A DNA stretch of 35,051 nucleotides from Planctomycetota bacterium (GTDB lineage: Bacteria > Planctomycetota > MHYJ01 > JACPRB01). The position numbers and the translations under genes were made by a program. Positions within the stretch are counted from its first letter, which is position 1; each line of letters begins with the position of its first letter. Below, piece by piece: positions 1-35,051 of the stretch. The stretch spans positions 1 to 35,051 of the forward strand of contig JACPRB010000289.1 in the NCBI GenBank assembly GCA_016190155.1, given 5' to 3'. Under the pieces are notes generated by a model. It was not told where the DNA came from. It did not search any database and was given only the letters and a program-made list of their open reading frames with translations.

Positions 1-1271
1 GCCACCACCCGCGCCCTCACCATCCACCCCGCCGCCACCACCACCGCAACCCCCACCGCCGTCCCCAAAATCACCCGCCGCGCCTTCACCCACCTCCCCA
101 ACCTCACCACCCGCCCCGTCGGCCGCGCCATGATCCCCTCGCCGCGCAGCCATCGACCCAGCTCGTCCGCGAGCGCCCCCGCGCTCCCGTAACGCGCCCA
201 CGGATGACGCTCCATCGCCTTCTGGCACACCACCTCGAGCTCCACCGGAATCCTCGAGTCCACCTTGCGCGGCGCCTTCGGCTCCTTCGATACGACCTCC
301 AACAACACCTTCATCGCGTCCGCCCCCTTGTACGGAGGCCGCCCCGTCAGCATCTCGTAGAGAACCGCCCCCAACGAATACACGTCCGACCGCGGATCCC
401 CCTTTGGCCCTGCCAGGGTCGCCGCCTCCGGCGGCATGTACGCCGGCGTCCCCACCACAAACCCCTCCATCGTCAGACTCGTCCCCGGCTCCATCCGCTT
501 GGCCAAACCAAAGTCGCACACATACACCGCCCCCCGCTCGCCCAACAGGATGTTGCTCGGCTTGAGATCCCGATGCAGGACTCCGTGCTCGTGCGCGAAC
601 TGAACCGCCCGCGCCGCGTCCATCACGCACCGTACCCGCTCCTCGAGCTTCAGAGTCCCCCGCGCGTCCGCCAGCGTCCGCCCCGGCAGATACGCCATGT
701 TGATGAACAGAATTCCGTTCCAGTCGCCCACCTCGTACACGGGAACGATGTTCGCGTGCTGCAGCCCCGCCGCCATCTGCGCCTCGCGCTTGAAGCGCTT
801 GCGATCGTCCTCGCTCTTGCCCGTCAGGATCTTGACCGCCACCCAACGGCGCAACTCCACTTCCCACGCCTTCCACACCACGCCCATGCCGCCCTGACCT
901 GCCTTCTGAACCAGGTAGAACCGCGGCGGCTTCCCCTCCCGCTCCACGAAGTGCCGCGCCCGATCCGCCGCCGCCACCGCCTCCACCTCCGCCGGCAGAC
1001 CCTCCGGCAGCAGCACCCGCGCGGGCTCCTTGGGCCGCTCGCACTCCCGAAGCGTTACCTTCAGCGTCTGCCGATACGGGAACGCGATCTCGTCCCCCAG
1101 CTCCACCAGACACGACGTGTCGATGAATCCGCCCGTCACCAGCTCCCGCGCCTGCTCCTGCGGCCCGGCGCTGCGCTCCTGCCACGCCCGAAGCAACGCC
1201 TGCCCCTTCTCGGCGTCGATCACTCCCCGCTCGACGCCCGCCCGCACAAACGCCTCGAAATCCTCGAGCAT
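1..1271 (-). CDS. Membrane Ser/Thr protein kinase (C-terminus off window)
   Basis: Eukaryotic-type (Hanks) kinase; 423 codons are visible and the frame is still open at base 1. An N-terminal extension of about 115 residues precedes the kinase domain. The domain has a glycine loop (GQGGMG, residues 125-130), the ATP lysine K147 in VAVKIL, the catalytic loop HRDLKPSN (D235) and DFGLAKR (D253). The usual APE is PPE here. A hydrophobic segment at about 400-418 is probably a membrane span, so the kinase would be cytoplasmic and the missing C-terminus extracytoplasmic. The ATG lies 5 bases after the zinc-ribbon gene's stop and has GAGGTGAG upstream, so the two are co-transcribed. Substrates cannot be inferred. 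Confidence 0.93.
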   Translation of the reverse strand, partial: MLEDFEAFVRAGVERGVIDAEKGQALLRAWQERSAGPQEQARELVTGGFIDTSCLVELGDEIAFPYRQTLKVTLRECERPKEPARVLLPEGLPAEVEAVAAADRARHFVEREGKPPRFYLVQKAGQGGMGVVWKAWEVELRRWVAVKILTGKSEDDRKRFKREAQMAAGLQHANIVPVYEVGDWNGILFINMAYLPGRTLADARGTLKLEERVRCVMDAARAVQFAHEHGVLHRDLKPSNILLGERGAVYVCDFGLAKRMEPGTSLTMEGFVVGTPAYMPPEAATLAGPKGDPRSDVYSLGAVLYEMLTGRPPYKGADAMKVLLEVVSKEPKAPRKVDSRIPVELEVVCQKAMERHPWARYGSAGALADELGRWLRGEGIMARPTGRVVRLGRWVKARRVILGTAVGVAVVVAAGWMVRARVV

Positions 1272-1276
1272 GTGTC

Positions 1277-1765
1277 TCACCTCGCCCCCGCGTCCACGCA
1301 AACCGGACAAGCGTACGCCCCCACCCCCGCGCACGTCTGACATCGAACCGCCCCTCGCCCGTTGCACGAGAAGCACTGTTCAAGAGTCCCGCGCGAATTC
1401 ACGGACTGCCCCTTATCGCACTTGTCGTTGGGACACCGCTGCGTCTTCTCGCCCTTGCACGTCGCGCACTTCACCTGACGCGTGCCCTGGCACTTCACGC
1501 ATTCCGGCCCACGCGCCTCAGCCCGGCGGGCGGTTACTACCATCCGCCCCCAGAACGCCCCCGCGATCAAGAAGAGCGTCGCGACGGCGACCACCACCAC
1601 CAGGACCCTCGGCGGCCCGCCCTGCGCATCGCCACCGCTGGACCACGCCCGATTCCGGGGAATGGAGATCCGCTGCCCGCACTGCGGACAAGCCATCCGC
1701 GTGCCGCGGATGGAATCCTCCGCCTCCAGCTCCTCCCGGCAGCGAGGACACGCGAACGTGAACAC
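1277..1765 (-). CDS. Zinc-ribbon membrane protein with DnaJ-like Cys repeats
   Basis: Protein of 162 residues. The N-terminus has a zinc ribbon made of two CxxC pairs (C6/C9 and C26/C29). A membrane span follows at about 54-72. The C-terminal half has several CxxC motifs with glycine spacing (for example CVKCQG, CATCKG, CFSCNGRG, CQTCAG, CPVC), resembling the zinc-binding region of DnaJ. It begins with GTG and is the first gene of a pair with the kinase. A TAGAAT box ends 6 bases before the GTG. Role unknown; a metal-binding or redox-sensitive partner of the kinase is a guess from adjacency only. Confidence 0.85.
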   Translation of the reverse strand: MFTFACPRCREELEAEDSIRGTRMACPQCGQRISIPRNRAWSSGGDAQGGPPRVLVVVVAVATLFLIAGAFWGRMVVTARRAEARGPECVKCQGTRQVKCATCKGEKTQRCPNDKCDKGQSVNSRGTLEQCFSCNGRGAVRCQTCAGVGAYACPVCVDAGAR

Positions 1766-1771
1766 ATCCCT

Positions 1772-1777
1772 ATTCTA
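1772..1777 (-). promoter_or_regulatory. Putative -10 box of zinc-ribbon/kinase operon
   Basis: On the minus strand the sequence reads TAGAAT, AGGGAT, GTG. A -10 hexamer 6 bases from the start codon would place transcription initiation at or next to the GTG, implying a leaderless mRNA. No convincing -35 is visible. Confidence 0.4.
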
Positions 1778-1789
1778 CCGCCATTTCTC

Positions 1790-1818
1790 TTGCGCGCAGC
1801 CCCGCGGACTGCTATAGT
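1790..1818 (+). promoter_or_regulatory. Putative rpsP promoter
   Basis: TTGCGC (1790-1795), a 17-base spacer and TATAGT (1813-1818) resemble a housekeeping promoter with a weak -35. Only 11 bases separate the -10 from the rpsP ATG, and they contain no Shine-Dalgarno sequence, so the message would have almost no leader. It is divergent from the zinc-ribbon operon. Confidence 0.5.
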
Positions 1819-1829
1819 CCCCACCTCTT

Positions 1830-2084
1830 ATGGCCGTCAAAATCAGACTCTCACGGGTCGGACGCAAGAACCTGCCTCTGTGGCGCGTGGCCGTGTTCGA
1901 CAGCCGCACCCGCCGCGACGGGCGCTACCTCGACAATCTCGGCATCTACAACCCCGGCGAAACCAAGCCCGAGAACAAGATCAAGATCGACAGGGAGCGC
2001 TACGACCAGTGGCTCAAGCGCGGCGCCAGGCCCACGGAAACGGTCGAGCGTCTCCTGAAGCACGCGGGCATCCTCCCGAAGTGA
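1830..2084 (+). CDS. rpsP: 30S ribosomal protein S16
   Basis: The 84-residue protein is the normal length for bS16 and has the family N-terminus (MAVKIRLSRVGRKN) and the YLDNLGIYNP motif. S16 binds 16S rRNA and is needed for 30S assembly. In many bacteria rpsP is followed by rimM, trmD and rplS; here the next gene is mtnA, whose GTG start overlaps the rpsP stop by four bases (GTGA), implying translational coupling. No Shine-Dalgarno is visible before the ATG; a TATAGT box lies 11 bases upstream. Confidence 0.97.
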   Translation: MAVKIRLSRVGRKNLPLWRVAVFDSRTRRDGRYLDNLGIYNPGETKPENKIKIDRERYDQWLKRGARPTETVERLLKHAGILPK

Positions 2085-3016
2085 TTCGACCGCTGGTCTG
2101 GGAGAAGGGCCGCCTCCTTATCCTCGACCAGACGCTGCTTCCCCATCGCGAGCGCTTCCTTGTCTGCCGCACGCCCGACGACGTCGCCCGCGCCATCCGC
2201 GAGCTTCGTGTCCGCGGCGCGCCCCTGATCGGCATCGCCGCCGCCTACGGCATCGCCCTCGCCGGTGACGCGATCGATCGCGCCGCCGCGCTCCTGATCT
2301 CCGCGCGCCCCACCGCCGTCAACCTCGCCGCCGCCGTCCGGCGCGTAGCCGCCGTCGGCCCCCGCCGCATCCTCGTGGAAGCCCGCCGCATCCACGCGGA
2401 GGACGCCGCCATGTGCGCCGCCATCGGCCGCCACGGCGCCAAGCTCGTCCCGCCCGGCGCCCGCATCCTGACGATCTGTAACACCGGCGCGCTCGCCACC
2501 GGTGGTATCGGGACCGCGTACGCCATCATCAAACGCGCGCGCAACGTCACCGTGTACGCCTGCGAGACCCGCCCCGTCTGGCAGGGCGCCCGCTTGACCC
2601 TGTACGAGTTCGCGAAAGATCGCATCCCCGCCTACCTCATCGCCGACGGCGCGGCGGCCGCGACGATGCGCGAGAAGAAAATCGACCTCGTCGTGACCGG
2701 CGCGGACCGCATCGCGCGCAACGGCGACACCGCGAACAAGATCGGCACGTACGCCTTGGCGCTGGCCGCCCGCGCCCATCGCATCCCGTTCTACGTCGCA
2801 GCGCCGCGTTCTACGTTCGACTTCTCCATCGCCGACGGCCGTCGGATCCCCATCGAGGAACGCGCCGAGGCGGAGGTGCTGACGGCGGCTCCCCGCGGCG
2901 CCCGCGCGTACAACCCCGCCTTCGACGTCACGCCCGCGCGCCTGATCACCGCCTTCGTGACGGACGCGGGAGTTTTCCCGAAACCGCCCCCGCCCGCGGC
3001 CGGTAAAGTGAGATAG
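2081..3016 (+). CDS. mtnA: S-methyl-5-thioribose-1-phosphate isomerase
   Basis: MtnA converts methylthioribose 1-phosphate to methylthioribulose 1-phosphate in the methionine salvage pathway and belongs to the eIF2B-like family. Family motifs are RGAPLIG, ICNTGALAT with the probable catalytic Cys133, ETRPVWQGARLT, VVTGADRIARNGDTANKIGT with the catalytic Asp209, and the C-terminal YNPAFDVTP. The GTG at 2081 is chosen because the homologous sequence begins there (VIRPLVWEKG) and forms a GTGA overlap with rpsP; the frame stays open further upstream but lies over rpsP. The 311 residues are slightly short for the family. The stop TAG abuts the next ATG. Confidence 0.93.
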   Translation: MIRPLVWEKGRLLILDQTLLPHRERFLVCRTPDDVARAIRELRVRGAPLIGIAAAYGIALAGDAIDRAAALLISARPTAVNLAAAVRRVAAVGPRRILVEARRIHAEDAAMCAAIGRHGAKLVPPGARILTICNTGALATGGIGTAYAIIKRARNVTVYACETRPVWQGARLTLYEFAKDRIPAYLIADGAAAATMREKKIDLVVTGADRIARNGDTANKIGTYALALAARAHRIPFYVAAPRSTFDFSIADGRRIPIEERAEAEVLTAAPRGARAYNPAFDVTPARLITAFVTDAGVFPKPPPPAAGKVR

Positions 3017-3538
3017 ATGATCGCCCAGGACACTCTGCTTCGCGCCCGCCTCGGGGATCGCGAGGCCTTTCGCGCCGTGGTCGAAGCCCTGGCCAAGACC
3101 GCGTTCAACATCGCCTACCGCATGGTCTACAACGCGACGGACGCGGAAGACCTGACCCAGGAGATCTTCCTGCGCCTGCACCGCAACCTCGGCCAGTATG
3201 ATCCGGCATATCCGTTCCTCCCCTGGTTCCGCACGCTCGCCGTCCACGTCTGCATCAATTGGAGGAAGCGGCAGCCGCGTTCCGCGCCCCTCGACGACGC
3301 GCGCATGCCCGCGCCGGATGTTCCCGTCCACGACCCAAGTTCGGTCCTGCAGCGCGAGATTGAGAACCTCCCCACCGAATACAAGATGGTGCTCACGCTC
3401 CTCTATTATGAGGGTCTTTCTGTCGCGGAGATCGCGGCGGCCATGGAGGCGCCTCCGGGCACGGTGAAGACGTGGCTCTTCCGCGCGCGCGAGCAATTGA
3501 AGGAGAAGCTGAAACCGCATGTGGGAGCTTTGATGTAA
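3017..3538 (+). CDS. ECF-type RNA polymerase sigma factor
   Basis: A 173-residue sigma-70 family protein of the RpoE/ECF class, which directs RNA polymerase to stress- or envelope-response promoters. Region 2 is seen in TDAEDLTQEIFLRLHRNL and PFLPWFRTLAVHVCINWRKR. Region 4 is the C-terminal helix-turn-helix LSVAEIAAAMEAPPGTVKTW. The ATG follows the mtnA stop with no gap. The next gene, 6 bases downstream, is a zf-HC2 membrane anti-sigma factor, so this is a standard sigma/anti-sigma pair. Confidence 0.93.
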   Translation: MIAQDTLLRARLGDREAFRAVVEALAKTAFNIAYRMVYNATDAEDLTQEIFLRLHRNLGQYDPAYPFLPWFRTLAVHVCINWRKRQPRSAPLDDARMPAPDVPVHDPSSVLQREIENLPTEYKMVLTLLYYEGLSVAEIAAAMEAPPGTVKTWLFRAREQLKEKLKPHVGALM

Positions 3539-3544
3539 GAGCTT

Positions 3545-3940
3545 ATGGCTATGAACTGCGACGACTGGAAACTGTTCGTTCAAGAGTACCTGGCGGGGGT
3601 GCTTTCGCAGCCCGCTCAGGCGGCCATCGAGCGCCATCTGTCGGAATGCGCGACGTGCTTCCAGGAGGCGCGCGTCCACAAACTCGTTGAGAACCATCTC
3701 CGGGGGCAACCCGCGCTCGAGGTTCCCGCCGGACTGGTGGATCGCATCGTCGATCGGGCCGCGCCCGCGTCCGCGCCCCGCTTCCGGCAGGAGCTCCTGC
3801 GAATGGCGGCCCTCTTCCTGATGGCCGTTGGAATCGGAGTGGGCCTCACGAGCGCCGGGGTCATCGACCGACTGCCCGACGCGCGCGAGGCGTGGCAGAC
3901 CCTCGAAGTCTTCGACGTCACGGATCTTCTCAGGAGGTAG
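3545..3940 (+). CDS. Membrane anti-sigma factor with zf-HC2 domain
   Basis: A 131-residue protein with an N-terminal zinc-finger anti-sigma domain carrying HLSECATC (HxxxCxxC), a linker, and one membrane span at about 93-113 (MAALFLMAVGIGVGLTSAGV). It should hold the preceding ECF factor inactive at the membrane until a signal releases it, often by proteolysis. The outer segment is short (about 18 residues). An alternative ATG lies at 3551. It is followed after 3 bases by a membrane protein. Confidence 0.88.
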   Translation: MAMNCDDWKLFVQEYLAGVLSQPAQAAIERHLSECATCFQEARVHKLVENHLRGQPALEVPAGLVDRIVDRAAPASAPRFRQELLRMAALFLMAVGIGVGLTSAGVIDRLPDAREAWQTLEVFDVTDLLRR

Positions 3941-3943
3941 CCG

Positions 3944-4468
3944 ATGCTCGCCATGTCCCAGAACCCCGAGCCCCTGCTGCGCGCGGCGGGCTTCTTCCTG
4001 CTGACCGGCGGGGCGTTGATGCTCCTGATGCTGATGGTGGGGGTGCTTCTGATGACGCTGGTGTTCGCGCCCGGCCTTGCCGCGCGCGGCGCGGTCAGTG
4101 TTCGCGAGCACAACGTCCTGTCGTTCCTGACGGGGGTCGTGGTCTTCGCCGTCTTCGCGCTGCTCGGCAGGATCGGCCAGAACGTCCCGCCGGTGGGTGT
4201 CGGCGCGTTGGGCGGCTTCACGATCCTCCTGCTTCTCGGCCTGACGGGTCTGTCCGAGGATTTCGGCCGGCGCTTGGCGTGGATGGCCGGGACGGAGCGC
4301 TCGCGCGCGGCGCACGTGCTGATGGGTTGGCCGACGCTGGCGGCGGCGATCTGCGTACCCGTCGTGGGCTGGTTCATCGTCCTGCCCTACGTGGTCCTCT
4401 CCGCCTTGGGCTCGGTTCCCCTTGGGCTCTTCCGCCGGGAACGCAAGCCTTCCTCATGCTCGCCGTAG
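3944..4468 (+). CDS. Integral membrane protein of unknown function
   Basis: A 174-residue protein with about four hydrophobic spans (roughly 14-42, 61-76, 85-102 and 130-157). No family motif was recognised. It is the third gene of the first ECF module, starting 3 bases after the anti-sigma stop, and so is probably co-regulated by that sigma factor. It ends in a short charged tail. It could be a sensor or target of the module; the sequence does not decide. Confidence 0.75.
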   Translation: MLAMSQNPEPLLRAAGFFLLTGGALMLLMLMVGVLLMTLVFAPGLAARGAVSVREHNVLSFLTGVVVFAVFALLGRIGQNVPPVGVGALGGFTILLLLGLTGLSEDFGRRLAWMAGTERSRAAHVLMGWPTLAAAICVPVVGWFIVLPYVVLSALGSVPLGLFRRERKPSSCSP

Positions 4469-4508
4469 GCAGCGGTGTCTAATCCTCGAACCTTTTCACG
4501 AGGCGAGG

Positions 4509-5363
4509 ATGAAGAAAGTCTGCACAGCGCTCCTGTTGCTCCCTGCCATGGCGCCGGCGCTCTACGCGCAGCACTCCAAAGACAAGGTCGCCCAGAACGG
4601 CGTCATCTGGGCCACGTCGTGGGAGGAGGCCCTCCAGGAGGCGCAGGCCCGCAACGTCCCCATCCACTTCACGGTCCACAAGGACAACTGACCCCCCTGT
4701 CAGTCGATGGAGTCATCGACCTATCCGAACGACAAGCTCATCGCGATGTCCCGCAACTTCGTCAACGTCGTGTGCCACCACGAGACCGGCCATGACCGCG
4801 AGGTGGTGATCGGCCGTGAAAAGAAGCTGATGTGCAGCAAGTACTGGGGCATCGCCTGCGACGTGCACTCGCGCCTGTATCAGGAGGCGGGCAACACGTA
4901 CGAGGGCATCACCGGCGTGCCCTGCACCGTCTTCGCGGATCCGACGGGCAAGGAGCTCTTTCGTGAAGCGGGCGGCCTGGGGGCGAGCGAGCTCATCGAC
5001 CAGATGGAGAAGGCGCTCAAGCAGGTGCCCGGCGAGAAGATCCCGTACGAGATATGGGCCGCTGCGAAGAAGCAGGTGGCCGACGGCGAGGCCGCGTTCG
5101 CCAAGGAGGACTTCAAGAAGGCCGTCGAAGCCTGGACCAAGGTCGCGAAGATGAAGCTCAAGGGCGTGAAGGCGCTCGGCGAGGAGGCGCTCAAGAAGGC
5201 GGAGGAGAAGGGCAACGAGCTCCTTCAAGAAGGCGAATCCAAGATCGAGTCGGAGAAAGAGGAAGCGAAGAAGATCCTGAAGAAGGTGGCGGACCAGTTC
5301 AAGCCGCTCGAGTGCGCCAAGAAGGCCGCGGAGCTCCTCAAGGGGCTCGGGAAGGGGAAGTAG
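4509..5363 (+). CDS. Exported thioredoxin-like selenoprotein (UPPC active site)
   Basis: Read through the in-frame TGA at 4689-4691, the gene encodes 284 residues. Residues 1-20 form a signal peptide ending ALYA. A thioredoxin-like fold follows (NVPIHFTVHKDN), then the TGA as residue 61 in the motif U-P-P-C (61-64), where thioredoxins have CxxC. The cis-proline region GITGVPCTVF (P138) and an amphipathic lysine/glutamate-rich helical tail (about 175-284) come after. Further cysteines are C89, C109 and C117. A 7-bp perfect hairpin with G first in its loop begins 11 bases after the TGA, as in bacterial SECIS elements. GAGG precedes the ATG. A premature stop in a Cys codon is the alternative, but the intact downstream frame, the exact catalytic position and the hairpin favour selenocysteine. 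A periplasmic thiol/selenol oxidoreductase is likely. Confidence 0.88.
4689..4720 (+). promoter_or_regulatory. Selenocysteine UGA with SECIS-like hairpin
   Basis: TGA at 4689-4691 is followed by GTCGATG (4703-4709), loop GAGT (4710-4713) and CATCGAC (4714-4720), a perfect 7-bp stem. The loop starts 18 bases after the UGA and its first base is G. This agrees with the described bacterial SECIS pattern (G among the first two loop bases, UGA-to-loop distance about 16-37 bases). The stem uses the Ser codon TCA, unusual beside the TCC, TCG and AGC codons of the rest of the gene. Confidence 0.82.
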
Positions 5364-5405
5364 AGGACCCTGAGAAGAATCCAACATCAGAGGACGCTGA
5401 GGACC
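5361..5405 (+). repeat. Nine-base-period GAGGAC tandem array at stop codon
   Basis: Starting at the TAG stop of the selenoprotein gene the DNA reads in 9-base steps: TAGAGGACC, CTGAGAAGA, ATCCAACAT, CAGAGGACG, CTGAGGACC. Three of five units carry the GAGGAC core. It runs into the palindromic element that follows. Confidence 0.6.
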
Positions 5406-5563
5406 CAGCGCGGCGACCGCAACCGAACTCGGGGATCCTTCGTTTTCCGTCCGGAGAATACTATGAGGAAGCCGGGAAGCCAGGAGGAAGACCGAAGGAT
5501 AGGACGACCGCTTCCTTTCCTGGTTTCCTGCCTTCCTCAGAGATACTCAGGCGACTGGCCTGG
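5390..5563 (+). repeat. Dispersed palindromic element, copy A
   Basis: About 174 bases that match the reverse complement of 21931-22105 with roughly ten differences and one 1-base indel (about 94% identity by eye). The core, 5464-5539, is an imperfect hairpin with arms of about 28 bases (TGAGGAAG...GGAAG against CTTCC...CTTCCTCA) and a loop of about 20 bases. There is no transposase. It looks like a REP/MITE-type non-autonomous repeat in the 3' flank of a gene. Confidence 0.85.
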
Positions 5564-5890
5564 AGGTTCAGGAAAACATCTTGTCGTAGCACAAAGATTT
5601 GATCGATTAGCACAGCAGAGATTCCTTTCGAAAACGGACGCAACCGCTTGAGATCGAGTCGGTTACCTGAGCATTCCGGAAGATCTTCGAGTTGCGAGAA
5701 GATGTGGATCGTTAGTAGCGATGACGCCGGAAAGGAAACCGCGGATTGCACGGATTGGGGTGTTCCCGCAAAGCCGATCGACGGAAGATGCAGGGGGTGT
5801 CCACGGGGGCCATAAGGAAACACCGCCATCCACACTCCCCGTCCCGCTTTCACGCCGCCAGGGTAACCCCCCGTCGCTGCAGGGGTCAAT
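5564..5890. other. Intergenic, no gene recognised
   Basis: About 330 bases, visibly lower in GC than the flanks. A minus-strand open frame crosses it but its downstream half lies in the palindromic repeat and it has no recognisable domain, so it is not called as a gene. A short 9-base duplication, CGGATTGCACGGATTGGGG, lies at about 5743-5761. Confidence 0.5.
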
Positions 5891-5930
5891 GAACCACCGA
5901 ACGGCTGAACCGAGGAACGGTCGAACGGGC
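5891..5930 (+). repeat. Octamer tandem array (GAACNNNN)5, array 1
   Basis: Five exact 8-base units: GAACCACC, GAACGGCT, GAACCGAG, GAACGGTC, GAACGGGC. The GAAC core is invariant while the last four bases vary. It starts 8 bases beyond the stop codon of the minus-strand ABC permease. Confidence 0.85.
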
Positions 5931-5938
5931 CGGGAGGC

Positions 5939-7624
5939 CTACACCTCCAGCCTCTGGATCCGCCGCAGCCCCAGCGCCATCGGGATCAGGCACGCCGCCA
6001 GGCTCAGCACCGCGATCGACGCCATCCCGATCACAATCCACTTCTGGAACTGCCCCGGCGCCAGCGCCCACCGACCAAAATAGAGAAAGCACGGCACGCC
6101 CTGCGCCGCCATCACCGCCAGCACGAACCCCAGGCTCAGCACCAGATTGAGCGTCCCGCCGAACCCCGACACGATCTTGGACGGATTGTCCTCCGCGAAG
6201 TTCGGATAGAGCGCCCCCAGCCCCACCGCCAGCCCCGACAGCCCCAGACAAATCCCGAAGAGCGCCACCGCATGCAGCACCGCCAGCGTCATCGGCGTGC
6301 GCAGCATCACGCTCGAGATCGCGATGAGCGTCTCGCTGATCGCCAGCGACGATAGGAACGACAACGCCAGCTTCCCGAACAGGATCTGATCGCGCTCCAT
6401 CGGCACCATCCCGATCACCCAGAACCGCCGCCCCTCCAGCGACAGCTGAGGGAAGATGAACCGGCTGGAGAACGTCGCCAGCGTCAGCGACGTCGCCAGC
6501 AGGTTCATCTGCGCGATCAGGTTCTTCCAGAAGATGTCTCGATCCTCGTACGCGAACGACCGAAGGTTGAGAAAGTAGATCGCCAGCAGCCCGAAGAAGA
6601 TCAGGAATTGCGACCACTGCACCGGATCCCGCACGAAGCTCTTCAGATCCTTCACCACCATCAGACGCACGCCGCGCGACATGAAGAACAGGCTGCGGCC
6701 CAGCACCCGGTCGAGCACGCCCCCGGCCGCATAGCGACGCGCGGAACGCAGGCCCTGCGACACGAACCAACCCTTCATCATGAGCCCGCTCGACATCCAG
6801 TGCGCCAGCCCCCCCAGGAACAGCGCGTTGGCCCCGATCAGCCCCAGGAAGAAGAGCGCGCCTCCCACCTCCTCCTGGCGAAGCAGACGGATGCCCCGCG
6901 AGATCCAGAAGCTCGGCAGGATCGGGTTGCTCGAGAACCCGATGTCCTCGAACACGTCCATCACCAAGCGCAGCTCCATCGACGTGCTCGCCCGGATGCT
7001 CAGGATCTTCGAGACGAGGATCATGACCACCGCCAACGACGTCGCGACGAATCCCCACAACAGACCCTTGCGGGACCGCGGGATGTAGCAGGTCACCACC
7101 ATCGCCACCATCGCGCCGATCGCCGCCGGGATGAAGATGTACGCGACGAAGAACAGCCCTGTCCCCACGTAGAACGCCGCCCCCAACCTGAACAGCGCCC
7201 CGTACGCCGCCATCAGCGGCGTCGCCAGGAACAGGAACGCCCACGAGCTGAACGCAAGCGACTCCCCGAACCGGTACAGGAAGACGCTCTCCGGCCGCAC
7301 CGGCCCCGCCAGCAAAAACGCCGTCTCCTTCGACTTGAAATACGACGTGTAGCTGATGATCGCGTTGGAGAAGATCAGCATCAACGTCAGCGCGAAGAAG
7401 AAGATGTCGAACATCCGCGCCATCAGGTCTTCGAAGTAGTAGTCGCGGGCGTACATATAGAGATATCGCAGCCCGAAATAGAACAGCCGATACAGGCTCG
7501 CCCAGAACGCGACGGAGAACGCCGCCAGCACCGCCACCTTGAACCGCGAGCCCTGCCGCACCTGCCGGAAGCGGTTGCGCAGCTCCCTCGCCTTCATCGC
7601 GGCCAGGACGACGATGTCGCTCAT
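5939..7624 (-). CDS. ABC-2-type transporter permease
   Basis: A 561-residue, very hydrophobic protein with about a dozen membrane spans, beginning MSDIVVLAAMKARELRNR. It is the membrane half of an ABC exporter whose ATPase ends 3 bases upstream of this ATG. The size and repeated hydrophobic blocks suit a duplicated ABC-2-like permease. The substrate is unknown. The end of the gene (LEV, stop at 5939-5941) is 8 bases from a GAAC octamer array. Confidence 0.85.
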   Translation of the reverse strand: MSDIVVLAAMKARELRNRFRQVRQGSRFKVAVLAAFSVAFWASLYRLFYFGLRYLYMYARDYYFEDLMARMFDIFFFALTLMLIFSNAIISYTSYFKSKETAFLLAGPVRPESVFLYRFGESLAFSSWAFLFLATPLMAAYGALFRLGAAFYVGTGLFFVAYIFIPAAIGAMVAMVVTCYIPRSRKGLLWGFVATSLAVVMILVSKILSIRASTSMELRLVMDVFEDIGFSSNPILPSFWISRGIRLLRQEEVGGALFFLGLIGANALFLGGLAHWMSSGLMMKGWFVSQGLRSARRYAAGGVLDRVLGRSLFFMSRGVRLMVVKDLKSFVRDPVQWSQFLIFFGLLAIYFLNLRSFAYEDRDIFWKNLIAQMNLLATSLTLATFSSRFIFPQLSLEGRRFWVIGMVPMERDQILFGKLALSFLSSLAISETLIAISSVMLRTPMTLAVLHAVALFGICLGLSGLAVGLGALYPNFAEDNPSKIVSGFGGTLNLVLSLGFVLAVMAAQGVPCFLYFGRWALAPGQFQKWIVIGMASIAVLSLAACLIPMALGLRRIQRLEV

Positions 7625-7627
7625 GAA

Positions 7628-8365
7628 CTACGTCGGGCCCGAGTGCCCGTTCTCCGTGATCTTGAAGAACACGTCTTCCAGCTTCCCGTCCGACTGCGCC
7701 TGGCGGCGCAACTCCTCCATCCCGCCCACGGCCACGAGCTTCCCCTGCATCACGATCCCGATGCGCCCCGCGCACTCCTCCGCGATCGAGATCACGTGCG
7801 TCGACATGAAGATGCTCGTCCCCCGCCGCGCTTCCTCCTGGAAGATCCCGCGGACCAGCCGCGCCGAATGCGGATCCAGACCCACCATCGGCTCGTCCAC
7901 CACGATCACCTTCGGGTGATGCAGAAGCGTCGCGGCCAGCACGACCCGCTGCTTCATCCCGTGCGAGTAGGATTCGCACAGCTCCCGAATCCACTCCTTC
8001 ATCGCGAAGACCTCGCACAGGCGATCGATCTCCCGGTCGCGCTCCGCGGACGGCATGTCGTACATGTCGGCGATGAAGTGCAGGAACTCCAGACCGGAGA
8101 GCTTGTCGTAGAGAAACGGCTGGTCCGGCACGTAGGACATCAGGCGCTTCGCCTTGAGCGGCTCACGCTCGACGTCGAACCCGCACACGCGCACACGACC
8201 GCTCGACGGCCGCAAGAGGCCGGCGATCATCTTGATCGTCGTCGTCTTCCCCGCGCCGTTGGGCCCGAGGACGGCGAAGAACTCCCCCGGCTCGATCCGC
8301 AGCGACAGATCCGAGACCGCGAGCTTCTTGCCGTAGTGCTTGGAGACGTTTTCGAGTTCAATCAT
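7628..8365 (-). CDS. ABC transporter ATP-binding protein
   Basis: A 245-residue ATPase of the CcmA/drug-exporter type. Walker A is GPNGAGKTTT (about residue 34), the Q-loop region is VPDQPFLYDKLSG, the signature is YSHGMKQRV, Walker B is VIVVDEP, with a D-loop GLDP and the switch histidine in STHV. It powers the permease that follows with a 3-base gap. Its ATG lies about 25 bases from an octamer array that fills the gap to the upstream exported-protein gene; all three genes share a strand and may form one operon. Confidence 0.95.
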   Translation of the reverse strand: MIELENVSKHYGKKLAVSDLSLRIEPGEFFAVLGPNGAGKTTTIKMIAGLLRPSSGRVRVCGFDVEREPLKAKRLMSYVPDQPFLYDKLSGLEFLHFIADMYDMPSAERDREIDRLCEVFAMKEWIRELCESYSHGMKQRVVLAATLLHHPKVIVVDEPMVGLDPHSARLVRGIFQEEARRGTSIFMSTHVISIAEECAGRIGIVMQGKLVAVGGMEELRRQAQSDGKLEDVFFKITENGHSGPT

Positions 8366-8390
8366 AAGCGGTTCACCCGTCCTCGGCGCC

Positions 8391-8442
8391 GAACCGGCGA
8401 ATGAACGGTTGAACCGCCGAACGGGCGAACGAGTGAACGGTT
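8391..8442 (+). repeat. Octamer tandem array (GAACNNNN), array 2
   Basis: Units on the plus strand: GAACCGGC, a 4-base half unit GAAT, then GAACGGTT, GAACCGCC, GAACGGGC, GAACGAGT, GAACGGTT. The last unit touches the TGA (8442-8444) of the minus-strand gene at 8442-9260. An isolated GGTTCACCCG at 8370 may be a worn unit. Confidence 0.85.
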
Positions 8443-9260
8443 CATTCCCATGCCCTCGCCTCCTCCGGCGTCAACGTCCGCTTTTCCTCCAGCACGATGC
8501 TGTACAGCAGCCGGTCGAACGTCATCTGCTCCATGATCACGACGCCCTTCTCGTCGACCCAGAGCGTCTGCCACGGCAGCTCCGAGTTCTCGCGCCTGCG
8601 GATCTCCACCACGACCGTCGGCACGTCCGCCCCGCGCCACTTGATCGTCTCCTGGCGCTCCACGCGCGCGAACGCGGTCACCGTCTGAACTCCGGACAGC
8701 GCCATGTCGAGCATCTGGATGCGCCACTTCTTTCCCACCGACAGCTTGACGCCGCCCGCGTACGGCAGGAAGCTGTCCGACAACGTCATGTCGCGCGGGA
8801 AGTCGATCTCCGACGGCATTCCCTTGGCCAGCGGCGTTCCGTAGTTGATGAGCAGCTTCTCGCCCCGCCGCACCCCGCTCACGCGAATAGGGGCCCCCAG
8901 GACCTCCGTGACCAGCGAGAAGTCCGAGAGCTGGTAGGCCGGGTCGATGTTGACCTCCGTACGCAGGCGCAGCGGCATCGCCCCCAACGGACCGGCATCC
9001 ACCTTCAGGTCCATCCTGCTGCGCGCGCGGAAGTGCCCGTTCGACCGCGGCTCCGTCACCGTCTCCGCCTGCCCGCGCCGCTCGCCCCCGAGATACACCG
9101 CCCGACGTTCCATCTGCGGCTGCTCCAGACCACGCAGCATCGTCCGGTAGCTCGGGGCCGTCTCGTACTCGAAGAACGGCAGCACCTCGCGTTTGACGAG
9201 CGCGGCCATCATCACCGCCCAGAACACACCGGTCACCAACAGGAATGCCGCGCGGTTCAT
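8442..9260 (-). CDS. Exported hypothetical protein
   Basis: A 272-residue protein with an N-terminal signal or membrane anchor (about residues 5-22) and a mainly beta-type remainder; no known motif was recognised. Repeated statements of charged strands (LRLRTEVNIDPAYQLSDFSL, TVVVEIRRREN) suggest an extracytoplasmic lipid-binding-like or adhesion-like beta domain, but this is a guess. A perfect TATAAT on the minus strand (9287-9292) and GAGGG before the ATG support the start. It lies upstream of the ABC ATPase gene on the same strand, so it could serve that exporter. Confidence 0.75.
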   Translation of the reverse strand: MNRAAFLLVTGVFWAVMMAALVKREVLPFFEYETAPSYRTMLRGLEQPQMERRAVYLGGERRGQAETVTEPRSNGHFRARSRMDLKVDAGPLGAMPLRLRTEVNIDPAYQLSDFSLVTEVLGAPIRVSGVRRGEKLLINYGTPLAKGMPSEIDFPRDMTLSDSFLPYAGGVKLSVGKKWRIQMLDMALSGVQTVTAFARVERQETIKWRGADVPTVVVEIRRRENSELPWQTLWVDEKGVVIMEQMTFDRLLYSIVLEEKRTLTPEEARAWE

Positions 9261-9286
9261 TGCGATCGCCCTCGCGCCGCGGATAG

Positions 9287-9294
9287 ATTATAAC
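9287..9294. promoter_or_regulatory. Overlapping divergent -10 boxes
   Basis: ATTATAAC at 9287-9294 gives TATAAT on the minus strand (9292-9287) for the exported-protein gene and TATAAC on the plus strand (9289-9294) for the CCA-adding enzyme gene. The plus-strand box ends 6 bases before the ATG at 9301, a leaderless arrangement; the minus-strand box leaves about 26 bases with a GAGGG ribosome site. Confidence 0.55.
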
Positions 9295-9300
9295 ACACCC

Positions 9301-10617
9301 ATGACCTCCCTCACCGAGTCGGCCCGATCCGTCGTCAAACGCCTGCGGGACGCCGGCCACGGCGCCTACTTCGCCGGCGGATGGGTCAGAGACCACCTGC
9401 TGGGCCGCCCCACCCAGGACATCGACATCGCCACGTCCGCGCGTCCCGACGACATCGAACGCCTCTTCGAGAAGACAGTGCCCGTGGGCCGCGAGTTCGG
9501 AGTCATCCGCGTTCGGAAGGGCGATTGTGAATTCGAGGTGGCCACCTTCCGCTCGGACGGACCCTACCTCGACGGCCGGCATCCCTCCAGCGTCCGCTTC
9601 ACCGATCTGCGCGACGACGTCGCGCGACGCGACTTCACCATCAACGGGATGATGTACGACCCGATCGCCGACCAGGTGATCGACCTCGTGGGCGGCCGCG
9701 ACGACCTCGCCCGACGACTCGTCCGCGCCATCGGCAATCCGCGCACGCGCTTCGAAGAAGACCGGCTGCGCATGCTCCGCGCCGTCCGTCTCGCCTGTCA
9801 GCTCGATTTCAGCATCGATCCCGAGACCGAAGCGGCGATCGTGGCGCTGGCCGGCCGCATCACGGAGGTCAGCCAGGAACGCATCCGCGACGAACTGCGC
9901 AAGATTCTCGCGAGTCCCCGTCGGGCGGACGGACTCGAACGTCTCCATCAGCTCGGTCTGCTGCGGCACATCCTGCCGGAGGTCGCCGCGATGGACGGGG
10001 TGCCTCAGCCGCCCGAATGGCATCCCGAAGGGGACGTGTGGACCCACACGCGGCTCACGATGGAGAAGCTCGATGACGAGCCTTCGTTCGAGCTGGCCTT
10101 GGCGACCCTGCTGCACGACGTGGGCAAACCCGCGACCCTCGTCATCACCGACCGCATCCGGTTCAACGGACATGACAAGGTCGGCGAGGAGATGTCGCGC
10201 GACATCGCCGAGCGCCTGCGGCTGTCCACCAAGCAGATCGACCACATCGCCTGGCTCGTGGGCAAGCACATGATCTTCAAGGACGTCCCGACCATGCGGC
10301 CGGCCAAGCTCAAGCGCCTCTTCGCCCATCCGCTCTTCGAAGACCTCATGCGGCTGCATCGAGCGGACGCGCTGGGCGGACGAGGCGATCTCACTACCTA
10401 TGAGACGCTGCTCCGCCTGCGCCGCGAGTTCCCTCCCCCGGCCCATCCGCTGCCGCCGCTCGTGACCGGCGACGACTTGATCGCGCTGGGGCTCAAGCCC
10501 GGCCCGGCCTTCAAGGAGATCCTGCGCGAAATCGAAGACGCCCGGCTCGAGGGCCGTCTCAAGACCCGCGAGGAAGCGCTGGCGTACCTGCGGAGCCGGT
10601 GGGGCGTTTCTCCTTGA
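9301..10617 (+). CDS. cca: CCA-adding enzyme / tRNA nucleotidyltransferase
   Basis: A 438-residue class II nucleotidyltransferase that adds or repairs the tRNA 3' CCA end. The N-terminal catalytic motif is GGWVRDHLLGRPTQDIDIAT, with the metal-binding DxD. RRDFTINGMMYD and EDRLRMLRAVRLAC (nucleotide-selection region) follow. A C-terminal HD domain contains ATLLHDVGKP. The ATG at 9301 is chosen because the homology starts there and TATAAC ends 6 bases upstream; the frame is open further upstream but overlaps the promoter. Poly(A) polymerase belongs to the same family, so exact specificity is inferred. Confidence 0.93.
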   Translation: MTSLTESARSVVKRLRDAGHGAYFAGGWVRDHLLGRPTQDIDIATSARPDDIERLFEKTVPVGREFGVIRVRKGDCEFEVATFRSDGPYLDGRHPSSVRFTDLRDDVARRDFTINGMMYDPIADQVIDLVGGRDDLARRLVRAIGNPRTRFEEDRLRMLRAVRLACQLDFSIDPETEAAIVALAGRITEVSQERIRDELRKILASPRRADGLERLHQLGLLRHILPEVAAMDGVPQPPEWHPEGDVWTHTRLTMEKLDDEPSFELALATLLHDVGKPATLVITDRIRFNGHDKVGEEMSRDIAERLRLSTKQIDHIAWLVGKHMIFKDVPTMRPAKLKRLFAHPLFEDLMRLHRADALGGRGDLTTYETLLRLRREFPPPAHPLPPLVTGDDLIALGLKPGPAFKEILREIEDARLEGRLKTREEALAYLRSRWGVSP

Positions 10618-10648
10618 CGCTCCCGTACGGACGTTGGAGAATCCATTC

Positions 10649-11476
10649 GTGGTGGAAAATAGGGCGGCCGCGTTGCGAGCCCTCTGCATCGACGATGAAG
10701 CCAGCGTTCGGGCCCTGCTGATCACGGTCCTCGAACAGGCGGGCTTCGTCGTCAAGGAAGCCTCCAACGGCGCGGAGGGTCTGACCCTCGTGTGCGATTT
10801 CAAGCCGGACATCGTCCTCCTGGACGTCAACATGCCCGACATGACCGGGTTCGACGTATGCCGCCGGATCAAGGACGACCGGCGATCCGCCTCCACGCGC
10901 GTGATCATGTGCACGTCCGAGAACCGCAAGGACAGCCTGATCGCCGCGCTGCGGGCGGGCGCCGACGATTACATCGTCAAGCCCTTCAAACCGGAGGCCG
11001 TCCTGACCCGGGTGCAACGCGTGCTGACGGCCCGTCCGACCGTCACGCCCCCGCCCATTCCGATCCGCGACCTGCGCAGGGCCGTACGCCGCTCCACGCG
11101 CTGGCAAGCCTCCTGGAGCACGCTCGGCATCCCCGGTTTCGAGCCCGCGTACAAGTGCCGCGTCCTGGACATCTCGATCGTGGGCATGGCCTTCGACTTC
11201 AACCGCTGCGCCACCTGCACGGGTTATGAGAAGGGCAGCGTTCACCCCAAGTGCATCTTCGCCGCCGTGGCTCGCCAATACCCCGATACGCCCGTCCTGA
11301 CGTTCATCTTGTCCGTCGGCAAGAACGTCGTGCTCGAAGTCCAAGGCAAGGTCGTCCATGTCTTCCAGCCTCCCGACACCCCTACCACCGAGCGCGTGGG
11401 AGTGCAGTTCGTCGGCCTCTCGACCGAGTGCACCACGCTCATCGAGCAGTATGTCGCAGGCACGCTCACACTTTGA
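10649..11476 (+). CDS. Response regulator with PilZ-like, Cys-rich output domain
   Basis: From the GTG at 10649 (GGAGA 8 bases upstream) the protein has 275 residues; a TTG at 10634 is the alternative start. Residues 10-120 are a receiver domain with the acidic pair (CIDDE), phospho-acceptor Asp59 in VLLDVNMPD and lysine in YIVKPFKP. The C-terminal part resembles PilZ: an arginine-rich start (RRAVRRSTRW) then DISIVGMAF. It contains a probable zinc site C187-x2-C190-x8-H199-x2-C202. This suggests a phosphorylation-controlled, perhaps cyclic-di-GMP-linked output without DNA binding. It starts 31 bases after cca, and the next gene overlaps its end by 26 bases. Confidence 0.83.
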   Translation: MVENRAAALRALCIDDEASVRALLITVLEQAGFVVKEASNGAEGLTLVCDFKPDIVLLDVNMPDMTGFDVCRRIKDDRRSASTRVIMCTSENRKDSLIAALRAGADDYIVKPFKPEAVLTRVQRVLTARPTVTPPPIPIRDLRRAVRRSTRWQASWSTLGIPGFEPAYKCRVLDISIVGMAFDFNRCATCTGYEKGSVHPKCIFAAVARQYPDTPVLTFILSVGKNVVLEVQGKVVHVFQPPDTPTTERVGVQFVGLSTECTTLIEQYVAGTLTL

Positions 11477-12677
11477 CCCACGCGTGGCCGGGCTCCTGTG
11501 CGTCGCCCTCCTCTCGCTCGCCGGTTGCGCTCAGCCCACTCCGCGGTCCGTGCTCGTGGCCGGCGTGGCCGCCGTCGACATCACGCCGGACTGGCAGGTG
11601 CCGCTGGGAGGCTACGGGGCGCGACTCGGACGCCTCTCCCAGGGGACGCATGATCCGATCTTCGCCAAGGCGCTCTATCTGGAGACGCCCGACGCGCGCG
11701 TCGTCCTCGTAACGACGGATCTCATCGGATCGCTCCGCAATCTCCGCGACGCGGTTCGCGCGGAACTGCCTCCGGATCTCCACCTCATTCTCGCGGCCTC
11801 GCACACGCACTCCGCGCCCGGCGCGCTCATCGACACGAAGCATCCGATGCTTCTGGCGACGGTCGGCCGCTTCGATCCGAAGCTTCTCGCATGGCTGCGC
11901 GAGCGGCTCCTGCGCGTCATCGGTGAAGCAATCCAGGCGCGCGCTCCCGCAACGTTCTCGATCGGCTCGAGCGACGTCCCCGAGTTCTGCCGCAGTCGTC
12001 GTCGCGATCACTACCCGACGGGAAGCGCGCCGGTCGATCCGGCGCTGGGCGTAATACGGATCGGGCCGGCCCAGATCGTGAACTACGCGGCGCATCCGAC
12101 GGTGCTCGACGCGGGCAACATGCGCATCTCCGGCGACTGGCCGGGGGCGTTGCAGCGGCATCTCGAAGTTCGCGGCGTGAAGGCGATGTTCACCAACGGC
12201 GCGGAGGGGGACGTCGCGCCCCGCACGCCCGGCGGCGCGGACGATTTCGACAAATGTGAACGGATGGGTGCCGCGCTGGCGGAACGCGTGTGGGCCGTGC
12301 CGTTGGACGAATCGACCGGGGCCGTTTCAATGCGCTACGTGGAACACGAGGTGGATCTTCCGGCCGCGCCTTCCTTCCCGTGGGTCAAGCGCACGGTGCT
12401 GGGCGTGCTGCGGATCAACGACGCCGCCTTCGTATGCGTGCCGGGGGAACTCTCCGCGGAGCTGGGATTGGAGCTCAAGGAGCGTTATCGCCGGCTCGGC
12501 TACCGCCACATGTGGGTGCTCGGCCTGGCCAACGACCACCTCTTTTACATCCTTTCGGAAGATCAGTACCGCAAGGGCGGCTACGAGCGCTCGATGTCGT
12601 TCTACGGGCCGCGCCTCGGTCCATGGCTGGTGGATCGGTTCGAGGAGCTCGGACGACTCGCTCAGGACGGGCCGTGA
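11451..12677 (+). CDS. Neutral ceramidase-like lipoprotein
   Basis: A 408-residue protein of the neutral/alkaline non-lysosomal ceramidase-like family. The N-terminus is a lipoprotein signal with lipobox LAGC, followed by the family hallmark AAVDITPDWQVPLGGYG. Later family features are AASHTHSAPGA (zinc-ligand histidines), NYAAHPTVLDAGN and FTNGAEGDVAPR. The ATG at 11451 lies inside the end of the response-regulator gene; a GTG at 11485 would cut the signal peptide to a minimum. Distant members act on amide-linked lipids or are uncharacterised, so the substrate is open. An inverted pair of octamer arrays lies downstream. Confidence 0.85.
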   Translation: MSQARSHFDPRVAGLLCVALLSLAGCAQPTPRSVLVAGVAAVDITPDWQVPLGGYGARLGRLSQGTHDPIFAKALYLETPDARVVLVTTDLIGSLRNLRDAVRAELPPDLHLILAASHTHSAPGALIDTKHPMLLATVGRFDPKLLAWLRERLLRVIGEAIQARAPATFSIGSSDVPEFCRSRRRDHYPTGSAPVDPALGVIRIGPAQIVNYAAHPTVLDAGNMRISGDWPGALQRHLEVRGVKAMFTNGAEGDVAPRTPGGADDFDKCERMGAALAERVWAVPLDESTGAVSMRYVEHEVDLPAAPSFPWVKRTVLGVLRINDAAFVCVPGELSAELGLELKERYRRLGYRHMWVLGLANDHLFYILSEDQYRKGGYERSMSFYGPRLGPWLVDRFEELGRLAQDGP

Positions 12678-12751
12678 GCGGCTACTCCGCGACTCACGAC
12701 ACCATGAGTTTCTTCAACGCCTCATCAATCCCGCAAGAGCCGCCCCGCCGT

Positions 12752-12791
12752 AACCGTTCAGCCGTTCAGGAGTTCACCCGTTCACTCGTTC
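12752..12791 (-). repeat. Octamer tandem array (GAACNNNN)5, array 3a
   Basis: On the plus strand the units read AACCGTTC, AGCCGTTC, AGGAGTTC, ACCCGTTC, ACTCGTTC, that is GAACNNNN on the minus strand. Five units with exact 8-base spacing, about 75 bases after the ceramidase-like gene. Confidence 0.85.
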
Positions 12792-12820
12792 GAAAAACCC
12801 GTTTCGGCGTCCAGCTTCCG

Positions 12821-12860
12821 GAACGAATGAACGTACGAACCGATCAACGGGGGAACGCTT
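12821..12860 (+). repeat. Octamer tandem array (GAACNNNN)5, array 3b
   Basis: Units GAACGAAT, GAACGTAC, GAACCGAT, CAACGGGG, GAACGCTT with exact 8-base spacing and one changed core. It faces array 3a across a 29-base spacer, making a large inverted arrangement. Confidence 0.8.
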
Positions 12861-13040
12861 ATCCCCGCCTTAGAGGACGCACGGGACGGCACGGCCGCGT
12901 GTCTCCCGGTCATCCCCCTCCTGGTGTGCCGGGGCTCTCCTGGACTCGTCACAGAAAGCGCGGGAATTTCGTCTCCTCCGGTTGGGACGCCGCCCGGAGG
13001 CGTCCTTCGTCCCCTCGAAGCCCTCTTCTCAAGGTCCTCT

Positions 13041-13084
13041 GCTCCCCTCTGTTTCCTCGCACGAGCCCGGATTGAGCCGTGCCC
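13041..13084 (+). repeat. 44-base dispersed repeat, copy 1
   Basis: GCTCCCCTCTGTTTCCTCGC and the bases after it match 22148-22191 at 41 of 44 positions, in the same orientation. Both copies lie 60-90 bases upstream of a plus-strand gene (parA here, the redoxin gene there). Confidence 0.8.
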
Positions 13085-13147
13085 TCTTTTCCATACGTAT
13101 TTTACATTTCATAAGGTACACTAATCGCAGGAGCGTCCCACTGCGGG

Positions 13148-13168
13148 GCCGCACGAGAGAGAGGGGTT
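13148..13168 (+). promoter_or_regulatory. parA ribosome binding site region
   Basis: The bases CGAGAGAGAGGGG lie just before the ATG at 13169, a strong purine-rich Shine-Dalgarno track, in contrast to several genes in this window that have none. Confidence 0.6.
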
Positions 13169-13996
13169 ATGCGCAAGATCGCGCTCGTCAACCAGAAAGG
13201 CGGCGTGGGCAAAACCACCACCGCCGTCAACCTCAGCGCCGCCGTCGCCCGCCACGATCGCAAAGTCCTGCTGCTCGACCTCGACCCGCAGGCCAACGCC
13301 ACCGTCCACTTCGGCCTGCGTCCTCCGGAACTCAAGGCGACCACGTACTCCCTCCTCAGCGGCGGAGCGACCCCGCGCGACGCCATGCGCGAGGTCGCGC
13401 GCAACCTCTGGATCATCCCGTCGAGCCTCGACCTCGCCGGCGCCGAAATGGAGCTGTCCACCCAGATCGGCCGCGAGTACGTCCTGCGCGAGGCGCTGCG
13501 CGACCTCGCCGACTTCGACTTCATCTTCGTCGATTGCCCGCCGTCCCTGGGCGTCCTCAACGTCAACGGCCTCGTCTTCGTCGACGAAATCTTCATCCCG
13601 GTCCAGTGCGAGTTCTTCGCCCTGCACGGCCTGTCCCTGCTCCTGCGCACGGTCGAACTCGTCAAGCGCCGCCTCAATCCGGGTCTGACCGTGAGCGCGT
13701 TCGTACCCTGCATGTACGACGCCCGCAAAGGACTCGCGCGCGAAACCGTCGGCGAGCTCGAGCGACACTTCCAGGGACGCGTCTTCGGCACCCGCATCCG
13801 CGCCAACGTGCGCCTGGCCGAGGCCCCCAGCCACGGCATGACCATCTTCGACTATGCCCCCGACTCCAACGGGGCGGAAGATTACGACGCCTTGGCGCGC
13901 GAGATCCTGGGACTTCCCAAAGCCGAGCCACAGCCCCCCGCCCCAGAACAGGCCACCCCGAATCCCGCGCCCTTGATCCAACCGACCCAGGCTTGA
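13169..13996 (+). CDS. parA: ParA/Soj-type Walker ATPase
   Basis: A 275-residue ParA-family ATPase. The deviant Walker A is KGGVGKTTT at residues 9-17, with LLLDLDPQANAT (Walker A') and IFVDCPPSLGVL (Walker B). Such proteins position chromosomes, plasmids or protein cargoes on the nucleoid. No parB lies next to it, so it is an orphan here and could serve another cargo system. The C-terminus ends in a proline/alanine-rich tail of about 30 residues. A GGCCG-CTAA-CGGCC hairpin (14026-14039) follows 29 bases after the stop. Confidence 0.9.
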   Translation: MRKIALVNQKGGVGKTTTAVNLSAAVARHDRKVLLLDLDPQANATVHFGLRPPELKATTYSLLSGGATPRDAMREVARNLWIIPSSLDLAGAEMELSTQIGREYVLREALRDLADFDFIFVDCPPSLGVLNVNGLVFVDEIFIPVQCEFFALHGLSLLLRTVELVKRRLNPGLTVSAFVPCMYDARKGLARETVGELERHFQGRVFGTRIRANVRLAEAPSHGMTIFDYAPDSNGAEDYDALAREILGLPKAEPQPPAPEQATPNPAPLIQPTQA

Positions 13997-14025
13997 CCCA
14001 CGGCAGGCTCGTCCGCTACGATCAA

Positions 14026-14039
14026 GGCCGCTAACGGCC
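14026..14039 (+). terminator. Small GC hairpin after parA
   Basis: GGCCG, loop CTAA, CGGCC: a perfect 5-bp stem between parA and the histidine kinase gene. There is no T-run after it, so a terminator role is uncertain. Confidence 0.25.
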
Positions 14040-14062
14040 CTCGTTGAGACACGACCAGAATC

Positions 14063-16681
14063 ATGTCATTGAATCCGCCGACGTATCACCCCGGCCTTCG
14101 CGTCCGACTCCTCCTGCTGGTCTTGCTCGCCGTGCTCCCCGCCCTCGCGGTCATCGTCTACTCCGGGATCGAGCACCGCACCCTCGCCGTGCATCACGCC
14201 CAGATCGAGGCGCTTCGCGTGGCCCACGTCGCCGGCCAGGAGCACAGCCGCGCCTTCGACGACGCGCGCAATCTCCTCCGATCCCTCTCGCAAATCCCTT
14301 CCATCCGGCGGCGCGACTGGACGGAGACCACCGGCATCCTTGAGAATGTCCTGCGCGAGAACCCCTTGTACGCCAATCTCGGCGTGATCCTCCCCAACGG
14401 GACCCTCGTCTGCAGCGCGCACATCGCGCCAAGCCGCCTGGACCTCGCCGACCGGGCCTACCTGCAACGCGCGCTCCAAACGCGCCGATTCGCCATGGGC
14501 GACTACCAAATCGGGCGCGCTACAGGCCGACCGACCGTGAACGTGGCCTATCCCCTCCTCGACAAGAAGGGCGAGGTCGACGTCGTCCTCTTCGCCGCCC
14601 TCGACTTGAAGGCCCCGAAGGAGCATCTCGTGTCCACGCACTTCGACACGGAGGCCGTCGTCTGGATCATCGATTCAAAAGGGACGCTGCTCTTCCGCGA
14701 TCCCCCCGAACCCAAGTGGATCGGGAACTCCTTGGCCGATCGCCCGTTCATCCAGACCGTTCTGCGCGAACACGAGGGCACCACACAAGCCGAGGGCCGT
14801 GACGGGCAACCCGCGATCTTCGCCTTCCTCCCCCTGATTCCCGACACTTCCACCCAGCGCGCCTATCTGGTGGTGGAGAACTCCACGGCCTCCGCCTTCG
14901 CCGACGTTCGCCGGACCCTCGTCCGAAACCTCGCCGTTCTCCTCGGGACGACCTTGCTGGCGCTCGTCATCGCCTGGTTCGCGGGAAACGCCTTCGTCCT
15001 GAGGCGCATCAACACGCTTGCCGCCACGGCCGCCCGTATGAGCGCCGGCAACCTCGACGCGCACATCGGCCCCGATTACGGCCCGGCGGAAATCGGCGAA
15101 CTCGAACGCGCCTTCGACTCGATGGCCGCCGCGCTGGCCCGGCGCGACCAAGAGGTGCGCGAAGCCGAGGCCAAGTACCGCTCCCTCGTCGAGGAATCGC
15201 CCGTCGTCATGTACATCGCCGATCCGACCGGACCGGCGCGCTACGTCAGTCCCCAGTTCGAGGTGTTCACGGGCTATCCCGCCGCACAATGGACGACGGA
15301 GCCGGATTTCTGGCATCGCATCATCCATCCGGACGATCGCGATCGCGTCGTTGCGGAGTACCGCCGCTGCGTCGAAGAGAACCAGCGACTCGTCAGCGAG
15401 TACCGCCTGGTGTGCCGCGACGACAAGACGCGCTGGTTTCGCGACACGGGCATCCCCGTCGCCAAGGACGGCCGGCACCTCATCCGCGGATTTCTCGTCG
15501 ACATCACCGATCGCAAGCGCGTCGAGGAGCAGTTCCACCAGGCCCAGAAGATGGAGGCCATTGGCCGCCTGGCGGGCAGCGTCGCCCATGATTTCAACAA
15601 CCTCCTGACCGTCATCGGCGGCTACACCCAGCTCTTGCTGGCGCGATTCGCCCCCTCCGATCCGCTGACCGCGCCGCTTCAGGAGGTCCATCAGGCGGCC
15701 CAGCGAGCCGCTTCGCTCACCCGGCGCCTGCTCGCCTTCAGCCGCAAGCAGGCCGTGCGAACCGTCATCCTCGATCTCAACGTCGTCCTCGAGCAGATGA
15801 AGAACATGTTGCAGCGCCTGATGGGCGAGCAGATACAACTCTCCCTGCGCTGCGCGCCGCAAATCTCGCCGATCCTGGCCGACCCCGGCCAGATCGAGCA
15901 GGTGGTCATGAATCTCACCGTCAACGCGCGGGATGCCATGCCCGGCGGCGGCATGCTCTCCATCGAGACCCGCAACATGGAGCTCGACGAAACCTACGCC
16001 CGCGAGAACGTCGGGGTGCGTCCCGGCTCCTACGTCCTGCTCAGCGTCACGGACAACGGAACCGGAATGAACGCCGACACCAAGGCGCACCTCTTCGAGC
16101 CGTTCTTCACGACCAAGGAGCCTGGCAAAGGCACCGGACTCGGGCTTTCCACGGTCTACGGCATCGTCCAACATGCCGGCGGACACATCAACGTATACAG
16201 CGAGCTCGGCAAAGGTACCGCCTTCAAGATCTACTTCCCGCGAAGCGCGGAAACCGCCCCGTCCGCGGCATCGCCCGCGGAACCTCCCCCTGCCGGCGGC
16301 TCGGAGACCATCCTTCTGGCGGAGGACGACGCGCAGTTGCGCACCTTCGTCCACTCCACCCTCACCAATCACGGATACAAGGTCTTCGAGGCCCCCGACG
16401 GGCAGCAGGCGCTGCAGGCGAGCCAGGCCTACCAGGACCGCATCCACCTTCTGCTGACCGACACGATCATGCCCCGCATGGACGGCATCGCGCTGGCGAA
16501 GGCCGTCATCGCCCAGCGCCCGGGCATCCGCATCCTCTGCATGTCCGGCTATACGGAGGAATGCGCGCGCCATCAGCCGCAGCTGCCCGAGGGCAGCGGC
16601 TTCATGGCCAAACCCTTCACCTCCGACCAGCTCGTCCGAAGGGTGCGCCAAATGCTCGACGGCCGGCCGGCGGAATCCTGA
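14063..16681 (+). CDS. Hybrid sensor histidine kinase (Cache-HAMP-PAS-HK-REC)
   Basis: An 872-residue membrane sensor. Membrane spans at about 14-33 and 289-312 enclose a periplasmic Cache-like sensor region. HAMP (about 313-362), PAS (about 370-490, [20 protein letters not shown] following), the phospho-acceptor His509 in AHDFNNLL, and an HATPase domain with [17 protein letters not shown] and [11 protein letters not shown] come next. A C-terminal receiver domain has acidic residues EDD (754-756), phospho-Asp800 (LLTDTIMP) and Lys850. It probably senses a small extracellular ligand and phosphorylates an internal receiver, then a separate partner. The ATG at 14063 is 66 bases after parA. Confidence 0.95.
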
Positions 16682-16692
16682 GAAACTCGCCG

Positions 16693-16715
16693 CCGGTTCG
16701 ACAAGCTCACCACAA
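16693..16715 (+). repeat. Short interspersed phrase CGGTTCGACAAGCTCACCAC
   Basis: Resembles the TTCGACAAGCTCA phrase that recurs in intergenic DNA of many bacterial genomes. Only one copy is seen here, so its status as a repeat rests on general knowledge. Confidence 0.35.
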
Positions 16716-16756
16716 GTGCGTTTCTCGGCTCGCTCTGAGGCTGCAATCCGTCTGCT

Positions 16757-16779
16757 CAGAGTCCTCTGGGTCCTCAACC
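16757..16779 (-). repeat. Nine-base-period GAGGAC-type array
   Basis: Plus strand CAGAGTCCT, CTGGGTCCT, CAACC, with GTCCT cores spaced 9 bases apart; related to the arrays at 5361 and 30171. It lies between the histidine kinase gene and the HAD phosphatase gene. Confidence 0.5.
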
Positions 16780-16822
16780 TCAACCGCGCCGAAAGCCCTA
16801 CTCAAACCGCCACACCCACCGT

Positions 16823-16828
16823 TACAAT
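16823..16828 (+). promoter_or_regulatory. Putative -10 of HAD phosphatase gene
   Basis: TACAAT ends 8 bases before the ATG at 16837, and no Shine-Dalgarno precedes the ATG. This suggests a leaderless or nearly leaderless message. No clear -35 is visible. Confidence 0.4.
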
Positions 16829-16836
16829 CCTGCACC

Positions 16837-17727
16837 ATGTCGCTTCCCCTGGCCGCATCCTTGGGCGGTTCTCTCATCGTCATCGGCGTCGTGCTGCTGA
16901 TCTCCCTCCTGCTCCTTCTCGCCGACCGGCTGGTGCTCACGCCCCGCGCGCGGCTCACTGTTGACGACGTCGTCACCAAGGCGGGACAACCCATCCGATT
17001 GCGTGCCCTCGTCGAGCGCGACATCCTGCCCTTTCTCGATCCCCCCCTCCCCGCCAAGGAAGTCGTCTTCCACCTCGTCGAGTCGTCCGGCCGGCGCGCC
17101 GTCGGATCGGCCAGGACGAACGCGAACGGGATCGCGGAGATCGCCCGCCCGCCCGCCGAATCCCACGGGCGCTCGCGTTACGTTGCCACCCTCCAGGACT
17201 CCCTCAAGGCCGACGACGCGGAGCTCATCGTGGACGTCCTGAGCCCCGAGACACCGGTGCTCGTCATCGACATCGACCGGACGATCGCCGACGCCAGCTC
17301 CATCGGCCAAGCCCTTCGCGAGAACCGCCGCATCCGCGCCGTCGCCGGCGCCCCTGAAGCCTTGCGTACGCTCGCTTCTCGGTTCGCCCTGGTCTTTCTC
17401 ACGGCACGCGACCACGTCTTCCGCGCCAAGACCATCGAGTGGCTCCAATCCAACGGCTTTCCCGAAGCGCCCGTCCTGCTGCGCGGCAAACGCTACTGGC
17501 GGCAGAAGGCCGAGGATTACAAGCGCGAACGCCTCGCCCAAATGGCCGCCCACGTCACGCTGACCGCCGGCGTAGGGGACCTGCCCGCGGACGCACGCGT
17601 GTATCGGGAACGCTCGATGCGCGCCTACCTCATCGGACGCGCGAAAGCGGACGGCGCGATCACCCTTCACGACTGGAACGCGATTCTGGAGGACCTCCGA
17701 CAGAGTCCCGCGACGCAGGGCAACTGA
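16837..17727 (+). CDS. Membrane-anchored HAD-superfamily phosphatase (LNS2/lipin-like)
   Basis: A 296-residue protein with an N-terminal membrane span (about 5-29), a beta-rich middle segment with ASRTNANGIAEI-like features of carrier domains, and a HAD-type phosphatase domain. HAD motif I is VLVIDIDRTIADAS (DxD nucleophile; the usual glycine of DxDGT is Arg here). VFLTARDHVFRAKTIEWL and FPEAPVLL resemble the lipin/LNS2 and App1 families, which act on phosphatidate. The ATG is supported by TACAAT 8 bases upstream. Its stop is 1 base from the convergent comEC stop. Substrate is inferred only. Confidence 0.75.
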   Translation: MSLPLAASLGGSLIVIGVVLLISLLLLLADRLVLTPRARLTVDDVVTKAGQPIRLRALVERDILPFLDPPLPAKEVVFHLVESSGRRAVGSARTNANGIAEIARPPAESHGRSRYVATLQDSLKADDAELIVDVLSPETPVLVIDIDRTIADASSIGQALRENRRIRAVAGAPEALRTLASRFALVFLTARDHVFRAKTIEWLQSNGFPEAPVLLRGKRYWRQKAEDYKRERLAQMAAHVTLTAGVGDLPADARVYRERSMRAYLIGRAKADGAITLHDWNAILEDLRQSPATQGN

Positions 17728-17728
17728 G

Positions 17729-20089
17729 TCACCGCCCCAGAAACGTCTCCACCCTCGCCCCCTCCGGTCCGAAACAAATCTCCACGCATCCGTGCCGCCC
17801 CGTCGTATAGACCTCGCACTTCTCGCGCAGAGGCTCCACCACCTCCGCCGCGGAATACCCCTCGGGAGCGCTCACCAAAGCGATCCTCGGCCTCACCGCC
17901 GCCGCCAACGCCTCGTGCAAATCCTGACGCTTCCCGTGGTGCGGCAGCATGAGGACCTCCGTCCCCAACGCATCCCCGAACGTCAGCAGCTCCTCCGTCC
18001 CACGCTCCTCGATGTCGCCCGTCACCAGCACGCGCCCCTCCAACCGCATGACGATCGACGTATCGTTGGCCGCCGTCTCGCCCCCGAACTTCGCCCACAC
18101 CGGCGGTCCGAACACCTCGATCCCCGGCGCGAAGCGTACCGGCTCACGTCCCGCCCGCTCCACGCGCACCACGTCGATCCCCGACGGCAATTCCGCCGCG
18201 AATCCCCGCGGCACCACGATACGACGCACCCCCATCCGTTCGATGAGGCTGCGCGCGCCGTTGATGTGGTCCGCATCCGCGTGCGACAGCACCAGCGTGT
18301 CCACGCGTCGTATCCCGCGCGACCACAGATACGGCGCCACCACCGTCGCGCCCACATCCCGATGATTCAAACTCCCGCAATCGAACACGAGATTGCGGCC
18401 GTCAGGCCACTCCGCATACACCGCGCTGCCGCGTCCCACATCGACCATCGCTACGAAGAACCCCTCCGGCCGCTCTCGAACGAATGCCGGAATCGCCAGC
18501 CATACCGCGAGCAGCGCGCAGCACCACGGACGAACGCCCTCCGGCTTGGCGCGCGCCCATGCCGTCCACCCCGTCAACGCCACGTAATACGACGCCAGCG
18601 CCCACCCCGGCAACGCGGGAGAGAACGCGAATGAGCCGGGCAACCGCGTCAAGAGCGCGGACGCCCCCGCGATCGCGTCCAACGTCACCCCCGCCGTCCA
18701 CCCCAACGCGTCCGCCAGCGGTCCGGCGATCGGCGCGACCACGAACAACGTCACGCCGAGCGCGACTTCCAGGAGCATCAGCGGCACGAGCGTAAGGTTC
18801 GCCACCAGGATGATCGGCGTCACGAAGTGGAAGTTCGACAGCACGATCGGAGCGGTCGCCAACCATGCCGCGAGCGAGATGGCCAGCACCCCGCGCGCCC
18901 AGCGAACGACCCTGTTGCCTCCCACCGCCGCGACGTCATGGAAGATCGGCGTCACCAGGAGAATCCCCAGGACCGCCAGGAACGAAAGCTGAAAGCCCGG
19001 CAGGAACACCTGCGTCGGATCCACCAAGGCGATCCCCAGCGCCGCCGCCGAAAGCGCGTTGACCGAATCGGCGCGCCGCCACACCAGATACGCGCCCAAC
19101 CAGAGGACGACCATCAAGAACGCCCGGACCACCGATACCTGCCAGCCCGACAGCGCCGTATACACGAACAGCACGAGGATGACGATCCCATGCTGCGGTC
19201 GCCCGCGAACCCCGGCCAGCGTCAGCGCCCCCGCCACCAGCAAGAGCACGATCGCCAGATTCTGGCCTGAGATCGCCAGGAAGTGAGCCGTCCCGCTCTT
19301 CTGCAGGCTCTCCACCAACTCCTCCGGAAGATTCTCGCGCGATCCGATGACCAGCGCCGACAACAACGCCGCCGCGTCCGGCCGCGCGTGCCGATAAAAC
19401 GTCCCGCGCACGCCGTCGCGCGCCTGCTCGATGGCCGCGCCGACGTCGACGAGGGACGGGCCGTTCACCACCCTCCACTCGTCGCGCGCGCCCACGACCA
19501 GGATGGCCCCGATGCCCTCTCGGGCGAGGATCGCGCGCGGATCCGCACCTCCCGGATTGCTCTGCGGGCGCGGGTGCCGCAGCTTCCCGCCGACCGCCAC
19601 TTCCTCGCCGCCGATGAGCCGCACCTCGCGATCGTAGAACTGCACCCGCACTCGGCCCGTCACGCCGGGCATCCCGTCGATCCCCACGATCTCCATCGGG
19701 AACGAGCCGGACGCGCGCTCGTCGTGTCGCTCGGTCGTTTCCTCCAGCGCCACCGCCCGCTCCCGGTAGAGCCGCGGACGTTCCAACACGATCCCTCGGA
19801 CGCGCACGCGTCCCTCCGGCAGCGTCGCGCGCGACACGTCCGTTGCCGGCACGAACTCCGCGATCTCCTGTCGCACGAACCCGAGGGCGAATCCGAGGAA
19901 GAACACCCCCACCGACGCGCCCCGTCGAAGCAGGATCGATACCGTAACCAGCGCCGCGCCGGACACGCCGATCGCCGCCGTCCAAGGCCAAGGCACGTGC
20001 GTTTGCGAGGAGACGACGATTCCCACGATCAATGCCGGCGCCGCCACCGTCAAGGGTCGAGCCCGAGCATACTCGACGAAGCGATGCAC
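17729..20089 (-). CDS. comEC: ComEC/Rec2 DNA-uptake channel protein
   Basis: About 786 residues from the GTG at 20089; an ATG at 20134 in frame would add 15 residues but overlap the divergent sigma gene. The N-terminal region resembles DUF4131 with several membrane spans, the middle carries the competence-domain helices (SGQNLAIVLLLVAGALTL, YTALSGWQVSVVRAFLMV), and the C-terminus is a metallo-beta-lactamase-like domain (LSHADADH, LVTGDIEE, MLPHHGKRQD). It should form the inner-membrane channel for single-stranded DNA in natural transformation. CATAAT lies 7 bases before the GTG. No other competence gene is seen here. Confidence 0.9.
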   Translation of the reverse strand: MHRFVEYARARPLTVAAPALIVGIVVSSQTHVPWPWTAAIGVSGAALVTVSILLRRGASVGVFFLGFALGFVRQEIAEFVPATDVSRATLPEGRVRVRGIVLERPRLYRERAVALEETTERHDERASGSFPMEIVGIDGMPGVTGRVRVQFYDREVRLIGGEEVAVGGKLRHPRPQSNPGGADPRAILAREGIGAILVVGARDEWRVVNGPSLVDVGAAIEQARDGVRGTFYRHARPDAAALLSALVIGSRENLPEELVESLQKSGTAHFLAISGQNLAIVLLLVAGALTLAGVRGRPQHGIVILVLFVYTALSGWQVSVVRAFLMVVLWLGAYLVWRRADSVNALSAAALGIALVDPTQVFLPGFQLSFLAVLGILLVTPIFHDVAAVGGNRVVRWARGVLAISLAAWLATAPIVLSNFHFVTPIILVANLTLVPLMLLEVALGVTLFVVAPIAGPLADALGWTAGVTLDAIAGASALLTRLPGSFAFSPALPGWALASYYVALTGWTAWARAKPEGVRPWCCALLAVWLAIPAFVRERPEGFFVAMVDVGRGSAVYAEWPDGRNLVFDCGSLNHRDVGATVVAPYLWSRGIRRVDTLVLSHADADHINGARSLIERMGVRRIVVPRGFAAELPSGIDVVRVERAGREPVRFAPGIEVFGPPVWAKFGGETAANDTSIVMRLEGRVLVTGDIEERGTEELLTFGDALGTEVLMLPHHGKRQDLHEALAAAVRPRIALVSAPEGYSAAEVVEPLREKCEVYTTGRHGCVEICFGPEGARVETFLGR

Positions 20090-20096
20090 GGCGCGA

Positions 20097-20102
20097 ATTA
20101 TG
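20097..20102 (-). promoter_or_regulatory. Putative -10 of comEC
   Basis: On the minus strand CATAAT is followed by TCGCGCC and then GTG. The 7-base gap implies a leaderless mRNA and supports the GTG at 20089 as the start. Confidence 0.4.
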
Positions 20103-20132
20103 GCACAATAATCGACGCGCCGCGACGTTGTC

Positions 20133-20663
20133 ATGAATGAGAGAACGATGCAAGACCTCGTAAGAGGCCTCCAGGCCGGGGAGGCCCGGGCCTATGAGAG
20201 GTTGGTGCGGGAGTACGGCGACCGGATCCACCGGTTCGTGCGCCGCATGGTCGGCGACCAGCAGGCCGACGACGTGACGCAGGAAGCGTTTGCCCGCATC
20301 CATCGCTCGATCGCGTCGTACGTGCCCGGCGGCACGTTCGACTCCTGGCTCTTTACCATCGCGAACAACCTGTGCATGGACGTGCTCCGCCGGAAGCGTC
20401 GCGAGCGCACGCTCGAGGAGGCCCGCGAGCCGTCCGTCGTTTCGCGGGATCCCGCAGAGCAGCGCGAACTGCAGGAAGCGATTCTCCGGGCCGTCGACCG
20501 GCTTCCGGACGACCTCAAGCAGGTCTTCCTCCTGCGCGAGGAGGCGGGGGTACCCTTCAAGGAGATCGCGCGAATCCTCGGGTGCCCGCTCAACACGGCG
20601 CTGGGTCGCATGCACTACGCGATGGAACATCTGCGGGCATCGCTGAAGGCTTTTCGAGACTGA
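20133..20663 (+). CDS. ECF-type RNA polymerase sigma factor (second)
   Basis: A 176-residue ECF sigma factor. Region 2 includes DDVTQEAFARIHRSI and TFDSWLFTIANNLCMDVLRR; region 4 includes FKEIARILGCPLNTALGRMH. It is followed after 2 bases by a zf-HC2 anti-sigma gene, so it is the regulator of the second module, with a secreted coiled-coil protein as third gene. An in-frame ATG at 20148 (MQDLVRG) is an alternative start. It is divergent from comEC, the two start codons only 43 bases apart. Confidence 0.92.
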   Translation: MNERTMQDLVRGLQAGEARAYERLVREYGDRIHRFVRRMVGDQQADDVTQEAFARIHRSIASYVPGGTFDSWLFTIANNLCMDVLRRKRRERTLEEAREPSVVSRDPAEQRELQEAILRAVDRLPDDLKQVFLLREEAGVPFKEIARILGCPLNTALGRMHYAMEHLRASLKAFRD

Positions 20664-20665
20664 CG

Positions 20666-21145
20666 ATGGAGTGTGAACGATTCATATCGGAGAAGCTCCT
20701 GCTCGCGCACGGCGAGCTCGATCGTGCACCCGACTTACAGACGCATCTGGCTCAGTGCGTTGGCTGCCGCGCCGACGTCGAGGAGATGCGTGAAGTGGCG
20801 CGGCGCTACCGGGAGGCGTCCTCCGAAGCGATGCCGGCGGCGCTGCGCGAGCGCATCCTCGCGATCCCGCCGCTGCCGCGGCGCCCTCCGATGTGGCAGC
20901 GCGCGTGGCCCGCGGTTGCGGCGGCGGTGCTCCTGGCCGTGCTCGCGTTCCTGCTGTTCGGCCCGTCCGAACGCCGCGCGCCCGATCTGACCGCGAACCT
21001 CCCCCTCGAATGGGCGCCCTCGGCGACGGCCCCCGCTCCCATGGCCGAGGAACCGGCCCCGATCTCCCTGCCGGCCTTCGGCATCGACGATCGACTGCGG
21101 GCGCTCAAGGAGAGAATCGATATTCCCAAAGAAAATGAATGGTAA
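20666..21145 (+). CDS. Membrane anti-sigma factor with zf-HC2 domain (second)
   Basis: A 159-residue protein. The N-terminal zinc-finger domain carries HLAQCVGC (HxxxCxxC); a membrane span lies at about 77-95 (WPAVAAAVLLAVLAFLLFG); the outer part is about 60 residues, proline/alanine-rich with a charged end. It should sequester the ECF factor encoded 2 bases upstream. The ATG at 20666 is chosen because homology starts at MECERFISEKLL; the frame stays open upstream over the sigma gene. Confidence 0.87.
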   Translation: MECERFISEKLLLAHGELDRAPDLQTHLAQCVGCRADVEEMREVARRYREASSEAMPAALRERILAIPPLPRRPPMWQRAWPAVAAAVLLAVLAFLLFGPSERRAPDLTANLPLEWAPSATAPAPMAEEPAPISLPAFGIDDRLRALKERIDIPKENEW

Positions 21146-21156
21146 AGGAGACCCTC

Positions 21157-21882
21157 ATGTTGCACCTGGCATGCGCCTTGTTCATTCTGTGCCCCCCTCT
21201 CGCCCAAGACGAACCTCCGCAACCTCCACAACGCGAAGACCTGCACAAACCGGAGGAGGAGGTTCTCAAGAAGATCGATGAGACCGAACGGGCGCTGCGC
21301 GAAACCGACAATGCGAAGCGTCGCGCGGAGCTTGAAGCACAACTGCGCCGCCTTCGACGACACCTGGAGGAGCTGCGCCATCCGCAGCCTCCCCCGCTTC
21401 CCGGCCGCGACATGGATGAACACCTGCGCATGCTCGACGAAATCAAGGAATACGCCCGCGAATTCGAGCCCGAGGCCTTCCGCCGGCTGCAGCGATTCCT
21501 CGAGCACGCCCGCACGGAAGAAGCCCACCCGATGCTGAACGACCTGCGCCGCCGCATGCAGGAGCTGCGCGAGATGCGCCAGCGCCATCCCGACGAGTTC
21601 GAACGCCGTCAGAAGATCGCGGCCGCCGAGCGCGAGGCGTGGGACCTGGCCGACCGCTTCCGGAAGGCCGAAGGCGAGGAGCGCGGGCGTCTCAAGGAAC
21701 AGCTCGCCGGGGCCCTCTCCAAAGTCTTCGACATGCGCGAGGAAGCGCGCGGCCGCGAGCTGGCGGAACTCGAAGGACGCGTCATGGAGCTGCGCGAGAC
21801 GCTCGCCAAGCGCCGCGAGAACAAGGCCAAGATCGTCGAGAAGCGCGCGCAGGAGATGCTCGGCGAGGAGTACGAGTGGTGA
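21157..21882 (+). CDS. Secreted coiled-coil protein of ECF module
   Basis: A 241-residue protein with a short signal peptide (MLHLACALFILCPPLAQDE) and then an almost continuous heptad-like charged helix rich in E, R, L and K to the end. The ATG at 21157 is chosen because AAAGGAG lies 6 bases upstream; an ATG at 21139 overlaps the anti-sigma stop and has no such site. As the third gene of a sigma/anti-sigma set it may be a periplasmic sensor of the signal, like heavy-metal-sensor-type proteins of other ECF clusters, but no specific family was recognised. A palindromic repeat lies 48 bases downstream. Confidence 0.78.
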   Translation: MLHLACALFILCPPLAQDEPPQPPQREDLHKPEEEVLKKIDETERALRETDNAKRRAELEAQLRRLRRHLEELRHPQPPPLPGRDMDEHLRMLDEIKEYAREFEPEAFRRLQRFLEHARTEEAHPMLNDLRRRMQELREMRQRHPDEFERRQKIAAAEREAWDLADRFRKAEGEERGRLKEQLAGALSKVFDMREEARGRELAELEGRVMELRETLAKRRENKAKIVEKRAQEMLGEEYEW

Positions 21883-21930
21883 GTCGTCAACCTCACCTTG
21901 GCCGGTGACGGACAGGAAACGGCTGACAGA

Positions 21931-22105
21931 CCAGGCCAGTCGCCTGAGTATCTCTGAGGAAGCCGGGGAACCAGGAAAGGAAGTCGGTCGTCCTATCCTT
22001 CGGTCTTCCTCCTGGCTTCCTGGCTTCCTCAGAGTATTCTCCGGACGGAAAACGGAGGATCCCCGAGTTCGATTGCGGTCGCCGCGCTGGGTCCTCCGTG
22101 TCCTC
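21931..22105 (-). repeat. Dispersed palindromic element, copy B
   Basis: Reverse-complement match to 5390-5563 over about 175 bases (about 94% by eye). The palindromic core is at about 21955-22031. Several of the differences fall in the hairpin arms. It lies in the 3' flank of the coiled-coil gene, and its GAGGAC-bearing end is at 22105. Confidence 0.85.
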
Positions 22106-22147
22106 TGGTGCCCTCAGCGCCCCTCACCCGTGCCCCGTTTGGTTGCG

Positions 22148-22191
22148 GCTCCCCTCTGTTTCCTCGCACAACCCCGGATTGAACCGTGCCC
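22148..22191 (+). repeat. 44-base dispersed repeat, copy 2
   Basis: Matches 13041-13084 at 41 of 44 positions in the same orientation; 63 bases upstream of the redoxin ATG. Confidence 0.8.
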
Positions 22192-22254
22192 GGAAATCGG
22201 CACGGCACAAATCTCCTTCCCCCAACAGCCCCCTCGCCTTACACTCTCGATCCC

Positions 22255-22950
22255 ATGATCAAGAAAGGCGATCGGCTGCCGTTCTTCCGCCTGGCCACCC
22301 TCGGCGGCACCTCCGTCTCCCGCGACGACCTCCAGGGTCGACCCGCGCTGTATTTCGGTTGGGCCAGCTGGGATCCGTCCCGCGAGACTCTCCCGGCCCT
22401 CCAAGCCTTCGCCGAACGCCAACGCGATCGCATCCAAGTCGTCACCATCGCGTTCGACGTTCAAGGCCCTGACCATCCCATGCGATATTTGCGCGCCGCC
22501 CGTTTCTCCTTCGCCGCTCTCATCGACGCCTCCTGCGAGCTCTCCCGCCTCTGGGGCGTCACGTCCATTCCCTTCGCCGTCGCCGCCGATGCCGACGCCA
22601 TCATCCGACTTGTCACGGACGAATCGCCTCCCTCGTTCCTCGAACAGGTGCCGGCCGCGCTCGCCAAGAAGGCGGACAAGGTTCCGCCCGAACGCAAGAT
22701 CACGCATCCCCAACCGGATTTCGAGATCCTCCTGCAGTCCTGCACGAACCTCCTGGGGCGTGGACGCAAGGAAGAAGCCCTCGTCGCCCTGCAGCAGGCG
22801 ATGGCGCTGGACCCGGCGAACGACCTCGTCCGAAAACAGATGTGGGCCGTCGCCCACCCCGAGCGCTTCTACCAGGGCGCAATCGATCTCGCCTGGCAGA
22901 AAGCGCAGGAAGACGCCACCCGAACCGTGAAACCCAAGAAACGCCCATGA
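22255..22950 (+). CDS. Redoxin/TlpA-like protein lacking active-site cysteines
   Basis: A 231-residue protein. The first 140 residues match the AhpC/TSA-redoxin fold: FFRLATLGG, then GWASWDPSRETLPAL where active members read WCPPC, and TSIPF with the cis-proline. Both catalytic cysteines are missing (Asp and Ser occupy the site), so it cannot be a normal thiol oxidoreductase. The C-terminal part has a TPR-like helical hairpin (KEEALVALQQAMALDPANDL). The gene overlaps the M14 peptidase gene by ATGA and is probably translated with it. TACACT lies 9 bases before the ATG. Confidence 0.8.
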   Translation: MIKKGDRLPFFRLATLGGTSVSRDDLQGRPALYFGWASWDPSRETLPALQAFAERQRDRIQVVTIAFDVQGPDHPMRYLRAARFSFAALIDASCELSRLWGVTSIPFAVAADADAIIRLVTDESPPSFLEQVPAALAKKADKVPPERKITHPQPDFEILLQSCTNLLGRGRKEEALVALQQAMALDPANDLVRKQMWAVAHPERFYQGAIDLAWQKAQEDATRTVKPKKRP

Positions 22951-24575
22951 GCCCACGCGCCAAAGACGCCGAGTCGGAGTTGCTCACGCGCGCGGAACGC
23001 TCCGATTACAAGGAAACGTCCCGCCATTCCGACGTGATTGAGTTCCTGCGCGCCCTCGCGCCCAAAACCGACCTCCTGAAGATCGCGTCGATGGGCCGGA
23101 GCGCCGAAGGCCAGGACATGCCCGTCGTGATCCTCTCCGGCGCGCGCACCTTCACCCCCGAGGAAGCACACCGCCGCAAGAAGACGATCGTCATGGTCAT
23201 CGCGAACATCCACGCCGGCGAGGTCGAGGGAAAGGAAGCCTGCCTCATGCTCGCCCGCGACCTCACGACGGGCCGGCGCCGCGCCTTCCTCGACGATCTC
23301 GTGCTCGTCCTCGTCCCAAACTACAACCCCGACGGCAACGACAAGGTCGACCCGAAGAACCGCGCGCTCGATCTCGAGAAGCTCGACGGCCAGATCGGGC
23401 CGGAAGGCGGCGTCGGCACGCGCACCACCGGCCAAGGAATCAACCTCAACCGCGATTACATGAAGATGGAGGCCGTCGAATCGCGCCACCTGTCCAAACT
23501 CTTCGGCCTATGGCGACCGCACGTCTTCGTCGATTGCCACACGACGGACGGCTCCATCCACGCCTATCACCTCACGTTCGATACGGCCCACACGCTCGAG
23601 TCGGGCCCGCGGGAGCCGATCCTCTTCGCTCGCGACGAGATGCTCCCCGAGATCTCCCGGCGTCTCGAGAAGCGGACCGGCCATCGCACATTCTTCTACG
23701 GCAACTGGCGCGACCAGAATGACCCGACGAAGGGCTGGGAAACGTACACGCCGTTGCCCCGCTACGGCAGCCACTATCGCGGGCTCACGGGCCGGCTGGA
23801 CATCCTCCTGGAGGCCTACTCCTACATCGGCTTCCGCGAGCGCACCGACGTCATGCTCGCGATCCTCCTGGAGATCTTCCAATACGTTCACGAGAACTCC
23901 GCGCGCATCCGCAAGATCGTGGAGCGCGCCGAGCGGGACACCGTCGAGCGCGGCCTCGCGCCCCGACCGGACGATCGCGTCGGCATCAACTACGGCGTAG
24001 CCGGACGCGACGCCGAAGGCCGCCTCGTCTTCACGTATCCGGCGTATCCTTACCCCGAGCCCGTCGAGGTCATGGGATGGGACCTCGAATCCCTGAAGGC
24101 GCGCAGAATCCCAGGCCGCAAGCTCGCCAAGTTCAAGGCGCTGCACTACGCGCGCTTCCTTCCCGAGATCTCCGTCCGCCGCCCCTATGCCTACCTGATC
24201 CCCGCTTCATGCGCGCGCGTCGTCGAACACCTGCGGCTGCACAACGTCGCCGTGGAAGAGCTCGCCGGGAATCTTCAGGTTCCCGCCGAGGCCTACACGA
24301 TTCTCGCGCGCGAGTCGACCGTCAGCCCCGACGTCGGAACCACAGAACGGTTCGAGACGGTCTTCTGGGTCCGCGCGGAGCGCGCCCCTGCCTCCGCGCA
24401 CGCGGGCGATTTCATCGTGCGCACCGCGCAACCGTCGGCGCATGTGGCGATGTATCTGCTCGAACCGCTCAGCGACGACGGCTTCGTGCGCTGGAATTTC
24501 TTCGACGAACTGAAGGCGGGCGACGTGTATCCCATCCGGCGCATTCCACAGCCCGTCGAACTTCCCGCGCGTTGA
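22947..24575 (+). CDS. M14-family zinc carboxypeptidase
   Basis: A 542-residue protein. The M14 zinc site is visible: IANIHAGEVEGKE (H89 and E92 of HxxE), the third ligand in FVDCHTTDGS (about residue 195), and a likely catalytic Glu in ILLEAYSYIG. No clear signal peptide is seen (MSPRAKDAES). Such enzymes remove C-terminal residues from peptides or cell-wall fragments. The ATG at 22947 overlaps the redoxin stop by 4 bases; the frame stays open further upstream in a region overlapping that gene. Homologues in this group are often fused to or co-encoded with peptide-processing proteins. Confidence 0.87.
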   Translation: MSPRAKDAESELLTRAERSDYKETSRHSDVIEFLRALAPKTDLLKIASMGRSAEGQDMPVVILSGARTFTPEEAHRRKKTIVMVIANIHAGEVEGKEACLMLARDLTTGRRRAFLDDLVLVLVPNYNPDGNDKVDPKNRALDLEKLDGQIGPEGGVGTRTTGQGINLNRDYMKMEAVESRHLSKLFGLWRPHVFVDCHTTDGSIHAYHLTFDTAHTLESGPREPILFARDEMLPEISRRLEKRTGHRTFFYGNWRDQNDPTKGWETYTPLPRYGSHYRGLTGRLDILLEAYSYIGFRERTDVMLAILLEIFQYVHENSARIRKIVERAERDTVERGLAPRPDDRVGINYGVAGRDAEGRLVFTYPAYPYPEPVEVMGWDLESLKARRIPGRKLAKFKALHYARFLPEISVRRPYAYLIPASCARVVEHLRLHNVAVEELAGNLQVPAEAYTILARESTVSPDVGTTERFETVFWVRAERAPASAHAGDFIVRTAQPSAHVAMYLLEPLSDDGFVRWNFFDELKAGDVYPIRRIPQPVELPAR

Positions 24576-24618
24576 GGCGCGAGGCTCACGCGGGCGTACC
24601 GCACTCCGTATCTCCTTC

Positions 24619-25917
24619 ATGACGTGCACGGCTCTCGCTTCCCTGTGCTGTCTCCTGGCCCTGCCCGCCCCGGGCCAAGAGGATGCGACCCTTCGCGAGC
24701 TCATCCGCAAGCTGGATGACGCCGACTTCCAGACGCGGGAAGACGCCTTCCACGAGCTGGTGAGGCTCGGGGCCAAGGCGCTTCCGCTGCTCAAGGAGGC
24801 CGCGGACACCTCGGACAGCACGGAAGTCAAGCTGCGGGCCGCCGACGCCATCCGCGCGATCGATCTCGCCGTCAAGGTCGCCGGCGTCTATCGCGAGCCC
24901 CACAGGATCACCGCCGACTTCGTGGAGACGCCCCTGGCGCAAGCGCTCGAAGAGATCGCCCGGCAAGCCGGGGTCCGCGTCGAAGGCGCCGCCAACGTCC
25001 CCGATCAAACGCTCACGCTGAAGCTCGAAAAGGCCACCCTCTTCGAGGCACTGGATCGGATTTGCGCGACGCAGACGCAGCTCACCTGGGATCATCGGTG
25101 CGAGGGAATGGTGACGTTCCTCAAGGAGAAGCACGCACTCGGGCCCGCCGTGTACGGCGGTCCCTTCCGCGTACGCGTCGCCGAGCTGACCGTCACCCGC
25201 AAGACCGATTTCAGCGATACGTCCATGACGGCCGTCGTCCAGCTTGCGGCGGACTACGAGAGGCATCTCAAACCGCTGGCCCGCGTCGAGTATCAGATCT
25301 CCAAGGCGATCGACGACACCGGCGCGGAGCTCCACGTCTCGAAGTTGAGCGCCGTCGAACCGCCGGCCCTGGGGGGCGGCGCCGCGGTCGTCATCATGGG
25401 TCTCGGCGGAGCCGCCGCGGAACGCGAAGGCGGCTTCACGATCAAGGGCTTTCGCCCCGCGGCCGCCCGCCTCGCGCTCCTCACGGGCTGCGCCACCTTC
25501 TCGTTCCCCCTGGAGTACTCCGACGTCACCTTCACCGCGCCCGCCACGGGAGACCGCCAGGAGGCCGGAGAGTTCCTCTTCAAGATCACCGTCCAGTCCG
25601 GCCGGTACGTCGAGCTGGAAATCGCGCGTTCCAAGGCCGCCGAGCCGGTCTGCCAGGAGGAGATCGATCGCCGGCTCGATACCGAGTCCTTCGTGGCCGT
25701 CGACACCAACGGCAAGGAACACCGGCCGGAGTCCGTGCTCCCGTCGGGCACCGACGCGATCGTGATCGGTCCCGGAGGCGTCGAGCACAAGCTGCGCTAT
25801 AGGGTCACGTTCGGATCGCTGCGGCTGCGCGATGCGAAGCAGCTGCGCTTCCGGTTCATCGACCGTACGATCGAGAAGGCGGTGCCGTTCGAGTTCCGCG
25901 ACGTGGAGTGGCCGTAA
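24619..25917 (+). CDS. Exported protein with HEAT-like and STN-like regions
   Basis: A 432-residue protein with a signal peptide rich in Leu and Cys (CTALASLCCLLALP), a HEAT-repeat-like segment (about 25-85, ELIRKLDDADFQTREDAF), and a segment like the secretin/TonB short N-terminal domain (about 95-150, ETPLAQALEEIARQAGVRV). The rest is beta-rich without a recognised family. It starts 43 bases after the M14 gene. The stop is 6 bases from the convergent UbiA-like gene. Role unknown; the STN-like part suggests an outer-membrane or secretion-linked function. Confidence 0.75.
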   Translation: MTCTALASLCCLLALPAPGQEDATLRELIRKLDDADFQTREDAFHELVRLGAKALPLLKEAADTSDSTEVKLRAADAIRAIDLAVKVAGVYREPHRITADFVETPLAQALEEIARQAGVRVEGAANVPDQTLTLKLEKATLFEALDRICATQTQLTWDHRCEGMVTFLKEKHALGPAVYGGPFRVRVAELTVTRKTDFSDTSMTAVVQLAADYERHLKPLARVEYQISKAIDDTGAELHVSKLSAVEPPALGGGAAVVIMGLGGAAAEREGGFTIKGFRPAAARLALLTGCATFSFPLEYSDVTFTAPATGDRQEAGEFLFKITVQSGRYVELEIARSKAAEPVCQEEIDRRLDTESFVAVDTNGKEHRPESVLPSGTDAIVIGPGGVEHKLRYRVTFGSLRLRDAKQLRFRFIDRTIEKAVPFEFRDVEWP

Positions 25918-25923
25918 GAGCAA

Positions 25924-26808
25924 TCAAACCCTCCGAAACACCGGTAGCAGCGCCACGGCCGGCATCGCCAACGCCAGCACCGCCGCTCCCTCCCGCCATC
26001 CCGCTCCCGCCATGACGAACATCGCGTCGAGGCCGATGATCGCGAGCACCCCCCATCGGACGTTCCGCATGACCTTTCCGCGATCCAACCCGCGCAGGCT
26101 CGCCAGCGCATGACCGAGGAGGGCCAATCCCAGCGCCACCGCGGCCGCCGCGGCGATCGGCTCCAAGCCGATCACCGCTACTCCCACGACCGGCGCCGCC
26201 GCCATGCCTCCGGCGCACGCCGTAAATCGTCCCTTCGCCGCCCCTCGCTCCTCCAGCCGGCTCATCAACGTCACGCAGAACACGTAGCCTCCCAGGATGA
26301 GCGCGCACGCATATCCCGGCCCCCACGCGGGCACCACGAGCAGGCCCGCCGAGCGCGGCACCGCACCGAGCATCCCCAGCGTGAGATTGAGCGCGCGAAT
26401 CGCGCCCATCGTCGACGCCCCCGCCACGCCCGACGATTTCACGGCGAAGTCGTACACCATCATCAGAATGAAGATGAGCAGCACCGCCTGCCCCACCGTG
26501 AAGTTGACGAGGCAGCCGAAGAGCGCCGCCACGAACATCAGGATCAGACCGAAGCGCCGCGCCGCGAACATCGACACCTGGCGCGAAGGCAACGGGCGGT
26601 CGGGATGAAGCACCTTATCCCGCAGGAAGTCCGCCACATCGTTGAAAACCATGCCGCATGCGTAGAGGCATGCCGACGTCGCGGCCAGTAATCCGAGCGT
26701 CACGGGCTCGATCGCCTGCCACGATTTCACCGCCAGTAAATAGCCCGCGGCGCTATCGGCGACCGCCGTGAACACGAGCGGCAGGCGAACCAATCGCCAG
26801 TAAGCCAT
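25924..26808 (-). CDS. UbiA-family prenyltransferase-like membrane protein
   Basis: A 294-residue protein with about eight membrane spans. The first aspartate-rich motif NDVADFLRDK is intact (N56, D57, D60, D64), followed by RPLPS and, later, MGAIRALNLTLGM, which recalls the EboC-type UbiA relatives. The second motif is partial (YDFAVKSS, D120, then Lys). It should move an isoprenoid chain onto an acceptor, or be a variant of that chemistry. It is the last gene of a dxr-rseP-Sm-like-UbiA run, 10 bases after the Sm-like gene, which fits a link to isoprenoid supply. Confidence 0.85.
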   Translation of the reverse strand: MAYWRLVRLPLVFTAVADSAAGYLLAVKSWQAIEPVTLGLLAATSACLYACGMVFNDVADFLRDKVLHPDRPLPSRQVSMFAARRFGLILMFVAALFGCLVNFTVGQAVLLIFILMMVYDFAVKSSGVAGASTMGAIRALNLTLGMLGAVPRSAGLLVVPAWGPGYACALILGGYVFCVTLMSRLEERGAAKGRFTACAGGMAAAPVVGVAVIGLEPIAAAAAVALGLALLGHALASLRGLDRGKVMRNVRWGVLAIIGLDAMFVMAGAGWREGAAVLALAMPAVALLPVFRRV

Positions 26809-26818
26809 TATGGCTGAC

Positions 26819-27100
26819 CTAGTACTCGATCACGTCCTCCAAGCGCGACACGCTCACCACGAGATCCAGGCGCACCGAAACCTCCTTGCGGTTCGGCCGC
26901 ACCCCGAATCGCTTCACGTCCATCACGTAGCGTTCCTTGGTCGCCAGACTGTCCGCGCGGTCGTGCGTATCCACATCCTTGAGCACCACGAAGTGCGGCC
27001 GCACGTCCGCCAGCGTCCCGATGTAGAGAAAGCTCGAATTCGTATCGACCACCACGACCTGGCCGATCCACCCCTTCCAGGCGTCGATGTCCATCATCAC
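26819..27100 (-). CDS. Small Sm-like hypothetical protein
   Basis: A 93-residue protein. The pattern GQVVVVDTNSSFLYIGTLAD, then HFVVLKDVDTHD and VRLDLVVSVSRLEDV, looks like an Sm/LSm-type five-stranded barrel, with a charged insert. It starts 3 bases after the rseP stop; GTG 27100, ATG 27097 and ATG 27094 are all possible starts. If the fold is right it could bind RNA like Hfq, but the RNA-binding residues cannot be assigned. Its position between rseP and a UbiA-like gene gives no direct clue to its role. Confidence 0.7.
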   Translation of the reverse strand: MMMDIDAWKGWIGQVVVVDTNSSFLYIGTLADVRPHFVVLKDVDTHDRADSLATKERYVMDVKRFGVRPNRKEVSVRLDLVVSVSRLEDVIEY

Positions 27101-27103
27101 CCG

Positions 27104-28966
27104 CTATCCGCGCAGAATCCGCGAGAAGTCGTTGTAGAGGGTGAGAACGATCAAGGCGAGCAGGAAGACCACGCCCACGACCTGGAACCGCTCGATGAAC
27201 CGCGGGCTCGGCGGCGCGCCCCTCAACTTCTCGATCCCCAACAGGAGGACATGCCCCCCGTCCAGCACCGGAATCGGCAGCAGATTGAACACGCCGAGAT
27301 TGACGGTGATCACCAACAGCAGGAAGAGCAGATTCCCCAACCCCAACCGCGCGTGCAGAAACGACGCCTGGAAGATCCCTACGACCCCCGAGAGGTTCTT
27401 CACGCTCTCCTGCCCGAACACCAGCTTCCCCAGGGTCTGGAACGTCAGCTGCGTGATCCTGACCGGCTCACGGATCGCGTCCCTGGCCGCCTCCCCGACG
27501 CTCCAGCGGGAGAAGCGCATATTCAACTCGATGGCGATCTGCGCCCCAGCCGCGCCCAGCCCGAGACCCTCGATGTCGCCGACCGGCCCTTCCCGCCCCT
27601 TGACCTCCAGCGTGATCATCTTGCCGTCCCGCTCGATCTGCACGCGAATGGAGGCGCGCCCCGGCCGCAGCTTGAAGATATCCTGCACGCCGACTTCGCC
27701 GGACGTGAGCACCCCCTTCTCGTCGTCCACCGCCTCGACCCGATCCCCGCTGCGCAAGCCCTTCTCGTAGTACCACGAGTCCTCGGCCACCTCGACGATC
27801 GTCTTCGTCGGAAGCGGGACGATCCCGAGCATGCCCTTTCCCAGGGGGTTGTACGCAGGCACGATCTCCTTCGCCGCCCGCCCTCCGTCACGCTCACGCG
27901 TGACCGCCAGAGGAACGGCCGCCGACCGCTCGACCACCGTCTTCAGATCCTTCCAGTGCCGAATCGGCGTGTCGCCGATTTGAACGACCTTGTCGCCCTC
28001 CGCAAGGAAGCTCTGACCCTCGTAATCGACGTCCGCGGGACTGCCCGCGGAAACGGCCTTGACGACCGCTTCCATCATGCGCGCGTCCTCCGGCCAGCTC
28101 ACCTCCCGTTTGGCCGGCATCATCACCTCGATCTTCCGCTCCCCCGCCTCCTTTTCCCGCTTGACGAAGAACGCGATCTTACGATCCGGCGCCCCCTTCA
28201 GAATCTCGAGGATCTGAGCGGCCGTGTACACATCGACCCGCCCGCCCTTCTCGGGATCCTCGATGCGAACGATCACGTCCTTGGGCCGCAGACCCGCCTC
28301 CCACGCGGGACTCCTCTCGCGCACCGCCGCGACGGTCGTCTGAAGCGGCGTCGTCATGGCGTGCCGATCCGAACCGCTTTGCGGTATCTTCAGCTCGATC
28401 GGCTGCGATTCCCCCTTCCGCATGACCTTCACCGGCACGATCGACCCCTGCGAACGGCCGATCATCTCCATACGATACTGTTCGAACCGCTCCACCGGAC
28501 GCCCGTCGATCTCCACGATCACGTCGCCCGGCTTCATGCCGCCGGCGGCCTCCGCCGGCCCGGGGATCGCGATTTCCGGCACGTGCACGTACAGCCCGGC
28601 CCAGAACGCCAGCATCGCGATCGGGAAGGCGATGATCAGATTCATCAACGCCCCCGCCGAAAAAATCTGCAGCCGCTGCCACGCGTTCTTCGACGTCAGC
28701 TCGTCCGGCTTGCCCGTCCGCGGATCACCGATGTTCTCTCCGGCCATCTTGACGTATCCGCCCAGCGGGATGGCCGAGATGCGATACTCCGTCTCTCCCC
28801 ACGTCCGCTTCCACAGGATCGGCCCCATCCCCAACGAGAACGCCTCCACCCTCACGCCGTTGCGTTTGGCCATGAGGAAGTGGCCGAGTTCGTGAATGAA
28901 GATCAGCAAACCCAGGCCGATGACGATCTCGGCCACGTATACGACGTCCATCAACAGTCCAAACAT
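27104..28966 (-). CDS. rseP: Site-2 metalloprotease RseP
   Basis: A 620-residue intramembrane protease. The active site HELGH is at residues 25-29, the second metal motif is in FNLLPIPVLDGGH near the C-terminus, and GGYVKMAGE lies near residue 75. Between them are up to four PDZ-like segments (GMKPGDVIVEIDGRPV, GLRPKDVIVRI, SFLAEGDKVVQIGD, GLRSGDRVEAVDD), against two in E. coli RseP, which explains the extra length. RseP cleaves membrane anti-sigma factors; the two zf-HC2 proteins in this window are plausible substrates by analogy. It follows dxr, with a GAAC array in the gap. Confidence 0.92.
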   Translation of the reverse strand: MFGLLMDVVYVAEIVIGLGLLIFIHELGHFLMAKRNGVRVEAFSLGMGPILWKRTWGETEYRISAIPLGGYVKMAGENIGDPRTGKPDELTSKNAWQRLQIFSAGALMNLIIAFPIAMLAFWAGLYVHVPEIAIPGPAEAAGGMKPGDVIVEIDGRPVERFEQYRMEMIGRSQGSIVPVKVMRKGESQPIELKIPQSGSDRHAMTTPLQTTVAAVRERSPAWEAGLRPKDVIVRIEDPEKGGRVDVYTAAQILEILKGAPDRKIAFFVKREKEAGERKIEVMMPAKREVSWPEDARMMEAVVKAVSAGSPADVDYEGQSFLAEGDKVVQIGDTPIRHWKDLKTVVERSAAVPLAVTRERDGGRAAKEIVPAYNPLGKGMLGIVPLPTKTIVEVAEDSWYYEKGLRSGDRVEAVDDEKGVLTSGEVGVQDIFKLRPGRASIRVQIERDGKMITLEVKGREGPVGDIEGLGLGAAGAQIAIELNMRFSRWSVGEAARDAIREPVRITQLTFQTLGKLVFGQESVKNLSGVVGIFQASFLHARLGLGNLLFLLLVITVNLGVFNLLPIPVLDGGHVLLLGIEKLRGAPPSPRFIERFQVVGVVFLLALIVLTLYNDFSRILRG

Positions 28967-28989
28967 TCGAGCTCCATCTGAAGCCGATC

Positions 28990-29029
28990 ACCCGTTCGCG
29001 CGTTCACAGGTTCATCCGTTCACCCGTGC
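28990..29029 (-). repeat. Octamer tandem array, array 4, overlapping dxr end
   Basis: Plus-strand units ACCCGTTC, GCGCGTTC, ACAGGTTC, ATCCGTTC, ACCCGTGC, that is GAACNNNN on the minus strand. The dxr stop (29012-29014) and last five residues (ARVNG) fall within and next to this array, which continues into the 45-base gap before rseP. Confidence 0.82.
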
Positions 29030-30157
29030 CTCGGCTTGGGCCCGGGCCCAAGCGTCGGCCCGCATTATATCGTCGAGGCTGGGCCGGCGCTCGCACGAAT
29101 GCGCATCCATCACGTTCTCGACGATCCCGGCGATGCTCGGGAACGAGATCCTGCCCTCCAGGAACGCGTGCACGACCACCTCGTTGGCCGCATTGAGCAC
29201 GCATCCCATCGTCCCGCCCTCGCGTGCGGCACGATACCCCAACCGAATGGCCGGGAACTTCTCGAGGTCAGGCGGCTCGAACGTGAGCCGGCCGATCTCC
29301 GCCAGATCCAACCGCCGCGCGTTCCCCTCCAGCCGATCGGGGTACGTCAGCGCATACTGGATCGGAATCCGCATATCCGCCGACCCGAGCTGCGCGATCA
29401 TGGACCCGTCGCGGAACTCGACCAGCGAATGCACGATCGACTGCGGATGAACCAGAACCTCGATCTGCGCCGCGTCGAGCTCGAACAGCCATCGCGCCTC
29501 GACGATCTCCAGCGCCTTGTTCATCATCGTCGCGGAGTCGATCGTAATCTTGTCGCCCATCCGCCACGTCGGATGTCGCAGCGCCTGCTCCACCGTCACG
29601 CGCGTCAGCTCCGCCGCGGGCGTCTCTCGGAACGGACCTCCCGACGCGGTCAGAATGACCCGCCTCACCTCCTCGCGCTTCCCCGCCTGCAACGCCTGGA
29701 AGACGGCGCTGTGCTCGCTGTCCACCGGCACGATCCGGCCCCCGCCGCGCTTGCCCGCGGCCATCATCAGCGGTCCCGCCGCCACGAGCGATTCCTTGTT
29801 GGCCAAGGCGAGCGTCTTACCGTGCTCGAGCGCATCGAGCCCCGGCGCGAGTCCCGCCGCCCCCGTGATGGCCGAGAGCACCACGTCGACGTCGTCCGCG
29901 GAGGCAACCGCCCGTATCCCGTCCATCCCTTCGAGAACCGTGGTCGCGGACCCCCGCAACGTCTCTTGCAGCGCACGGCACGATTCGCCGTCCAGCAGCG
30001 CCGCGCGCGCCGGCCGGAATTCCCGGACCTGATCGCGCAGGCGCTCCCACTGACCGCGCGCCGCAAGCCCCTTCACGGACAATCCCAGGTGGCGCGCGAC
30101 GCTGAGCGCGTTGACGCCGATGGATCCGGTCGAGCCGAGAATGGCAATACGTTTCAT
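29012..30157 (-). CDS. dxr: 1-deoxy-D-xylulose 5-phosphate reductoisomerase
   Basis: A 381-residue protein of normal length. NADPH-binding GSTGSIG (8-14), ANKESLVAAG, the metal-binding VDSEHSAVFQAL, LTASGGPFRE, and HPTWRMGDKITIDSATMMNK are all present. It makes 2-C-methyl-D-erythritol 4-phosphate, the committed step of the MEP isoprenoid pathway. It lies upstream of rseP, the usual gene order, but cdsA/uppS are absent and an FHA-cyclase lies 36 bases upstream. The last codons are part of a GAAC octamer array. Confidence 0.96.
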   Translation of the reverse strand: MKRIAILGSTGSIGVNALSVARHLGLSVKGLAARGQWERLRDQVREFRPARAALLDGESCRALQETLRGSATTVLEGMDGIRAVASADDVDVVLSAITGAAGLAPGLDALEHGKTLALANKESLVAAGPLMMAAGKRGGGRIVPVDSEHSAVFQALQAGKREEVRRVILTASGGPFRETPAAELTRVTVEQALRHPTWRMGDKITIDSATMMNKALEIVEARWLFELDAAQIEVLVHPQSIVHSLVEFRDGSMIAQLGSADMRIPIQYALTYPDRLEGNARRLDLAEIGRLTFEPPDLEKFPAIRLGYRAAREGGTMGCVLNAANEVVVHAFLEGRISFPSIAGIVENVMDAHSCERRPSLDDIMRADAWARAQAEARVNG

Positions 30158-30170
30158 CGGAGCGGCGGCT

Positions 30171-30197
30171 CTCCTCTGCGTCCTCTGCGTCCTCTAC
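30171..30197 (-). repeat. Nine-base-period GAGGAC array at cyclase stop
   Basis: Minus strand GTAGAGGAC, GCAGAGGAC, GCAGAGGAG. The TAG in the first unit is the stop codon of the FHA-GAF-cyclase gene. The array fills most of the 36 bases before dxr. Confidence 0.7.
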
Positions 30198-31837
30198 GTC
30201 ACGATCTCGTACGCGTGCATCGCCTTCTCGCGCCCCTTGATGACCGTGTCGCCGAGATCCTTCACCTGGAAGAAACCCTTGATGTGCTCGTACGTTCCGG
30301 GGCCGACGATGATCCGGTTGATCTGCGGGAACTTGCAGAAGCGGGCCGCCACGTTCACCGCGTCGCCGAGAACGGTATATTCCATGCGCGCGTGCGTTCC
30401 GACGTTGCCGGCGACGACCGTGCCCGTGTTGATCCCGATGCGGATGTTGAACCGGCGATCCGGGAACTGCCGATTGTGCCGGTCGATCTCCTTGAGGAGC
30501 TTGACGGCGGACTTCACGGCCGCCAGCGCGTGATCGGGCTGCTCCAGCGGCGCGTTGTAGATGCCCATCACCGAGTCGCCGATGAACTTGTTCACGCTCC
30601 CCTTGTGCTCGAAGATCGCGCTGGTGGCCATCTCGAAGAACAGGTTCAGCAGCGCGGCGACGTTCTGGGCGCCCATCGCCTCAGCCAAGCGGGTCGACGA
30701 CTCGACGTCAACGAAGAGCACCGTCACCTCGCGCTCGCTCACCTCCAACCCGACTTCCGAACCGTGCTTGACCAGCATCTCCACGACGTCGGGCGAGTGG
30801 TACTTCGCCAGGTTGTTGCGCAGCAGCTCCTCCTTGCGGAGCTTCTCGCGCAAGTCCTCCTGCTTGATCCGGCTGGCGATGAGGTTGGCGATCGCGGTCA
30901 GCAAATCCAGGTCGTCGCGCGTGAACGCGTACGTCTTGGCCAGGTTGTCCAGGTAGATCGCGCCGTAGACGCGCTGCTCCTCCCACAGCGGCACGCACAG
31001 CGCCGACCGGATGTTGAACTGCACGATCGACATCCCCTCCATGAAGCGGGGATCCTGCATCGCGTCGCTCGTGATGATCGACACCTTCTCGGTGACCACC
31101 TGATTGGTGATGGTCGTCGAGATGTGCAGTTCGGATCCCGGGACGATGCCCCTGCCCCGGTGGTACGCGAGCTGCGGGACCAGCGTGTTGTCCTTCGCGC
31201 TGGCGATGAACATGACGCCGCGCTCCGCGTTGAGGACCTCGAAGATGAGCTTCATCGAAATCTGCAGCATCGCGTCCAGCGTGGGGGCCGCGGACAGGGC
31301 CTTCCCGACCTGGAACAAGATGAAGAACATCTTGCTCTCTTTGTCCGCCTTCTCGCCGACGGGCTCCTTGCGGATCTCCCGCAAGGAGATGCCCTTATTG
31401 AGCGCCTCGGAGATGTCGAACGCGTAGCTTCGCGCCACGTCGTCCACGTGCTCGACGATGTAGCGATTGCCGGCTTGATCCGTGATGTGCCCCATGTCCG
31501 GCTGCGCCGCTTCTTCGACGATCGGCTTGAGGATGGTGGTCTTGGGCCTCGGGCGATCGTCCGTGAAGGTGATCTCGCTGTCCCCGACACGGATCACGTC
31601 GTTGTCCTCGAGCACCTTCATCTCGATCTTCTCGCGATTGACGTACGTCCCGTTGGAGCTGCCCAGATCGTAGACGATGTAATCCTCGCCCTTGCGCACG
31701 ATCGACGAGTGGCGCCGGGAGATGAGCGAATCCCGCACTTCGAGATCGTTGTCGGGAGTCCGGCCGATGCTGAAATTGTCCTTGATGATGTCGATCTCGC
31801 GGACGGCACCACCCTGTCGGACGATGAGCTTGGGCAA
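30194..31837 (-). CDS. FHA-GAF adenylate cyclase (class III)
   Basis: A 547-residue cytoplasmic protein. FHA domain at about 1-95 (IGRTPDNDL, SRRHSSI, SSNGTYVN) should bind phosphothreonine. A GAF domain at about 170-325 precedes a class III cyclase domain at about 365-547. Metal residues are D377 (LFVDVES) and D421 (KFIGDSVMG); purine-specifying K417 and D492 fit ATP; N495 and R499 are in place (GDAVNVAAR). The start is TTG at 31837. Because the window also encodes a Ser/Thr kinase, the FHA domain may link that kinase type to cAMP signalling, by inference. Confidence 0.92.
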   Translation of the reverse strand: MPKLIVRQGGAVREIDIIKDNFSIGRTPDNDLEVRDSLISRRHSSIVRKGEDYIVYDLGSSNGTYVNREKIEMKVLEDNDVIRVGDSEITFTDDRPRPKTTILKPIVEEAAQPDMGHITDQAGNRYIVEHVDDVARSYAFDISEALNKGISLREIRKEPVGEKADKESKMFFILFQVGKALSAAPTLDAMLQISMKLIFEVLNAERGVMFIASAKDNTLVPQLAYHRGRGIVPGSELHISTTITNQVVTEKVSIITSDAMQDPRFMEGMSIVQFNIRSALCVPLWEEQRVYGAIYLDNLAKTYAFTRDDLDLLTAIANLIASRIKQEDLREKLRKEELLRNNLAKYHSPDVVEMLVKHGSEVGLEVSEREVTVLFVDVESSTRLAEAMGAQNVAALLNLFFEMATSAIFEHKGSVNKFIGDSVMGIYNAPLEQPDHALAAVKSAVKLLKEIDRHNRQFPDRRFNIRIGINTGTVVAGNVGTHARMEYTVLGDAVNVAARFCKFPQINRIIVGPGTYEHIKGFFQVKDLGDTVIKGREKAMHAYEIVT

Positions 31838-31870
31838 GGTTGCAACCCGAGAAGTGTGACCCCGATAATT

Positions 31871-32989
31871 CTACTCGCGTCCCCGCGGCATCGTCAAGGC
31901 GACAGCCATCAACGCCAACGCCGTCCCGTACGGCTTGTGATAGCCGAACATGCGGTAGTCCCACCAGGATCCGTCGGGCTCCTGGAACGGCAGGATCCCC
32001 GCCAAGAGCTGCGACCCATACCGGGCCCGATCCTCCGGCCCCAACTCCGCGATGATCCGCGCGGCATAATAGTGGCCGTAATAATAGTAGTAGCCCGAGG
32101 TGTAGTAGTACGCCTCGTGCGGGAACTGGCGCTTCCGGCCGCACTCCAGGAACTTCCGCTCGCGGAACATGCGATCCAGGCCCGCCTTTAAATCGCTTTC
32201 GCTGATCGCGCCGCCGCTCATCCACAGCGCGCAGTTCGGCGCCTGCGCCCGACCGAGACTGCCCTTCCCGCGATTGACCAGGTGCATCGGCCAGTAGCGC
32301 CACTCCAGATCGTACACGTAGCTCCCGTCCGGTTTGCGACACCCCACCAGGATGCGCAACGCCCTCGAGAGCAGCCCCCCCGGCACCGTGATCCCGGCCG
32401 CCTTAGCCTCCTGCAGCGCGACGACGGCCGCCCCGGTCCCGAAGCTCGTCCCACTCGAGGCCGGCCGCTGCGTCCCGATCGCAAAATCGTAATAGTGCCA
32501 GCCCCCGTACATCGTCTCGCATCGTTCCAGCGAACGGATGTGCGCGCGCGCCGCCTCGGCGGTCCTCTCGTCGCGCGTCCGGCGATACTCGACGGCCAAC
32601 GCCTGCACGGCGAACATGTGCGCCCAGACGTTGTACAGAGTCCACGGATCCTGCCGGCGCACGTCCTCATGCGTCACGAGGTACTCGATCCCCCGTCGAT
32701 GCGCCCCTTGCGCCTCCACGCCGCCCACCTCGCCCAACGCCATCACGCAGAGGGCCGTCGTGGCCACCTTGAACGCGTGGTGCGACCCCGGAATGGGCGC
32801 GTACACGTCGAAACCCGACGTGTCGCCCGCGTGCCCCCATGAACCATCGCGGTTCTGAGCGCCGAGGAGGAACGCCACGCCCTCTCGGATGGCCTGGTCG
32901 ACCGGACGCTCTCGCACGTGCTCCGCGGAGGCGCACCCCGCCAGAAGGACGATCAGCGCGCTACTGCTTCGGAGGAACCACGATCTCAT
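31871..32989 (-). CDS. Squalene-cyclase/prenyltransferase-repeat lipoprotein
   Basis: A 372-residue protein with a lipoprotein signal (IVLLAGC, Cys19) and alpha/alpha-toroid repeats of the prenyltransferase/squalene-oxidase class, seen as AQNRDGSWGHAG and FQEPDGSWWDY and VGCRKPDGSYVY. A tyrosine cluster (YYYTSGYYYYYG) lies near residue 295. Members exposed outside the membrane are common in planctomycetes and mostly have no known enzyme activity. The ATG lies within the last 29 bases of the HlyD-like gene, so the two are translationally coupled. Confidence 0.85.
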   Translation of the reverse strand: MRSWFLRSSSALIVLLAGCASAEHVRERPVDQAIREGVAFLLGAQNRDGSWGHAGDTSGFDVYAPIPGSHHAFKVATTALCVMALGEVGGVEAQGAHRRGIEYLVTHEDVRRQDPWTLYNVWAHMFAVQALAVEYRRTRDERTAEAARAHIRSLERCETMYGGWHYYDFAIGTQRPASSGTSFGTGAAVVALQEAKAAGITVPGGLLSRALRILVGCRKPDGSYVYDLEWRYWPMHLVNRGKGSLGRAQAPNCALWMSGGAISESDLKAGLDRMFRERKFLECGRKRQFPHEAYYYTSGYYYYYGHYYAARIIAELGPEDRARYGSQLLAGILPFQEPDGSWWDYRMFGYHKPYGTALALMAVALTMPRGRE

Positions 32990-34388
32990 CGCCTTCCTGC
33001 ACCCCTTCTAGGATCTCGATCATCTTCCCGTCGGACCGCCCCGTCTTTACCTCGGTCGGTTTGTCCGACCCCTTCTTCGTGACCCACTTTCGGCCGTCCT
33101 GCTCCGTCACCGCCGGCGCGGGCACGAGGAGCACGTCTTTGATCTCCACGGCCTGCACGACAACCTTGGCCTTCATCCCTGCCACCAATCGTTTCGCCGC
33201 TACGCCGCTCCGGATCAGCATGTCGAACGCGCCGTCCGCCCCAGCGAGCAACGCCGGCTCCTCGGTCTTGCCGCTCCATGAATGCAACGGAAAGGCCACC
33301 GGGTTGACCGTCGCCTCGAGCCCCGCCGCGACGAGATGCAGGTCCGCCTCCTTGACGCTCACATGCACATCGAGCCCTTCGGCGATGACCATCAACGTCA
33401 CCTGGCTCGCTTGCACCGCCTCGCCCGGCTTGAGCGCCTTGACGGCTTCCGCCGTGCCGCTCCACCTTCCCAGCTCGCACGTCCCATAGTAAAGGATGCC
33501 GTCCATCGGCGCGCGCAACACGAGCGCCTCCTTGTCCGCGCGCATTTTCTCGAGCGACCTCTTCTGCTCAGCCAGCTCCAGCCGGGACTGCGCGGCGGCG
33601 ACTTCCTTCTCGACGCGAGCGAGAGGCGCGGTCTTCTGAACGACCTCCAGACTGTGTGCGGCTTCTTCCGCGGCGGCCTTCAGTTGCGCGTGCTGCGCGG
33701 GCAGATCGTGCTCCTTCGTCCTCTTCGTGCGCTCCTTCGTCATCTCCAGCTCCGCCAGGATGCGCTGCAGCTGCCGCCGGGCGCGCTTCACCACGATCTC
33801 CGCCGTCGCGTTGGTCAGCTCCTCCGATCGATACATCTTCTCGAGCTGATCGAGCTCCTCGCGCTGATCGTCGATGGAGTCCTCGTAGCGCTGCACGTTC
33901 TGGTCGGCCTCGCGCATCTCCAGCGGCATGTCGACCTTCTCGAAGAGCTCGAGGTTCTTCGCCGTTTCCGCGGCCTGTCGCTGCGCCCCCTCCAGAGCCA
34001 GGCGATCGCCGCGCTCAGCCAGCCGCAGCTCCTCCGCCGCCTTCTCCGCGCCCGCCTCGGCGGACGCGACGGCATGCGTGGCGCTCTCGATCTGCTGATC
34101 GATCTTCGAGTCGAGCCGCAGGATCACGTCGCCCTTCTTGACGGCGCCCCCGTGGGGCGCGACCTCCGCGACGGTGAGTTCTCCCTGATACGCGTGCAGC
34201 GTGCAGGTCACGGGCGCCGCGTTCACCGGGACGAACGTCCCCTCGAATTCCACGCGGATCTGGAGATCGCCCCGGGCGACCTTGTGCGATTCCGCCGACG
34301 CGGCGGGCGCGGCCTCCTGTTGTCCCGGCCGAACCGCGAATCCCGCGACGGCGACGAGCGAAGCGAGGGCGACGAGCTTTGCGACCAT
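32961..34388 (-). CDS. HlyD/RND-type periplasmic adaptor protein
   Basis: A 475-residue membrane-fusion protein. After a signal segment (about 4-20) there is a lipoyl-like strand (VTCTLHAYQGELTVAEVAPHGGAVKKGDVILRLDS), a long coiled-coil hairpin (about 85-290), a second lipoyl half (LVLRAPMDGILYY), and a C-terminal barrel (VLLVPAPAVTEQDGRKWV). Such adaptors link an inner-membrane pump to an outer-membrane channel, but no pump gene is next to it here. TACAAT (34420-34425 on the minus strand) and AAGGAG precede the ATG. It overlaps the squalene-cyclase-like gene. Confidence 0.88.
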   Translation of the reverse strand: MVAKLVALASLVAVAGFAVRPGQQEAAPAASAESHKVARGDLQIRVEFEGTFVPVNAAPVTCTLHAYQGELTVAEVAPHGGAVKKGDVILRLDSKIDQQIESATHAVASAEAGAEKAAEELRLAERGDRLALEGAQRQAAETAKNLELFEKVDMPLEMREADQNVQRYEDSIDDQREELDQLEKMYRSEELTNATAEIVVKRARRQLQRILAELEMTKERTKRTKEHDLPAQHAQLKAAAEEAAHSLEVVQKTAPLARVEKEVAAAQSRLELAEQKRSLEKMRADKEALVLRAPMDGILYYGTCELGRWSGTAEAVKALKPGEAVQASQVTLMVIAEGLDVHVSVKEADLHLVAAGLEATVNPVAFPLHSWSGKTEEPALLAGADGAFDMLIRSGVAAKRLVAGMKAKVVVQAVEIKDVLLVPAPAVTEQDGRKWVTKKGSDKPTEVKTGRSDGKMIEILEGVQEGDEIVVPPKQ

Positions 34389-34419
34389 GCCTTCTCCTTG
34401 CGATGCGAAACGAGTCGGG

Positions 34420-34425
34420 ATTGTA
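34420..34425 (-). promoter_or_regulatory. Putative -10 of HlyD-like gene
   Basis: TACAAT on the minus strand, 31 bases before the ATG at 34388, with AAGGAG as ribosome site 9 bases before the ATG. The -35 is not clear. Confidence 0.4.
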
Positions 34426-34484
34426 GCCGCAAGGGGCGGGGCGAGGGAAGTCCAGCAAGCGCTTTGATCGGAGGATTCACGCGC

Positions 34485-34703
34485 TCAAGCCGGCCTGTTA
34501 AACTCCTCCGCAGTGATCCCCATGTCCTCGACGATTGCCCGCAGCAGGCCTGTCTTCACGTCGCCCGGATGGAAAGGATTCGTCAGGCGGCGCCCGTCTG
34601 ATCGTTTGTAGATTCGGTGTGAGCCCTTCTGGTGGGAGAGCACGAATCCAAGGCGCAGAGCAACGCGTTCGACGTCACGAGGCCGCGATGATCTCGGCCT
34701 CAT
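34485..34703 (-). CDS. hicA: HicA-type toxin (mRNA interferase)
   Basis: A 72-residue protein with HicA features: a GF-rich start (LGFVLSHQKGSHRIYK) with the catalytic His in KGSHR, and HPGDVKTGLLRAIVEDMGIT with the C-terminal EEF. HicA cleaves mRNA until neutralised by HicB. It is the second gene of the pair; its ATG overlaps the hicB stop (ATGA), the usual coupling. Confidence 0.9.
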   Translation of the reverse strand: MRPRSSRPRDVERVALRLGFVLSHQKGSHRIYKRSDGRRLTNPFHPGDVKTGLLRAIVEDMGITAEEFNRPA

Positions 34704-34909
34704 CGCACTTCTACGAAGGCGCGATCCACCTCTTTGGGAATGGGATCGCCATCCTTCAGGAGGGACTCGATGTAGGCCTCAACGGCCTCGGCAGCATGTG
34801 CAATCGCCTCGCGCTTCGTTCGTCCCCACGTCCGACAGCCGGGAAGCGCGGGCACGGCAACGTCGAAACCGCCGTCTTCATCCTTCGTGAGAACTGCGGT
34901 GTATTTCAT
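34700..34909 (-). CDS. hicB: HicB-type antitoxin
   Basis: A 69-residue HicB-like protein (MKYTAVLTKDEDGGFDVAVP, then ALPGC and TREAIAHAAEAVEAYIES) of the single-domain class, without an obvious DNA-binding tail, though such tails are often short. The ATG at 34909 is chosen because GGAGAGG lies 8 bases upstream; a longer frame to 35026 starts upstream of the -10. The antitoxin-first order suits hicBA. Confidence 0.88.
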   Translation of the reverse strand: MKYTAVLTKDEDGGFDVAVPALPGCRTWGRTKREAIAHAAEAVEAYIESLLKDGDPIPKEVDRAFVEVR

Positions 34910-34933
34910 CCTGCGAACCTCTCCTGCAAATGG

Positions 34934-34963
34934 GTTATAGCCGCCCTGGGGCCGGCGTTGCAA
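34934..34963 (-). promoter_or_regulatory. Putative hicBA promoter
   Basis: On the minus strand TTGCAA (34963-34958), an 18-base spacer, then TATAAC (34939-34934). The -10 is 24 bases before the hicB ATG, with GGAGAGG between. Both boxes are close to the housekeeping consensus (4 of 6 and 5 of 6). Confidence 0.5.
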
Positions 34964-35051
34964 TCGGGTGTCCAGTGATTCCCTGAAGCGAGGAATGCTT
35001 CTCCGGGTCCTCTGCACTACCCACAATCGAGATCTTCTCGCGACGCGAAGA

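Follow-up and report, generated by a model that had tools for sequence, protein, structure and literature searches.

Thioredoxin-fold selenoproteins that have selenocysteine (Sec, U) as the leading residue of UxxC are a known kind of bacterial protein. Table 1 of a 2026 inventory (PMC13188914) gives thioredoxin (PF00085), the thiol:disulfide interchange protein (PF13098), and an isomerase-like group (cd02966) as bacterial families of this type, and the Trx7/PDZ domain-containing selenoprotein NF041199 is listed as CxxU in the portion of the inventory used here. Further background was taken from parts of PMC9312934, PMC12013277, and PMC4807772. The family described below itself appears to be undescribed: Table 1 of the inventory has no entry that can be equated with it, and no paper on it was found among the matches listed in a search of titles and abstract openings, with subscription journals and preprints outside its scope.

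The family member analysed here lies in a 35,051-nucleotide stretch of a Planctomycetota contig (JACPRB010000289.1), referred to below as the window. We read positions 4509-5363 as a gene for a Sec-decoded, probably exported thioredoxin-type oxidoreductase with a probable His-Cys-Cys-His (HCCH) metal site and a putative partner-binding tail, and put the probability of this whole explanation at about 0.9. Its Sec decoding, fold, family, and HCCH conservation are supported by computation. Coordinates are collected in the table.

Features of the selenoprotein locus and its upstream neighbours in the window
Feature	Position	Strand	Basis
ECF sigma factor, neighbour	3017..3538	+	Sigma70_r2, Sigma70_r4_2
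zf-HC2 anti-sigma factor, neighbour	3545..3940	+	domain match
Small, apparently membrane protein without Pfam family	3944..4468	+	membrane nature by inspection
Predicted selenoprotein gene, putatively exported, thioredoxin-like, 284 aa, TGA codon 61 = Sec	4509..5363	+	homologues with TGA or Cys at same column
Probable signal peptide, residues 1-20	4509..4568	+	inspection of sequence, MKKVCTALLLLPAMAPALYA-Q
Predicted selenocysteine codon TGA (U61)	4689..4691	+	frame reading and aligned homologues
C64 codon, putative resolving Cys of UPPC motif	4698..4700	+	invariant in 18-row alignment
SECIS-like hairpin GTCGATG-GAGT-CATCGAC, loop 4710-4713	4703..4720	+	shuffle p 0.015 and 0.005
HCCH set H95 (4791-4793), C109 (4833-4835), C117 (4857-4859), H120 (4866-4868)	4791..4868	+	alignment and model
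Pro of expected cis-Pro loop, P138 (GVP)	4920..4922	+	invariant in 18-row alignment
C-terminal five-helix tail, residues 180-281, TPR-like	5046..5351	+	model secondary structure

A reading of this DNA made earlier from sequence only had placed a TGA at the first position of a thioredoxin CxxC motif, in a frame open on both sides. Both points hold: the plus-strand frame runs for 284 codons to a TAG stop, and its sole internal TGA is codon 61, in the context HKDN-U-PPC, which gives the motif U61-P-P-C64. Beyond the TGA, 223 codons are free of stops (chance ~0.0013 from base composition), and the other two forward frames of the same stretch contain 5 and 3 stops. Residues invariant in an 18-row alignment include N49, V50, P51, and D59 before the TGA and C64, M67, H95, C109, C117, H120, P138, and G155 after it. 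Open reading frame calling with translation table 11 breaks the gene, as had been predicted, and returns the second part as a separate frame at 4707-5363; the first part sits inside a TTG-started frame at 4422-4691. A frame open across TGA is by itself compatible with generic stop readthrough or with a host-wide code change in which TGA stands for Trp or another amino acid. TGA ends nine of 16 window genes examined, a set that includes the Sec gene, so there is no code change in the host; within the aligned parts of homologues it is limited to the active-site motif, where it aligns with Cys, and the host has a tRNA-Sec. Readthrough or recoding of this general sort is very improbable.

The family occurs in many genomes of the same phylum. 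Matches were found in 32 of the 59 genomes first searched, host included, and a wider draw gave matches in 79 of 294 genomes at E 1e-15. From the first search 30 loci and 40 regions were fetched (the TGA match G041:C137 was left unread, and genome G041 is counted as TGA-less); another 30 loci and 40 regions were taken from the best rows listed in the wider search. The first set comprises 83 distinct aligned stretches, with U in 37, C in 14, E in 14, a gap in 13, D in 2, and N, A, and K in 1 each at the Sec column; every one of the 37 U stretches has exactly one TGA, at that column. The joint set excludes identical copies, rows with matches weaker than 1e-10, and rows in which the Sec column is a gap; these filters remove first-set TGA genes such as L033, L043, L069, L074, and L080. 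What remains is 118 distinct sequences including that of the window, with U in 64, E in 25, C in 12, S in 4, N and D in 3 each, A and W in 2 each, and K, R, and I in 1 each; the excess of Sec over Cys here may be biased because 16 of the 18 rows of the search profile are Sec forms. Homologues with Sec or Cys at residue 61, which had been proposed as a check on the selenoprotein reading, are thus both present (64 and 12 of 118), with Glu commoner than Cys. Stops are not scattered elsewhere in the relatives: within the aligned parts of the 118 homologues there are 65 in-frame TGAs, of which 64 fall at the Sec column and one, in the sequence that has Ile there, lies three codons on. Scans of genome contigs with six patterns outside the Sec site matched 171 stretches and gave no confirmed relative, as did a one-pattern scan with Cys codons at the site, which is blind to TGA forms (37 stretches), and tblastn against plasmids returned one weak thioredoxin match only, in Emticicia.

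By the criterion of bSECISearch, a SECIS element is a hairpin that follows closely on the UGA and whose loop begins with G. The window has such a hairpin, 12-29 nt downstream of the UGA and with G at the loop start. Pieces of 42 nt (z -2.28) and 72 nt (z -1.24) both have it as their best fold; a 55-nt piece folds differently, not into this hairpin (z -1.36). Homologues were compared by a hairpin score that requires a stem with G near the loop start and the loop 14-29 nt past the codon, with significance set at p 0.05 by shuffling. Significant hairpins occur in 30 of 36 TGA genes versus 1 of 33 others in the first set, which is not blind because the score was devised after earlier folds had been inspected. 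For the joint set the figures are 47 of 64 versus 1 of 54 (rank test 6e-19), which leaves 17 TGA genes with no significant hairpin by the same score. The blind rows are the 58 derived from later loci (32 TGA, 26 others); on these loci, L115 onward, a hand count gives 21 of 32 TGA genes and 0 of 26 others. Free-energy z-scores alone are a weaker SECIS sign than the hairpin score, with means of -1.08 for 36 TGA genes, -0.22 for 14 Cys genes, and 0.03 for 14 Glu genes (rank test, TGA versus the rest, 1e-5).

Evidence from covariation for the stem is mixed. It was sought in A2, a set of 12 close relatives without the window, whose own hairpin sits in another register, and the A2 structure was derived from the A2 sequences themselves. 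Standard pairs fill 94.8% of cells in the A2 stem (columns 18-25 with 30-37) versus 21-49% when the stem is slid; the covariation score of 0.197 is reached by 0 of 500 shuffles, but sliding by -3 gives 0.169. Two pairs show exchanges, G-C/C-G and A-U/G-C, the four C-G rows being related. Neither pairs changed on both sides (372 of 500 shuffles as high) nor further pair types (494 of 500) exceed shuffles in A2. Upstream of the gene, a separate leader hairpin (ATCCTCG...CGAGGAT, window 4482-4510, z -2.43) would bury the ribosome-binding site and the first two start-codon bases; it was not seen in the two relatives examined, and recurrence of the leader stretch 4487-4498 within the window is not above chance.

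Sec machinery is present in the host, as the sequence-only reading had proposed to check. The host assembly spans 4.49 Mb in 360 contigs and is 88% complete; a 16S search of it came back empty. It contains a tRNA-Sec (71.3 bits; anticodon tca by ARAGORN), a second tRNA-Sec match of 52.4 bits, SelB (360.5 bits), SelD (358.6 bits), and SelA in two pieces, one at a contig end (369.7 bits, profile 1-289) and one at the end of another contig (257.7 bits, profile 224-454, below the cut-off of 267.9). The SelD match (L013, G000:C87:12245-13165) contains one in-frame TGA, so host SelD, too, may be a selenoprotein. Among the 59 genomes searched first, SelB scores above cut-off in 17 of the 20 with a TGA homologue read versus 21 of 39 others (Fisher 0.016); SelB or a tRNA-Sec of at least 58 bits, a threshold picked after the scores were known, is found in 19 of 20 versus 23 of 39 (Fisher 0.003). 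SelB is the more telling of the two because, among 14 control genomes, the tRNA-Sec model fires above cut-off in 5 and the SelB model in 2. Across the 42 genomes with U homologues, 37 have SelB above cut-off, and three of the other five have a tRNA-Sec (G004 69.4, G010 72.9, and G169 80.8 bits). G006 has a SelB piece of 202 bits that reaches a contig end and a tRNA match of 49.5 bits, both weak, and G201 has no SelB at 1e-65 and no tRNA-Sec above cut-off (45.5 bits).

These observations bear on whether the gene is instead an ordinary Cys-type thioredoxin gene that a chance TGA has disrupted, as a pseudogene or through sequencing error. Such a gene would be split under table 11, as this one is, and a search of the host assembly with the protein returned a single match only. 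The recurrence of TGA at this column across 42 genomes (64 of 118 homologues), the conserved sequence that follows it, mostly with a SECIS-like hairpin, and the Sec machinery of the host argue against a broken gene, which we regard as extremely improbable. The selenoprotein reading of the TGA is strongly supported, on comparative sequence evidence.

Pfam scoring, done with Cys written for Sec, matches the protein to Thioredox_DsbH (PF03190, 34.5 bits) and Thioredoxin_7 (PF13899, 30.5 bits), both above the cut-off of 27. The structure model, built from the 18-row alignment, has a mean pLDDT of 89.9, with low confidence over residues 1-28. It contains a thioredoxin-like domain in which a hairpin (96-109) and a helix (117-127) are inserted after strand 85-90. 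The cis-Pro region and helical tail recognized earlier from sequence are both present; the cis geometry of P138 is that expected for the family, and Pfam TPR matches in the tail are below cut-off only. The best Foldseek matches include 3f9u, DsbH (2ju5), DsbD-gamma, Rp19, and AGR2 (E 4e-6 to 7e-4), as well as YbbN, with TM-scores of ~0.6 when normalized to the target and ~0.3 when normalized to the query; by sequence, the top matches are p19/TXNDC12 and AGR2.

The HCCH residues lie at the base of the inserted hairpin and the start of the helix in the model. All four are invariant in 18 of 18 alignment rows, and the set is complete in 78 of the 118 homologues (in 40 of the 64 U forms, 20 of the 25 E forms, and 3 of the 12 C forms); it is incomplete in 24 U, 9 C, 5 E, and 2 A forms, partly due to short rows. 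The two Cys are spaced C-x7-C in 69 of 73 listed pattern matches, the pattern itself fixing C-x2-H. This set is probably a metal site. It persists in homologues with Glu, Asp, Asn, Ser, Trp, Lys, Arg, or Ile at position 61, and for this reason would serve something apart from Sec chemistry.

Active-site variants recur on this scaffold. Of the 64 U forms, 60 have the second Cys of the motif, and each of the other four has a different residue in its place (Q, R, N, or A); a two-residue mechanism therefore cannot hold for those four. Three are paralogues from G003, a genome with 7 matches to the family (L055:453-1343 UKLQ, L052:451-1353 UPRR, and L047:372-1487 UKAN), each with a significant hairpin, and the fourth is L082 (G033), UPPA. 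L166 (G127, minus strand) has Ile at the Sec column and, in place of the second Cys, a TGA (IPTU); HCCH is complete, there is no significant hairpin as measured from the Ile codon, and Sec may have shifted within the motif. The Glu forms (L059, L061, L064, L068, L070, and others) have Asn instead of the second Cys in 20 of 25 cases and are likely a non-redox branch. A second Sec branch (L067, L081, L149, L154, L165, and others) has the motif H-x-HGF-x-U-x-x-C, mostly with WGMH next and without HCCH, and is represented in several of the phylum's families. After 16 of the 118 rows were dropped as shorter than 200 residues, a tree of the remaining 102, built with the Sec column masked, requires 12 changes for U, 6 for C, and 4 for E. 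Cys forms are spread among Sec forms, and one starred branch sets off 31 rows that comprise 18 of the 19 E rows, 10 rows with S, N, D, or W, and three U rows. As its root is undefined, the tree gives no direction of change.

With regard to export, direction of reaction, electron donor, metal, and substrate, we infer the following scheme. The UGA is most probably decoded as Sec by tRNA-Sec and SelB, aided by the downstream hairpin, and the product, predicted to fold as a thioredoxin domain of DsbD-gamma/DsbH/TXNDC12 type with a UPPC active site, would be exported. Its most likely role would be that of a thiol-disulfide oxidoreductase, of reductase or isomerase type, outside the inner membrane. 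Sec61 would attack the substrate and C64 would then resolve the selenenyl-sulfide; electrons would be returned by a DsbD-type membrane protein, and a DsbD-TM protein (97.6 bits) is encoded in the host. The HCCH set would most likely hold a metal in a structural role, such as zinc, close to the active site; the helical tail would likely bind partners.

The protein could instead be a selenoprotein that handles peroxide, a metalloid, or a metal, with HCCH taking part in its chemistry, for example in metal capture. Retention of HCCH with residues other than Sec or Cys at position 61 agrees with this, as does the location of the insert after strand 85-90, which by thioredoxin topology presumably falls on the active-site side. 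Against this are the nearest folds, which are largely thiol-disulfide reductase- or isomerase-type domains, and the combination of UxxC with a conserved Pro loop, which is typical of thiol-disulfide exchange; in addition, no metal-handling family occurs among the window genes scanned, where an ABC transporter of unspecified substrate adjoins. We hold a metal-handling enzyme to be unlikely, while giving it some weight, and prefer the thiol-disulfide oxidoreductase. A broader and still more doubtful proposal is that the family consists of phylum-wide metal-binding selenothioredoxins in which Sec is usual and Sec-less paralogues are mostly non-redox (above all ExxN) with HCCH kept. If it were true, the basic job of the family would be to bind or handle metal outside the inner membrane, and Sec chemistry would be something gained on top of this job or lost from it.

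The genes for the sigma factor, anti-sigma factor, and small protein lie directly upstream of the Sec gene on the same strand. The ECF sigma adjacency reported from the sequence is thus present in the window; it does not extend to a conserved linkage. The nearest relative, in G004 (44% identity), has the same trio, and its Sec gene begins ~4.3 kb past it, beyond a DUF3472 gene and an opposite-strand PDZ/sortilin-type gene. In 19 other regions, some of which end at contig ends, a sigma match (E 1e-4) was found only in G003:C96, where the sigma factor is 30% identical and lies ~1.8 kb after the thioredoxin gene. The adjacency looks incidental, and control of the Sec gene by the ECF sigma factor, considered as a conserved linkage, is unsupported given the G004 spacing and the single match in 19 other regions. 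An ABC permease gene adjoins the thioredoxin gene here and the trio of tandem copies in G003, and is ~5.6 kb away in G004. Tandem copies occur in G003 (three), G009, G010, and G018.

The family adds apparently undescribed selenoproteins, in several copies in some genomes, and standard gene calling would split every Sec member of it in two. Its natural variants, with Sec, with Cys, with Sec but no second Cys, and with Glu/Asn, share a single scaffold and its HCCH site and would make a test bed for the purpose of Sec.

Comparison with described systems places the protein near several of them. No NCBIfam cut-off is reached by any of 11 family members scored, and the best E-value for any NCBIfam family over the 18 alignment rows is 6e-7. 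DsbH (2ju5; Foldseek E 2.4e-5; TM 0.64 by target length and 0.34 by query length) and DsbD-gamma (1uc7; E 3.3e-5; TM 0.62 and 0.30) share a thioredoxin-fold reductase domain with it; to our knowledge, both are Cys enzymes that lack an HCCH insert and a helical tail. Against the DsbH equivalog NF043050 it scores 22.2 bits versus a cut-off of 190. TsoB (NF045694, rhodanese/DsbD fusion-like) matches window residues 27-87 with profile positions 452-513 of 572, but at 27 bits versus a cut-off of 805 and with no rhodanese match here. The VPGUxxT families NF041382 and NF041383 are also thioredoxin-like with Sec and give weak matches in 4 of 18 and 3 of 18 family members, respectively; they differ in the Sec motif of their name, and NF041383 reaches 20.8-23.3 bits versus 275 in relatives and is absent from the matches of the window protein up to E 1. 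NF041199 resembles the window protein as a bacterial selenoprotein with a Thioredoxin_7-type domain and differs in having Sec at the opposite end of the motif (CxxU versus UxxC) and, by name, a PDZ domain; it, too, is absent from those matches, and it scores at most 15.6 bits versus 300 in ten relatives. The UxxC families in Table 1 of PMC13188914 are like the window protein in their thioredoxin fold and in having Sec first in UxxC. The window protein differs from them in its HCCH insert and helical tail, scores 23 bits against PF13098, below the cut-off of 27, and is nearer to Thioredox_DsbH and Thioredoxin_7.
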